Origin: a virus
Strand: one strand, 5' to 3'
IMG/VR virus record: IMGVR_UViG_3300035670_000396
Location: 1 to 45,146 of that record
DNA: 45,146 nucleotides
Part shown: in pieces, positions 1-45,146 of the stretch
Layout: every line of letters begins with the position of its first letter
Position numbering within the stretch: the stretch's first letter is position 1
The notes under the pieces: model-generated
The model's database searches: none
What the model saw: the letters and a program-made list of their open reading frames with translations, nothing else
What the model was told of the DNA's origin: nothing
Program-made: the position numbers and the translations under genes

Positions 1-326
1 CCCGTAGGGGCCGAATTCGGCCGGTACCCCTAGGGGTATTCGACCACGGGTCACGACCGGCCCCGCGACAGTGTCCGGCCCCGGTCGACCCGGTCGACGT
101 CGAGCACGACCCGGCCCCGGTCGACGACGAGCACGTCGAGCACGTTCGACCCGGTCGACGTCGAGCACGGCCCCGGCCCCTGCCAGCACGGCCCCGGTCG
201 ACGTCGGCCCCTGCCAGCACGTCGAGCACGTCGGCCCCTGCCAGCACGTCGAGCACGTCGAGCACGGCCCCGGCCCCTGCCAGCACGTCGACCGGGGCCG
301 GGGCCGATGCTGGCACGAATTCGGGA

Positions 327-343
327 ATGAGAATCATTCTCAT
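327..343. promoter_or_regulatory. Fur/Zur-like operator palindrome
   Basis: The 17-base sequence ATGAGAATCATTCTCAT is a perfect inverted repeat with 8-base arms around one central C. Its core TGAGAATCATTCTCA has the 7-1-7 layout of Fur-family boxes (TGATAATNATTATCA type) and differs from that form by one symmetric T-to-G change. It also resembles actinobacterial Zur boxes. The palindrome and its AT content stand out from the GC-rich surroundings. Binding by a host iron or zinc regulator is inferred. No gene begins convincingly just downstream. Confidence 0.55.
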
Positions 344-619
344 GTTTCACGATCGACCCGGCCCCGGTCGACGTGGCGCGTACGTGGCGCGTACGCTGGC
401 ACTTCTCGCGTGTATTGCGTGGAATTCGGGGATTTCGGCCCCCAATCATGCGCACGATATCGGGGTACTTATTGCACGCGCATTATCGGGAATTCTGGCA
501 CGCGCCATTCACGCGTCGAGCACGCGCCCGCGGCGCGTATTGACCGCGTGCGCGGCGCGTATCGCGTGCCGATAATCAGCATTATCGGCACACTTTTCGG
601 GCGCTTATTCCAAGATACA

Positions 620-633
620 CGCGTGTAGTTCGG
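620..633 (+). repeat. Repeated 14-mer CGCGTGTAGTTCGG, copy 1
   Basis: The 14-mer CGCGTGTAGTTCGG occurs here and again at 3827-3840, upstream of the primase gene. In both places CGGGGCTTT lies close by (just after this copy at 631-639, and before the second copy at 3790-3798). This suggests a duplicated regulatory module, for example a promoter or binding site. No good -35 hexamer can be paired with it, so its role is open. Confidence 0.45.
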
Positions 634-730
634 GGCTTTTAAGGGGGAATTCGCGTGGATTCCGGGCAGAAAAGTCCCGAATCGGCCCCCTGTTTTGCCG
701 TCTCTTTCGCCTCCCCACACGCACAGGTTT

Positions 731-758
731 TTGACAAAGTGAAACGATAAGATATTGC
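731..758 (+). promoter_or_regulatory. Possible sigma-70-type promoter
   Basis: A consensus -35 TTGACA at 731-736 is followed after 16 bases by TATTGC at 753-758, a weak -10. The stretch is AT-richer than its surroundings. A transcript from here would cross the small reading frame at 824 and the TGCAGCC repeat cluster, so it could also produce an origin-linked RNA. The weak -10 keeps confidence low. Confidence 0.35.
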
Positions 759-823
759 CCCGAGGGCTCAATCTTCCACGAAGAAACCCGAGTTCTGGAG
801 TCGGCCACAGGAGTACCGATTCC

Positions 824-991
824 ATGGCCTCGCATTATTCGTCGTGCAGCCAGCCGCGGCTGCATCTGGCTGCACGAGCGGCTGCACGATCAATAAACAT
901 GGCACTCATGCAGCCGTGCAGCCGAGATGCAGCCACAGTTGGCTGCACGCCGAATAATATCGGCCACGAGCAAGAAACCCCTATCTACTAG
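824..991 (+). CDS. Possible 55-residue protein inside the repeat cluster
   Basis: A 55-codon frame starts at ATG 824. AGGAG lies ten bases upstream (809-813) and the possible promoter at 731-758 lies before it. The peptide (MASHYSSCSQ... to ...ETPIY) has no recognised domain, and its codons are largely dictated by the TGCAGCC repeats, which is unusual for a real gene. The ribosome-binding site and promoter are the only arguments in favour. The alternative is that the region is a non-coding origin and this frame is chance. Confidence 0.22.
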   Translation: MASHYSSCSQPRLHLAARAAARSINMALMQPCSRDAATVGCTPNNIGHEQETPIY

Positions 992-1158
992 GTACTATAC
1001 CCCTTAAACCTAGTACCTACCTTAGTACCTTTTTGTATATTATTTGATTTGCAGCCGATGCAGCCACTTTCTGCACGTAGTACCCCGTTTTCGTTATTAG
1101 GCACCATCTGCCCCCCTATAGGGGTGTCTATGTCTGCAAAACGGCTGCACCGGCTGCA
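845..1158. repeat. TGCAGCC iteron cluster, candidate origin
   Basis: The heptamer TGCAGCC appears six times forward (845, 909, 917, 928, 1050, 1059) and six times reversed as GGCTGCA (858, 868, 880, 941, 1143, 1152). A thirteenth copy is at 1437-1443. The copies flank an AT-rich stretch around 950-1050 that contrasts with the GC-rich genome. Iterons next to an AT-rich unwinding region are typical of replication origins of phages and plasmids, and the replication genes follow downstream. The origin role is inferred. No initiator-like protein with a known iteron specificity is recognised here. Confidence 0.6.
991..1084. repeat. TAGTACC short repeats in AT-rich core
   Basis: TAGTACC occurs at 1011-1017, 1023-1029 and 1078-1084, and inverted as GGTACTA at 991-997. 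These sit in the AT-rich core between the TGCAGCC clusters and form a second repeat family. They could be binding sites for an initiator or regulator. Confidence 0.45.
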
Positions 1159-1168
1159 AATCAAATAA
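1040..1168. repeat. 26-bp inverted repeat with 77-base spacer
   Basis: Bases 1040-1065 and 1143-1168 are reverse complements with a single mismatch. Each arm combines an AT-rich stretch (TTATTTGATTT type) with two TGCAGCC units. The spacer contains CCCCTATAGGGG (1113-1124), itself a palindrome. The arms could form a cruciform or a large RNA hairpin. The arrangement fits a replication origin or a site for a dimeric DNA-binding protein. Confidence 0.6.
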
Positions 1169-1449
1169 CCACTTTTCCGGCACTCGCTGCGGCACCCTCC
1201 CCGCCCGGCCCCGCATTCTGCCTATTTGCCGCCCCCTCACCCCCTCTTGTGGCCGTCCATCCTGCCGATCTCCTGCCCCCCAGTTGGTGGCGGCCTCGAT
1301 CCGTCAGGTTGTTATCAGTTTGATATCACGGTGCGGCCTCGAAGGGCGGCAAGTAGCCGCAAGCCGGGCAGGGCTTCCCAAGGCTTCCGGCAAGGCTTCC
1401 CCAAGTTGCCTTGTCGTGTCCCATTTGCCCGCCATTTGCAGCCAGACCG
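1169..1449. other. Non-coding stretch with operator and GGCTTCC repeats
   Basis: No gene was found here. The stretch is GC-rich. It contains an operator-like palindrome (listed separately at 1311-1329), three copies of GGCTTCC at 1372, 1382 and 1394 spaced about one helical turn apart, and one isolated TGCAGCC at 1437-1443. Reading frames across it have no ribosome-binding site and no recognisable protein. Confidence 0.4.
1311..1329. promoter_or_regulatory. Operator-like palindrome, copy 1
   Basis: GTTATCAGTTTGATATCAC contains TATCA-N3-TGATA (1313-1325), an inverted repeat with the same half-sites as the operator at 1460-1476. The two sites are about 147 bases apart. A shared repressor that could loop the DNA is a reasonable inference. 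Confidence 0.5.
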
Positions 1450-1478
1450 TTGACACGTAGATATCAGAGTGATATCGT
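1450..1478 (+). promoter_or_regulatory. Promoter for the early operon
   Basis: TTGACA at 1450-1455, a 17-base spacer and TATCGT at 1473-1478 form a strong sigma-70-type promoter pointing at the 1565-3676 operon, with an expected start near 1485. Almost the whole spacer and most of the -10 are covered by the palindromic operator at 1460-1476, so a protein bound there would block RNA polymerase. Confidence 0.65.
1460..1476. promoter_or_regulatory. Palindromic operator overlapping promoter, copy 2
   Basis: GATATCAGAGTGATATC is a perfect inverted repeat: 7-base arms GATATCA/TGATATC around GAG. It sits between the -35 and -10 of the promoter at 1450-1478. With the related site at 1311-1329 it suggests a repressed early promoter. 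The ribbon-helix-helix protein encoded at 3203-3676 at the end of this operon is a candidate ligand, by inference only. Confidence 0.6.
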
Positions 1479-1501
1479 CCCCGCATCGACAACCCCGGCC
1501 C

Positions 1502-1534
1502 CCCAGTACAGGCCCAGTACAGACCCAGTACAGG
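1502..1534 (+). repeat. Three tandem 11-bp repeats in the leader
   Basis: Three copies of CCCAGTACAGG (the second ends in A) start at 1502, 1513 and 1524, each exactly 11 bases apart, just downstream of the expected transcription start. The spacing of one helical turn suggests protein binding on one DNA face. A role in the untranslated leader RNA is also possible. Confidence 0.5.
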
Positions 1535-1564
1535 CGGCCCACAGAGAAAAGAGCTTCATCCATC

Positions 1565-1771
1565 ATGCTGACCACTGCGCCTCACCCACCCCCGCCACCC
1601 CCGCCCGGTGGCGGCTTCCCCTGCTCCCCTGCTGGCGACACCACTGTGTGGGGACTCCAGCCCTGCCAGTCTGTAGGGGCCACACCGTCGCATACTGCCC
1701 AACCGGTCGAGTATGCGGCACAGACGGCTCGGCTCCCGGTGCTCCCGGTGCTCCCGGCCACGGCAGCCTGA
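1565..1771 (+). CDS. Possible proline-rich 68-residue protein
   Basis: This frame starts at ATG 1565 behind a purine-rich GAGAAAAGAG. Its TGA stop shares bases with the ATG of the nuclease gene (TGATG at 1769-1773), a coupling pattern common in this genome. The product has a run of seven prolines near its start and a low-complexity rest, with no recognised domain. It is the first frame after the promoter at 1450-1478. Without it the nuclease gene would have a leader of nearly 290 bases and no Shine-Dalgarno site, so translational coupling is attractive. Coding status is uncertain. Confidence 0.35.
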   Translation: MLTTAPHPPPPPPPGGGFPCSPAGDTTVWGLQPCQSVGATPSHTAQPVEYAAQTARLPVLPVLPATAA

Positions 1772-2103
1772 TGTACGACTACAACGCAAGCGTCGAGCGG
1801 GTGATCGACGGCGACACCGTCCGCATGTTGGTCGACCACGGCATGTACCTGCGGTCGTCGCAGTCCATCCGACTCATCGACGTCCACGCCCCCGAGCTGG
1901 GGGACGCTGGCGGGCCCGAGGCCAGGGACTTCGTGAACGCCTGGGTGGCCGTCCATCTCCACGACCCGGCCGCGCCCTGGCCGTTCCATCTCGTCACCGA
2001 GAAGGACAAGCAGACCTTCAACCGCTACATCGGCGTGATCTCGTGCAAGGCGTGCGGAGCGGTCCTCAACGACGACATCAACGCATTCCTGGAGACACCA
2101 TGA
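1771..2103 (+). CDS. Staphylococcal nuclease-like (thermonuclease) protein
   Basis: This 110-residue protein resembles the OB-fold of the staphylococcal nuclease family, Ca2+-dependent enzymes that cut DNA or RNA. Visible family marks are VIDGDTV (residues 11-17, calcium-binding aspartates D13 and D15), R34 in RLIDVHAPE, E42, R85 in FNRYIG and the late LND motif. The position of catalytic Asp40 of the reference enzyme is a histidine (H39), so metal binding may be altered or activity lost. No signal peptide is seen, so it probably acts inside the infected cell, for example in host DNA breakdown or DNA processing. The ATG at 1771 follows the upstream frame by TGATG, and the next gene overlaps by ATGA. 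Confidence 0.75.
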   Translation: MYDYNASVERVIDGDTVRMLVDHGMYLRSSQSIRLIDVHAPELGDAGGPEARDFVNAWVAVHLHDPAAPWPFHLVTEKDKQTFNRYIGVISCKACGAVLNDDINAFLETP

Positions 2104-2294
2104 CCGTCAGGTTCGGCCCCGAAGATTCCGGAATCCTCTCCCGCTTCGGCGATTTCGAAGTTCGACTCCACGCCGAAACCTGCGGCACGTCAATGACGCA
2201 TTCGGGGCGATGTCAGCTCCGGTGTGAGTGCTGGTGCCACTATCCCGACCCACCCAGGATCGAAGAACCACACCAAGCGTTGGAGGCGCCATGA
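2100..2294 (+). CDS. Small cysteine-rich hypothetical protein
   Basis: This 64-residue protein starts at the ATGA that ends the nuclease gene (2100) and ends in the ATGA that starts the next gene (2291-2294), so it is well anchored in the operon. It has a cysteine/histidine cluster in its second half, CQLRCECWCHY, which could bind a metal. No family is recognised. The coupling suggests co-expression with the early operon. Function is unknown. Confidence 0.6.
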   Translation: MTVRFGPEDSGILSRFGDFEVRLHAETCGTSMTHSGRCQLRCECWCHYPDPPRIEEPHQALEAP

Positions 2295-2437
2295 AGGACT
2301 ACTGGATCGCCATCGCCTTCGCTGCCGTAGTCGTCGCCCTCGTGGCGGCCGAGCGCGCCACCCGCCCCCAGCGCATGTCCGCCGAGGAGTTCGACGAGGC
2401 CTGGGACGAACTCTGGGACGACGAAGATGTCGACTGA
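2291..2437 (+). CDS. Small single-span membrane protein
   Basis: The 48-residue product begins MKDYWIAIAFAAVVVALVAA, one hydrophobic helix, followed by a short basic segment and a highly acidic tail (EEFDEAWDELWDDEDVD). The layout suggests a membrane-anchored peptide with an acidic cytoplasmic tail. It overlaps the preceding gene by ATGA. Small early membrane peptides of phages can modify the host envelope or exclude other phages, but nothing specific is recognised here. Confidence 0.65.
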   Translation: MKDYWIAIAFAAVVVALVAAERATRPQRMSAEEFDEAWDELWDDEDVD

Positions 2438-2455
2438 CCAACACAAGGAGAAAAG

Positions 2456-2707
2456 ATGACCGACATACCAGACATGGTGAACACCCAAGCGCTGTTCGAC
2501 AGCATCGCCATCGAGCCCGGAGCAATGCGGGTGGGCGACGGCAGGTCGTTCCCGCTGCTCAAGTTCAAATTCAGCACCTCCGGAGAGGAAGGCAACGAGT
2601 CGGTGATCCACTTCGTGGGCACCCCGTTGATGCTCGACGACATGCGGCGCCTGCTTCGCGACGCCGTGCAGGAGGCGATCCGCTACTCCAGGCAGCCCCC
2701 GGCATGA
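2456..2707 (+). CDS. Hypothetical early protein (83 aa)
   Basis: A strong AAGGAG ribosome-binding site lies a few bases before the ATG. The 83-residue product appears to have a beta-rich first half (around LLKFKFSTSG and VIHFVGTPL) and a helical end (MRRLLRDAVQEAIRYS). No family is recognised. It ends in an ATGA overlap with the next gene, so it belongs to the early operon. Confidence 0.7.
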   Translation: MTDIPDMVNTQALFDSIAIEPGAMRVGDGRSFPLLKFKFSTSGEEGNESVIHFVGTPLMLDDMRRLLRDAVQEAIRYSRQPPA

Positions 2708-2967
2708 AGTGGCGTGACGTCAACTACTTGTGCCACGGCTTGGAGGCGGAAGTGATCATCGAGGCCAAGAACGAACCCCACACGCGGGGCGAGCCGGTCC
2801 CTGTCCGGCGCCTGCACGGCGTCATCCAGTGCGCCGACCACGATGCTAGGCCGCACCTGATGGTCGGTGGCCTGGAGGGCTGGAAGATGCACTTCGAAGA
2901 CGCCATCGTCCTGCTCGTACCGCCGAGGGCTCAGCCCGGCCTGTACCGAGCGGGAAGGGCCACATGA
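2704..2967 (+). CDS. Hypothetical early protein (87 aa)
   Basis: The 87-residue frame starts at the ATGA ending the previous gene and ends in the ATGA starting the next. Its sequence alternates hydrophobic and polar residues (EVIIEAK, LHGVIQCAD, HLMVGGLEGW, AIVLLVPP), consistent with a small beta-barrel. No function is recognised. Its place between other small early genes suggests a host-takeover or accessory role. Confidence 0.65.
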   Translation: MKWRDVNYLCHGLEAEVIIEAKNEPHTRGEPVPVRRLHGVIQCADHDARPHLMVGGLEGWKMHFEDAIVLLVPPRAQPGLYRAGRAT

Positions 2968-3206
2968 CGCACCACCACTGCGATGACCCGACACACCCGT
3001 GCCCCGAGTGTCGTCAGCCCGCACGCCCGACCCGCCACGTCACCATCACACTCACCGAGCGCGAGGCCGATCAGATGGCAAGCGGAGACCCCGACGCCCG
3101 AGCGCTGCTTTCCATTCGCCGCAAGTGCAATCACGCCGTACACGCGCTGCGGAGCGAGCGGTTCAGTCCTAACCAGAAGGCAAGCGCCGAAACGAGTGAA
3201 CCATGA
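2964..3206 (+). CDS. Small protein with N-terminal zinc-binding motif
   Basis: The 80-residue product starts MTHHHCDDPTHPCPEC. This compact set of histidines and cysteines (C6, C13 and C16, with nearby histidines) looks like a zinc knuckle. The middle reads HVTITLTEREADQM, a beta strand followed by a helix. It overlaps both neighbours (ATGA with the previous gene, and its end with the ATG at 3203). A DNA-binding or regulatory role is possible but not shown. Confidence 0.65.
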   Translation: MTHHHCDDPTHPCPECRQPARPTRHVTITLTEREADQMASGDPDARALLSIRRKCNHAVHALRSERFSPNQKASAETSEP

Positions 3207-3676
3207 GAGACTTCCCGCAGACAGCCGACCCCGTCGCCCTGGACGACCTCAAGGAGTCGTCGGAGCCGCCGCCGTCCAAGACGGCAAGGTTCCTGCTGCG
3301 ACTCCCGCACCACACCAAGCGAATCTGCGAGGAGGCCGCCCAGCGCGAGGGGCTCAGCCTCAACGTCTGGGCCGCCAGGGTGCTCTCCGAGCACGCCAAG
3401 GCCTCCCGCGAGGGATGGCGCAGCATTCCGGTCGAGGACAACGCTCGTCGGCCGCCAGAGCCAGCGCCCGCGGCCCCAGCGCCCGCTCCGGCCGCCCCGG
3501 TGCAGCCAGGCGTGTGGCCCGTCACCAATCCCGCAATCCAGCCGACCTATGTCCCCCCGCCCCAGTGGGTGACCACGACGGGCACCGGCACGACCGGCAC
3601 GTTCAGCTCCGGCTCGGGCGGCATCTCGTCGTCTGTGGCTCCGACCTACCCGGACTCCGACATCCCGGAACTGTGA
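3203..3676 (+). CDS. Ribbon-helix-helix DNA-binding protein with Pro/Ala-rich tail
   Basis: Residues about 24-66 (KTARFLLRLPHHTKRICEEA and the following QREGLSLNVWAARVLSEH) match the Arc/HicB-type ribbon-helix-helix fold: a short strand that reads DNA bases, then two helices. Residues 75-157 are low-complexity Pro/Ala and then Gly/Ser/Thr-rich, an unusually long tail for this family. It is the last gene of the early operon and is followed by an inverted repeat. It could be a self-acting repressor using the TATCA-N3-TGATA palindromes at 1311-1329 and 1460-1476. That link is inference. No HicA-like toxin lies beside it. Confidence 0.75.
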   Translation: MRDFPQTADPVALDDLKESSEPPPSKTARFLLRLPHHTKRICEEAAQREGLSLNVWAARVLSEHAKASREGWRSIPVEDNARRPPEPAPAAPAPAPAAPVQPGVWPVTNPAIQPTYVPPPQWVTTTGTGTTGTFSSGSGGISSSVAPTYPDSDIPEL

Positions 3677-3744
3677 GTTGACGTTGCCGACCCGATCTGG
3701 TTAGGGTTGCATCTTCGATAGTCCTCCTCGGTCTGTCGGGTGGC

Positions 3745-3799
3745 GAAAGCCCCGACTTCCTCCCTTGTCCGTCAGCCAGGGGATGCAGTCGGGGCTTTC
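3745..3799 (+). terminator. Inverted repeat after the early operon
   Basis: GAAAGCCCCGAC (3745-3756) and GTCGGGGCTTTC (3788-3799) are perfect 12-base complements separated by 31 bases. The position, 68 bases after the last stop of the early operon, suits a terminator, although the loop is long and only a short AATTTG follows. It could instead be a protein site or a leader structure for the primase gene. Confidence 0.45.
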
Positions 3800-3826
3800 A
3801 ATTTGTCCCGACTCCCGAGGATTGCG

Positions 3827-3840
3827 CGCGTGTAGTTCGG
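3827..3840 (+). repeat. Repeated 14-mer CGCGTGTAGTTCGG, copy 2
   Basis: This is an exact second copy of the 14-mer at 620-633, here 48 bases upstream of the primase ATG and 27 bases after the inverted repeat. A shared control element for the origin region and the replication genes is plausible. The leader of the primase gene also has GGAAGGA as ribosome-binding site. Confidence 0.45.
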
Positions 3841-3888
3841 TCGGCTAACGTCCCGTCCCCCACCCGCCACACCCGGAAGGATTACCAC

Positions 3889-4761
3889 ATGGCTGACGCC
3901 CCTACTGTCGAACGAAATGAGTTGCTTCTTCGTGAAGCGACCAAGCTGATGGGCATGTTGTTCATCGGCAGGAGGGAGGCCAAAGCGGTCTTCTCCCGGG
4001 GCCAATGGATCGCCAAGCGCGAGAAGTTCACCCTGAGCGATTTCCGCAGCCACCTGTTCGGCGATCGCTGTCTCGGCGCCTACCTGCTCGACCGGGACTC
4101 CATGGTGCGCTGCATCGCATTCGACGTCGACCTGCTGAGCGACAACCCGGTTCCGGGCGAGCCTGGACAACGGCGCGGCGCTCCCTGGTACCCGATCCAC
4201 GACCTCGCCGACGACGGCGCAGTCGGCGAACTCGACCTTGAACTGCGTCGTGGCGACCTTGAGAAGGCACTCCACGACCCCGACGACGAGGCACATCGTT
4301 GGGCCTGCTCGCTCGTCCAGTCGGCGGTGATGATGATCAAAGACAAGGTGTACGAGACGCTCGGTCTCGTCAGCACCGTCATCGTCACCGGAGGCGGCGC
4401 TCACGTCTTCGTCCCGTTCGGTGAATTGATTCCCGCAGCGGAGGGCCGAGCGATGGCACACTCGGTCATGGACGGGTTGACGAACTTCCACCGCAAGAGC
4501 GAGAGCTTCTACACGAACAGCCTCGACGATCCCAGCATCGACATCGAAGTCTTCCCGAAGCAGGACTTCCTGACCGACCCCGAGTCGCTCGGCAATCTCA
4601 TCCGCTTGCCGTTCGGGATGCACGAGTGCGGGATGCGGACCTACGCCCTGAGCCCCAAGGCCACCCTCATCCCCTCGTGGTCGCTCCCGAAGATGAACTC
4701 CATGGATTGCCTGCGCCTCGCTGCTGCGTGCGTGAATCTCGAATGGCAAGTCGTCGAGTGA
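3889..4761 (+). CDS. Archaeo-eukaryotic-type primase (TOTE-like AEP)
   Basis: This 290-residue protein carries the motifs of the archaeo-eukaryotic primase superfamily, closest by eye to the group found in TOTE conflict elements. They are CIAFDVD (residues 75-81, metal-binding D79 and D81), TGGGAHVFVPF (167-177, H172), IEVFPKQ (219-225) and GNLIRLP (235-241). Such enzymes make primers, and some also extend DNA. The protein has the catalytic core only. The next gene supplies a zinc module and an ATPase, so the two probably form the phage primase-helicase. The ATG at 3889 has a good GGAAGGA site. No bacterial DnaG TOPRIM core is seen in the window. Confidence 0.8.
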   Translation: MADAPTVERNELLLREATKLMGMLFIGRREAKAVFSRGQWIAKREKFTLSDFRSHLFGDRCLGAYLLDRDSMVRCIAFDVDLLSDNPVPGEPGQRRGAPWYPIHDLADDGAVGELDLELRRGDLEKALHDPDDEAHRWACSLVQSAVMMIKDKVYETLGLVSTVIVTGGGAHVFVPFGELIPAAEGRAMAHSVMDGLTNFHRKSESFYTNSLDDPSIDIEVFPKQDFLTDPESLGNLIRLPFGMHECGMRTYALSPKATLIPSWSLPKMNSMDCLRLAAACVNLEWQVVE

Positions 4762-7064
4762 GCGCACCGGATTTCACCAACTTCGTTCACCGGTTCGACG
4801 AGGGGAAAGTCGGGCCAGCAGACATCGACCTGTTGCTCGACATCGTCTACCCCGACGACCCCGAGGCCAGGCAGCAGCGCCGGGACCGGGTGATCGTCGG
4901 CGGCGAACTCGTGAAGTTCCAAGCCGTTGGCCTCAATCGCCAGGCCGAGCAGACCTACCGCCAGCAACTCGTGGCCGCCAACGAGCCGCCGCCACCGCCC
5001 GAACCGATCACCGACCTCGATCCGCAGTTGCAGAAGGACATCCCTGATGAAGTTTACGATCGACCCGATTATCTATCTGAGATCAAGGCCCGTGTCGGCA
5101 TCGTGCAAGCGGTTCGCACTTGGGGCAAGTCTCAGGCTCAGATCAAGGACAACCGGACAGAGGGCGTCAAGGTGCGATGCCCGTTCTCGCACCATGTAGA
5201 CAACAAGCCGTCCGCGTGGGTGAACACGGCGAAGAACACCTGGGTCTGCGGCAAGTGCCAGGTCGGCGGAGATGTCGTCGACTTCTACGCCGCAGCGAAG
5301 CACGGGCTCCAGCCGAGCGACTTCCACCGGTCATCACGGTTCCATCAGATCATCAAGGAGATGGCTGAAGAACTGGGGATACAGATCGTCTCCACCTCCG
5401 ATGGAGGTTTCGTGGTGGAGGCGAGGACGGAGAGCTGGAAGTCGAACCTCACCGACAGCGACAAGTCGGACGACCAACCGGAGCCGATCATGCAGCCGGT
5501 GCCCACGACGATCGTGGAGCAGACACCGGATGGGCCGATCTCCTACGAAGACTTCTTCGAACCGGCCGTGCCGCGATCCCCCGAGGCTTTCGAGCCGATC
5601 ACGATCTCCGAGGACGACGTACTGCGTGGCCTGGAAATCGAGGAGGAGATCGACGACGAGGAGGAGCTGTTCGACACCAGCACGCTGCCGTCGTACGACT
5701 GGCGCCGTCTCGGCGTCAACGAGGACACGTTCCTGCACTCCTGGATGATTCAGGGCGAGCTGGAGCTGCCCTGGGTGCCGCCTGAGTTCCTGCTCGGTCT
5801 GGGGCTCCAGGCGATCGGGATCGCCTGCGGACACAAGACGACATCGTCGTCGTTCGGACTTCCGCTCAGCGCCTCCACCATGGCCGTCCTGGTCGGCAAC
5901 ACAGCATCCGGCAAGTCAACCGCCACCAACCGGCTCTCCAAGCTGATCGCCGAGGCGGTCGGCCCCAAGTGGGACCGCGACCTTGGAACCGGCGTCAAGA
6001 AGATCACCAGCACGGCGTCGGCGGAGGCGCTCACGCAGCGGGTCCGGACCGACATCGACGATCCGAGGGACCCGGACCGCCAGATGGAGGTCCCGACGAA
6101 TGCCTGGTACTTGGAGGACGAGCTGGCTCAGCTCATCTCCCGCTCCCGGCGCTCGGGCGGCGAGCACATCAAGCAGCGGATCATGCGGTTCCACGACTTC
6201 GTCAAGACGAAGGACGAGCCGGAGATGGTCGCCGAGGACCACTCGCTGACCGGCGGCTACCGCAACGTCCACGACACTTACTTCACGGCGACGTTCCTGA
6301 CGCAGAACGAGGCGGTGCGCGATCTCGCCGAGAAGAAAGACCTTGTCAGTGGATTCTTCAACCGCATGGTGTTCTTCATGGGGGCGAATCGGCAGCGTCG
6401 GCTGTTCTCGAATGTCACCGACATCGACCCACATCCCGACTACGTCACCAAGTACGAACGGATGTGGAAGGACTGCCAGCACCACGCTCGCGTCATCCCG
6501 TTCAACGATGCGGCGGCCAAACTGATCGACGATCATCCGCTGAACGACAAGCTCAACCTCCTGGCTCGCCGGAGCGACATGTTCGCCCGCTGGCAGATGA
6601 TGATGCTGCGCTTCTCGTTCATCCTGGCGGTCAACGAGAACGCCGCCGAGGTCGACGTGCGGCACATCAACGCCTCCTTCGACTTCGTGTCGAGCTACCT
6701 GATCCCGTGCGCTGGGCAGATGGTCGAACTCGCCAAGCCAGAGACCAGCGAGAAGAACCTGCTCGGCGCCAGGATCATCGAATTCCTGGAGACCCACTAC
6801 GACAAGCACGGGCAGTGGCCCGAGGCTCGCCAACTCCGCGGGCACCGCATGTGGCGCGAGGCTGACGCCGAAATCCGCAAGCGGGCACTCGATCTGCTCT
6901 ACTACTCGCAGGAGGTCGTCCAGGTGGGCCTCATCGAAGGGCCGTGGGGGACCGGTGAGCGCACTTTCCTGGTGCGGCCCGAGGGCGATTTCATCGTGTT
7001 CGCCGACGCTCACAACAAGAGATTCAAGTATGCCGACTTCTACGACAACCGAGCGTCACGTTAG
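4743..7064 (+). CDS. DnaG-type zinc module fused to P-loop ATPase (replicative helicase-like)
   Basis: This 773-residue protein has two clear parts. Residues about 140-185 form a CHC2-type zinc-binding module like that of DnaG: CPFSHH at 146, CGKC at 169-172, then GGDVVDFY. After an acidic linker comes a P-loop ATPase region from about 320, with Walker A GNTASGKST (385-393) and features reminiscent of DUF3987-type phage helicase or primase-helicase proteins. There is no TOPRIM domain, so it cannot be a DnaG primase itself. It probably works with the AEP primase encoded just upstream. I chose ATG 4743. GTG 4758, which overlaps the primase stop as GTGA, is an equally reasonable start. Confidence 0.75.
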   Translation: MASRRVSAPDFTNFVHRFDEGKVGPADIDLLLDIVYPDDPEARQQRRDRVIVGGELVKFQAVGLNRQAEQTYRQQLVAANEPPPPPEPITDLDPQLQKDIPDEVYDRPDYLSEIKARVGIVQAVRTWGKSQAQIKDNRTEGVKVRCPFSHHVDNKPSAWVNTAKNTWVCGKCQVGGDVVDFYAAAKHGLQPSDFHRSSRFHQIIKEMAEELGIQIVSTSDGGFVVEARTESWKSNLTDSDKSDDQPEPIMQPVPTTIVEQTPDGPISYEDFFEPAVPRSPEAFEPITISEDDVLRGLEIEEEIDDEEELFDTSTLPSYDWRRLGVNEDTFLHSWMIQGELELPWVPPEFLLGLGLQAIGIACGHKTTSSSFGLPLSASTMAVLVGNTASGKSTATNRLSKLIAEAVGPKWDRDLGTGVKKITSTASAEALTQRVRTDIDDPRDPDRQMEVPTNAWYLEDELAQLISRSRRSGGEHIKQRIMRFHDFVKTKDEPEMVAEDHSLTGGYRNVHDTYFTATFLTQNEAVRDLAEKKDLVSGFFNRMVFFMGANRQRRLFSNVTDIDPHPDYVTKYERMWKDCQHHARVIPFNDAAAKLIDDHPLNDKLNLLARRSDMFARWQMMMLRFSFILAVNENAAEVDVRHINASFDFVSSYLIPCAGQMVELAKPETSEKNLLGARIIEFLETHYDKHGQWPEARQLRGHRMWREADAEIRKRALDLLYYSQEVVQVGLIEGPWGTGERTFLVRPEGDFIVFADAHNKRFKYADFYDNRASR

Positions 7065-8490
7065 CCCTTGGACCAAGCGGTCCGAGGCGTGGGTCCTGAA
7101 CCCCGGCAAGAACATCGACATCTGCTTCGATCTGGGCATCTCACGATTCGTCTTCACGCAGAAGACCTATCAGTTCAAGCGCAACATGGCGATCGACCCG
7201 AAGAAGTTGATCGACTTCGCTGCCAGGGGGCGGCCCTGGCGGGTCATGCTCGTCGAGTATCACGCCAAGGTGACGCTCGTGTTCGACAGCACGGTCGGCT
7301 GGTCCCGCCCCGTGGCGGTCTACCCGAGCTGGTCGATTCGTGACGACACGCCGAACGCGCTGAGGAACCTCTGCCGCAACTACCCCAAGCCGGGCGAGAC
7401 GATCGGCAAGTTCTGGGGCGATTCCACGCCTTACGGCCCCGTCGAGGGGCAGGATCAGGTCATCGTCGTCCGCAACGCCCCCAAGGACAGGTTCGACTGG
7501 CAGACGGCGTTCTCGTTCATCTCCGACATGAAGCGTGTCTGGGGCATGGACTTCCACATGCACGGCAGCAAGAGCATCGCCCGCACGATCGGCATCTCGA
7601 TCGACTCGTTCGATCACCCCATCACGATCGACTGGGTCGACGGCAGGCCGCGTCTGCTGCTGCCGAACGGGCAGATCACTCCCGTCATGGACAACCGGTC
7701 CGACCACTGGGCGAAGCTGATCGGCGAGAACTTGGCCCAGTTCCGGCGGCTCAACGATCGCGCCGAACTCCGCCGGTTCGCCTACCGGTTCAACCTCAAG
7801 TCCTTCATCTGGGCCGAGCGCAACCAGGACCGCCTGTATGCTTTCCAAGGTCGCAATCCTGACGGGGAGGTGGACTACGAGTCATCCGACGAGGAGTGGG
7901 CGCCCGTGCTCTCTCGCTACCGACCTCGCCTCGCCGACGTGACCGACAAGTGGCTGTGTGACACTTGCACCATCTCCAACCGTTGTCCATACTCTCGATC
8001 AGGAGCTATTTGCATCGTGGACGGAACCGAAGCCTCAAAGTTGTCCGAGAAGTTCCGTTCGCGCAAGGCGACCGACATCGTCGAGGCACTCAGCGCTCTG
8101 CTGGGGGCCAACGCCGAGCGTCTTGAGAAGGCCATGGTCTCCGAGCAGGAGATCGCCGACCAGACCGGCCAGTTCAGGCTCTCCCCTCAGGTGACGACGC
8201 TCGCCAACGCCACATTCGACAGGGGAATCCAGATGGCCCGGCTCCTGGACCCCAACGTGGCGGCCCAGATGGCTGGGAGCCGCACCAACATCGCCATCCA
8301 GGCCAACGGTGCTGCCGCCATCGTCGCAGCAGCCACTCCACAGGAGATCATGGCCGGTGTCGCGGCCAAGCTGACGGAGTTCGGCATTCCACTTGCCGAA
8401 GCGACCCAAGATCAGGTCGAAGCCATTCTGCGCGGTGACGACCCTGTCGTCTATCGAGGGGCCATCGAGGCGAACACCACGGATTCATGA
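7030..8490 (+). CDS. Putative terminase small subunit with unusual N-terminal domain
   Basis: This 486-residue protein lies directly before terL and overlaps it by ATGA. The C-terminal third has a four-cysteine cluster (C310, C313, C319, C328, around CPYSRSGAIC) followed by helices, a layout I associate with small-terminase-like proteins of actinobacterial phages. The first 300 residues match nothing I recognise and are far longer than a usual TerS. They contain a recurring aromatic/basic pattern and an FHMHGSKSIARTIGISI segment. The gene starts inside the end of the helicase gene at ATG 7030. DNA recognition for packaging is the likely role of the C-terminal part. The N-terminal part could be a separate activity fused to it. 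Confidence 0.5.
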   Translation: MPTSTTTERHVSPWTKRSEAWVLNPGKNIDICFDLGISRFVFTQKTYQFKRNMAIDPKKLIDFAARGRPWRVMLVEYHAKVTLVFDSTVGWSRPVAVYPSWSIRDDTPNALRNLCRNYPKPGETIGKFWGDSTPYGPVEGQDQVIVVRNAPKDRFDWQTAFSFISDMKRVWGMDFHMHGSKSIARTIGISIDSFDHPITIDWVDGRPRLLLPNGQITPVMDNRSDHWAKLIGENLAQFRRLNDRAELRRFAYRFNLKSFIWAERNQDRLYAFQGRNPDGEVDYESSDEEWAPVLSRYRPRLADVTDKWLCDTCTISNRCPYSRSGAICIVDGTEASKLSEKFRSRKATDIVEALSALLGANAERLEKAMVSEQEIADQTGQFRLSPQVTTLANATFDRGIQMARLLDPNVAAQMAGSRTNIAIQANGAAAIVAAATPQEIMAGVAAKLTEFGIPLAEATQDQVEAILRGDDPVVYRGAIEANTTDS

Positions 8491-10316
8491 GGGACTTGCA
8501 TCAGGAGTTCATCTGGCTCCGAGATCATCCCGAGTTTGAGCAGCGGCCAGCGTCCATCCAGGAGTTTCTGGGGCCGGACTACCTCAACATCGAGAACAAC
8601 GTCCGGCCCGTTCTCAAGGAAATCCTGATCGACTTGTTCGGGACCGACACCAACCCGAACCGCATCGCCAAGTACCAGCGAGCCATCTTCACGGGCGGCA
8701 TCGGCGTCGGCAAGACCACGCTGGCGTCCGTGGTGATCCCGTACATGGCCCACTGGGTGCTGTGCCTCAAGGACCCGCAGGGCTACTTCAACCTGATGGC
8801 GGGCTCCCGCATCGCCTTCATGCAGATGTCGACGTCCGAGACGCAGGCCAAGGAGGTCGTGTTCGGCGACATCAAGGCCCGCATCGACCATTCCCCGTGG
8901 TTCAAGAAGCACTACCAGTACGACAAGAACTTCAAGAGCCAGTTCCACTTTCCCAAGGACATCTGGATCATCCCCGGCGACTCCGCCGAGACCACTTTCG
9001 AGGGCTACAACATCCTCGGCGGCATTCTCGACGAGGCCGACTCGCACAAGGTGACGAAGAACAAGGACTACGCCGACCAGGGGTACACCACGATCCACGG
9101 CCGCATCACCTCACGATTCGACGATCGGGGCTTCCTGCTCGTCATCGGGCAGATGAAGAAGTCGACCGGATTCGCCGCCAAGACCTATCGGCAGATGCGC
9201 CAGGACCCCGACGCCTACACGAGCCTCATCACGATCTGGGAGTCGATGGGGTGGCACAAGTACCTCAAGCCGGACGGCACCCGAGACTCGTTCTGGTACG
9301 ACACGCAGCGTTTCGCCTTCACGACGAAGGAGCTGGCCGAACTCCAGGGGTTCCCGGCCCACGTCCTGGAGGTCCCGAAGGTCTACGAGCGGGACTTCCT
9401 CAACTCGCCCCAGAAGGCACTCAGGGACCTGGCCGGGCGGCCGCCAGCGGTCAATTCGCCGTTGTTCCACGATCCGTCGAAGATTGAGGACGCCCGGAAT
9501 GCCTACCGGGAGCGCTACGGGGACTTCATCCCGGTCGATTCGCACAACAAGTTCAATGATCAGCTCGTCGCCAGGAACAGCGTGCCGCGGGTGGGCCACA
9601 TCGACATCGCATTCTCCCCGGACGGCGACGCGCTGGGGCTCGCCATCGCCCATGTGGCGGAGATCGTCAAGTACGACGGCGAGAAGAAGCCGTTCATCGT
9701 CTTCGATCTGGTGATGCGGATCGCCGCACCTCCGGGTCGCGAGCTGTACCTCGGCGACATCCGCCAGCTCATCTACGAACTCAAGTACACCCGCAAGTTC
9801 AACATCACCAAGATCACCACGGACGGCTTCCAGAGCACCGACATGCGCCAGCAGTTCCAGCGCAAGCGGATCATGACCGAGTTGCTGTCCGCCGACCGCT
9901 CCACCTTGCCGTACTTCGACCTGCATGACGCAATCGCCGAGGGCAGGGTCGCCATCCCGCCGTATCTCGTGCCGCTGAGCCTGGCCGACCCCACGCCGGT
10001 CGACATCGTCTACCAGGAGATGTCGCAGCTCCAGGACGAAGGCTCCAAGATCGAGCACCCACCGGACGGTTCGAAGGATGTTGCGGACGCAATCGCCTGC
10101 ACCGTTTCGAGCATCATGAACGATCCCAGGTTCCACCGACCGTCATCTTCTGGGAATCCAATAGGGGACTGGATGGGGGGTGGAGGTGATAGTAATGAAG
10201 GAATGGCCTCCTTCGGCTCGCACCCCGCCATCGTCGGTGGGCCGACGCCCAGGGCGCCGATAGCACCGCGAATATCAGATCCCACCCAATGGCGACCACC
10301 GACGAGGCGAGCGTAG
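8487..10316 (+). CDS. terL: Terminase large subunit
   Basis: This 609-residue protein is the DNA-packaging motor. The ATPase domain has Walker A GGIGVGKTT (70-78) and Walker B GGILDEAD (178-185). The nuclease domain, which cuts the concatemer, shows three acidic motifs: HIDIAFSPDG (D373), KITTDGF (D446) and KDVADAIA (D534). The length fits the family. It overlaps the putative small subunit by ATGA, and its TAG stop is immediately followed by the portal ATG. It is expected to dock on the portal at the empty procapsid. Confidence 0.93.
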   Translation: MRDLHQEFIWLRDHPEFEQRPASIQEFLGPDYLNIENNVRPVLKEILIDLFGTDTNPNRIAKYQRAIFTGGIGVGKTTLASVVIPYMAHWVLCLKDPQGYFNLMAGSRIAFMQMSTSETQAKEVVFGDIKARIDHSPWFKKHYQYDKNFKSQFHFPKDIWIIPGDSAETTFEGYNILGGILDEADSHKVTKNKDYADQGYTTIHGRITSRFDDRGFLLVIGQMKKSTGFAAKTYRQMRQDPDAYTSLITIWESMGWHKYLKPDGTRDSFWYDTQRFAFTTKELAELQGFPAHVLEVPKVYERDFLNSPQKALRDLAGRPPAVNSPLFHDPSKIEDARNAYRERYGDFIPVDSHNKFNDQLVARNSVPRVGHIDIAFSPDGDALGLAIAHVAEIVKYDGEKKPFIVFDLVMRIAAPPGRELYLGDIRQLIYELKYTRKFNITKITTDGFQSTDMRQQFQRKRIMTELLSADRSTLPYFDLHDAIAEGRVAIPPYLVPLSLADPTPVDIVYQEMSQLQDEGSKIEHPPDGSKDVADAIACTVSSIMNDPRFHRPSSSGNPIGDWMGGGGDSNEGMASFGSHPAIVGGPTPRAPIAPRISDPTQWRPPTRRA

Positions 10317-11735
10317 ATGTCCGAAGCATATTACTTCAAGAAGGCACCCAAGCCCGACACCGGTCCCACGTTCGACAACACCTGGCTGGAGCCCTACTCC
10401 CCATTTGCGGGCTCTCCGGCGCTGATGTTCGATGTCAGCAAGCTGACTTTGACGGACTACGCCGAGATGCGGAACCATCCGCAGGTCAACGCCTCGCTGT
10501 CGTTGATGGCGTTCATGCTGCACCAGTGCGACTGGTACGTCGACTGTGAGGACAAGAAGATCGCTGAGAAGGTCGAGGAGAACCTTCGGCTGATCTGGAC
10601 GCCGCTGATCCGCGGCGTGTCGACCGCCTACTGGGCGGGCTACTCGCCGATGGTGCTGGAGTGGGACAACGCCAACAACGGCCAGGACACCTTCATCAGC
10701 AAGGTGAAGGACATCCATCCGAGTCAGGCCACCGTCAACTGGAAAGAAGTCCCCTCGAACTACACGCCCCGCCCCGGCGACGTTCAGGGTCCCGCCTCCA
10801 ACCGCATCAAGCCGAAGATCAAGGTGTTCGACGGCATCAAGAAGATGGGTCTCCAGTACCCGATTCCACCGGAGCACTCGTTCTGGTATCCGGTGCTCCG
10901 CGAGCATGGCAACTACTACGGCCGCAAGCTGCTCCAGCCAGCCTTCGCCCCGTGGTACTTCTCGCTGCTTGTTCACCTGTTCTCAAACCGCTACTTCGAA
11001 CGGTTCGGCGAGCCCACCCCCATCGGGCGCGCTCCGTTCAACGAGGAGTTCCAGTTCAAGGACGAGAACGGCGACGACATCGAGATGACCGGCAAGCAGG
11101 TCGTCGAGAACGCCGTGCAGCGCCTCCGCTCCAGCGGCAGCGTCGTGCTCCCCTCGGACCGCGACCCCACGGCCTCGGTCCGAAGCGAGTACATGTACGA
11201 CATCGAGTACCTGGAGAGCCAGATGCGGGGCGCCGACTTTGAGCGCTACCTGGCCCGGCTCGACGAGGAGATCAGCCTCTCGATCTTCACGCCCATGCTG
11301 CTGATGCGCTCTGGCGACCGTGGCTCGCTGAACCTCGGCGTCCAGCACACCCAGACGTGGCTGTGGAGCCTCAACGCCCTGGCCGCCGACCTCAAGGAGT
11401 ACATCGACCCGTTCATCTGCGAACGGATCAAGGCGGTCAACTTCTCCCCCAACGCACCTCGCTGCGAGTGGAAGATTCGTCCGCTCGGCAAGGACAACGT
11501 GGAGACCATCCGGGCCATCGTGACCTCGCTCATCAGCGGCGGCAAGGCCAAGGTCGACCTGGAAGACCTCGGCATGGCGCTCGGGATGCGGCTGGAGGAG
11601 GTTCGCGAGGTGGCGCGCACCCCGGCCCCAGCGGAAGACGGACTGGAACTCCGGGACCTGACCGGCCGAACCGATCGCACCGCCAGTGGTGCATCGCCGG
11701 GCAATCCCCCCACCGGGGGAAATCTGAGTGCCTGA
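10317..11735 (+). CDS. Portal protein (DUF935, Mu gp29-like)
   Basis: The 472-residue product follows terL without a gap. The segments EMRNHPQVNASLSLMAFMLH, TAYWAGYSPMVLEW and ALGMRLEEV recall the DUF935/Mu gp29 portal family. It would form the dodecameric ring at the capsid vertex through which DNA enters and leaves. The Pro/Gly-rich C-terminal tail (about 430-472) looks disordered. A Mu gp30 (MuF)-like gene, which usually follows this type of portal, is absent. The next gene overlaps its end. Confidence 0.85.
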   Translation: MSEAYYFKKAPKPDTGPTFDNTWLEPYSPFAGSPALMFDVSKLTLTDYAEMRNHPQVNASLSLMAFMLHQCDWYVDCEDKKIAEKVEENLRLIWTPLIRGVSTAYWAGYSPMVLEWDNANNGQDTFISKVKDIHPSQATVNWKEVPSNYTPRPGDVQGPASNRIKPKIKVFDGIKKMGLQYPIPPEHSFWYPVLREHGNYYGRKLLQPAFAPWYFSLLVHLFSNRYFERFGEPTPIGRAPFNEEFQFKDENGDDIEMTGKQVVENAVQRLRSSGSVVLPSDRDPTASVRSEYMYDIEYLESQMRGADFERYLARLDEEISLSIFTPMLLMRSGDRGSLNLGVQHTQTWLWSLNALAADLKEYIDPFICERIKAVNFSPNAPRCEWKIRPLGKDNVETIRAIVTSLISGGKAKVDLEDLGMALGMRLEEVREVARTPAPAEDGLELRDLTGRTDRTASGASPGNPPTGGNLSA

Positions 11736-11964
11736 GGTCGACGCCCCGCAGGAGATTCGCTGCGAATGCCCGCGGCGGCCGTTGCTGGCGCGTGCGGGGA
11801 TCGACCAGGGCGCACCGTTCCTGTGGATTCGCCACATGAAGGGCGCTCGCTCCCTGCTCAACATGAAGGTCTTCGGCGGCCGTGTCGAGATTGTTTGCCG
11901 AGAGTGCAACCGCGTGTGGCGCATCAGGTTGGGCGACCTCATGGAGATCACGAAGCCGCAGTGA
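11728..11964 (+). CDS. Com-like zinc-binding protein
   Basis: This 78-residue protein starts at GTG 11728 and overlaps the portal stop. Its pattern is IRCECPRRPLLARAG, then about 40 residues, then EIVCRECNRVWRIRL. It resembles the Com family, whose best-known member is the Mu zinc-finger protein that activates translation of mom. The cysteines are C12, C14, C57 and C60, so the first pair is CxC instead of CxxC. No mom-like DNA-modification gene is present. Here it may regulate an RNA of the head operon or bind zinc in a structural role. Confidence 0.6.
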   Translation: MPEVDAPQEIRCECPRRPLLARAGIDQGAPFLWIRHMKGARSLLNMKVFGGRVEIVCRECNRVWRIRLGDLMEITKPQ

Positions 11965-11977
11965 CGCCAATGCTGGC

Positions 11978-12004
11978 TTGAAGGGCGATTCTTGCGTGTA
12001 CCAT
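11978..12004 (+). promoter_or_regulatory. Possible promoter giving a leaderless head transcript
   Basis: TACCAT at 11999-12004 ends eight bases before ATG 12013, and no Shine-Dalgarno sequence precedes that ATG. A weak TTGAAG lies 15 bases further upstream (11978-11983). The position fits the -10 of a leaderless mRNA, frequent in Actinobacteria. The spacing of the -35 is poor. Confidence 0.3.
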
Positions 12005-12012
12005 CTCGCGCC

Positions 12013-13197
12013 ATGGCAGGAATCACCAACGCAGCCAAGTTTGGATTCTCCGAGCTTGATCTGATGGTTCCGTCGACGGACGCGAGCCTGATCGAGCGCG
12101 ACGTCAAGATCTTCAAGACTGGGACGTTCACGGACATGTTCGGGCGCACCCGGACCTGGACCGCAGAAGACCTCGACAAGGCTGTCGAGCACTTCTACCT
12201 CCTGCGTGATCAGAACGTCATTCCCAACGTGCCGGTTCGCGAGGATCACACGATCTCGGTCAAGGACATCGTCGGCTACTTCCTCTCGGTTCGCCGGGTC
12301 GGAGAGTTCCTCTTCGGCGACTGGGAGTGGGCTTCGTGGGAAGCCAAGTCGAAGTGGGACGACAAGAAATACCGAAATCGTTCGATCGAGATCGGGCAAT
12401 ACGTGACAAACGATGGAACAAAGTACGATCCTGTGGTTCTGGGCCTTGCGTTCGTCGACTTCCCGGCGGTCGAAGGTCTGTACCGGATCGCCGATCATCA
12501 CGGAGATGACAACATGAGCAAGACGCCAGAAGAGATCGCAGCCGAGCAGGCAGCAGCCGACCAGGCCGCCGCCGATCAGGCCGCCGCCGACGCCGCCGCC
12601 GCTCAGGCAGCAGCGGACCAGGCCGCAGCCGACCAGGCCGCAGCCGACGCCGCCGCTCAGGCCGCCGCCGACGCCGCAGCCGCTCAGGCAGCAGCCGATC
12701 AGGCCGCAGCCGACGCCGCCGCTCAGGACGGCGCTCTCGTCGGCGCCCACCGGGCGAACATGCAGCCCCACGCCTTCCGCCTCAACGGCGAAGAGGTGCT
12801 GGACTACGCACGAGTCCAGGCCCACATCGTCGAGCTGGAATCCTTCCGGGAGACCACCATCGAGACCGCACGCGATGCGTTCGTGACCGACCTCGCCGAC
12901 AAGAGGGTCATCACCGGCCCGCAGGCAGAGAAGTTCCGGGCACTCGTCAAGACGATGTCGCCGGAGCAGTTCGACGGGTTCAAGGAAGGGTTCGACGGAG
13001 CGGCTCCGGCCAACCTGTTCGCCCGCCACGACCTCGGCGATGGTGGCGCTCCGCTGGATGCGGATGCGGCCAAGCAGGACCGCATCTCGGTTCTCACCGG
13101 GATCGTCGCCAGCCACCGGGCTCGCGGGGCCTCGGCCGAAGAAATCAGCAAGTTGGGTTCCTACCAGGAACTCCAGACCCTCACCGCCACGGCATAA
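12013..13197 (+). CDS. Prohead protease-scaffold (Mu gpI-like)
   Basis: The 394-residue protein starts at ATG 12013. Residues 1-165 resemble Mu-type prohead proteases (gpI): FTDMFGRTRTWTAEDLDKAV, VREDHTISVKDIVGY, then the end of the core at LAFVDFPAVEGLY. Residues about 176-238 are tandem QAAAD/QAAADAAA repeats, and the helical end (245-394) resembles a scaffold. Scaffold and protease share one gene, as in Mu I/Z and lambda C/Nu3. The protease is expected to cleave itself and the scaffold inside the prohead. An in-frame internal start at 12514 with its own ribosome-binding site probably makes the free scaffold. Confidence 0.8.
   Translation: MAGITNAAKFGFSELDLMVPSTDASLIERDVKIFKTGTFTDMFGRTRTWTAEDLDKAVEHFYLLRDQNVIPNVPVREDHTISVKDIVGYFLSVRRVGEFLFGDWEWASWEAKSKWDDKKYRNRSIEIGQYVTNDGTKYDPVVLGLAFVDFPAVEGLYRIADHHGDDNMSKTPEEIAAEQAAADQAAADQAAADAAAAQAAADQAAADQAAADAAAQAAADAAAAQAAADQAAADAAAQDGALVGAHRANMQPHAFRLNGEEVLDYARVQAHIVELESFRETTIETARDAFVTDLADKRVITGPQAEKFRALVKTMSPEQFDGFKEGFDGAAPANLFARHDLGDGGAPLDADAAKQDRISVLTGIVASHRARGASAEEISKLGSYQELQTLTATA
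12514..13197 (+). CDS. Nested scaffold protein from an internal start
   Basis: Within the protease gene and in the same frame, ATG 12514 is preceded by GGAG at 12502-12505 with an ideal eight-base gap. It begins exactly where the protease domain ends and the QAAAD-rich scaffold region starts. The product would have 227 residues. This matches the known strategy of Mu (I/Z) and lambda (C/Nu3), in which the scaffold is made in excess from an internal start. The sequence supports the start. Expression is inferred. Confidence 0.6.
   Translation: MSKTPEEIAAEQAAADQAAADQAAADAAAAQAAADQAAADQAAADAAAQAAADAAAAQAAADQAAADAAAQDGALVGAHRANMQPHAFRLNGEEVLDYARVQAHIVELESFRETTIETARDAFVTDLADKRVITGPQAEKFRALVKTMSPEQFDGFKEGFDGAAPANLFARHDLGDGGAPLDADAAKQDRISVLTGIVASHRARGASAEEISKLGSYQELQTLTATA
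12541..12726 (+). repeat. Tandem QAAAD-coding repeats
   Basis: About 185 bases code for repeated QAAAD and QAAADAAA units of 15 to 24 bases, with near-identical words such as GACCAGGCCGCAGCC. They lie in the scaffold half of the protease gene and probably form an extended helix. Such tandem DNA can gain or lose units by slippage. They are coding repeats, not a CRISPR array. Confidence 0.75.
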
Positions 13198-13209
13198 GGA
13201 GACAGTCCA

Positions 13210-13659
13210 ATGGCATCATTCACCGGAGACTCGGGTGCCCGCACCCCGTTCGGGAAGAACGCTTACCTGCGTTCGACGTCGGACGTCAAGACGGAGAGCT
13301 ACACGGTCTCCGCAGCAGCGTTCCCCGCCAACGCGACCGTGGACGGAGAGGCCAAGAAGGTCCTCCAGCCCGGCACGTTGATGGCGAAGATCACGAGCAC
13401 CGCCGAGGCGGGCAAGATCGGCGTCTACGACTCGGCGGCCCTCGACGGTCGTCAGACCCAGGCCAACATCGTCGGCATCTGCGACACGTTCGTCCCGTGG
13501 CAGCTCAACGAGCGCGACGTGGACGTGGCGGTCGTCTATGAGGCGGCAGTCGTGGAGGCCTGGTGCCTGAGCCACGTCAGCGACGTGCAGACGTCGCCCA
13601 TCGCTGCGGGCGCCGTCACGGCGTGCAAGGCGCAAGTCCCGACCATTCTCTTCAAGTGA
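13210..13659 (+). CDS. Head decoration protein
   Basis: The 149-residue product lies between the protease-scaffold and the capsid gene, the usual place for a decoration protein of the lambda gpD type. The segment VLQPGTLMAKITSTAEAGKIGVYDSAALDGRQT is cut here to its key part VLQPGTLMAKI and resembles that family, whose trimers stabilise the expanded capsid. A strong AAGGAG site precedes the ATG. It is about 30 residues longer than lambda gpD. Confidence 0.8.
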   Translation: MASFTGDSGARTPFGKNAYLRSTSDVKTESYTVSAAAFPANATVDGEAKKVLQPGTLMAKITSTAEAGKIGVYDSAALDGRQTQANIVGICDTFVPWQLNERDVDVAVVYEAAVVEAWCLSHVSDVQTSPIAAGAVTACKAQVPTILFK

Positions 13660-13670
13660 GGTAGATCACC

Positions 13671-14801
13671 ATGGCAACTGAATCAACTGACCGCCTCATC
13701 CGCAAGGAAGTGGCACTCGGGACGATCCGCGAGATCGAACCGCCCCTGACCCACATCGGGTTGCGACTCTTCCCCTGGATGGAGGTCGCGTCGGATGATG
13801 TGATCTTCGACTACGCGAAGGGTCTGGCCGATGGCCTCGCCCCGGCTCGCGCCGAGGACGCCGAGTCCGAGCTGGCCCAGAAGGACCTGCTCTTCGGTGG
13901 CACCGGACGGGCATCCGTCATCGACTGGGCCCACAAGGACCACTACAGCGCCAGCGACGTCACCAAGTACCGTGAGAACCTGCTCGTGCAGGCTCGTCTC
14001 GGTGGTGAGCTGAACCTGCCGCTGACGGTGGGCTCGATGGTGTCGGACTTCCAGGCCAAGGTCGCCCGTGAGGACGCCCTCCGCCGCCGCAAGCTCGACA
14101 ACCGCATCGAGTGGCTCATCATGAGCGCCATGTCGACCGGCGTCATCGCCTACAACGACGGCAAGATCAAGTTCTCCGTCGACTACGGCCGCCCGGCCGG
14201 TCAGCAGGCCCAGGCTCCCTCGGGCGCCATGTTCGACGTCGGTGTCGCCCACGACCCGATCGGCGAGTTCCTGGCCGTCCAGGACTTCATGTACGACACC
14301 CACGGCGTTCGCATCACCCGTGCGGTCACCAGCCGCAAGGTGATCAACTCGTTCATGAACTCGGATCGGTTCATCGCCCGCTCCGGCATGGTCGGGGCGA
14401 CCGGCTCCAAGCCGCTCGACCTCAACTACATCATGGACGGTTGGGGCCCGCAGGCCGCACTCCAGGTCGTTCAGAATGCCACCGGCATCACGTTCGAGAC
14501 CTACGACGCGGTCTACCGGACCCGTCCGGTCGGCTCGACGACCATCACCAACAACCGATTCTTCCCGGAGAATCGCATCCTCTTCCTCCCGGACCCCAAC
14601 GATGTCGCCGAGATCGGCAACGAGCTGGGCCTGGGCCGGACGCTCACGAGCCCCCATCCCGAGGGCAACTGGCAGCCGGGCTTCTACGAGTGGGAGCAGG
14701 AGACCAAGGACCCGTGGGGGCTCAACCGTGGCACCGGCGTCAAGGCCTTCCCGGTCTTCCCGCACATGGACCTCACCTTCACCATGGACGTCATCTCGTG
14801 A
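13671..14801 (+). CDS. Major capsid protein (lambda gpE-like family)
   Basis: The 376-residue protein is the main shell protein. It resembles the lambda gpE-type capsid family (HK97 fold). Seen features are a hydrophilic first 100 residues, the helical stretch RRRKLDNRIEWLIMSAMSTG near 140-160, a beta-rich centre with ITRAVTSRKVINSFM, and a C-terminal segment on the order of other family members. Preference for C- and G-ending codons is very strong, as expected of a highly expressed gene. It follows the decoration gene by 11 bases and its stop overlaps the next start (GTGA). Confidence 0.85.
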   Translation: MATESTDRLIRKEVALGTIREIEPPLTHIGLRLFPWMEVASDDVIFDYAKGLADGLAPARAEDAESELAQKDLLFGGTGRASVIDWAHKDHYSASDVTKYRENLLVQARLGGELNLPLTVGSMVSDFQAKVAREDALRRRKLDNRIEWLIMSAMSTGVIAYNDGKIKFSVDYGRPAGQQAQAPSGAMFDVGVAHDPIGEFLAVQDFMYDTHGVRITRAVTSRKVINSFMNSDRFIARSGMVGATGSKPLDLNYIMDGWGPQAALQVVQNATGITFETYDAVYRTRPVGSTTITNNRFFPENRILFLPDPNDVAEIGNELGLGRTLTSPHPEGNWQPGFYEWEQETKDPWGLNRGTGVKAFPVFPHMDLTFTMDVIS

Positions 14802-15133
14802 GCGAACTGATCGGGGTTGCCCCCGAGTACGCCTTCCGCGAGACCGACGCCGAGGTGACCGACATCGAGCAGCGTCTCCTCGACCACGAGGAGGCTTGCC
14901 GCAAGGTCGCCCCCAAGCGCGACTGGCGCGGCAACATCATCGAGGACGAGCCCGTCGCCGATGTGCCAGCCGAGCCGGTCCAGGCGTTCGACCCCTCCGA
15001 GCACACGGTGGAGGAGGTCGAAGCCTTCCTGGCCGAGAATCCGGACCGTTTCGACGAGGTGATGGAGATGGAGCGGAACGGCAAGGCTCGCGTCTCTCTC
15101 GTCGGCGCCGAGCCATCCGCAGACCCGGAGTGA
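14798..15133 (+). CDS. Small head-associated acidic protein
   Basis: The 111-residue product begins at GTG 14798, overlapping the capsid stop. It is rich in Asp and Glu and ends with EVEAFLAENPDRFDEVMEME followed by RNGKAR, a short helical motif that recurs in small proteins beside capsid genes of actinobacterial phages. The exact role is unknown. A structural or head-completion role is inferred from position. The gene is followed by a strong hairpin. Confidence 0.6.
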   Translation: MSELIGVAPEYAFRETDAEVTDIEQRLLDHEEACRKVAPKRDWRGNIIEDEPVADVPAEPVQAFDPSEHTVEEVEAFLAENPDRFDEVMEMERNGKARVSLVGAEPSADPE

Positions 15134-15134
15134 T

Positions 15135-15172
15135 CCAGGTGGGGGCCCAACCGTGTTGGGTCCCCTACCTGG
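15135..15172 (+). terminator. Strong hairpin between capsid and neck genes
   Basis: The arms 15135-15151 and 15155-15172 pair almost perfectly (about 17 pairs, one mismatch and one bulge) around CGT. There is no long run of T after it. Between the abundant capsid product and the minor neck genes, it may act as a partial terminator or as an RNA-stability element. A second palindrome, CTTCCGGAAG, follows before the next ribosome-binding site. Confidence 0.6.
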
Positions 15173-15190
15173 CTTCCGGAAGGGGAGCGC

Positions 15191-15718
15191 ATGTCGTACG
15201 TCGAGCCAACTGACCTCCTGCTGGGAGAGCTGACCAACACCTTGCCGTCTTCGATCAGCGTGTCGCAGTATCTCGACATGACGCAGGAGGAGATCGACGC
15301 CAAGCTGGGCGTGCTCTACTCCGTCCCGATCGCCGTCGACAGCCTGCCCAACAGCCAGGGCAGCCTGATCCGCTCGATCCACCGCAAGCTGGCTTCCGGC
15401 CGCATCATCATGGCCGCCACGGTGGCTCACTCGGACACCACGATCCACGCCTACGCCCTCCAGCTCGTCAAGGAAGCCCTGATGGAGCTGATGGCGGTCG
15501 CCAACGGCGATGTCGTGCTCATCGGCGCTGAGCGCGTGGACGGCGACGGCACCGGCCGTGGCAGCATCCAGGACGCCGAAGTCAACGACCCACGCGCTCG
15601 CGTGCCGGGCGGCAGCAGCCGCGACGAGTATTCCGCCGTCGAGGCCTTCGAATACAACTTCATGAATCCGTCAACGATTGGTCACCCGATCGTCGGGTGG
15701 GCGCCAGGTAGCCCCTGA
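15191..15718 (+). CDS. Head-tail adaptor (gp6/DUF1320-like)
   Basis: This 175-residue protein occupies the adaptor position behind the capsid genes. The start SISVSQYLDMTQEEIDAKLG, followed by VLYSVPI, resembles head-tail connectors of the DUF1320/gp6 type, helical proteins that form a ring under the portal. The last 40 residues are Gly/Ser-rich and probably flexible. AAGGGGAG precedes the ATG. Assignment rests on position and a weak motif match. Confidence 0.6.
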   Translation: MSYVEPTDLLLGELTNTLPSSISVSQYLDMTQEEIDAKLGVLYSVPIAVDSLPNSQGSLIRSIHRKLASGRIIMAATVAHSDTTIHAYALQLVKEALMELMAVANGDVVLIGAERVDGDGTGRGSIQDAEVNDPRARVPGGSSRDEYSAVEAFEYNFMNPSTIGHPIVGWAPGSP

Positions 15719-15719
15719 C

Positions 15720-16313
15720 ATGGTCGCCACCTTCCTCGGGACATCCACCAGTCCGCTGGGTCGGTCGCACGCAAACTTCGCCGTCGAGGTCCAGGCTGCA
15801 CCTGTCCAGAACGTGATCAACCACGTCATGCTGTCCGTTGGCAACGGGCCGCTGGCGACCTGGATGGAGCGCGATGTCGTCCCGTACTTCCAGGAGCAGA
15901 TCGTCGATCGGTTCGCTTACAATGGCGGCTCCGACATGAACTGGTACCCGCTCCAGGAGTCCACGAAGCGCATTCGCCAGGCCATGGGGCAGACCGACGA
16001 CGACGCGATCAACGACCGAACCGGCGCCATGCTGGAGACCCTGGCGAGTCAGTACGAGATCAATCAGGCGGCCGGAAGTGCCGAGATGATGATTCCTGGC
16101 CGCAGTGTCGACGATCTGACCCGAGAGAAGATCATGACGGCTCAGATGGGCAAGAGTGAGCCGAATCCGCTCTTCGGTGGCGCTGTGTCGATCACTCCGC
16201 CGCGACCTGTTCTCGTCATCAACGACGAAGACAGCAAGGCGGTCATGCTCATGCTCCAAACGCACATCGTGAACTTCGTGTCCGGTGTGCTCAGCTTGGG
16301 GAGCGTTTCGTGA
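15720..16313 (+). CDS. Neck protein / virion morphogenesis protein
   Basis: This 197-residue product starts at ATG 15720, two bases after the previous stop. The central part, with YFQEQIVDRFAYNGGSDMNW, LQESTKRIRQAMGQ and NDRTGAMLETL, resembles the Mu gpG/HK97 gp10-like family that joins head and tail or completes the tail. The order adaptor, this gene, tail terminator and tube supports the call. It ends in a GTGA overlap. Confidence 0.65.
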   Translation: MVATFLGTSTSPLGRSHANFAVEVQAAPVQNVINHVMLSVGNGPLATWMERDVVPYFQEQIVDRFAYNGGSDMNWYPLQESTKRIRQAMGQTDDDAINDRTGAMLETLASQYEINQAAGSAEMMIPGRSVDDLTREKIMTAQMGKSEPNPLFGGAVSITPPRPVLVINDEDSKAVMLMLQTHIVNFVSGVLSLGSVS

Positions 16314-16798
16314 CGACTGCTCTGTTCCCCATGGCGTTCGTGGAGCCCATCGCCGAGGCGATGGAGCGCAACCTCAACGTCGACAACGAGTACACGATCC
16401 TCCAGCGTCCCATCTCGCCGTCCGATCCGAATCGCTCCATCTGCATCTTCCCCGATTCGTGGGCGGCCAGCCAGGAGGACAAACTCATCGGCGTCCCCAA
16501 TCGGGAGCCATTTCAGAACACCTACAAGCTGGTCATTCAGAACAGCCTCATCCACGGCGACAGCATCGAGGGTAGGTACTTGTTTTCGCTCGACTCCAAG
16601 GCGATACGAGCAATACTGTACCGAGACGCGACGTTCCATGTAGCTTTGACCTCGCAAGTAGAAACGTTCATGGGATCGACCGAAAGAGTCTTGAAGTACG
16701 ATGTGCTCCGCCAGGAGTTCATGGCCTCCAGGATGACGGTTGGGTTCATGTACCTCGCCAAGACAGAGTTCGTCGTCATCACCGAAGTAACGCAGTAG
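16310..16798 (+). CDS. Tail terminator-like protein
   Basis: The 162-residue product starts at GTG 16310 overlapping the previous stop. Its place, directly before the tube genes, is that of tail terminators, which cap the tube and bind the neck. The beta-rich sequence (NTYKLVIQNSLIHG, TFHVALTSQVETF, TEFVVITEVTQ) agrees with that fold. Codons in the second half are noticeably less GC-rich than in the capsid gene. No signature motif was found. Confidence 0.55.
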   Translation: MTTALFPMAFVEPIAEAMERNLNVDNEYTILQRPISPSDPNRSICIFPDSWAASQEDKLIGVPNREPFQNTYKLVIQNSLIHGDSIEGRYLFSLDSKAIRAILYRDATFHVALTSQVETFMGSTERVLKYDVLRQEFMASRMTVGFMYLAKTEFVVITEVTQ

Positions 16799-16808
16799 GA
16801 GCAGCCCC

Positions 16809-17063
16809 ATGGCAACCGAAAAGGATGTTCAGGCAAAGCGAGAGAGCGTGAATGCGCTTCGCGAACAGATCGCTCAGGCGAAGCAGGATCGTGCTGCTGC
16901 CGCGGCGGCGACCGCCACCGACTACCGCCTCGCGCGCTTGACCGAGGAGGAGCAGAGCCTCCAGGCCGAGCTGGCCGCCCTCAAGAGCGCCGCCCCGGCT
17001 CCGGCCGCCGACGCCACAGCCCCCTCGACCAAGGCAGCCGCAGCGGCTGACAACAAGGAGTGA
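16809..17063 (+). CDS. Small coiled-coil protein
   Basis: The 84-residue product is a long helix with heptad-like pattern (VQAKRESVNALREQIAQAKQ, EEEQSLQAELAALKSA) followed by an Ala/Pro-rich end. GGAG precedes its ATG, and the tail tube gene follows after five bases. It could be a tail assembly helper. No family is recognised. Confidence 0.6.
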   Translation: MATEKDVQAKRESVNALREQIAQAKQDRAAAAAATATDYRLARLTEEEQSLQAELAALKSAAPAPAADATAPSTKAAAAADNKE

Positions 17064-17068
17064 TCTGA

Positions 17069-18091
17069 ATGGGATTCGTATCGCAATCCGGCCACGTCGG
17101 CTTCAAGACCCAGTCCGTCAAGGGCACCTACATGGACCCCGGCGCGGTTGCACCGAACCAGGGCGTCTTCGTCTACACGCGTTCCGGCGCCATGGGCGGC
17201 AACCGTGAGCTGATGATCCCGGACCCCGAGATCGGCGGCTCCCGCGACGTCCCGGACGCCGGGCTCGGCCCGATCTCGTTCTCTGGCGAGTACGACTTCT
17301 ACGCTCGTATGGAGTCGATCGGCCAGCTCCTCTACAACGCTTTCGGCACCAAGGAGGCGCCGACCGGCACCGCCCTCACCGGCTACACGCACTCGATCAC
17401 TCCCGGCGACACGCTCCCCTGGGTGTCGGTCGAGGAGAAGATCGGCAACGGCTTCGAAGTCTTCAAGTACACCGACTGCAAGGTGAATACCCTCCACCTG
17501 GAGGCTGACGCAAACGGTTACCTCATGGGTACGGCCGGACTCATCGGTCTGACCCAGGAGACGACGACGGCGACCGCCAGCGGCAGTCAGCGTCGGGACA
17601 CGAGCCCGCTGGTCGTCGGCACCAACGTGGTGGTTGCCTGGAACGGCGCCTCGCTCCCGGCAAAGTCGTTCTCACTCGACATCAACAACAACATCGAGGA
17701 CGACGACTTCCGCCTCGGCTCGCTGTTCCTCGGCGACCTGACCGAGAAGCGTCGTGACATCACGATGAACGTCACCATTCGTCCGAACGACGCCGCTCTC
17801 TGGAAGACCGCGATGTGGGGCGGCCCCACCGCAACCGAGCCGGGCGGCCAGTCGTTCAAGGACGACGTGACGATCACGATCGGCACCTACGAGGACATTC
17901 CCGGCGCGACGGCTGGTGTCAAGTACAACTTGACCTTCACGATCCCCTACGCGATCATTGCTCCGTTCTCGGTGGACCCGAGCGGCGACGACGTGCTGGA
18001 GCACGACATCGAGATCAGGGCCGTCCGCAACGTCCCAGCTACGCCGATCATCACCGCTTCGGTCCGGAACAGCTACGCCACGATCAACTGA
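17069..18091 (+). CDS. Major tail tube protein
   Basis: The 340-residue product lies between the neck genes and the tail chaperones, where the tube protein is expected. Its sequence is beta-rich, with the pattern of tail tube proteins: LPAKSFSLDINNNIEDDDFR, EKRRDITMNVTIRP and YNLTFTIPYAII near the end. It would polymerise as hexamer rings around the tape measure. Highly biased codons suit an abundant structural protein. Confidence 0.8.
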   Translation: MGFVSQSGHVGFKTQSVKGTYMDPGAVAPNQGVFVYTRSGAMGGNRELMIPDPEIGGSRDVPDAGLGPISFSGEYDFYARMESIGQLLYNAFGTKEAPTGTALTGYTHSITPGDTLPWVSVEEKIGNGFEVFKYTDCKVNTLHLEADANGYLMGTAGLIGLTQETTTATASGSQRRDTSPLVVGTNVVVAWNGASLPAKSFSLDINNNIEDDDFRLGSLFLGDLTEKRRDITMNVTIRPNDAALWKTAMWGGPTATEPGGQSFKDDVTITIGTYEDIPGATAGVKYNLTFTIPYAIIAPFSVDPSGDDVLEHDIEIRAVRNVPATPIITASVRNSYATIN

Positions 18092-18137
18092 TTCTCCCGA
18101 ATCTCACCCAATACCAAGAAGGCACAGGAGGCCACCA

Positions 18138-18701
18138 ATGGACACAGATTTCGACGAACAGGCAGAAGCGGAAGCCGAAGCAGCTCGCCAGGCGCAGGTC
18201 ATGGCGGCCATGCGCGAGGCCGGAGTGTCGACCGAGGAGCACATCCAGGTCGACTACTTCGGTTTCGAGGAGACCCATCGCGTGGTGCTCCAGGACGGCA
18301 AGTCTTGGATCGAGCACCAGACGCTCAACGAGGGCGCCCGCCGCAACTACATGAACAAGGTCAACCGCGAGGTGCGGCTCCAGAAGAGCGGCGATGCCTT
18401 CATGAAGATGGCGACCGGCGACGAGCGCCATGCTCTGCTGGAGTCGGCGATCTGTGGCTGGAACCTCGTCCGGGCGGACAAGACCGGCGTGGTCAAGCCG
18501 ATCTCGTTCTCGCCGCAGGCGTTGAGGGAGTTCCTCCAGAAGGCGCCTCCCGGAATCGTCGACCTGATCGAGAAGGACATCCGGGACAAGAACCCGTGGC
18601 TCGTCGGAGATGTCACCATCGAGGACATCGACGAGCAGATCGCAGAGCTGAATGAGCTGCGTGAGAAGAAGGTGCTGGAGGCCGAGGGAAAAGAGTCCTA
18701 G
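18138..18701 (+). CDS. Tail assembly chaperone, short form (gpG-like)
   Basis: The 187-residue protein lies between tube and tape measure genes, the position of the lambda G chaperone. It has an acidic start, a helical centre and a charged end (ELNELREKKVLEAEG). AGGAGG precedes its ATG. Near its 3' end, GGGAAAA at 18686-18692 sits as G GGA AAA in frame, a canonical slippery site. Some ribosomes are expected to shift back by one base and continue into the frame ending at 18934. Confidence 0.8.
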   Translation: MDTDFDEQAEAEAEAARQAQVMAAMREAGVSTEEHIQVDYFGFEETHRVVLQDGKSWIEHQTLNEGARRNYMNKVNREVRLQKSGDAFMKMATGDERHALLESAICGWNLVRADKTGVVKPISFSPQALREFLQKAPPGIVDLIEKDIRDKNPWLVGDVTIEDIDEQIAELNELREKKVLEAEGKES

Positions 18702-18934
18702 AGGCTCAATCCCAAGCCATATTCAACGGGAAGCCCATCGAGGGCAGAATGCATGAGTCCCTGAGGCTCTACCTGTTATGCCAGATGTTCAAGTGGAACC
18801 ACCTGCCGGTGGCGGGTGGCATCTACGACCAACATCCGGTCATGCTTGACGACTTCGTCCAGATCGACCAGATCAACATCGCGGCGAAGAACCGGCGTCA
18901 GGCCATGGAAGCCAGGAAGGCCCGCAGGAAGTAA
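18138..18934 (+). CDS. Tail assembly chaperone, frameshifted long form (gpGT-like)
   Basis: A -1 shift on GGGAAAA (18686-18692) links 185 codons of the short form to an open -1 frame that runs from 18692 to TGA 18934, giving 265 residues. The T part contains GKPIEGRMHESLRLYLLCQM, WNHLPVAGG and a basic end (AMEARKARRK). The separate frame has an ATG at 18749, but there is no ribosome-binding site there. In lambda and many other siphoviruses the long form binds the tape measure and recruits tube subunits. The slippery site and open frame are seen directly. The frameshift itself is inferred. Confidence 0.75.
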
Positions 18935-18937
18935 CTC

Positions 18938-21900
18938 ATGGACGCAACACTGAACATCATCGTGAGGGTGGCGGCGAAGCAGGCCATCCAGCAGCTCAAC
19001 GCGACCTCCGGCGCTGTCGGTGCCGTGGCCGCATCGAGCAATCGCGGGTTCGGTGCCGTCGCCAAGAACATCTCCAACTACACCAAGCAGCTCTACAAGG
19101 CGAATCTCGCCCAGGCGAACTTTGCCGCCAACCTCGCCAGCAGCAAGCTGATCAACCACGGCAAGAACCTGAACTGGGTCGGCCGACAACTGATCTACAA
19201 CTTCACGTTGCCGCTGGTTCTGGCGGGTGCGGCGTTGTTCAAGTTCAACAAGGACATCGAGAAGTCGATGGTCCAAGTGAAGAAGGTCTACGGCGACCTG
19301 TCGTTCAGCAATGAGCGGGTCAAGAAAGAGACCGATCTCCTCAGCAAGTCGTTTGAGCTTCTGAGCAGCCGGTTCGGTGTGATTCAGACCGACGTCATCG
19401 ACATCGCCGCGGCGTTCGCGAGCGCCGGGTCCGCTGGTCGGGGTCTCGCCGAGAACACCAAGGCGGCCCTCCAGCTCATGATCCTTGGCGAGATGGAGTC
19501 CGTGGCGGCGACGGAGGCGTTGATCGCCGTTCAGGCGCAGTGGCGCCTCTCGACCTTCGAAGCGAACGGAGCGACGAGCGAACTCACCAAGACGCTGGCG
19601 GTCCTCAACATCATCGAGAACGAGACGGCCGCCACGATGGAGGACCTCATCACTTCGATGGCGAAGTCGTCGGGTGTCGCTCGCAGTGCTGGCGTGACAG
19701 TGCGCGAGCTGGCCGCCATGACCGCAGCGTTGGTCCCGGCCGCAGGCAACGCCACGGAGGCTGGCAATTCGCTCAAGACGATCATCTCGCGCATGATGGC
19801 GCCGACCAAGGCAATGACCGACATCTTGTCGGAGATGGGAATCGTTGTCAGCGACCCGGACTGGCTGGGGGCTACGGCGACCGAGCGACTGTCGGAGATC
19901 GCCTTCGCCTTCAAGGACCTCAGTACGGCGCAGCAGGCTCAGGCGGCGTCAGTGCTGGCCGGGCGGCGTCAGGTCAGCCGATTCTCGATCTTGATGGAGG
20001 AGATGGCGAACACGCAAGGCTTCTACGCCAAGGCGCTGGAGGCCTCCTCCGACGAGGCTCGCAACCTGGCGACGTTCCAGAAGGAGTTGAACACCGTCCT
20101 GGAGTCCAACCCGCGCAAGTGGGACATCATGACGAACTCGATCCGCAACACGATGGCCTCGGCGTTCATTCCGTTGATGCCAGCCATCATGAGCCTGGTC
20201 GGTCTCATCGCTCAGCTCGCTCAGGCCTTCTCGGAACTCAACCCGGAGACGCAGCGCATCATTCTGTTCTCGCTCGCTGTCGTCGCAGTGGTCGGGCCAC
20301 TGATGTCGCTGGCGGGCTCGCTGATGCAGTTGGTGGGCGTGTTCCACGTCTTCATCAAGGCGATTGGCGGCGTGGCTGGGCTTCTGCTCAACACCTTCCA
20401 GCTAATCGGCAAAGGCTTCGTAATGCTGGTGGTCAAGCCCATGGTGGGCGGCCTGATGGCGCTGAATCTCAGCTTCACCGCTTCACTGTGGATCGTCGTT
20501 GGCGTGCTGGCAGCCGTGGCTGCCGCCATCGCACTGATCCTTTTCACCGATATCGAGGACCCGTTCATCAGGGTGTTCCAGAGCATCGTGCGAGGCATCT
20601 CGGCGCTGCCCCGGATCTTCGCTCAAGCATTCCAGTCCCTCGTCAGGGTCATCCAGCGTGCCGTCGAGATCGCCGTGGAGTGGCTGTCCTACCTCAACCC
20701 GTTCCAGCGTCATTCGCCGTCGTTGGTGGACAACGTCAAAGCTGGCGTGGCGACGATCATCTCCGAGTACGACAAGCTCAAGAACATCCCCGAGACGGTG
20801 GCGAGGGCGCTCGCCTCCCTCAGCGCCTTTAAGACGGCGTCCAGCGGCGACGTGACTGGATTCCGCAGCGCTGAGCTGAACGATATGGCGGGGCAGGTGG
20901 CTGCCCAGAATCCTGCTGCCGGTGCCGCCGCTTACGACATGGTCGATGACATCATGGCCTTGGAGGCATTGCTGCCTGGGCTGTCCGTGGAGATCGAAAA
21001 GCAGCGTATTGAAGTTTCAAAGCTTACTTTTGCTTACGACCAGGCCGATGCCGCTGTGGAGCAAGCAGAAGCAGCCCTGGACTCGATTCGTCAGCAGATG
21101 GAAGAAACCTCTGACGCCATGGCGGAGGCTCAGGGCAAAATCGACAAGCTGGCAAATACCAAGATTAGCGGCATGACGGCCATGGAGGATGCGATCTTCG
21201 CCAACAGCATGGCGCAGAAGAAGCTGAATCTGGAGTTGCTCAAGTACGAACAGGCTGGCTACTCGATCGACAAAGTTCGCGACAGCATGGCGACTCTGGC
21301 CGGAGACATCGAGATGCTGCGCGGCGAGCACGCCGACCTTCGCCTGAAGGGTGCTGGCTCTGACGTTCTCAGCGTATACGAAGACGAGATCAAGGCGCTC
21401 GAAGCGCAGAAGGGCCCACTGGAGGGGATCGCTGGAGAGATTCAGAGCATCCAGGATCAACTTGACGCTTTGGATATCGAAGGTCAGATCATGGAGTTGA
21501 TGTATTCCATCACCTTCGATCCGATGCTCAGGGAGATCGACAAGCTGGTTAACGGCGTTGAGGAGATGTCATTCGACGACATTGTTGCCGGGATCATCGA
21601 GCAGCAGGGAATCATCGAGGGCTTGCAGCGAGCTTACGAAGATCTTGAAAAGGCAGAGAAAGCCGCCAAGGAGGTCGTGGACTCGACTACGTCGGAGCGG
21701 GATAAGATCGGAGCCGCCTTGGACTCCGAGAAGGAGAAGTTGGACGCTCTCGAAGAAGCCTATTCGTCGATCAAGACATTGATCGGCGAAATGGAGTCCG
21801 CCATGGCTGACTACGTTCAGATGGCGACCGCTGCTGCTGAGATCGACGCAGCCAAGAAGGCTGGCGGCGACGACAGCCTCTTTGCCGCTGCCGCTGCGGG

Positions 21901-24199
21901 CGATTACGAAATCTCCGGCGGCGACTCCGTGCTCGGCGCCGAGGGCGACGCGTTTGACATCGAGGCATTCAACAAGGAGATGGAAGCCGAACTCCAGAAG
22001 GCGCTGGAGGGGATGGGCAACATCGACATCGCTGGCGTCTGGGGGAACCTCAAGGAGAAGATCATCGGCTGGTGGAACGGCATTGTCGAGTGGGTCAAGA
22101 ACAACTGGGTCCGGCTGCTCGGCGCCGCCGTGGTGGGCGTCGTCGCCCTGGTGTTCGGTGCCCCGGCGCTCCTGGCCGCCGCGCTGGCGGGCCTGGGCTA
22201 TTTGTTCGTGTCGCTGACTCGCCCGGTCTGGGACTGGACCTGGGAGCACATCATCGGCCCCATCGTGGACGCTCTCTCCAGTATCGGCACCTTCTTGATG
22301 GAAAACGTAATTGGCCCCATCATGGACTTCTTCGGTGTCCTGGGGGGCATCATCTCCGGCGTTTGGAACGCCGTCATCTTCCCCGTCCTGGAAGGCATGT
22401 GGGGGGCGTTCCTCACTCTGAATGACATTGTCATCGAAGTAATGGAGGCAATCTGGGGCATCATTGAATGGGCCTGGGGGCTCGTCGTCGGCGTATTCGA
22501 TGCAATCGTCGATTACATCAATAATTACCTTGTTCCAGTCTTTGAGTTCTTCCAGGTGACGGCGTTGATCGTTTGGGAGCTGGTGTCGCTTGCGATCCAG
22601 GCGGCCGGAGACCTTATTGTCTGGGTCTTCGAGAATTGGATCGAGCCTGCCATTGATGGCTTGGCGAACCAGTTCGGTTGGCTCTGGGAACGCATCGACG
22701 AAATCTTTGGTTGGGTAAACGGCGTCGTGATGTGGCTGTGGCACAACGTCTTCGAGCCCGCCTTCGATGGCATTGTGCTTGCTGTCGGTGAAGCTTGGAA
22801 TGGCATCCACGGCATCATCGACCAGTTGGGGGGCTGGCTCGAAACCGCTGGCGGCTACCTCACCGGATTCTACGACACCCTGATCCGCCCGGTCCTCGGA
22901 GCGATCGGCCTGGCCTTTGCGACAGTTTGGAATGGCGTCATCTCTGCCACGCAGACGGCCATCAACTTCTTCATCAATGCCTTTAACTTGATTGCCCGAG
23001 GCGTCAACGCAGTTGCCAGTCTGCTCAACATCGACGCCAGGGTGACCGAAATGGCGACGGTCAGTTTTGATGCCATTAAGTTCGATACTGGAATGTTCGC
23101 CGCATCCGATTCGATGGTTCACGGCACTACCGGCGGCGGCGGCGGTGGCAACGTGAGGGTGATGGCTTCGGGCGGCATTCTGGGCGCCATGGGAGGCGCC
23201 GTCAAGGAGGCACGAGCCATCGTCGGTGAGGGCTCCGATATTCATCCGGAGTACGTCATCCCGACTGACCCCAAGTATCGCGACCGGGCCAAAGGCCTCT
23301 ACAACCAGCTCGGCGAGACGCTCGGCATGGGCGACGACGGCTTCTCGCACATGGACTTGTTCGGCGACATCGGCGGGGCGATCTCGTCAGGCTTCAATAC
23401 TGCCAAGAACGCGGTCGGTGCGGTTGGCGGGGCCATCAAGGAGGGGGCGCTCACTCTGGCCTGGCAGCCCCTCAAGGCGCTCGCCAACGCCGCTGTTGGC
23501 CTAATTCCAGTGAAGTTCATCAAGGACATCGGCAAGTCCATGATTGGCGCCGTCGACAACTGGGTCACGGGTGCTGGCAATGCCTGGAACCAGGAGGCGG
23601 TTAGCCGAGTCCCCGTCGCCGAGGGCAAGCCGGGCGGCTGGATGGCGATTCTCCAGATGTTGGCTCGCCAGGGGATTCCCCACAGGTTCCTCAGCGGCTA
23701 TCGCCCTGGAGCGATCACCCGCAACACTGGTCAGCCGTCCTGGCACGGGAAGAATCGCGCCGTTGACGTTGGTTCTCTCGCTGGCACGTTCCCCAGCAGC
23801 TACAGCCCCAGTCAGTTGCTCGCCATCAACCACGCGATCTACGACGCCTACAAGCCTCAGCTCCAGGAGATGATCTACGGCGGTCCGGGCGCCAAGAACG
23901 TGTTCCGTGGTCGCGACCACACGTTCTCCCGAGAGCTGATGAATGAGCACATCAACCACGTCCACGCTGCGTTGGCCCGTGGCGGCTTTGTGGTTCCTCG
24001 AACTGCTGGGGGCAGCCTTTTCCGAATGGGCGAGGGTTTGTACGACGAAGCCGTGCAGGTTACGCCGCTGCACGGCCAGGGCGCCGATGGTCAAGGGGAT
24101 ACCACAAACAACTTCTACGGTGAGCTGGTGTTCCCGAACATCAAGACCGGTGATGACGCCGAGGCCTTCCTTCGCAATCTGGAGGTGCTGTCGAAGTGA
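18938..24199 (+). CDS. Tape measure protein with C-terminal M15-type peptidase domain
   Basis: This 1753-residue protein is the largest here and sets tail length. The N-terminal part (about 100-400) looks like the phage tail tape measure core. Hydrophobic segments lie around 400-560, a long coiled coil at 684-950 and Trp-rich hydrophobic repeats at 1040-1360. Residues about 1560-1690 resemble a D-Ala-D-Ala or L-Ala-D-Glu peptidase of the M15/LAS type: LSGYRPGA, SWHGKNRAVDVG (H1603, D1610) and NEHINHVH (H1671, H1674, H1676). This domain could open peptidoglycan at DNA entry. The ATG follows AGGA by a few bases. Confidence 0.9.
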   Translation: MDATLNIIVRVAAKQAIQQLNATSGAVGAVAASSNRGFGAVAKNISNYTKQLYKANLAQANFAANLASSKLINHGKNLNWVGRQLIYNFTLPLVLAGAALFKFNKDIEKSMVQVKKVYGDLSFSNERVKKETDLLSKSFELLSSRFGVIQTDVIDIAAAFASAGSAGRGLAENTKAALQLMILGEMESVAATEALIAVQAQWRLSTFEANGATSELTKTLAVLNIIENETAATMEDLITSMAKSSGVARSAGVTVRELAAMTAALVPAAGNATEAGNSLKTIISRMMAPTKAMTDILSEMGIVVSDPDWLGATATERLSEIAFAFKDLSTAQQAQAASVLAGRRQVSRFSILMEEMANTQGFYAKALEASSDEARNLATFQKELNTVLESNPRKWDIMTNSIRNTMASAFIPLMPAIMSLVGLIAQLAQAFSELNPETQRIILFSLAVVAVVGPLMSLAGSLMQLVGVFHVFIKAIGGVAGLLLNTFQLIGKGFVMLVVKPMVGGLMALNLSFTASLWIVVGVLAAVAAAIALILFTDIEDPFIRVFQSIVRGISALPRIFAQAFQSLVRVIQRAVEIAVEWLSYLNPFQRHSPSLVDNVKAGVATIISEYDKLKNIPETVARALASLSAFKTASSGDVTGFRSAELNDMAGQVAAQNPAAGAAAYDMVDDIMALEALLPGLSVEIEKQRIEVSKLTFAYDQADAAVEQAEAALDSIRQQMEETSDAMAEAQGKIDKLANTKISGMTAMEDAIFANSMAQKKLNLELLKYEQAGYSIDKVRDSMATLAGDIEMLRGEHADLRLKGAGSDVLSVYEDEIKALEAQKGPLEGIAGEIQSIQDQLDALDIEGQIMELMYSITFDPMLREIDKLVNGVEEMSFDDIVAGIIEQQGIIEGLQRAYEDLEKAEKAAKEVVDSTTSERDKIGAALDSEKEKLDALEEAYSSIKTLIGEMESAMADYVQMATAAAEIDAAKKAGGDDSLFAAAAAGDYEISGGDSVLGAEGDAFDIEAFNKEMEAELQKALEGMGNIDIAGVWGNLKEKIIGWWNGIVEWVKNNWVRLLGAAVVGVVALVFGAPALLAAALAGLGYLFVSLTRPVWDWTWEHIIGPIVDALSSIGTFLMENVIGPIMDFFGVLGGIISGVWNAVIFPVLEGMWGAFLTLNDIVIEVMEAIWGIIEWAWGLVVGVFDAIVDYINNYLVPVFEFFQVTALIVWELVSLAIQAAGDLIVWVFENWIEPAIDGLANQFGWLWERIDEIFGWVNGVVMWLWHNVFEPAFDGIVLAVGEAWNGIHGIIDQLGGWLETAGGYLTGFYDTLIRPVLGAIGLAFATVWNGVISATQTAINFFINAFNLIARGVNAVASLLNIDARVTEMATVSFDAIKFDTGMFAASDSMVHGTTGGGGGGNVRVMASGGILGAMGGAVKEARAIVGEGSDIHPEYVIPTDPKYRDRAKGLYNQLGETLGMGDDGFSHMDLFGDIGGAISSGFNTAKNAVGAVGGAIKEGALTLAWQPLKALANAAVGLIPVKFIKDIGKSMIGAVDNWVTGAGNAWNQEAVSRVPVAEGKPGGWMAILQMLARQGIPHRFLSGYRPGAITRNTGQPSWHGKNRAVDVGSLAGTFPSSYSPSQLLAINHAIYDAYKPQLQEMIYGGPGAKNVFRGRDHTFSRELMNEHINHVHAALARGGFVVPRTAGGSLFRMGEGLYDEAVQVTPLHGQGADGQGDTTNNFYGELVFPNIKTGDDAEAFLRNLEVLSK

Positions 24200-24540
24200 G
24201 ACCCGTGATCGTCATCAACCAGAAGATCATTCAATCGAACATCGACAACGGCAAGTACGACGCACCACTTGCCATCTCCACGGACCACGGCCAGTGGAAC
24301 GCCCAAGAGGTAATCATCAAGGGCCAGGACGGGCTCGTGGCCGCGAAGATCTACTACGACCCCGATCTGCCACTCCTCTGCGGATGCCACGCCTGGGTCG
24401 AGATATTCGGATCGTTCGAGGCCAATGACAGCGACATCGGGAGGGCTCCCGACCCCGGAGAACAGGAAGAGTGCGTCGAATGCGAGAAGGCAAAGAAGAT
24501 TCGTGAGGCGCGCATGGCTAAGAGAAATGAGATGAAGTGA
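24196..24540 (+). CDS. Hypothetical tail-module protein with Cys pairs
   Basis: The 114-residue product starts at GTG 24196 overlapping the tape measure stop, and its end overlaps the next start by GTGA. It has two cysteine pairs, CGC and CVEC, near 72-74 and 94-97, which could bind zinc, and a basic helical tail. No family is recognised. Its place suggests a tail or baseplate accessory role. Confidence 0.65.
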   Translation: MRPVIVINQKIIQSNIDNGKYDAPLAISTDHGQWNAQEVIIKGQDGLVAAKIYYDPDLPLLCGCHAWVEIFGSFEANDSDIGRAPDPGEQEECVECEKAKKIREARMAKRNEMK

Positions 24541-27224
24541 GTACGCTTTACGCTGACAACTTCAACAGAGCTGACACCGCCGCGGGGGCGGGACTGGGCA
24601 CCACCTCGACCGGGTCCTTGACCTGGACCGTCCTGACCGGCACCAACTGGCGAATTGCCTCCAATCGCGCCTACACGACTGACACCATCACGACCAATCC
24701 GCTGGCCGTAGTGACGTTGCCGTCGTCGCAGGCTGATGCCTCGATGTCTTTGGGGGCGAGCGATTGCCTTTACTTCCGCGTCGTGGATGCCAGCAACTGG
24801 TGGCGCATCAGGTATTCGGGAGTGTCTTCTTCTGGCATGAATGTTGGGTCGTGGTCGGCCTGGAGTGACTGGTCCGCTGATTTGCAGGGCTGCGGTTCGA
24901 CCATCTCGCCGTGTGTCAGTGGCTACTCCAACTACGTTGAAGGTTACGCCACGCTCAATACGGAGTGTCGCGCCTCTTATGGACCCTGCTCCACCATGAA
25001 TGCTTATCGCACGCAGTCGCGATCGGTTTGGGCGTATTCCTACACAACTTACACAATCACACTCGAAAAGTGTGTGGCCGGAGTGGTGACGACCGAAAGC
25101 AACCCCGTCAACACATCCACCAGCAAGGTGCGCGCTCGCTCGATTGGCGACGAGATTGAATGGTTCCGCTTTGATGGGACAAACTGGGTCACCCTCGGCA
25201 AGGTCACCAGCAGCGTCCACAATACAGCGGTAAAGTTCGGCGTCGGCAGGGGCTCTTCCTCCAGCGTCGGTTCGGCGATTGATGACTTCAACCTCATTCA
25301 TCTGGTTGCTGCCGAGCCAACGGCGATTACGCCCGTCGCCTCGGCGACCATTGCAACTGACGTTCCAGTGCTCGGCATGACCCTCACATCGGACACGGTT
25401 GGCGGCGTCAGCCAGAAGGGGCAGTGGCAACTTGCTACTGACGCTGGATTCACTTCCAACGTCCGCACTGTCACCGAGAGCGATAATGACATCAAGGAGT
25501 CTGGACCTACCACGGAAATCACTCCGAACGGTCAGGCTCTCTTCCAGGGAACGTGGTACATCCGGGGTCGAGCAGTTCTACCGGGCGGTGGGGCCGAATC
25601 GCCGTACGCAACCGCTACCACTTTCACCGTATCCCACCCTCCGGCAGCAGCAACCCTGTTTCCAGCGAACGGCGCTTCAACGGCCTCACAGGCTGGCAAC
25701 GCCTTCTTTTCGTGGGCTTTCACGGATACGTCTCCAGTCGATTCGCAGACCGCTTACGAAATCGAGATTCAGCGAACGTCTGACAGCCTTTCTATTGTCA
25801 CTACGGGGAAAGTTGCGTCGATTGACAACTTCGCTTCCATTGCGGTCGACCTCCAGTATTACAACATCCCACTTCGCTGGAGAGTGCGCTTGTACGATCG
25901 CGATGACGTGGTGGGCGAATGGTCTTCGTATTCGCAATGTTCGATCGTCTTGGCCCCAGTTGCGGTCATCTTGACCCCGGCCAACGGGAGTAACGTGACG
26001 GCTCCGACGGTTGTCGTGGCGTGGACGTACACTGGAGATTTGCAGCAAGCGGCGTGGAAGGTCCGCGTCGAAACCGATGCTGGCGACATGATCCACGACA
26101 CGGGGTGGACGACTGGAGCAAGCACTTCATACACTCCTCCACCAATCTTCTCCAACGGTGTGAGTTACGTCGTCTTCGTGACGGTCAGGGACACGGGCGG
26201 TCATGAGTCGCTTGTCGCTCAGTCCGCCGTTGACGCTGCGTGGATCGCCCCCACGGAATCTGTCGTGAATCTCTATGACTACGGTGAAACGCTTGGTTAC
26301 ATTGATGTTGTCTGGGACTGGGTGCAGAACGATCCAGAGTTCGTTACCTGGCAGGTGTACCGAAAGCCCGCCGATGGCGGCGACTGGACACTTCTTCACA
26401 CTACCTTCGAAAACATCAACACCGGATTCTACGGATTCCAAGACTACACCGCCAAGTCTCAAACTACTTATCAATACGCGGTGGTGCAGACTGCTAACCG
26501 GTTTGGCGTGGAGATCACATCCAGCTTCGGCGGTCGCGTTGACAGCACCTGGAGCATGACTGTCGGCTCCGGAGACGCCAACACGTCCGGTGCCGCCGTC
26601 TACATCGCTCCCTACTTGTACCTCAACGACGTGGACTCTGGTGGCGTCAACCAGAGCCAGGGCTTGGCGGCTTTGGCTGTCGGCAGTGTCCTGCGTATTG
26701 GCGACTGGGCATTCAAGATTTCGGCCATCACGGACAACACGACCCATTACCGATACACGGGCACCATAATCTCGGGAGTGGCACCCCAGACTGGAGTTGT
26801 CAGAGTCCACGACACGAACGAGGTTACTCCCGAATCGTCGCATTACTGGATGCTGTTCGAAGACGATCCATCATCCAACTTCAGGCTCCCCATGGTGACG
26901 GCGGAGACCTTCTCTGAGGAGTACGAGCGGGCAGAGTTCAACATCATCGGTCGCGGCCGTCACGTCGACGTCGGCGAGCGCATCGGCATCAAGGGGCAGC
27001 TCACATTCGAGCTGAGGGGCGACAGCTATCTCGGTCTCACCGCTGGCGATCAGATTGACGCCATCATGGCGGCCTCTGCCCGTCAGACCGCCGCCATGGT
27101 TCGCAACCCGTTCGGGGACTTGTGGTTGGTGAGTCTTGGTGACATCAGCTACGAAAGGATGGCGGGCGTTGGGCTGAGGGAATACTGCACGGTGACCATT
27201 CCCTACTCCGAGGTCTATGGCTGA
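24537..27224 (+). CDS. Minor tail protein, distal-tail type, with lectin-like and FnIII domains
   Basis: The 895-residue protein begins with a concanavalin/LamG-like domain (about 1-257) marked by YADNFNRADT. It continues with about four fibronectin type III-like repeats (starting near 258, 366, 473 and 571). It ends in a region (about 780-895) with RGRHVDVGERIGIKGQLTFE that resembles distal tail or baseplate proteins. It probably forms part of the tail tip and contacts host sugars. The GTG start overlaps the previous gene. Base composition is lower in GC than the head genes. Confidence 0.75.
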   Translation: MSTLYADNFNRADTAAGAGLGTTSTGSLTWTVLTGTNWRIASNRAYTTDTITTNPLAVVTLPSSQADASMSLGASDCLYFRVVDASNWWRIRYSGVSSSGMNVGSWSAWSDWSADLQGCGSTISPCVSGYSNYVEGYATLNTECRASYGPCSTMNAYRTQSRSVWAYSYTTYTITLEKCVAGVVTTESNPVNTSTSKVRARSIGDEIEWFRFDGTNWVTLGKVTSSVHNTAVKFGVGRGSSSSVGSAIDDFNLIHLVAAEPTAITPVASATIATDVPVLGMTLTSDTVGGVSQKGQWQLATDAGFTSNVRTVTESDNDIKESGPTTEITPNGQALFQGTWYIRGRAVLPGGGAESPYATATTFTVSHPPAAATLFPANGASTASQAGNAFFSWAFTDTSPVDSQTAYEIEIQRTSDSLSIVTTGKVASIDNFASIAVDLQYYNIPLRWRVRLYDRDDVVGEWSSYSQCSIVLAPVAVILTPANGSNVTAPTVVVAWTYTGDLQQAAWKVRVETDAGDMIHDTGWTTGASTSYTPPPIFSNGVSYVVFVTVRDTGGHESLVAQSAVDAAWIAPTESVVNLYDYGETLGYIDVVWDWVQNDPEFVTWQVYRKPADGGDWTLLHTTFENINTGFYGFQDYTAKSQTTYQYAVVQTANRFGVEITSSFGGRVDSTWSMTVGSGDANTSGAAVYIAPYLYLNDVDSGGVNQSQGLAALAVGSVLRIGDWAFKISAITDNTTHYRYTGTIISGVAPQTGVVRVHDTNEVTPESSHYWMLFEDDPSSNFRLPMVTAETFSEEYERAEFNIIGRGRHVDVGERIGIKGQLTFELRGDSYLGLTAGDQIDAIMAASARQTAAMVRNPFGDLWLVSLGDISYERMAGVGLREYCTVTIPYSEVYG

Positions 27225-30200
27225 TGGCTCTGCAATTTTCCGACAACTTCAACAGGTCGAACAGCGCTGATCTTGGCTCGAACTGGACTACCAACGGTGG
27301 CAACGCCCTCTCAATCGCCAACTCCGTGGCACAGTCGGGCGTGGGGGCTGGGCTGTATTACGGTGGCTACTGGAACGCCGACTCGCTGGGCGCATCAACC
27401 ATCCAGTACGTCCAAGCGAGTGTCACGCCCCCTAGCGAGGGGCACGGCGGCTTGGTTCTGTGGGGCAACGCCAGCTTTTCTTCTGGGTCCACTGGGAGCG
27501 GTTACTATCTGCGCGTCACGTTGGATCAGTTGGCGATTTGTGAGATCACCAATGGCGTCATAGGGACGCCACTGGCAGTCACTTCTGGTTCGGGCTCGGC
27601 GACATACAGGCTCACCTGGGACCCGTTCGGCGCGGTCAGCGCCTACGTAGACGGCTTCAAGGTCATGGAAGTTTCGGACGCCACCGTGACGCCCACCAGG
27701 GCGGGGCTGCTGGCGTACTCTGATTCTTCCTCAAGTGCGGGAACATTCGATCTGTTCGAAGGCGGGACCGACTCGTACTCCTACACGGTGGACGAGCCAA
27801 GCTCGGGATGGGGCGACAGAAGTGCTCAGTGGCTTGCGGTTCACCCGATCACCGGAGCATTGTGGCGCGCCAAGTATGTCTCCAGCAACGACACGATCGT
27901 TTTTGGCTACTCGACCAATGGCGGGCAATCCTGGACCAGCGCTCCATCGCTGACATTTCCGAGTCGAACTTCTGGGATAACGGCCGACTATGACGCTTTT
28001 GCCTTCGAGATCGACTATCAGGGAGTCGGCTATCTTTCGGTTCACGCCAGCGGAATACACAAGGTCTACGCGACGGGAGAGCCCGCCCCCAATCTGGCAG
28101 CCTCGATGTCCAGTGCTTCGACATGGTCGACCGTCCTCAACGGCGCTACCGCAATCAGCAGCAGCTTCGAACTTACTCGGTTGTCGATCAAAGTTTCTGC
28201 TTCGGCTGGCAACCGCAAGGTATTTGTCGGCTACGCGGTGCAGATCAACAATGGCAGCTCTACCTACATCCGCGCCCTGGTCGGGCACTGGCAGAATTCG
28301 GGGGCACTCCAGGCGCTGAGCTGGACGAATGACCAACGATATGGTTTGACTTCTCTAAGCGCTGGATCAGGGGTTCATTCCCACGACATTCTCCCGCCGT
28401 TGACCAGCTCCACGTCAGATTACGCTGACTTGGTCCACGTTCGTCTCACCAACACCCGCACCGTTGTTGCGTCTCGCCAGGATGGGCAGAGTTCGGCCAA
28501 CCCGTTCTCCACTTGGACCGACTACACATTGGCAACCGGTTCCGGTGGGGTGCCCCTCAGCACGGACGGCGTCGCCTGTTCATTCCTGGGCTATCACGTC
28601 CTCTTCGCCTGGGTCATGAACGATCCCACCGCCGTGGAGATCGGAATCTCTCCGTTCAATACGAACCTGCTCACCCAAATGGTCACGGTGACCGTTCCGG
28701 CACTCAACGACGGCAACATAACTTCATTGAGGGCGACCAGTTACGGCGACGAGTGGCGAGTCTACGTGACGACGGCCAATGGAAATCTTCATGTGTTGCG
28801 CGTTGACCGCTTTTCCAAAGCGGCTACCCCATCGGGGTGGGAGCCGCTGCACGTTGGTGGCGGCATCTCGGGCGTTCGCGACAGCATGGTCATCGCCCAC
28901 CAACCAACGGTGGACGGAACTACTTACATTGGCTACGTAGAAGATCAATCTGGAACCGACTACTACGTCGTCAACTCTGACTCCAGGAAATATTTGCCCG
29001 ACCCCTATGTGTCGGTCTATGCACTAAGTGATTACGGCGGCTACGATTCTTATTCGGTCTGGGCGACCAGGAATGTCACCGTAGACGCCACGGGCAGGAC
29101 CTGGGCGATCTTCTACGACCCCTACAGGGATAATGGGCCTTACGACGTCCTCATGTGGTCTGATGATGGCGTCCAGTGGAACGAGCACCTGATTGCGTCG
29201 ATAGGCGCATACACGTCCTACGGCGGTGAATTGTTTTCCGACTACGCCGGAAGGATCTGGTGGACGCGCTCGACTTCGTCGGCCACAACGACCTGGGTGC
29301 TGGAGAGTGGTGCTTCGGCGAAAACCAATGTCACTGGTCTCACCAATTACTTGTTTACGGAAGGAGCGCAGATAGCGTTCGAAGATCCCGAAGGAACCGG
29401 ATACATTCTCGCCAGGTTCGCCCAACAGGCCACGACCGCCTACTTGACCACGGCGAGGTTCGACAATTCTCACGCCTTGATTTCGGGCAGCTTGCAGACG
29501 ATCAGTTTCACCGGATTGTCTGGCGGACAGCTCGTTCTGGACTTCGAACACACCGGAGACGGACGCACTGCAACAAGCAGCCCTGACATTTACATCGCGT
29601 ACCAACAAGATGGAGTTGGCCTAAAGTGGGGGCGACTGCAATATGACGGCAATTTGTCCGCCAGATACGCCTCCACTGTCACCTACTTGTTCACAATGGA
29701 TGACACTGACATGGCAACCGGTGACCGACTCGCAGGTTATTTCGACGGCACGAACTCTGTAATAGCTTACACTGAAACTGGCAGCGAGAATATCAAGATT
29801 TACGATGGTCACAACCTCTCGGGGTCAACGTGGTCATGGAACGTCAGGACTCCGCCTGCCTTTACTGACGGCACGGTGAAGGGGAACACCGGCGGCGGAT
29901 ACAACGTGTCTTACGACGCCGCCAAGAACATCATCGTCACGGCAAGTGGGTCAACATCAAAAGATGTGTTGGTGGCTCTTTACGATCGGGCCGCCAACAG
30001 TTGGTCTTCATGGAATCAGATAGCGGCGACGGTCAATCCGACGCCATCAATCAATGGCAGGGCCGTGAACGCTGCTCGTCGGGTTCATCCCGACCGGAAT
30101 GCTGTTCCGATCCTTTGGGCCGAGGGCGCCAATCCACCCCTGGTTGCCACTTACTACGAGTACAGCATCGACTCAGCGCCGGACACGCCGACTCTTCTGT

Positions 30201-31954
30201 CGCCATCCAGTGGCAACCAGGACATCAACAACACCTTGGGATTCCAGTGGACATTCGATGATATCAATGCCAACGATTACCAATCCGGCTACGCCATCAA
30301 GCGGGTGGTGTCCGGCGTTACGCACTACTGGAGGGCCAGCACTCAATCGTGGCTGACCACTGAATACAAGAACCCATCTGTCGTTTCCGAGAGCTTCTTG
30401 CCAGCTTATTGGGCGACGGCCAGCGCTACCGTTCAGCAGTTCAGCGTCAAGGTGTGGGATTCAACCAATCTCGCTAGCGCTTACAGCACGGCGGTGTCTG
30501 TCACGCCGTCAGTGCGCCACGATCCGACGATGGTGGAGCCGACGTTCGGCTACTCGTACCCAGCCGACAGCACCGAAATTCTTGTCGATTGGACCGTTAC
30601 GTCGCAGTCTCAGTATCGAGTCATCTTCAGGGACTCAGAGACGAACGTCGATCTTCACGACACCGATTGGGTGACGAGCACAAATACTTCTTACGTCATT
30701 CCGGTGTCGCTGGTTCCGGAACACCGTTACGCGGTTTTGTTGCAGACGATCGGTGCGACCGGTTCGCCATCCTATTCGTTTGAATCACTTGTGGTTCAGG
30801 CAGAGATTTACTCTCGCCGGGACTCAACCTCTGTGGCCGTCGTATTGACGGACAACGACTACCTTACAGCTCCATCCACGAGGGTGGTTCGGTACGTCGA
30901 CATCTACGAGGCCGATGGCGTGACCGAGTGGAGATCGCGGGTTCCCGTGATCTCCGGATCTGTGTCGATCGAAGCGTCACCTACTTCCAAAAGGACGCTT
31001 TCGCTGAGCATCGCCAGTCGGAGTCCGGACTACCCCGAGCCCTACGAGATCGACAGCGAAACTGGCATCTGGTATGACAAGGTTGTAAGACCATATCGGG
31101 GGGTGGTGCTTGATGACGGAACAGAGAAGATCTGGCCGCTCGGGGTGTTCCACATCGACACGCTGGCGGATGCAGACTTTCCGAACAGCATCGAGATTCA
31201 GGGTCGCGACAAGTTCAAAGTGCTGGAGAACTCCAAGTTCGCTGTTCCGACTCAATTCAGCGCGAACCTTGACCTGTTTTCGGTGGTGCGAGCAATCGCG
31301 ACCAACGCTGGGATCACCTCGATATCTTTGCCTGCCGAGGTCATCTCGCTCGGCTACGACTGGCTATTCGAGCAGAACTCGTCTCGCGGTGAAGCCATCG
31401 AGAAGCTGGTCGAATCCTTTGGTTACACGGTCGTTTTCGATGGTTCCGGCACCCTGATGGCCGAGAAGATTCCCGATCCATATGCTGGCGCTCTGGAATA
31501 CTCATTCACGACCGGTGAATCCGGCAACATGGTCACCTGGAAGCGCAGCGCCAGTGACGCCGAAATCTTCAACAGAGTGATCGTGGTGGGAGAGAGTTCA
31601 TCCAAGTTGGCGGTCTACGGTGACGCCCAGAACAACGTGCCGAACTCGCCGACGAGGATTGCTCGCATCGGCGAACGCGTCAAGTCCTTGAATCTGAGCA
31701 GCATTACCACCACGCAGCAGGCGCAGGACCTGGCTGACCGACTGCTGGCGGTCCACTCGCTGGAGCAGTTCGAGATCAACGTCACGAGTATCGTGGTGCC
31801 ATGGCTGAAGGCAGGAGACATCATCGAGGTTCTCACCGAGTCCGATTCGCTGAATCAGGGTGCGCCGAGTCGGTTCCTATTGAGCAGTCTCAGCATCCCG
31901 TTGGGTCTTGAGCCCATGTCGCTCACCGGACGACGACTGGCGATTGTGGGGTGA
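27224..31954 (+). CDS. Large tail-tip protein with hub-like C-terminus
   Basis: This 1576-residue protein starts at ATG 27224, overlapping the previous stop as TGATG. The first 170 residues form a second lectin-like domain with FSDNFNRSNS. The middle (about 180-950) is beta-rich and looks like a sialidase- or propeller-type repeat array, but no catalytic signature is assured. FnIII-like segments follow. Residues about 1200-1576 (PLGVFHIDTL, GRDKFKVLENS, FEINVTSIVVPWLKAGDIIE) resemble baseplate hub proteins. It is probably a central fibre or hub that binds the host surface. Confidence 0.7.
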   Translation: MALQFSDNFNRSNSADLGSNWTTNGGNALSIANSVAQSGVGAGLYYGGYWNADSLGASTIQYVQASVTPPSEGHGGLVLWGNASFSSGSTGSGYYLRVTLDQLAICEITNGVIGTPLAVTSGSGSATYRLTWDPFGAVSAYVDGFKVMEVSDATVTPTRAGLLAYSDSSSSAGTFDLFEGGTDSYSYTVDEPSSGWGDRSAQWLAVHPITGALWRAKYVSSNDTIVFGYSTNGGQSWTSAPSLTFPSRTSGITADYDAFAFEIDYQGVGYLSVHASGIHKVYATGEPAPNLAASMSSASTWSTVLNGATAISSSFELTRLSIKVSASAGNRKVFVGYAVQINNGSSTYIRALVGHWQNSGALQALSWTNDQRYGLTSLSAGSGVHSHDILPPLTSSTSDYADLVHVRLTNTRTVVASRQDGQSSANPFSTWTDYTLATGSGGVPLSTDGVACSFLGYHVLFAWVMNDPTAVEIGISPFNTNLLTQMVTVTVPALNDGNITSLRATSYGDEWRVYVTTANGNLHVLRVDRFSKAATPSGWEPLHVGGGISGVRDSMVIAHQPTVDGTTYIGYVEDQSGTDYYVVNSDSRKYLPDPYVSVYALSDYGGYDSYSVWATRNVTVDATGRTWAIFYDPYRDNGPYDVLMWSDDGVQWNEHLIASIGAYTSYGGELFSDYAGRIWWTRSTSSATTTWVLESGASAKTNVTGLTNYLFTEGAQIAFEDPEGTGYILARFAQQATTAYLTTARFDNSHALISGSLQTISFTGLSGGQLVLDFEHTGDGRTATSSPDIYIAYQQDGVGLKWGRLQYDGNLSARYASTVTYLFTMDDTDMATGDRLAGYFDGTNSVIAYTETGSENIKIYDGHNLSGSTWSWNVRTPPAFTDGTVKGNTGGGYNVSYDAAKNIIVTASGSTSKDVLVALYDRAANSWSSWNQIAATVNPTPSINGRAVNAARRVHPDRNAVPILWAEGANPPLVATYYEYSIDSAPDTPTLLSPSSGNQDINNTLGFQWTFDDINANDYQSGYAIKRVVSGVTHYWRASTQSWLTTEYKNPSVVSESFLPAYWATASATVQQFSVKVWDSTNLASAYSTAVSVTPSVRHDPTMVEPTFGYSYPADSTEILVDWTVTSQSQYRVIFRDSETNVDLHDTDWVTSTNTSYVIPVSLVPEHRYAVLLQTIGATGSPSYSFESLVVQAEIYSRRDSTSVAVVLTDNDYLTAPSTRVVRYVDIYEADGVTEWRSRVPVISGSVSIEASPTSKRTLSLSIASRSPDYPEPYEIDSETGIWYDKVVRPYRGVVLDDGTEKIWPLGVFHIDTLADADFPNSIEIQGRDKFKVLENSKFAVPTQFSANLDLFSVVRAIATNAGITSISLPAEVISLGYDWLFEQNSSRGEAIEKLVESFGYTVVFDGSGTLMAEKIPDPYAGALEYSFTTGESGNMVTWKRSASDAEIFNRVIVVGESSSKLAVYGDAQNNVPNSPTRIARIGERVKSLNLSSITTTQQAQDLADRLLAVHSLEQFEINVTSIVVPWLKAGDIIEVLTESDSLNQGAPSRFLLSSLSIPLGLEPMSLTGRRLAIVG

Positions 31955-32250
31955 CCATGGTCGCAATGAAGGACTACTCATTCAGTGTCAAGTTCATCGA
32001 AGTAATCAGGTCGATCGTTCGCGCCGAGATGGACAAAAGACACAAGGTGAGAATAGCGACCGTTGTGTCTTATGACAGAACCGCCATGACATGCTTTGTG
32101 CAGTTTGTCGAAGCCCCGGACACCCCGGTCAAGGTCGCCATGAACGCCGTGCAGCCCAAGGCGGTCGGCCAGCGGGTGAGGGTCGAGCTGATGGACGGCG
32201 ACTGGCTGCTCACCCATGTCCTCAGCAGCGGCGCCTACTACTCGACTTGA
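31951..32250 (+). CDS. Small OB-fold-like tail protein
   Basis: The 99-residue product starts at GTG 31951, overlapping the previous stop. ATG 31957 and 31966 are alternatives. Residues 30-90 (KVRIATVVSYDRTAMTCFVQ and following, to DGDWLLTHVL) alternate beta strands like the OB-fold of baseplate hub or spike proteins. It is small for a spike and may be a hub accessory. Confidence 0.55.
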   Translation: MTMVAMKDYSFSVKFIEVIRSIVRAEMDKRHKVRIATVVSYDRTAMTCFVQFVEAPDTPVKVAMNAVQPKAVGQRVRVELMDGDWLLTHVLSSGAYYST

Positions 32251-32261
32251 TCGACAATGAG

Positions 32262-32270
32262 TGTTACGAT
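32262..32270 (+). promoter_or_regulatory. Extended -10 element for a leaderless gene
   Basis: TGTTACGAT (32262-32270) is an extended -10 (TGN-TACGAT). It ends six bases before GTG 32277, so transcription would begin at or next to the start codon. No ribosome-binding site exists for that gene. Both facts point to a leaderless mRNA, a frequent mode in Actinobacteria. No good -35 was found, which extended -10 promoters can do without. Confidence 0.45.
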
Positions 32271-32276
32271 TCTCTT

Positions 32277-33266
32277 GTGATCTACGCGGGCGTCGACTCG
32301 AACGGCACCGACTGGAACCGGAACGCCTGGGTGGTGCCTGGTGGTGGCGGCGGGCTGGTGTATCAGCCTGACGGCAGTCTGCGGGTCTGCCAGTTGCGTG
32401 ACGGGAAAGTTACGGTCGGCGTCAAGAATCCGGCCAGCTACTCCCGGCCGCACACGGCGACAACCTTCACCGTCCCGTTCGAGGTGACCGGCGAAATCTT
32501 CCTCCACTCCCGCATGACCGACGTCGTCATCTTCGGCGAGAACCGAGTCCCGACCTGGACATGGGGAGTCAACGTCCACCCCGTCTTCGTGGACGAAGAC
32601 AACAACATCGTCACCGGGTTCGCCCCCAACGGCAAGGACCGGTGGTCGGCGTCCGGGCAAATCGGCGGTGCCTACGGCATCGCCCGCGCCGAGGTGTACG
32701 TCGGTGCCATGAACCACGACGCCCAACTCGGCGCATGGCACCGGTTCAAGATCGTCGTACCCGCCGTCGGCGTCCACGAAGTCTGGTGGGACGACACCCT
32801 CGTCTACCGCGTGGTCGAGAAGACACCGCCCGCCGCCTGGTGGGGACGCCCCATGCACGCCGGACTGAGACTCGACTTCTACGACTACTCGCTCCGCAAC
32901 CTGCTGACTGCTTCAGGAGTGCCAGACATGTTCCACGTCATCAATCCGATCCGCAATTCAGACACCCGCATCTATCCGAAAGTACCGGTCGGTCCCGGCG
33001 AAATGACTTGGGACGTCAGCGATCAGGTTCCAACGAACGCTGTCGCTGTTGCCATGAACGTCGTCGCTGTTGAAGCGACCGTTGATGGATTCGTTACCGT
33101 GTGGCCTGGCGGCTCCCGCCCCGACACATCGGTTGTCAACTTCCAGGGCGACAAGAAGGCCTACAACGGCTCCATGATTGTCGGCATTCGGGACCGATCG
33201 TTCGGCATCTACACGTCGCAGCCCGCTCACTTGATCGTGGACATCACCGGATACTGGACGCATTGA
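32277..33266 (+). CDS. Tail fibre or tip protein with actinobacterial surface domain
   Basis: The 329-residue product starts at GTG 32277. The first 210 residues are beta-rich with RFKIVVPAVGVHEVWWDDTL, recalling a jelly-roll (polysaccharide-lyase- or lectin-like) fold. Residues about 216-329 match a domain common in secreted and surface proteins of Actinobacteria: FHVINPIRNSDTR, then AVAVAMNVVAVEATVDGFVT, VNFQGDK and HLIVDITGYW. This domain probably gives binding to host cell-wall sugars and was likely acquired from a host. The gene has its own putative promoter and sits just before the lysis genes. Confidence 0.7.
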   Translation: MIYAGVDSNGTDWNRNAWVVPGGGGGLVYQPDGSLRVCQLRDGKVTVGVKNPASYSRPHTATTFTVPFEVTGEIFLHSRMTDVVIFGENRVPTWTWGVNVHPVFVDEDNNIVTGFAPNGKDRWSASGQIGGAYGIARAEVYVGAMNHDAQLGAWHRFKIVVPAVGVHEVWWDDTLVYRVVEKTPPAAWWGRPMHAGLRLDFYDYSLRNLLTASGVPDMFHVINPIRNSDTRIYPKVPVGPGEMTWDVSDQVPTNAVAVAMNVVAVEATVDGFVTVWPGGSRPDTSVVNFQGDKKAYNGSMIVGIRDRSFGIYTSQPAHLIVDITGYWTH

Positions 33267-33301
33267 CTCCCCGTTGCAACATCTTACCGAAAGGACTACT
33301 T

Positions 33302-33610
33302 ATGTCTCGTTTGAAATCCCGGTATCTGGGCCTCTCCGACCAGTGGAGAGCGACGCTGCGCTCGACGTGGCAGACCGCCACCGGCATGGTTGCCGTGTTC
33401 GCGCTCGCTGCTTTCGCTGAGGCCATCGACCTGCTCAACGGTGGCACGCTGGAGGAGACGCTCGTCGACCTCTCGATCGCAACCAAGGCACTCCTGATCG
33501 GCCTGGTCGGCATCGCCAACGGGCTCGTGGCGCTCTACATGAATCGTTCGTCGGCCAGGAACGCTGCAACGTACGCTCCGCCGCAAGCACCTCCCCCTGA
33601 ATTCCCGTGA
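33302..33610 (+). CDS. Holin candidate
   Basis: The 102-residue product has two hydrophobic helices (about 24-45 and 60-80), a basic N-terminus and a polar Pro-rich C-terminus, and it lies immediately before the endolysin gene. These are standard holin features: it would form the hole that lets the endolysin reach the wall. AAAGGA precedes its ATG and its stop overlaps the endolysin GTG. There is no similarity I can name. Confidence 0.7.
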   Translation: MSRLKSRYLGLSDQWRATLRSTWQTATGMVAVFALAAFAEAIDLLNGGTLEETLVDLSIATKALLIGLVGIANGLVALYMNRSSARNAATYAPPQAPPPEFP

Positions 33611-34557
33611 CTCCCAACTCAGACGGTCCAGACATCTCCCATCACAACCCGGTCGCCAACTGGGACGCCATTCCCCCATACCGGTTGTTCTCCACCAAGG
33701 CCACCGAAGGCAAGACGTTCCGTTCGCCCACCTTCGATGAGAACTGGGAACAGATGCGCCGCCGAGCCTTCCAATTCCGCGGCTGCTACCACTGGGTCAG
33801 GTCGGACTCTCCCATGTACGTTCAAGTCGCCAACCTGAAGCGGGCCGTGGACGATCACGGTGGACTTAAGCGGGGCGAGTTCATCCAGGTCGACTGGGAG
33901 ACGACGCCCGGCATCGCTGACGTGTCCTACGCGCAGATCACCGAGTTCATCGCTCTGTGCGAGCAAGAGTGGCCCGGTCGTTGCATCGTGTACGCATCAG
34001 ACTGGGTGCCGTTCTTCATTCAGTGGAGACTCGCCAACCCGACGTACCCTCTTTGGTACGCCAACTACAACACTGGTGACCGCTCGACCGGTGGTTGGGC
34101 AGAGTGCGCCAAGTACGGCGCTGACGTCTGGCAATGGACGTCAAGCGCACCGATCCCCGGCATTGCCGATGCCACTTGCGACATGAATCATGTCTTCAAG
34201 TGGGACACCCTCTACAAGATTACCAGCACCATGGAGGTTCCCCCAGTCATGCCCGCATTCCAGAACTACGTCGCCCAGCCACCCGCCGAACGACCCGGTA
34301 TGCCCTGGTTCACCAAGATCAACGGTGTGGTCGAGTACGCTACTGCCGCCGACTTCCCCAACGACATGCCCGTTGCGATGCTGAGCGTCGAACAGTACGA
34401 CTGGATGTTCAGGAGTAAGTTTGGCACGGGGGAGACCAAGGTCACCAACTTCCCAGCTACGCAGGAGGTGTCGGTCACGAACTGGCCGCCTCCCACTGCC
34501 GGAACGGCGTTCCCCTCGTCGTTCACGCTCACTGGCGACATCACTCCGGTCCAGTGA
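33607..34557 (+). CDS. Endolysin, GH25 lysozyme
   Basis: This 316-residue enzyme has GH25 (Chalaropsis-type) muramidase marks: PDISHHN (D9), STKATEGKTF, QVDWE (D96, E98), PLWYANYN and the Trp-rich end of the barrel VWQWTSS with DATCDMN. It cleaves the glycan strands of peptidoglycan. The catalytic part covers about 1-205. Residues 215-316 form a different C-terminal region (VEYATAADFPNDMPVAMLSV), possibly wall binding. It starts at GTG 33607 overlapping the holin stop and ends overlapping the next hydrolase. Confidence 0.88.
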   Translation: MTPNSDGPDISHHNPVANWDAIPPYRLFSTKATEGKTFRSPTFDENWEQMRRRAFQFRGCYHWVRSDSPMYVQVANLKRAVDDHGGLKRGEFIQVDWETTPGIADVSYAQITEFIALCEQEWPGRCIVYASDWVPFFIQWRLANPTYPLWYANYNTGDRSTGGWAECAKYGADVWQWTSSAPIPGIADATCDMNHVFKWDTLYKITSTMEVPPVMPAFQNYVAQPPAERPGMPWFTKINGVVEYATAADFPNDMPVAMLSVEQYDWMFRSKFGTGETKVTNFPATQEVSVTNWPPPTAGTAFPSSFTLTGDITPVQ

Positions 34558-35108
34558 CGATGTATCTAAAGCCGGGCGACATCTTCCTGACGAAAGGCGA
34601 CTCGTTCGTCTCGCGTGCGATCAGGTTCCTCACTCGCGACAAGGGTGAGTCACGCACCGAAGTGAACCACGTCGGGATCGTCGTAGCGATGGGGACGCAG
34701 GAGACCGCGTTCATTGTGGAGGCGCTGACCAAGGTCAAGCGTCGACTGATGCTCTCCTACTGCAACTCAAAGAGCACGGAGGTGGCGATCTTCCGCCCGG
34801 CGCTCTCCGATGGCGAGATCAGTAGGATCGTCGCCAGGGCCAACGGGTATGTGGGCAGAGACTACGGCTACATCAAGCTGTTGGCCCACTTCATCGACTG
34901 GTGCCTGGGTGGCATCTACCTCGCTCGTCGGATCGCCCGCATGGACAACTACCCGATCTGCTCCTGGGTGGTCGCCTACGCCTACGACGAGGTGGGACTC
35001 GACTTCGGCGTCCCGCCAGAGGTCGCCAGCCCGGACGACATCTGGGACTACTGCGTCGCCCACCCCGAATACTTCTTCTGCGTGCATCCGCTCTCCACGC
35101 TGAAGTGA
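34554..35108 (+). CDS. Permuted NlpC/P60-like cysteine hydrolase
   Basis: The 184-residue product starts at GTG 34554 (ATG 34560 is possible). Its order of motifs, GDIFLTKGDSFVSRAI, then NHVGIVV (H39), then PICSWVVAYAYDEVG (C136), is that of permuted papain-fold enzymes (YiiX/LRAT type), which cut peptides or amides. Next to the holin and the GH25 lysin, it is probably a second lysis enzyme. No signal peptide is seen, so it too would need the holin. Confidence 0.65.
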   Translation: MTMYLKPGDIFLTKGDSFVSRAIRFLTRDKGESRTEVNHVGIVVAMGTQETAFIVEALTKVKRRLMLSYCNSKSTEVAIFRPALSDGEISRIVARANGYVGRDYGYIKLLAHFIDWCLGGIYLARRIARMDNYPICSWVVAYAYDEVGLDFGVPPEVASPDDIWDYCVAHPEYFFCVHPLSTLK

Positions 35109-35117
35109 GCCTCAGCG
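35098..35117. terminator. Short hairpin at converging gene ends
   Basis: CGCTGA (35098-35103) pairs with TCAGCG (35112-35117) around eight bases. The hairpin covers the stop codons of both converging genes, which are only three bases apart. It could end transcription from both sides, but it is short and has no T run. Confidence 0.25.
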
Positions 35118-36233
35118 CTTCGGGAAGAACGCCGTCGCCTTGCCGCTGACGGACGTGGTGACGAAGCCCCTGATTTTCGCCCTGATCTCCAGGTCGATGT
35201 TGGCGTCGTCGAGTACGGCGTCCACCTCGTTCAGTGTGCTGACGGGCGGGTAGCTGATCTCGGCCAGAATGCGGTTGATCCGCTCGTACTCGGCCTTTCG
35301 ATTCTTGCGAATCGTCATCTTGACCTTGACGTGACCGTAGTCCAGCTCGGGGACCTGATGCTCCTCCAGCAGCTCCCCCATGAACTCCTCCAGCTCGGAC
35401 ACCAGGGCGTCGGTGGCGTTGCGAGCGGCCTTCAGCTCGGCGAGCCGCTGGGCTGCCGTGGCGGGGTTCAGGCGGAGCTTCTGGATGTTGCCCGCCTCGA
35501 CGGCCCGCAGGAGCGTCTGGCAGTCGGCTTTGCGGACGCAGTAGCGGCATCCGTCGCCAACGGTCTCCCTGGTCCCGTCGCTGGCGAGAATGCGGTCGTA
35601 CACGTCGCGCAGGTAGGCCCAGGTTGCCTTGTTGTCTTCGCGGGTGAACTTGACGCTGACCGGCCCGGTCCGGAGTTGATCGAGTGTGACCCAGATCGCC
35701 GGAGGGTTCGTGTCCTTGTACCGGATGGCGGCGCTGAGTGCGTAGATACGCACCTGGAGGAGCTGGCGCATCTCCTCGGCGTCGGCCATCCGGCGCCAGG
35801 TCTTGTAATCGACGACTTCGATCGAGCCGTCCTCGTGGCGGTCCCCTCGGTCCCAGATGTAGTTGACCTGCACCTCGTGGCCGTCACTCGACTTGACGGT
35901 GAAGCTCTCCTTGACCTCGGCTGACAGCACCTCGTGCGGCGGGTTCTCCAGCCAGCGCTCGTAGAACTCCTTGAGCATCTTGGTGCCGTCCTTCACCATG
36001 GTCTCGTCGAGCCCGTACTGGACGGCGTTCTGCTGGAACTTGTCGGCGAGCCAGGACGGGTCCTCGGGGGCACCGTCGCGCATCCACAGTTCCAGTACGT
36101 CATGGACGGCGGTGCCCAGGTCCGCTGCGGCGCCGGAGCCCTCCCTGACCCTGTCGATGTAGGTGGCCTTGAACATCGCCTCGCAATCCTCGAACGTCTT
36201 GATCGCTGATGCGGAAAGGGTCTGGGGCTGCAT
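35112..36233 (-). CDS. Cas4/RecB-like PD-(D/E)XK nuclease with Fe-S cysteines
   Basis: This 373-residue protein has the complete motif set of Cas4/AddB/RecB-type nucleases. It includes SASAIKTFEDC (C17), GTAVHDVLE (H44), a segment with IWDRGDR (D128), VVDYKTW (D142, K144) and QLLQVRIYAL (Q160, Y164). CRYCVRKADC adds C229, C232 and C238. With C17 these can hold a 4Fe-4S cluster. It is probably an exonuclease in recombination or end processing. ATG 36233 has GAGGAG upstream on the minus strand. Residues 240-373 form a charged helical tail found only in longer relatives. It lies opposite to the late genes, and no cas1 or cas2 is present. Confidence 0.8.
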   Translation of the reverse strand: MQPQTLSASAIKTFEDCEAMFKATYIDRVREGSGAAADLGTAVHDVLELWMRDGAPEDPSWLADKFQQNAVQYGLDETMVKDGTKMLKEFYERWLENPPHEVLSAEVKESFTVKSSDGHEVQVNYIWDRGDRHEDGSIEVVDYKTWRRMADAEEMRQLLQVRIYALSAAIRYKDTNPPAIWVTLDQLRTGPVSVKFTREDNKATWAYLRDVYDRILASDGTRETVGDGCRYCVRKADCQTLLRAVEAGNIQKLRLNPATAAQRLAELKAARNATDALVSELEEFMGELLEEHQVPELDYGHVKVKMTIRKNRKAEYERINRILAEISYPPVSTLNEVDAVLDDANIDLEIRAKIRGFVTTSVSGKATAFFPKR

Positions 36234-36268
36234 TCTTGCTCCTCTACGAGAGATACCTGTGAAGATGC

Positions 36269-36308
36269 CACGAGCCGCCCGGCTCGGGGTGAGACCGGAC
36301 GGCTCGTG
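36269..36308 (-). terminator. Hairpin between two minus-strand genes
   Basis: CACGAGCCG (36269-36277) pairs with CGGCTCGTG (36300-36308), with CCGG pairs continuing inward. It lies after the stop of the membrane protein gene and before the nuclease start, so it may separate the two units or control the nuclease leader. A further GAAGCT/AGCTTC pair overlaps the stop near 36386. Confidence 0.5.
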
Positions 36309-36385
36309 AACCGACAACCAGTGAGACAATCCTCCCTAGCTGGGAACTGACTCTACCACCCCTGGGGCGGGAGTCAAACTGAAGC

Positions 36386-36961
36386 TCAAGCTTCGGGCTC
36401 GGTCGGAGCCTGCATGTGCTTGACGCCCATCTCCCACATGACGTGCTCGCGAATCTCGGAGATGATCGTGTCGAGCTTCTCGTTCACCTGCTTGTGGCCG
36501 TTCTGCAAGTCACGGATCGTCGTCGTCAACCCGACAGCCGTACCGAGGTCGAGTGGCAGTGTCCCCCAACCGTGCGAGTCGTACTCGTCCTGCTCCTTCT
36601 TGAGCCTGGTCACGTCCGTCTTGACCGCCCGCATGTCGGCGCTGAGTCCGGCGACCTTCTCGTTCGTTTCCGCAGAGCGCTTGTCGATGCGTTCCACCAT
36701 GTTGTAGAGAGTGGACTTGCCGGGGCCGACGTTGTTGACGGCGTTGTTGGCGGCAGTCGCCTGTTTGGCTGCGACGGCAGCGTCGTCGGCTGCGCCCTGG
36801 GCGGTCCGGCCGTTGCGGATGATGTAGACCAGTGCCGCGATCGACGTGCCCACCAGGGCGATGAGCGCCAACATGATCTGGTCTTGTGTGGCTGAGACGC
36901 CTTCGACAATCGACTTCGTTGCGTTGCCGGTGCCGTTGTCCACCGCTGCCATGAGCCACAT
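36386..36961 (-). CDS. Membrane-anchored coiled-coil phage protein (DUF2746-like)
   Basis: The 191-residue product has a short N-terminus, one membrane helix (about 29-48, LALIALVGTSIAALVYII) and a long coiled coil (about 85-130, and helical to the end). The layout recalls DUF2746-type proteins of actinobacterial phages, whose role is not established. A spanin-like or holin-accessory function is possible. The start at 36961 is the furthest ATG. ATG 36952 is an alternative. The gene is divergent from the fibre cassette. Confidence 0.6.
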   Translation of the reverse strand: MWLMAAVDNGTGNATKSIVEGVSATQDQIMLALIALVGTSIAALVYIIRNGRTAQGAADDAAVAAKQATAANNAVNNVGPGKSTLYNMVERIDKRSAETNEKVAGLSADMRAVKTDVTRLKKEQDEYDSHGWGTLPLDLGTAVGLTTTIRDLQNGHKQVNEKLDTIISEIREHVMWEMGVKHMQAPTEPEA

Positions 36962-36984
36962 AATGAGCCCACTCTACGTGGCCG

Positions 36985-37015
36985 AACTTACGTTGCGCCA
37001 TCAATGCCATGTCAA
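36985..37015 (-). promoter_or_regulatory. Possible promoter for the minus-strand island
   Basis: Read on the minus strand, TTGACA (37010-37015) is followed after 19 bases by TAAGTT (36985-36990), about 24 bases before the ATG at 36961. The spacing is long but the -35 is consensus. It would express the membrane protein and perhaps the nuclease. Confidence 0.35.
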
Positions 37016-37037
37016 GAATCAGTCTGCGGTTGAATCC

Positions 37038-37067
37038 TTGGCTCGGACGCCACTTTGCGCCTATTCT
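37038..37067 (+). promoter_or_regulatory. Possible promoter for the fibre cassette
   Basis: TTGGCT (37038-37043), an 18-base spacer and TATTCT (37062-37067) lie before the gene at 37100, which has GAAAGG as ribosome-binding site. Together with the minus-strand promoter this makes the 138-base gap a divergent control region. Confidence 0.4.
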
Positions 37068-37099
37068 GACCCCAAACGCTTCTCTGAAAGGTAGAGCCC

Positions 37100-37534
37100 A
37101 TGCCGCATTACGTGACCAACAAAGGTCTGTTCTACATCGCCAACAACGCCATCTCGGCTTCGACCGACTTGCGCGCTGCGGTGATGAAGGGCACGACACC
37201 AGCCGTCGCCACGATCCGCGACCTCGACGACCTGGCAGCGGCGATTGCGACGACCTGGGATGAGGCGGCCGCCGCCAACTACGCCCGAGTCGATCTGGCG
37301 TCGGTCACGATCACCGAAGACGACGCTTCGGACAACGTCACCATCACGGCAGCCGCACCCACGATCAACTCGGTCGGGGCGGGCGAGACCTGGGTGGCGA
37401 TCTGCTACTACATCGAAGGCGCCTCCGATGCCGCTCGACCTCTCATCTCGGTCGATGTCCCAGCCAGCTCGATCGCGACCAACGGTGGCAACATCACGTT
37501 GCCCGCCTTCTCCCTGACCATCACGAACCCGTAA
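37100..37534 (+). CDS. Phage structural protein of unknown role
   Basis: The 144-residue product starts MPHYVTNKGL and has the pattern IRDLDDLAAAIATTWDEA, NYARVDLASVTITEDD, then AICYYIEG, common among small virion proteins found next to tail fibres in actinobacterial phages. It is beta-rich with no membrane segment. It opens the adhesion cassette, so a fibre-attachment or adaptor role is likely. Confidence 0.6.
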   Translation: MPHYVTNKGLFYIANNAISASTDLRAAVMKGTTPAVATIRDLDDLAAAIATTWDEAAAANYARVDLASVTITEDDASDNVTITAAAPTINSVGAGETWVAICYYIEGASDAARPLISVDVPASSIATNGGNITLPAFSLTITNP

Positions 37535-37547
37535 GCGGAGGCCGCTC

Positions 37548-37979
37548 ATGACGGTCTACATTGCTCAAGCGTACGTCGCCTTCGACGGCGCGACGAACTC
37601 CGATGCCTGGGCGCTCGGTCAGGCGCAGTGGGTCAAGGACAATCTGCAAGTCCTCACCGGTCAGGCGCTCGTGGTCCCCGGCTCGGCCGGAGAGCGGTCG
37701 AGCTACTGCGTCGTCAGCGAGCTGAATCCTGACGGCACCTTGACCACTGTCAGCGCTTACCACGTCAACGACATCGGCGTGATCACCCAAGGTCTGCCGG
37801 ACGGTTCCGGTGGTCCGCCTCCGGCGACGGCTTGGGCGGTCGACACGGCCTACGCGATCGACGACACGGTCACCTACCCCGAGGCGAAGCCGAACGTCAC
37901 CTACCGCTGCTTGCAGGCGCACACGTCGCAGGCCGGTTGGGAGCCGCCGAACGTCCCGGCACTGTGGGTGGCGATCTGA
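37548..37979 (+). CDS. Protein with CBM5/12-type chitin-binding module
   Basis: The 143-residue product has an N-terminal part of unknown type and a C-terminal carbohydrate-binding module of family 5/12 (about 93-143): AWAVDTAYAIDDTVTY, YRCLQAHTSQAGWEPP and PALWVAI, with the family's Trp and HTS..GWEP marks. It probably binds N-acetylglucosamine polymers on the host wall or environmental chitin. It sits between fibre genes, so it is likely a tail-tip component. Confidence 0.72.
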   Translation: MTVYIAQAYVAFDGATNSDAWALGQAQWVKDNLQVLTGQALVVPGSAGERSSYCVVSELNPDGTLTTVSAYHVNDIGVITQGLPDGSGGPPPATAWAVDTAYAIDDTVTYPEAKPNVTYRCLQAHTSQAGWEPPNVPALWVAI

Positions 37980-38267
37980 GTGGCAACCATCGAGCCCGTG
38001 CCCGAGTTGGCTGACCGGGGCTTCTGGTACGTCGTCGCTGAAGAGATGGTCGAGGAGCCTGCTGGTTCCGGCCGCTTGGTGACCCGTCCCGCGGGCATCC
38101 CGTCGTGGCATTCCGGTTGGACGGCCACGTACATCGGTGACGGCACGGTCGTCGTCCGCTCTCCTGACCCATTGGTCGGTGTCGACGCGCTTGATGCGTC
38201 GTCTGCTGCCAAGCTGATCGCTGCCGGGGAGGCAACCAGGCCGTACGGCCGGATCAGGGGGCGGTAG
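37980..38267 (+). CDS. Small tail-fibre-associated protein
   Basis: The 95-residue product starts at GTG 37980, directly after the previous stop, and its stop overlaps the next GTG (38267). The sequence FWYVVAEEMVEEPAG, SWHSGWTATYIGDGTVVVRS is beta-rich. No family is recognised. A fibre chaperone or adaptor role is suggested only by position. Confidence 0.6.
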   Translation: MATIEPVPELADRGFWYVVAEEMVEEPAGSGRLVTRPAGIPSWHSGWTATYIGDGTVVVRSPDPLVGVDALDASSAAKLIAAGEATRPYGRIRGR

Positions 38268-41200
38268 TGGCTGTCAGCTACACGGTTCGTCTCAACGAGA
38301 ACGTCGTCGCCAATACCAGCACTGGTGAGGGTTCAGGCGACTACACGTCAAGTGGGTTTGCCACCTCAGAAGGCACTCTTCTGGTGCTCGTCATCAGTCA
38401 CGACGAGCAGAGTGGTGTCCTCAACGTCGCTGACATCATCAGTCGTGGTGCGAACCCAACGACAGCGGGTATCACTTGGACTTCGTGGACCGACGCTTCC
38501 TACATTGACTTCTCCAACTGGACGGCCGGTGTCTCCGTGTGGATCGCAGATTCACCTGGCGCTGGGACTGGTCGAACAATCACACAGAACCCCCCGGACG
38601 CATGGTCGGACTGGGACTCTCATGTGAATTCCATCGACGTGACGGTCTTGGAGTTCGCCGGGGCCGCTGACGCCGCTGCACATCTGTCTGGTCTGGCTGT
38701 TGCTGGCTATGTCTACAGCGCTTCCGGCTCAGCCCGTGATCCCGGTGCTTTGTCGGTGACTGCCAACTCGACCCCACGACCCGACTCGATGATGGTTACG
38801 ACATTTGCGGGTGATGGAGGGACGGCGGGGACACCCGGCACGGGTTTCACTGAGTTGGCTGATCGGGTCGAGAGTGGCAACCGATTCTTGAAGACCCACC
38901 TTCAGATTCGTGAAGGATCGTCCACCTCTACTGAGGTCGGGTGGGTGGGCGGCGATACGGCGGTCAGCGGTGGGGTCTACGACTACACCGTTTCCTATTT
39001 CGAGGTCATGTCGGCTCCCAACGTCATCGCCACCGACGACTTCAATCGTGCGGACGGTGACCTCGGAAGCAACTGGACGTCTCCGAGCACGATGCCCGTC
39101 ATCGTCAGCAACTCGGTTTCCGCATCGTCCGCTCTTACGGCCTACGACGCCCACTGGTCGGCAGCATCATTCGATGGTGACCAATGGGTGCAAGCTGATG
39201 TCACGGTCAACGATCTTGGCACCTTGACCCGTGGACGGTTGACGCTCTGTGATGAGGTTTATGAAATTGAGTGGGAAGGGAATGCTTCAACCGTTGAGCT
39301 GTCCAAGAGCGGTGCAGTTCAGGCATCCACCAGTCTGGCGTTTGGTACGTCAACACTCCGAATGGAGAAAGTCGGAGGGCGCATTACCGTCTATGCCGGT
39401 GGCGTCGAAATCCTCAGTTGGACGGACAGTTCTCCGGTAACGACGGGAAGCCCTGGTCTCGGCTTGTACCGTGCGGGGGCAAGCAGCTCGGTCACCATCG
39501 ACAACTTCTCGGCCGGTGACTGGACTGACCCCGCTGGGACGTTGAGGTTCTACCCGGCCGACAATTACGGCACCACCTCGGGTACGTCCACGGTCTCGAA
39601 CATGTCGTGGAATACCGGGGACATCATCGTCGTGATGTCGGGCCAAGGCTCGGATGCCAACACCGCACTGGTGTCCAATCTCCCGACCAACGCCAATCTA
39701 ACGTTCACCAATTTGGACGTTGTCGATGCGTCCGGCAACAACTCGGACGCCCGGTTCGACTATGCCATCGCAGGATCGGCGCAGACCTTCCAGACGATCT
39801 CACAGACCACAAACGACAATAGCCACACTGGAACCGTGGCGTGGGTCTACACGCCTCTGTCCCCTGGGTCGGCCATCATCCGCACGGTCTACCCTTACGG
39901 GTCGATTGTCGAGTACGGCGACAACACCACACAGACCTTGAACGTGGCAGAAGGTTCGATCGTCCTCTATGGAATGGTCGATTGGAACGCCGACACGACT
40001 ACTCAGACATTGGCTACCGGTTCCGGCACTCCGACCAAGCGAGCCGACTCATATAACGCAGGTACCTGGGGATGGGTGTTCGGTGACTGGGTCGGCACGA
40101 CAGCCGGAGCTACCGCTTTCGGCCTCACGTCGTACGCCGGGCTTGCCGCCTCGCAGATGTTCGTTGAGATCAGCGAACGCACCATCGTCGCCACCGACGA
40201 CTTCAACCGTGCGAACGGGGCGGTCGGGTCGAATTGGACGGCAGCTCTCAACGAGTCGATCTCACTGATCGCCTCGAACGTCCTCCAAGGCGATGCTTCT
40301 ACCGGCAACACCAGTTACTGGTCGGCTGACACGTTTGACAATGACCAGTGGGCCGAAGCAGACGCAACACTTGGGACCGTCTACAGCGAAGTCCACGTCG
40401 ATGTCAGGTCGTCCGGCTCGGGCCGGTACATGTTCGCCTGGACGACGGATGCCTCCGGCACCTATGACATCATCTACTACAACGGCTCCACGTTCACATC
40501 TATCGCTACTGCTAAGACGGGTGTCGGGACGACGGGGACTCGCAAGCTCCGGGTGGAAGTCGTCGGAACGACAATCACCGGGTATGTCGACGGCGTTGAG
40601 CAGGTCACAGCAACGAACTCGGGGCTGACTTCTGGCTCCCCCGGTCTCGGTCAGTATCGGGACAACAACACCGGAGGTACGCTCGACAACTTCTCTGCCG
40701 GTGACTGGACCGATCGCACCGTCGACTTCTATGTCGGTGACGCACTCGACTACGGCGACACCAGTCTCGACTTCAGCCCCGACCCGGCGACCGGCGACAT
40801 CCTCATCACTGCGATCAGTGAGTCGAGCGCATCCGGCGCACCCGCCAACCCGGACATCTCCGACAACATGGGCGGCCTCTGGAACATGGAGGCCACCCAT
40901 TCGTGGGCCTCTCGCCGGAAGACCACCGTCTGGGTGAAGGACGACTGGACGAGTGCGTCACCGACCGAGACGATCACCTACTCCGGCGATCAGGACAAGG
41001 TCAGTGTCGGCATCGTCGTCAAGGGTGCTCAGTCGGCAGCCACGTACGAAGTGTATGAGTCCTCGGGGTCTGCGTCTGACTTCACGCCGACGTTGACGCA
41101 GTGCGGGGCGCAAGACCTGCACATCATGTTCCTGTTCTTCGAGAACGCCAACCAGGCCAACATCACCAGCCCTCCTGACGGATGGCTCAAGGTCGGCGAC

Positions 41201-41701
41201 TACTTGACCGGTGGCAGCGGCGTGCGGGTTGCGTCGGTGTGGGTGCATTGGGGCACGCTCTCCGACACCACCCCGACGTTCAACTGGTGGAACGCTGGCG
41301 GGTACTCAGCATGGATCGGCAAGTTCGAGCCTGCTGGTAGCGGAGGTGGTGCTTCTCCGCAGACTTGGACCGGCAACGCCGCAAGCATCCAGGTCGCGGC
41401 GACCTCGGGTTCGTTCACGGGCGCCGCCACCTGGACCGGCAGCGCCGCCAGCATTCAGGTCGTCGCCAGCTCCGGCGACTTCCTCAACTCGCTCGTCCCC
41501 AGCAACCTTGTCGCCACCGCGGTCGACGGGGACACCATCTCGCTCACCTGGGACGCCGTGACGGACGCGACCGGCTACGACATCGAGCGCGACGGATCGG
41601 TCATCGTCTCGGATCACCCGACGAACAGCTACACCGACAACGGGCTCAGCGCCAGCACATCTTACACTTACCGGGTGCGATCGGCAGGTGATTGGGCATG
41701 A
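38267..41701 (+). CDS. Large tail fibre with two lectin-like domains and WTG repeats
   Basis: The 1144-residue protein starts at GTG 38267. It has an N-terminal jelly-roll-like domain and two LamG-like domains introduced by TDDFNRADGDLGSNW (near 258) and TDDFNRANGAVGSNW (near 644), separated by another beta domain. Two short repeats of type TWTGNAASIQVAATSG follow at about 1032-1072. An FnIII domain ends the protein (about 1078-1144). It probably binds host sugars. The next fibre gene starts in the ATGA at its end, and repeats are shared with it. Confidence 0.7.
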   Translation: MAVSYTVRLNENVVANTSTGEGSGDYTSSGFATSEGTLLVLVISHDEQSGVLNVADIISRGANPTTAGITWTSWTDASYIDFSNWTAGVSVWIADSPGAGTGRTITQNPPDAWSDWDSHVNSIDVTVLEFAGAADAAAHLSGLAVAGYVYSASGSARDPGALSVTANSTPRPDSMMVTTFAGDGGTAGTPGTGFTELADRVESGNRFLKTHLQIREGSSTSTEVGWVGGDTAVSGGVYDYTVSYFEVMSAPNVIATDDFNRADGDLGSNWTSPSTMPVIVSNSVSASSALTAYDAHWSAASFDGDQWVQADVTVNDLGTLTRGRLTLCDEVYEIEWEGNASTVELSKSGAVQASTSLAFGTSTLRMEKVGGRITVYAGGVEILSWTDSSPVTTGSPGLGLYRAGASSSVTIDNFSAGDWTDPAGTLRFYPADNYGTTSGTSTVSNMSWNTGDIIVVMSGQGSDANTALVSNLPTNANLTFTNLDVVDASGNNSDARFDYAIAGSAQTFQTISQTTNDNSHTGTVAWVYTPLSPGSAIIRTVYPYGSIVEYGDNTTQTLNVAEGSIVLYGMVDWNADTTTQTLATGSGTPTKRADSYNAGTWGWVFGDWVGTTAGATAFGLTSYAGLAASQMFVEISERTIVATDDFNRANGAVGSNWTAALNESISLIASNVLQGDASTGNTSYWSADTFDNDQWAEADATLGTVYSEVHVDVRSSGSGRYMFAWTTDASGTYDIIYYNGSTFTSIATAKTGVGTTGTRKLRVEVVGTTITGYVDGVEQVTATNSGLTSGSPGLGQYRDNNTGGTLDNFSAGDWTDRTVDFYVGDALDYGDTSLDFSPDPATGDILITAISESSASGAPANPDISDNMGGLWNMEATHSWASRRKTTVWVKDDWTSASPTETITYSGDQDKVSVGIVVKGAQSAATYEVYESSGSASDFTPTLTQCGAQDLHIMFLFFENANQANITSPPDGWLKVGDYLTGGSGVRVASVWVHWGTLSDTTPTFNWWNAGGYSAWIGKFEPAGSGGGASPQTWTGNAASIQVAATSGSFTGAATWTGSAASIQVVASSGDFLNSLVPSNLVATAVDGDTISLTWDAVTDATGYDIERDGSVIVSDHPTNSYTDNGLSASTSYTYRVRSAGDWA

Positions 41702-44448
41702 CCGCTCCCACCGTCAGGGCGTACGCATCGCCGACCAACGGCACCGACGCCGCCCCGGCCAAGACCGTCAACCAGCCCGCAGGAGTGCAGACCGGCGACC
41801 TGCTGATCGCCTTCGCTGGCGGTGACGGCACCACGGCGTTCACGGCCTCACCCGGCAACGGGTGGACCCGGCTCACGGCCGACACGGCCACCTCGTCGGT
41901 GTTCTCGATCTACGCCAAGATTGCCTCGGGCACCGACGCCCTGTCAATCGCAGCGCAGAACAACCAGGACTACTCGGTCGTCATGGTGGCGGTCACGACC
42001 GGCACGCACGGCGTCACGAACGTCTCGACCGACCTCGTCATCCCGACCACGGCCACCGGTACGACCGGCAACGCCGACCCGCCCGCCTCGGGCACGGTGG
42101 CGTCGAAGGACTGGCTGGTGTTCGCATCGACCGGCGTCGACTTCACCAACGCCGCCGACGAGATCACGGCGTACCCGACCAACTACTCGGCCGGGGTGCT
42201 CACCAAGTCGGCCAGCTCGGTGTCCAGCGTCGGACTCGGCGTCGGGCACCGGGCGCTCACCGCAGCGACCAGCGAAGATCCCGGCACGTTCACCAACACG
42301 TCACGGGAGTGGCTCGCCAACACGGTCCTCGTGCCGTCCCCCTTGGTCAGCTCCCCGCAGACCTGGACCGGCAACGACGCAGCCGTCCAGGTCGCAGCGA
42401 CGTCCGGCTCCTTCACTCCCGGAGCTGTCACCTGGACTGGCAGCGACGCGGCCGTCCAAATTGCAGCGACGTCCGGCTCGTTCACTCCTGGAGCTGTCAC
42501 TTGGACCGGCAACGACGCAGCCGTCCAGGTCGCGGCGGCATCCAGCTCGTTCACTCCCGGAGCTGCCACCTGGATCGGAAACGACGCAAGCGTTCAGGTC
42601 GCCGCGACCTCTGGCGACTTCACCGGAGTCGACCCCGGCCAGACCTGGACCGGCAGTGGCGCAGCCGTCCAGGTCGCAGCGACCTCGGGCGAGTTCCGGC
42701 GCATCTCCAACTGGTCGCTCCCGGCGAGCGCCACCACGACGGGCGGGTCCTCGCCTCAGACCTGGACGGGCAACGCCGCAAGCGTTGAAGTCGCAGCGAC
42801 TTCTGGCTCGTTCAGCGCAGGCGGCACCCCGCAAACTTGGACCGGCAACGCCGCGACCGTCACCATCGTGGCGGCCTCGGGCGCCTTCATCCCCGGTGGA
42901 GCGACCTGGACCGGCAGCGGTGTACTCGTCGGGATCGTGGCTCAGAGCGGCGCCTTCATTGTCGGCGTCCCGCCCCCTCCGACACTGGTGCTGGACTCCA
43001 AGGACTCGGATCAGATCAACATGTCCTGGAGCGCCGTCTCCGGCGCTACGGGATACGACATCGAGCGCAACGGTTCCATCATCGTCTGGAACCACCCGAC
43101 CACCTCCTACAGCGACACCGGACTCGACCCCTCCACGCAGTACACGCACCGGGTGCGCGGCGTCTTCGGCGGCGAGCCTCCGTTCCTGACTTCGGTCGAC
43201 GTTGCCAACAAGCGACTCCTCGACCAGTACGGCAACCCTTGGTTCGGCGTGGGCGATGCCCCGTGGTCGCTGGTCGGTCAGCTTTCCGAAGCGAACATCA
43301 CGGTCTACATGGAGGCGGCTGCCGACAAGGGCATCAACATCATCATGTTCTCGGCGCCGGAGCCGTACTACACCGACAACACTCCGGCGTACCGGAACAG
43401 CGAGGGAACCGGCTACCTGCCCTTCACCGGAACAAACTTCCAGTCCTCGCTCAACAACGACTACTGGGTCACGGTCGACCACGCCATTGCCGAAGCGAAG
43501 CGACTCGGCATCACCTGCCTGATCTGCCCGCAGTACATCGGGTACGGCGGCGACGGGTGGGAGACTGACCTCGTCAACACCTACAACTCCAGCCCGTCGA
43601 GCCTGACCACCTACGGGCAGGCGCTCGCATCCCGGTACGGGTCGGAGACGAACATCGTGTGGCTGATCGGTCACGACGACAACAACATCACGGCCACGTT
43701 GAAGGCGGCCTCCAAGCTGATCGCCGACGAGCTTCCGGCCAACCACCTGCTCGCACCCGGCGGTCACCATGACTTCGCCGACGGTACGACGTCATGGGCG
43801 TCGTCTGGTATCACGTTCGACTTCGACACGAACTACGACTACGGAGAGACACCGGGAGCCGACACGGCGTCGACATACGCTTCGCGGACCACGATGTTCA
43901 TTGAGGGCAAGTACGAGCAAGAGCAATCCATGGGCGTCGGCAACGCCGTGCTCCGGTGGCAGATGTGGGAACCCCTGCTGGCTGGTTCGTGCGGCACCAT
44001 CATGGGCAACAACCCGCGCTGGCACTTCCAATCCGGCAAGGAGCTGTACGGCTTCAGCGGAACGTGGCAGGACTCGTTCACCAACGCCGCCTACAACGAC
44101 TCCACTGTCCACCTGTCGCACCTGGCTGCGTTCATCTCCGCCAACCCGAGCATCCTCACGGCGACACCGGACACGACCAACACGTTCCTGACTTCGCCGA
44201 CAACCGACTACGCACGATTCTCGACGACGATCGGCGTGGCCTACCGCACCGCCAACACCTCGACCACGCTCGACACGACCGAACTGGGCGGGACCGGCAA
44301 CGTCAAGATCAGGCGCTTCGACCCGACCAGCGGGAGCTACACGACCGTGGCGGCATCCGAAGCGCAGAACGCTGCCCGCTCGATCACTTACCCTGGAGCG
44401 AACGCCGCTGGCGGCACCGACTGGGTCTACATCGTGGAGCTGGTCTAA
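41698..44448 (+). CDS. Tail fibre with GH140/DUF4038-like glycosidase domain
   Basis: The 916-residue protein (ATG 41698) has four parts. An N-terminal fibre domain covers about 1-215. About nine WTG...VAATSGSF repeats cover 221-424. An FnIII domain lies at 425-498. A C-terminal part resembles the DUF4038/GH140 apiosidase-like barrel (about 500-830), starting LLDQYGNPWFGVGDAPWSLV and NIIMFSAPEP. Candidate catalytic acids are D660 or D661 in WLIGHDDNN and E736 in FIEGKYEQE. The last 80 residues form a beta-rich domain. It is likely a depolymerase acting on a host surface polysaccharide. The catalytic residues are inferred from family patterns. Confidence 0.72.
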   Translation: MTAPTVRAYASPTNGTDAAPAKTVNQPAGVQTGDLLIAFAGGDGTTAFTASPGNGWTRLTADTATSSVFSIYAKIASGTDALSIAAQNNQDYSVVMVAVTTGTHGVTNVSTDLVIPTTATGTTGNADPPASGTVASKDWLVFASTGVDFTNAADEITAYPTNYSAGVLTKSASSVSSVGLGVGHRALTAATSEDPGTFTNTSREWLANTVLVPSPLVSSPQTWTGNDAAVQVAATSGSFTPGAVTWTGSDAAVQIAATSGSFTPGAVTWTGNDAAVQVAAASSSFTPGAATWIGNDASVQVAATSGDFTGVDPGQTWTGSGAAVQVAATSGEFRRISNWSLPASATTTGGSSPQTWTGNAASVEVAATSGSFSAGGTPQTWTGNAATVTIVAASGAFIPGGATWTGSGVLVGIVAQSGAFIVGVPPPPTLVLDSKDSDQINMSWSAVSGATGYDIERNGSIIVWNHPTTSYSDTGLDPSTQYTHRVRGVFGGEPPFLTSVDVANKRLLDQYGNPWFGVGDAPWSLVGQLSEANITVYMEAAADKGINIIMFSAPEPYYTDNTPAYRNSEGTGYLPFTGTNFQSSLNNDYWVTVDHAIAEAKRLGITCLICPQYIGYGGDGWETDLVNTYNSSPSSLTTYGQALASRYGSETNIVWLIGHDDNNITATLKAASKLIADELPANHLLAPGGHHDFADGTTSWASSGITFDFDTNYDYGETPGADTASTYASRTTMFIEGKYEQEQSMGVGNAVLRWQMWEPLLAGSCGTIMGNNPRWHFQSGKELYGFSGTWQDSFTNAAYNDSTVHLSHLAAFISANPSILTATPDTTNTFLTSPTTDYARFSTTIGVAYRTANTSTTLDTTELGGTGNVKIRRFDPTSGSYTTVAASEAQNAARSITYPGANAAGGTDWVYIVELV

Positions 44449-45146
44449 GTGGCTATCACCCTCGTACAGTCCCGGCAAGGTGTCGACTCCCTTGCAACTT
44501 CGGTCGCTCTCGCCTACAGCTCGGCGCTCACGTCGGGCTCGTTCCTGATCGTCACCGCTTGGTCGTACAACAAGGCGGCGATGTCGATCTCGGACACGGC
44601 GTCGCACACCTGGACCGCTGTCTCCGCGCAGGTCGATCTCGGCACCCCGGCGAATGGGATGGGGATGCGGTCGTGGACCGCTCCGAACACGGGGACAGCG
44701 ACGCCAACGGTGACGGTCACCGGTTCCTCCGGCGACTACATGGGCATCGTGATCTCGGAGTGGTCCGGTGTCGATTCGACCACCCCGCTCGACGGGGTCA
44801 CCCCGGTCACGTCCACGCAGTCCACGTCAAGCACGGTCACTGCTGGGCCGATCACCCCGAACAGCGACAACAGCGTCCTGTACGGCGCACTGGTCGCTGA
44901 CCATAGCAGCGACCCGACGACCACGGTCACGAACGGCACCGTGCTTCAGCAACGCACGACGTGGCAGGCCGACACCGCCTTCGCCACCGCATACGAGCCG
45001 CAGACCACGGCAGCGTCGGAATCGGTGACGTGGACGATCACGAACGTCACCGCCCAACGAAGTCAGGTGTTCGTGCTGAAGGCCGCCTCTGGGTCTGGCA
45101 ATCAGACTTGGACGGGAAGCGCGGCAGCCGTCACGTTGGTGGCAGC
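44449..45146 (+). CDS. Tail fibre, partial (runs off the window end)
   Basis: GTG 44449 follows the previous TAA directly and the frame stays open to the last base (232 full codons). The product begins with a jelly-roll-like domain (FLIVTAWSYNKAAMSISDTA, GIVISEWSGVD) similar in style to the start of the preceding fibres. It reaches NQTWTGSAAAVTLVA, the first unit of the same WTG repeat. It is therefore a third member of this fibre family. The C-terminal, probably binding, part lies beyond the window. Confidence 0.75.
   Translation, partial: MAITLVQSRQGVDSLATSVALAYSSALTSGSFLIVTAWSYNKAAMSISDTASHTWTAVSAQVDLGTPANGMGMRSWTAPNTGTATPTVTVTGSSGDYMGIVISEWSGVDSTTPLDGVTPVTSTQSTSSTVTAGPITPNSDNSVLYGALVADHSSDPTTTVTNGTVLQQRTTWQADTAFATAYEPQTTAASESVTWTITNVTAQRSQVFVLKAASGSGNQTWTGSAAAVTLVA

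Follow-up and report, generated by a model that had tools for sequence, protein, structure and literature searches.

A CAPP-like primase and a DnaG-type zinc ribbon-ATPase form a conserved phage gene pair and a probable two-chain primosome

The window analysed here is the whole 45,146-nucleotide stretch of IMG/VR record IMGVR_UViG_3300035670_000396, a 45-kb virus record with phage packaging and structural genes. Two overlapping genes at 3889-7064 had been proposed, in a preliminary description made from the sequence alone, to be a split replication pair consisting of an archaeo-eukaryotic primase (AEP) and a partner in which a DnaG-type zinc module is fused to an ATPase (Table 1). Both open reading frames were confirmed at the coordinates first given, the AEP frame at 3889-4761. 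For the partner frame the earliest listed start is a GTG at 4626, while the ATG at 4743 gives the 773-aa protein whose residue numbers match those of the preliminary description and are used throughout. The 19-nt overlap between the two genes makes translational coupling probable. That they represent a single broken gene was considered and rejected, as both frames are intact and are kept as two genes in the family. The partner gene itself overlaps the same-strand gene for the terminase small subunit (window 4743-10316), as it also does in the related loci L006 and L007, an arrangement suggesting that in this clade the genes for replication and packaging are organized as a single unit.

Table 1. 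Features of the replication and packaging region of the window
Feature	Position	Strand	Basis or detail
Iteron-like cluster	841..1160	.	12 copies of TGCAGCC/GGCTGCA in ~320 bp, plus two long inverted repeats
AEP (CAPP-like Prim-Pol) gene, 290 aa	3889..4761	+	PF22548, phrog_5362, invariant active site, AlphaFold2 fold
Overlap of AEP and partner genes, 19 nt	4743..4761	+	Read from sequence
Partner gene, 773 aa: CHC2 zinc ribbon joined to a DUF3987/MCM-like AAA+ ATPase; predicted helicase	4743..7064	+	
DnaG-type CHC2 zinc ribbon, residues 111-215	5073..5387	+	PF01807 match, ligand conservation
AAA+ ATPase core, residues ~340-560	5760..6422	+	Walker A K391, acidic E460, R541
Terminase small subunit gene	7060..8490	+	phrog_6902, E 1.7e-35; start overlaps partner-gene stop
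Terminase large subunit gene	8487..10316	+	phrog_2, E 3.5e-18

Upstream of the primase pair, in a GC minimum, the window contains a dense cluster of one heptamer; shuffled controls produced heptamer clusters of 3-4 copies at most, as opposed to the 12 observed. In the relative L007 the equivalent place (481-800), close to the contig end, is occupied by another heptamer, GTCAACA, again in 12 copies; in related phages, inverted repeats have been reported in a long noncoding stretch close to a genome terminus (PMC4563357). That the cluster, close to the genome end, serves as an origin or control region is a reasonable guess, and any link between it and the primase pair is speculative. A search of Rfam gave no match. 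Elsewhere in the window, a frame on the plus strand at ~1770-2103 was judged by eye to contain thermonuclease-like sequence (VERVIDGDTVRM...IRLIDVHAPEL), a large protein (41692-44448) combines an apiosidase-like glycosidase domain with fn3 and Collagen_bind_2, and a CBM_5_12 carbohydrate-binding module is present in a small protein (37548-37979). The last two products are possible tail or lysis enzymes.

Judged by its sequence, the first gene encodes an archaeo-eukaryotic primase with an intact active site. The catalytic residues previously read from it are present, with D79/D81 forming motif I, H172 motif II and E220, within IEVFPKQ, motif III, and the protein also contains GNLIRLP. It matches the Pfam family PF22548, AEP-TOTE (46.5 bits against a cut-off of 27 bits; E 4.6e-12), and the PHROGs family phrog_5362, annotated as DNA primase (E 1.7e-23); no PriCT, zinc or helicase domain was found in a Pfam search of the chain. 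All 52 aligned relatives match PF22548, and D79, D81, H172 and E220 are among the 19 columns invariant in the alignment, such that the DxD motif I, the sxH-type motif II and the acidic motif III of the AEP superfamily are all conserved. The AlphaFold2 model (pLDDT 92.8) has a Prim-Pol fold, and its best PDB match in Foldseek was the Prim-Pol domain of the CRISPR-associated primase-polymerase (CAPP; 7nqe/7p9j, TMt 0.78-0.81), with an rmsd of 2.6, a TMt of 0.81 and E 3.6e-12 against 7p9j_C, from the CAPP primer initiation complex. A profile of the 52 relatives likewise matched the CAPP Prim-Pol domain at E 6e-33 and no other structure below 0.001.

The second chain matches phrog_5311, annotated as helicase (E 6.2e-55), and over residues 111-215 the DnaG-type CHC2 family PF01807 (29.6 bits; cut-off 24.9 bits), which agrees with the earlier proposal of a DnaG-type zinc module on a chain separate from the primase. 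The three cysteines already recognized as zinc ligands (C146, C169 and C172) and the GGDVVDF element are present, but the fourth ligand, H151, had been missed; together they give the pattern C-x4-H-x17-C-x2-C. The ligands are conserved across the 45 aligned relatives (C146 in 45/45, H151 in 44/45, C169 in 43/45 and C172 in 45/45), and a chance match to CHC2 was rejected for this reason. Further support is provided by a profile of the same 45 relatives, which matches the DnaG structures 2au3 (E 1.5e-5) and 1d0q (E 4e-4), although the first spacing is C-x2-H in 2au3. Neither TOPRIM nor the DNAG_N catalytic core was matched in a Pfam search of the partner protein, in line with the lack of TOPRIM noted originally, and the linker from the ribbon to the ATPase domain (residues ~230-310) is predicted to be disordered.

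Within the ATPase, K391 of Walker A, E460, R541 and R616 are invariant among the 45 relatives, and R541 may be a finger-like arginine. The DUF3987 family PF13148 gave no above-cut-off match to the window protein itself but was matched by 41 of the 45 relatives at E up to 0.01, and the structure model of the partner (pLDDT 84.0) matched MCM helicases and viral DUF3987 proteins in Foldseek. By family homology and predicted fold the ATPase is of DUF3987 type, in line with the preliminary assignment of this domain. The invariant K391 and E460 and the MCM-like fold would fit a replicative-type helicase. Proteins of CMP1 and GMA2 were considered as possible CHC2-TOPRIM-DUF3987 ancestors; neither CHC2 nor TOPRIM was found in them, and they thus do not support an origin of the partner by loss of TOPRIM.

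Linkage of the two genes was followed across viral loci gathered by an AEP query (77 loci) and a separate partner query (56 loci), pooled and made non-redundant by protein. As the partner query did not require the presence of an AEP, the partner-first search is an independent test of linkage. In the fetched loci an AEP lies upstream on the same strand for 69 of 69 distinct zinc-ATPase proteins (68 counted by script, the 69th, in L062/L121, having a frame-broken AEP), and, of the 74 standalone AEPs for which over 2.3 kb of downstream sequence is available, 72 are followed by the zinc partner, the exceptions being L016 and L084. The linkage proposed for the window is thus near-obligate in these loci. 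The median gap between the genes is about 8 nt; some isolates have small genes, from one to several, in between. At L072 (7528-9735) a single AEP-PriCT1-DUF3987 chain forms a fused counterpart of the pair, which is an argument for the AEP and the DUF3987 ATPase being partners, and at L034 (7920-9818) CHC2 is retained beside the AEP with the DUF3987 ATPase swapped for a RepA-like AAA_25 ATPase. In L062 (7983-10875, equal to the L121 contig) the AEP runs across two frames and its CHC2-ATPase partner is likewise broken up, into two ORFs, through decay or sequencing error. Standalone 125-aa CHC2 proteins occur on the viral contigs L139-L143 with no AEP of this family nearby. A search of genome contigs yielded three loci only, suggesting that the pair family is mainly viral, and a plasmid search returned CHC2 matches only.

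The preliminary description had put the pair forward as the best candidate for an undescribed system. The pair is not private to this genome: separate queries matched 117 (AEP) and 107 (partner) isolate phage records, and the matching isolates, about 110, are exclusively Gordonia, Rhodococcus and Tsukamurella phages, with both genes present in every matching record examined. Its occurrence in more than 100 sequenced bacterial viruses marks the pair as genuine and conserved. The phrog_5362 and phrog_5311 families stand in the same order as in the window in Monty (gp7 and gp4), Chelms, GTE7 (Orf102 and Orf97), ReqiDocB7, Perlina and TIN2-4, and the isolate proteins, which share 21-31% identity with those of the window, have the same zinc ribbon and DUF3987-type ATPase. 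In the Gordonia isolates examined, small genes separate the pair and it is divergent from the terminase genes; in the window, by contrast, there is an overlap between the two genes and the terminase genes follow directly on the same strand. Annotation of the partner among isolates is inconsistent, varying between 'helicase', 'DNA primase', 'DNA binding protein' and 'hypothetical'.

The AEP branch is already known as CAPP-like phage Prim-Pol (PMC8211822). The paper on CAPP names a Gordonia phage homologue, YP_004934804.1, and suggests that CAPPs may descend from such phage Prim-Pols (PMC8211822); this accession is GTE7 Orf102. The window AEP shares the Prim-Pol core fold and motifs of CAPP (PDB 7nqd-7nqf, 7p9j) but is without its TPR, RT and C-terminal domains, falls short of the CAPP equivalog NF040561 (59.9 bits against a cut-off of 200), and has no Cas1-Cas2 among the identified neighbours of the pair, which are phage packaging genes. 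The PrimPol-PV1 supergroup and the PrimQH/all3500 families combine an AEP, a Zn-binding or PriCT module and DUF3987 in one chain (PMC5862659) and resemble the window pair in using these as replication parts of mobile elements; there, all parts form one chain, with an arginine motif as the family-defining feature of PrimPol-PV1 and PrimQH, whereas the window has two chains with a DnaG-type zinc module on that of the ATPase. As in T7 gp4 and Twinkle, the zinc ribbon of the partner is N-terminal to a ring helicase, but T7 gp4, Twinkle and DnaG use a TOPRIM catalytic core and the window pair has an AEP instead. The CCPol-MP-Cch2 operon of SCCmec is likewise a split primase/helicase operon of a mobile element, with a helicase that binds iterons, but CCPol is an A-family polymerase and not an AEP (PMC7581432). 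We found no account of a split AEP and CHC2-ATPase arrangement in the open-access literature.

What the pair may do is suggested by what is missing around it. Searches of 17 related records, many of them 71-84 kb long, gave no match to DNAG_N, PolIII-alpha, PolA or DnaB_C while positive controls were detected; among polymerases the searches covered PolIII-alpha and PolA. CHC2 in these records is confined to the pair. The lack of a DnaG core, DnaB, PolA and PolIII-alpha in the relatives speaks for reading the pair as a primosome of the phage's own. Annotated genes of the complete phages Chelms and ReqiDocB7 include a Pol III beta clamp and an additional helicase, and in the genome stretches examined no polymerase catalytic subunit is annotated in either. 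We therefore favour, as the probable reading, a two-chain phage primosome in which the zinc ribbon supports the AEP and a host polymerase extends the primers. The CAPP-like Prim-Pol would synthesize short primers on single-stranded phage DNA, and the partner would act as a ring-type AAA+ helicase whose N-terminal DnaG-type ribbon touches the unwound strand and, most likely, helps the AEP in trans with the choice of template sites or the retention of primers. Primers would be extended by a polymerase not visibly encoded by the phage, probably host Pol III, using the phage beta clamp where one is present. We infer the AEP-partner complex, the action of zinc on the AEP, the helicase activity and the handover to a host polymerase. 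Reliance on the host polymerase may not be general, as a 2026 paper reports that in Rhodococcus cluster CR phages a primase/polymerase and a helicase have DNA Pol III alpha next to them (PMC13313380).

It is plausible that the AEP is assisted in trans by the zinc module and, if the pair is a primosome, such action may be rated somewhat above even. It is consistent with the near-obligate linkage of the AEP to the zinc-ATPase in the fetched loci and with two precedents: in a T7-like primase, the zinc domain and the RNA-polymerase domain function when physically separated, the zinc domain being able to act in trans (PMC10557236), and in human PrimPol priming requires, or is stimulated by, the UL52-type zinc finger (PMC4027207; PMC10345425). 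The cores of CAPP and human PrimPol can nevertheless prime without accessory domains, CAPP well so (PMC10345425), and the module may therefore not act on the AEP at all. Further evidence against action in trans comes from L137 (2378-4236), a prophage-like contig with an integrase, where a family-like CHC2 protein precedes a RepA-like ATPase on a chain of its own; the 10-kb locus showed no AEP. The specific claim that the ribbon on the helicase chain picks priming sites for the AEP core on the other chain, lineage-wide, falls a little short of an even chance in our estimate. The ribbon could instead serve the helicase to which it is covalently joined, in gripping single-stranded DNA, in loading or in docking a host replication protein, and leave the AEP to prime alone, as CHC2 kept beside an ATPase in L137 would allow. 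This we consider unlikely, as the full zinc-ATPase gene was never seen without an AEP in the fetched loci and template recognition during priming is a known role of DnaG-type ribbons (PMC10557236).

Two further readings depart from a replicative primase altogether. The weak similarity of the AEP to LigD Prim-Pol domains, seen with the family profile (2iru, E 0.0027), with the AlphaFold2 model and in matches to PF21686 by 7 of the 52 family members, might point to a repair or gap-filling polymerase like the LigD or Prim-PolC domains. Its far closer relationship by profile and fold to CAPP, a proven primase, its tight linkage to a replicative-type ATPase and the failure to find another primase in the related records make this very improbable. 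Less credible still is a component of a TOTE conflict system or other defence, which we give almost no weight. The Pfam name of PF22548 and weak PADLOC matches (PrimPol and RTasDnaG-like) speak for it; the pair, however, adjoins terminase genes in virus genomes, and PF22548 is also matched by ordinary phage primases (L079). No TOTE accessory domain or context was found in either protein or in the neighbourhood, which is that of phage packaging, and the TOTE-specific PF22709, absent from both proteins, is present in the TOTE-like locus L085. The term 'TOTE-like' applied in the preliminary description is thus the label of a Pfam family and does not denote a conflict system, the nearest solved structure being the CAPP Prim-Pol domain.

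The bacterial primase DnaG and the archaeo-eukaryotic primases are unrelated. If the two-chain primosome with a ribbon acting on the AEP is correct, template recognition and catalysis of one primase would be drawn from two unrelated superfamilies, and primase parts would be exchangeable between them. The Gordonia phages are cultured systems in which the contribution of a primase zinc domain can be tested, and the pair bears on the proposed origin of CRISPR-associated Prim-Pols from phage primases. Its description also helps to fix conflicting annotation: in more than 100 phage genomes the name 'primase' is now given to one gene, the other or both. If true, a primase of mixed ancestry would be normal in a whole phage lineage.
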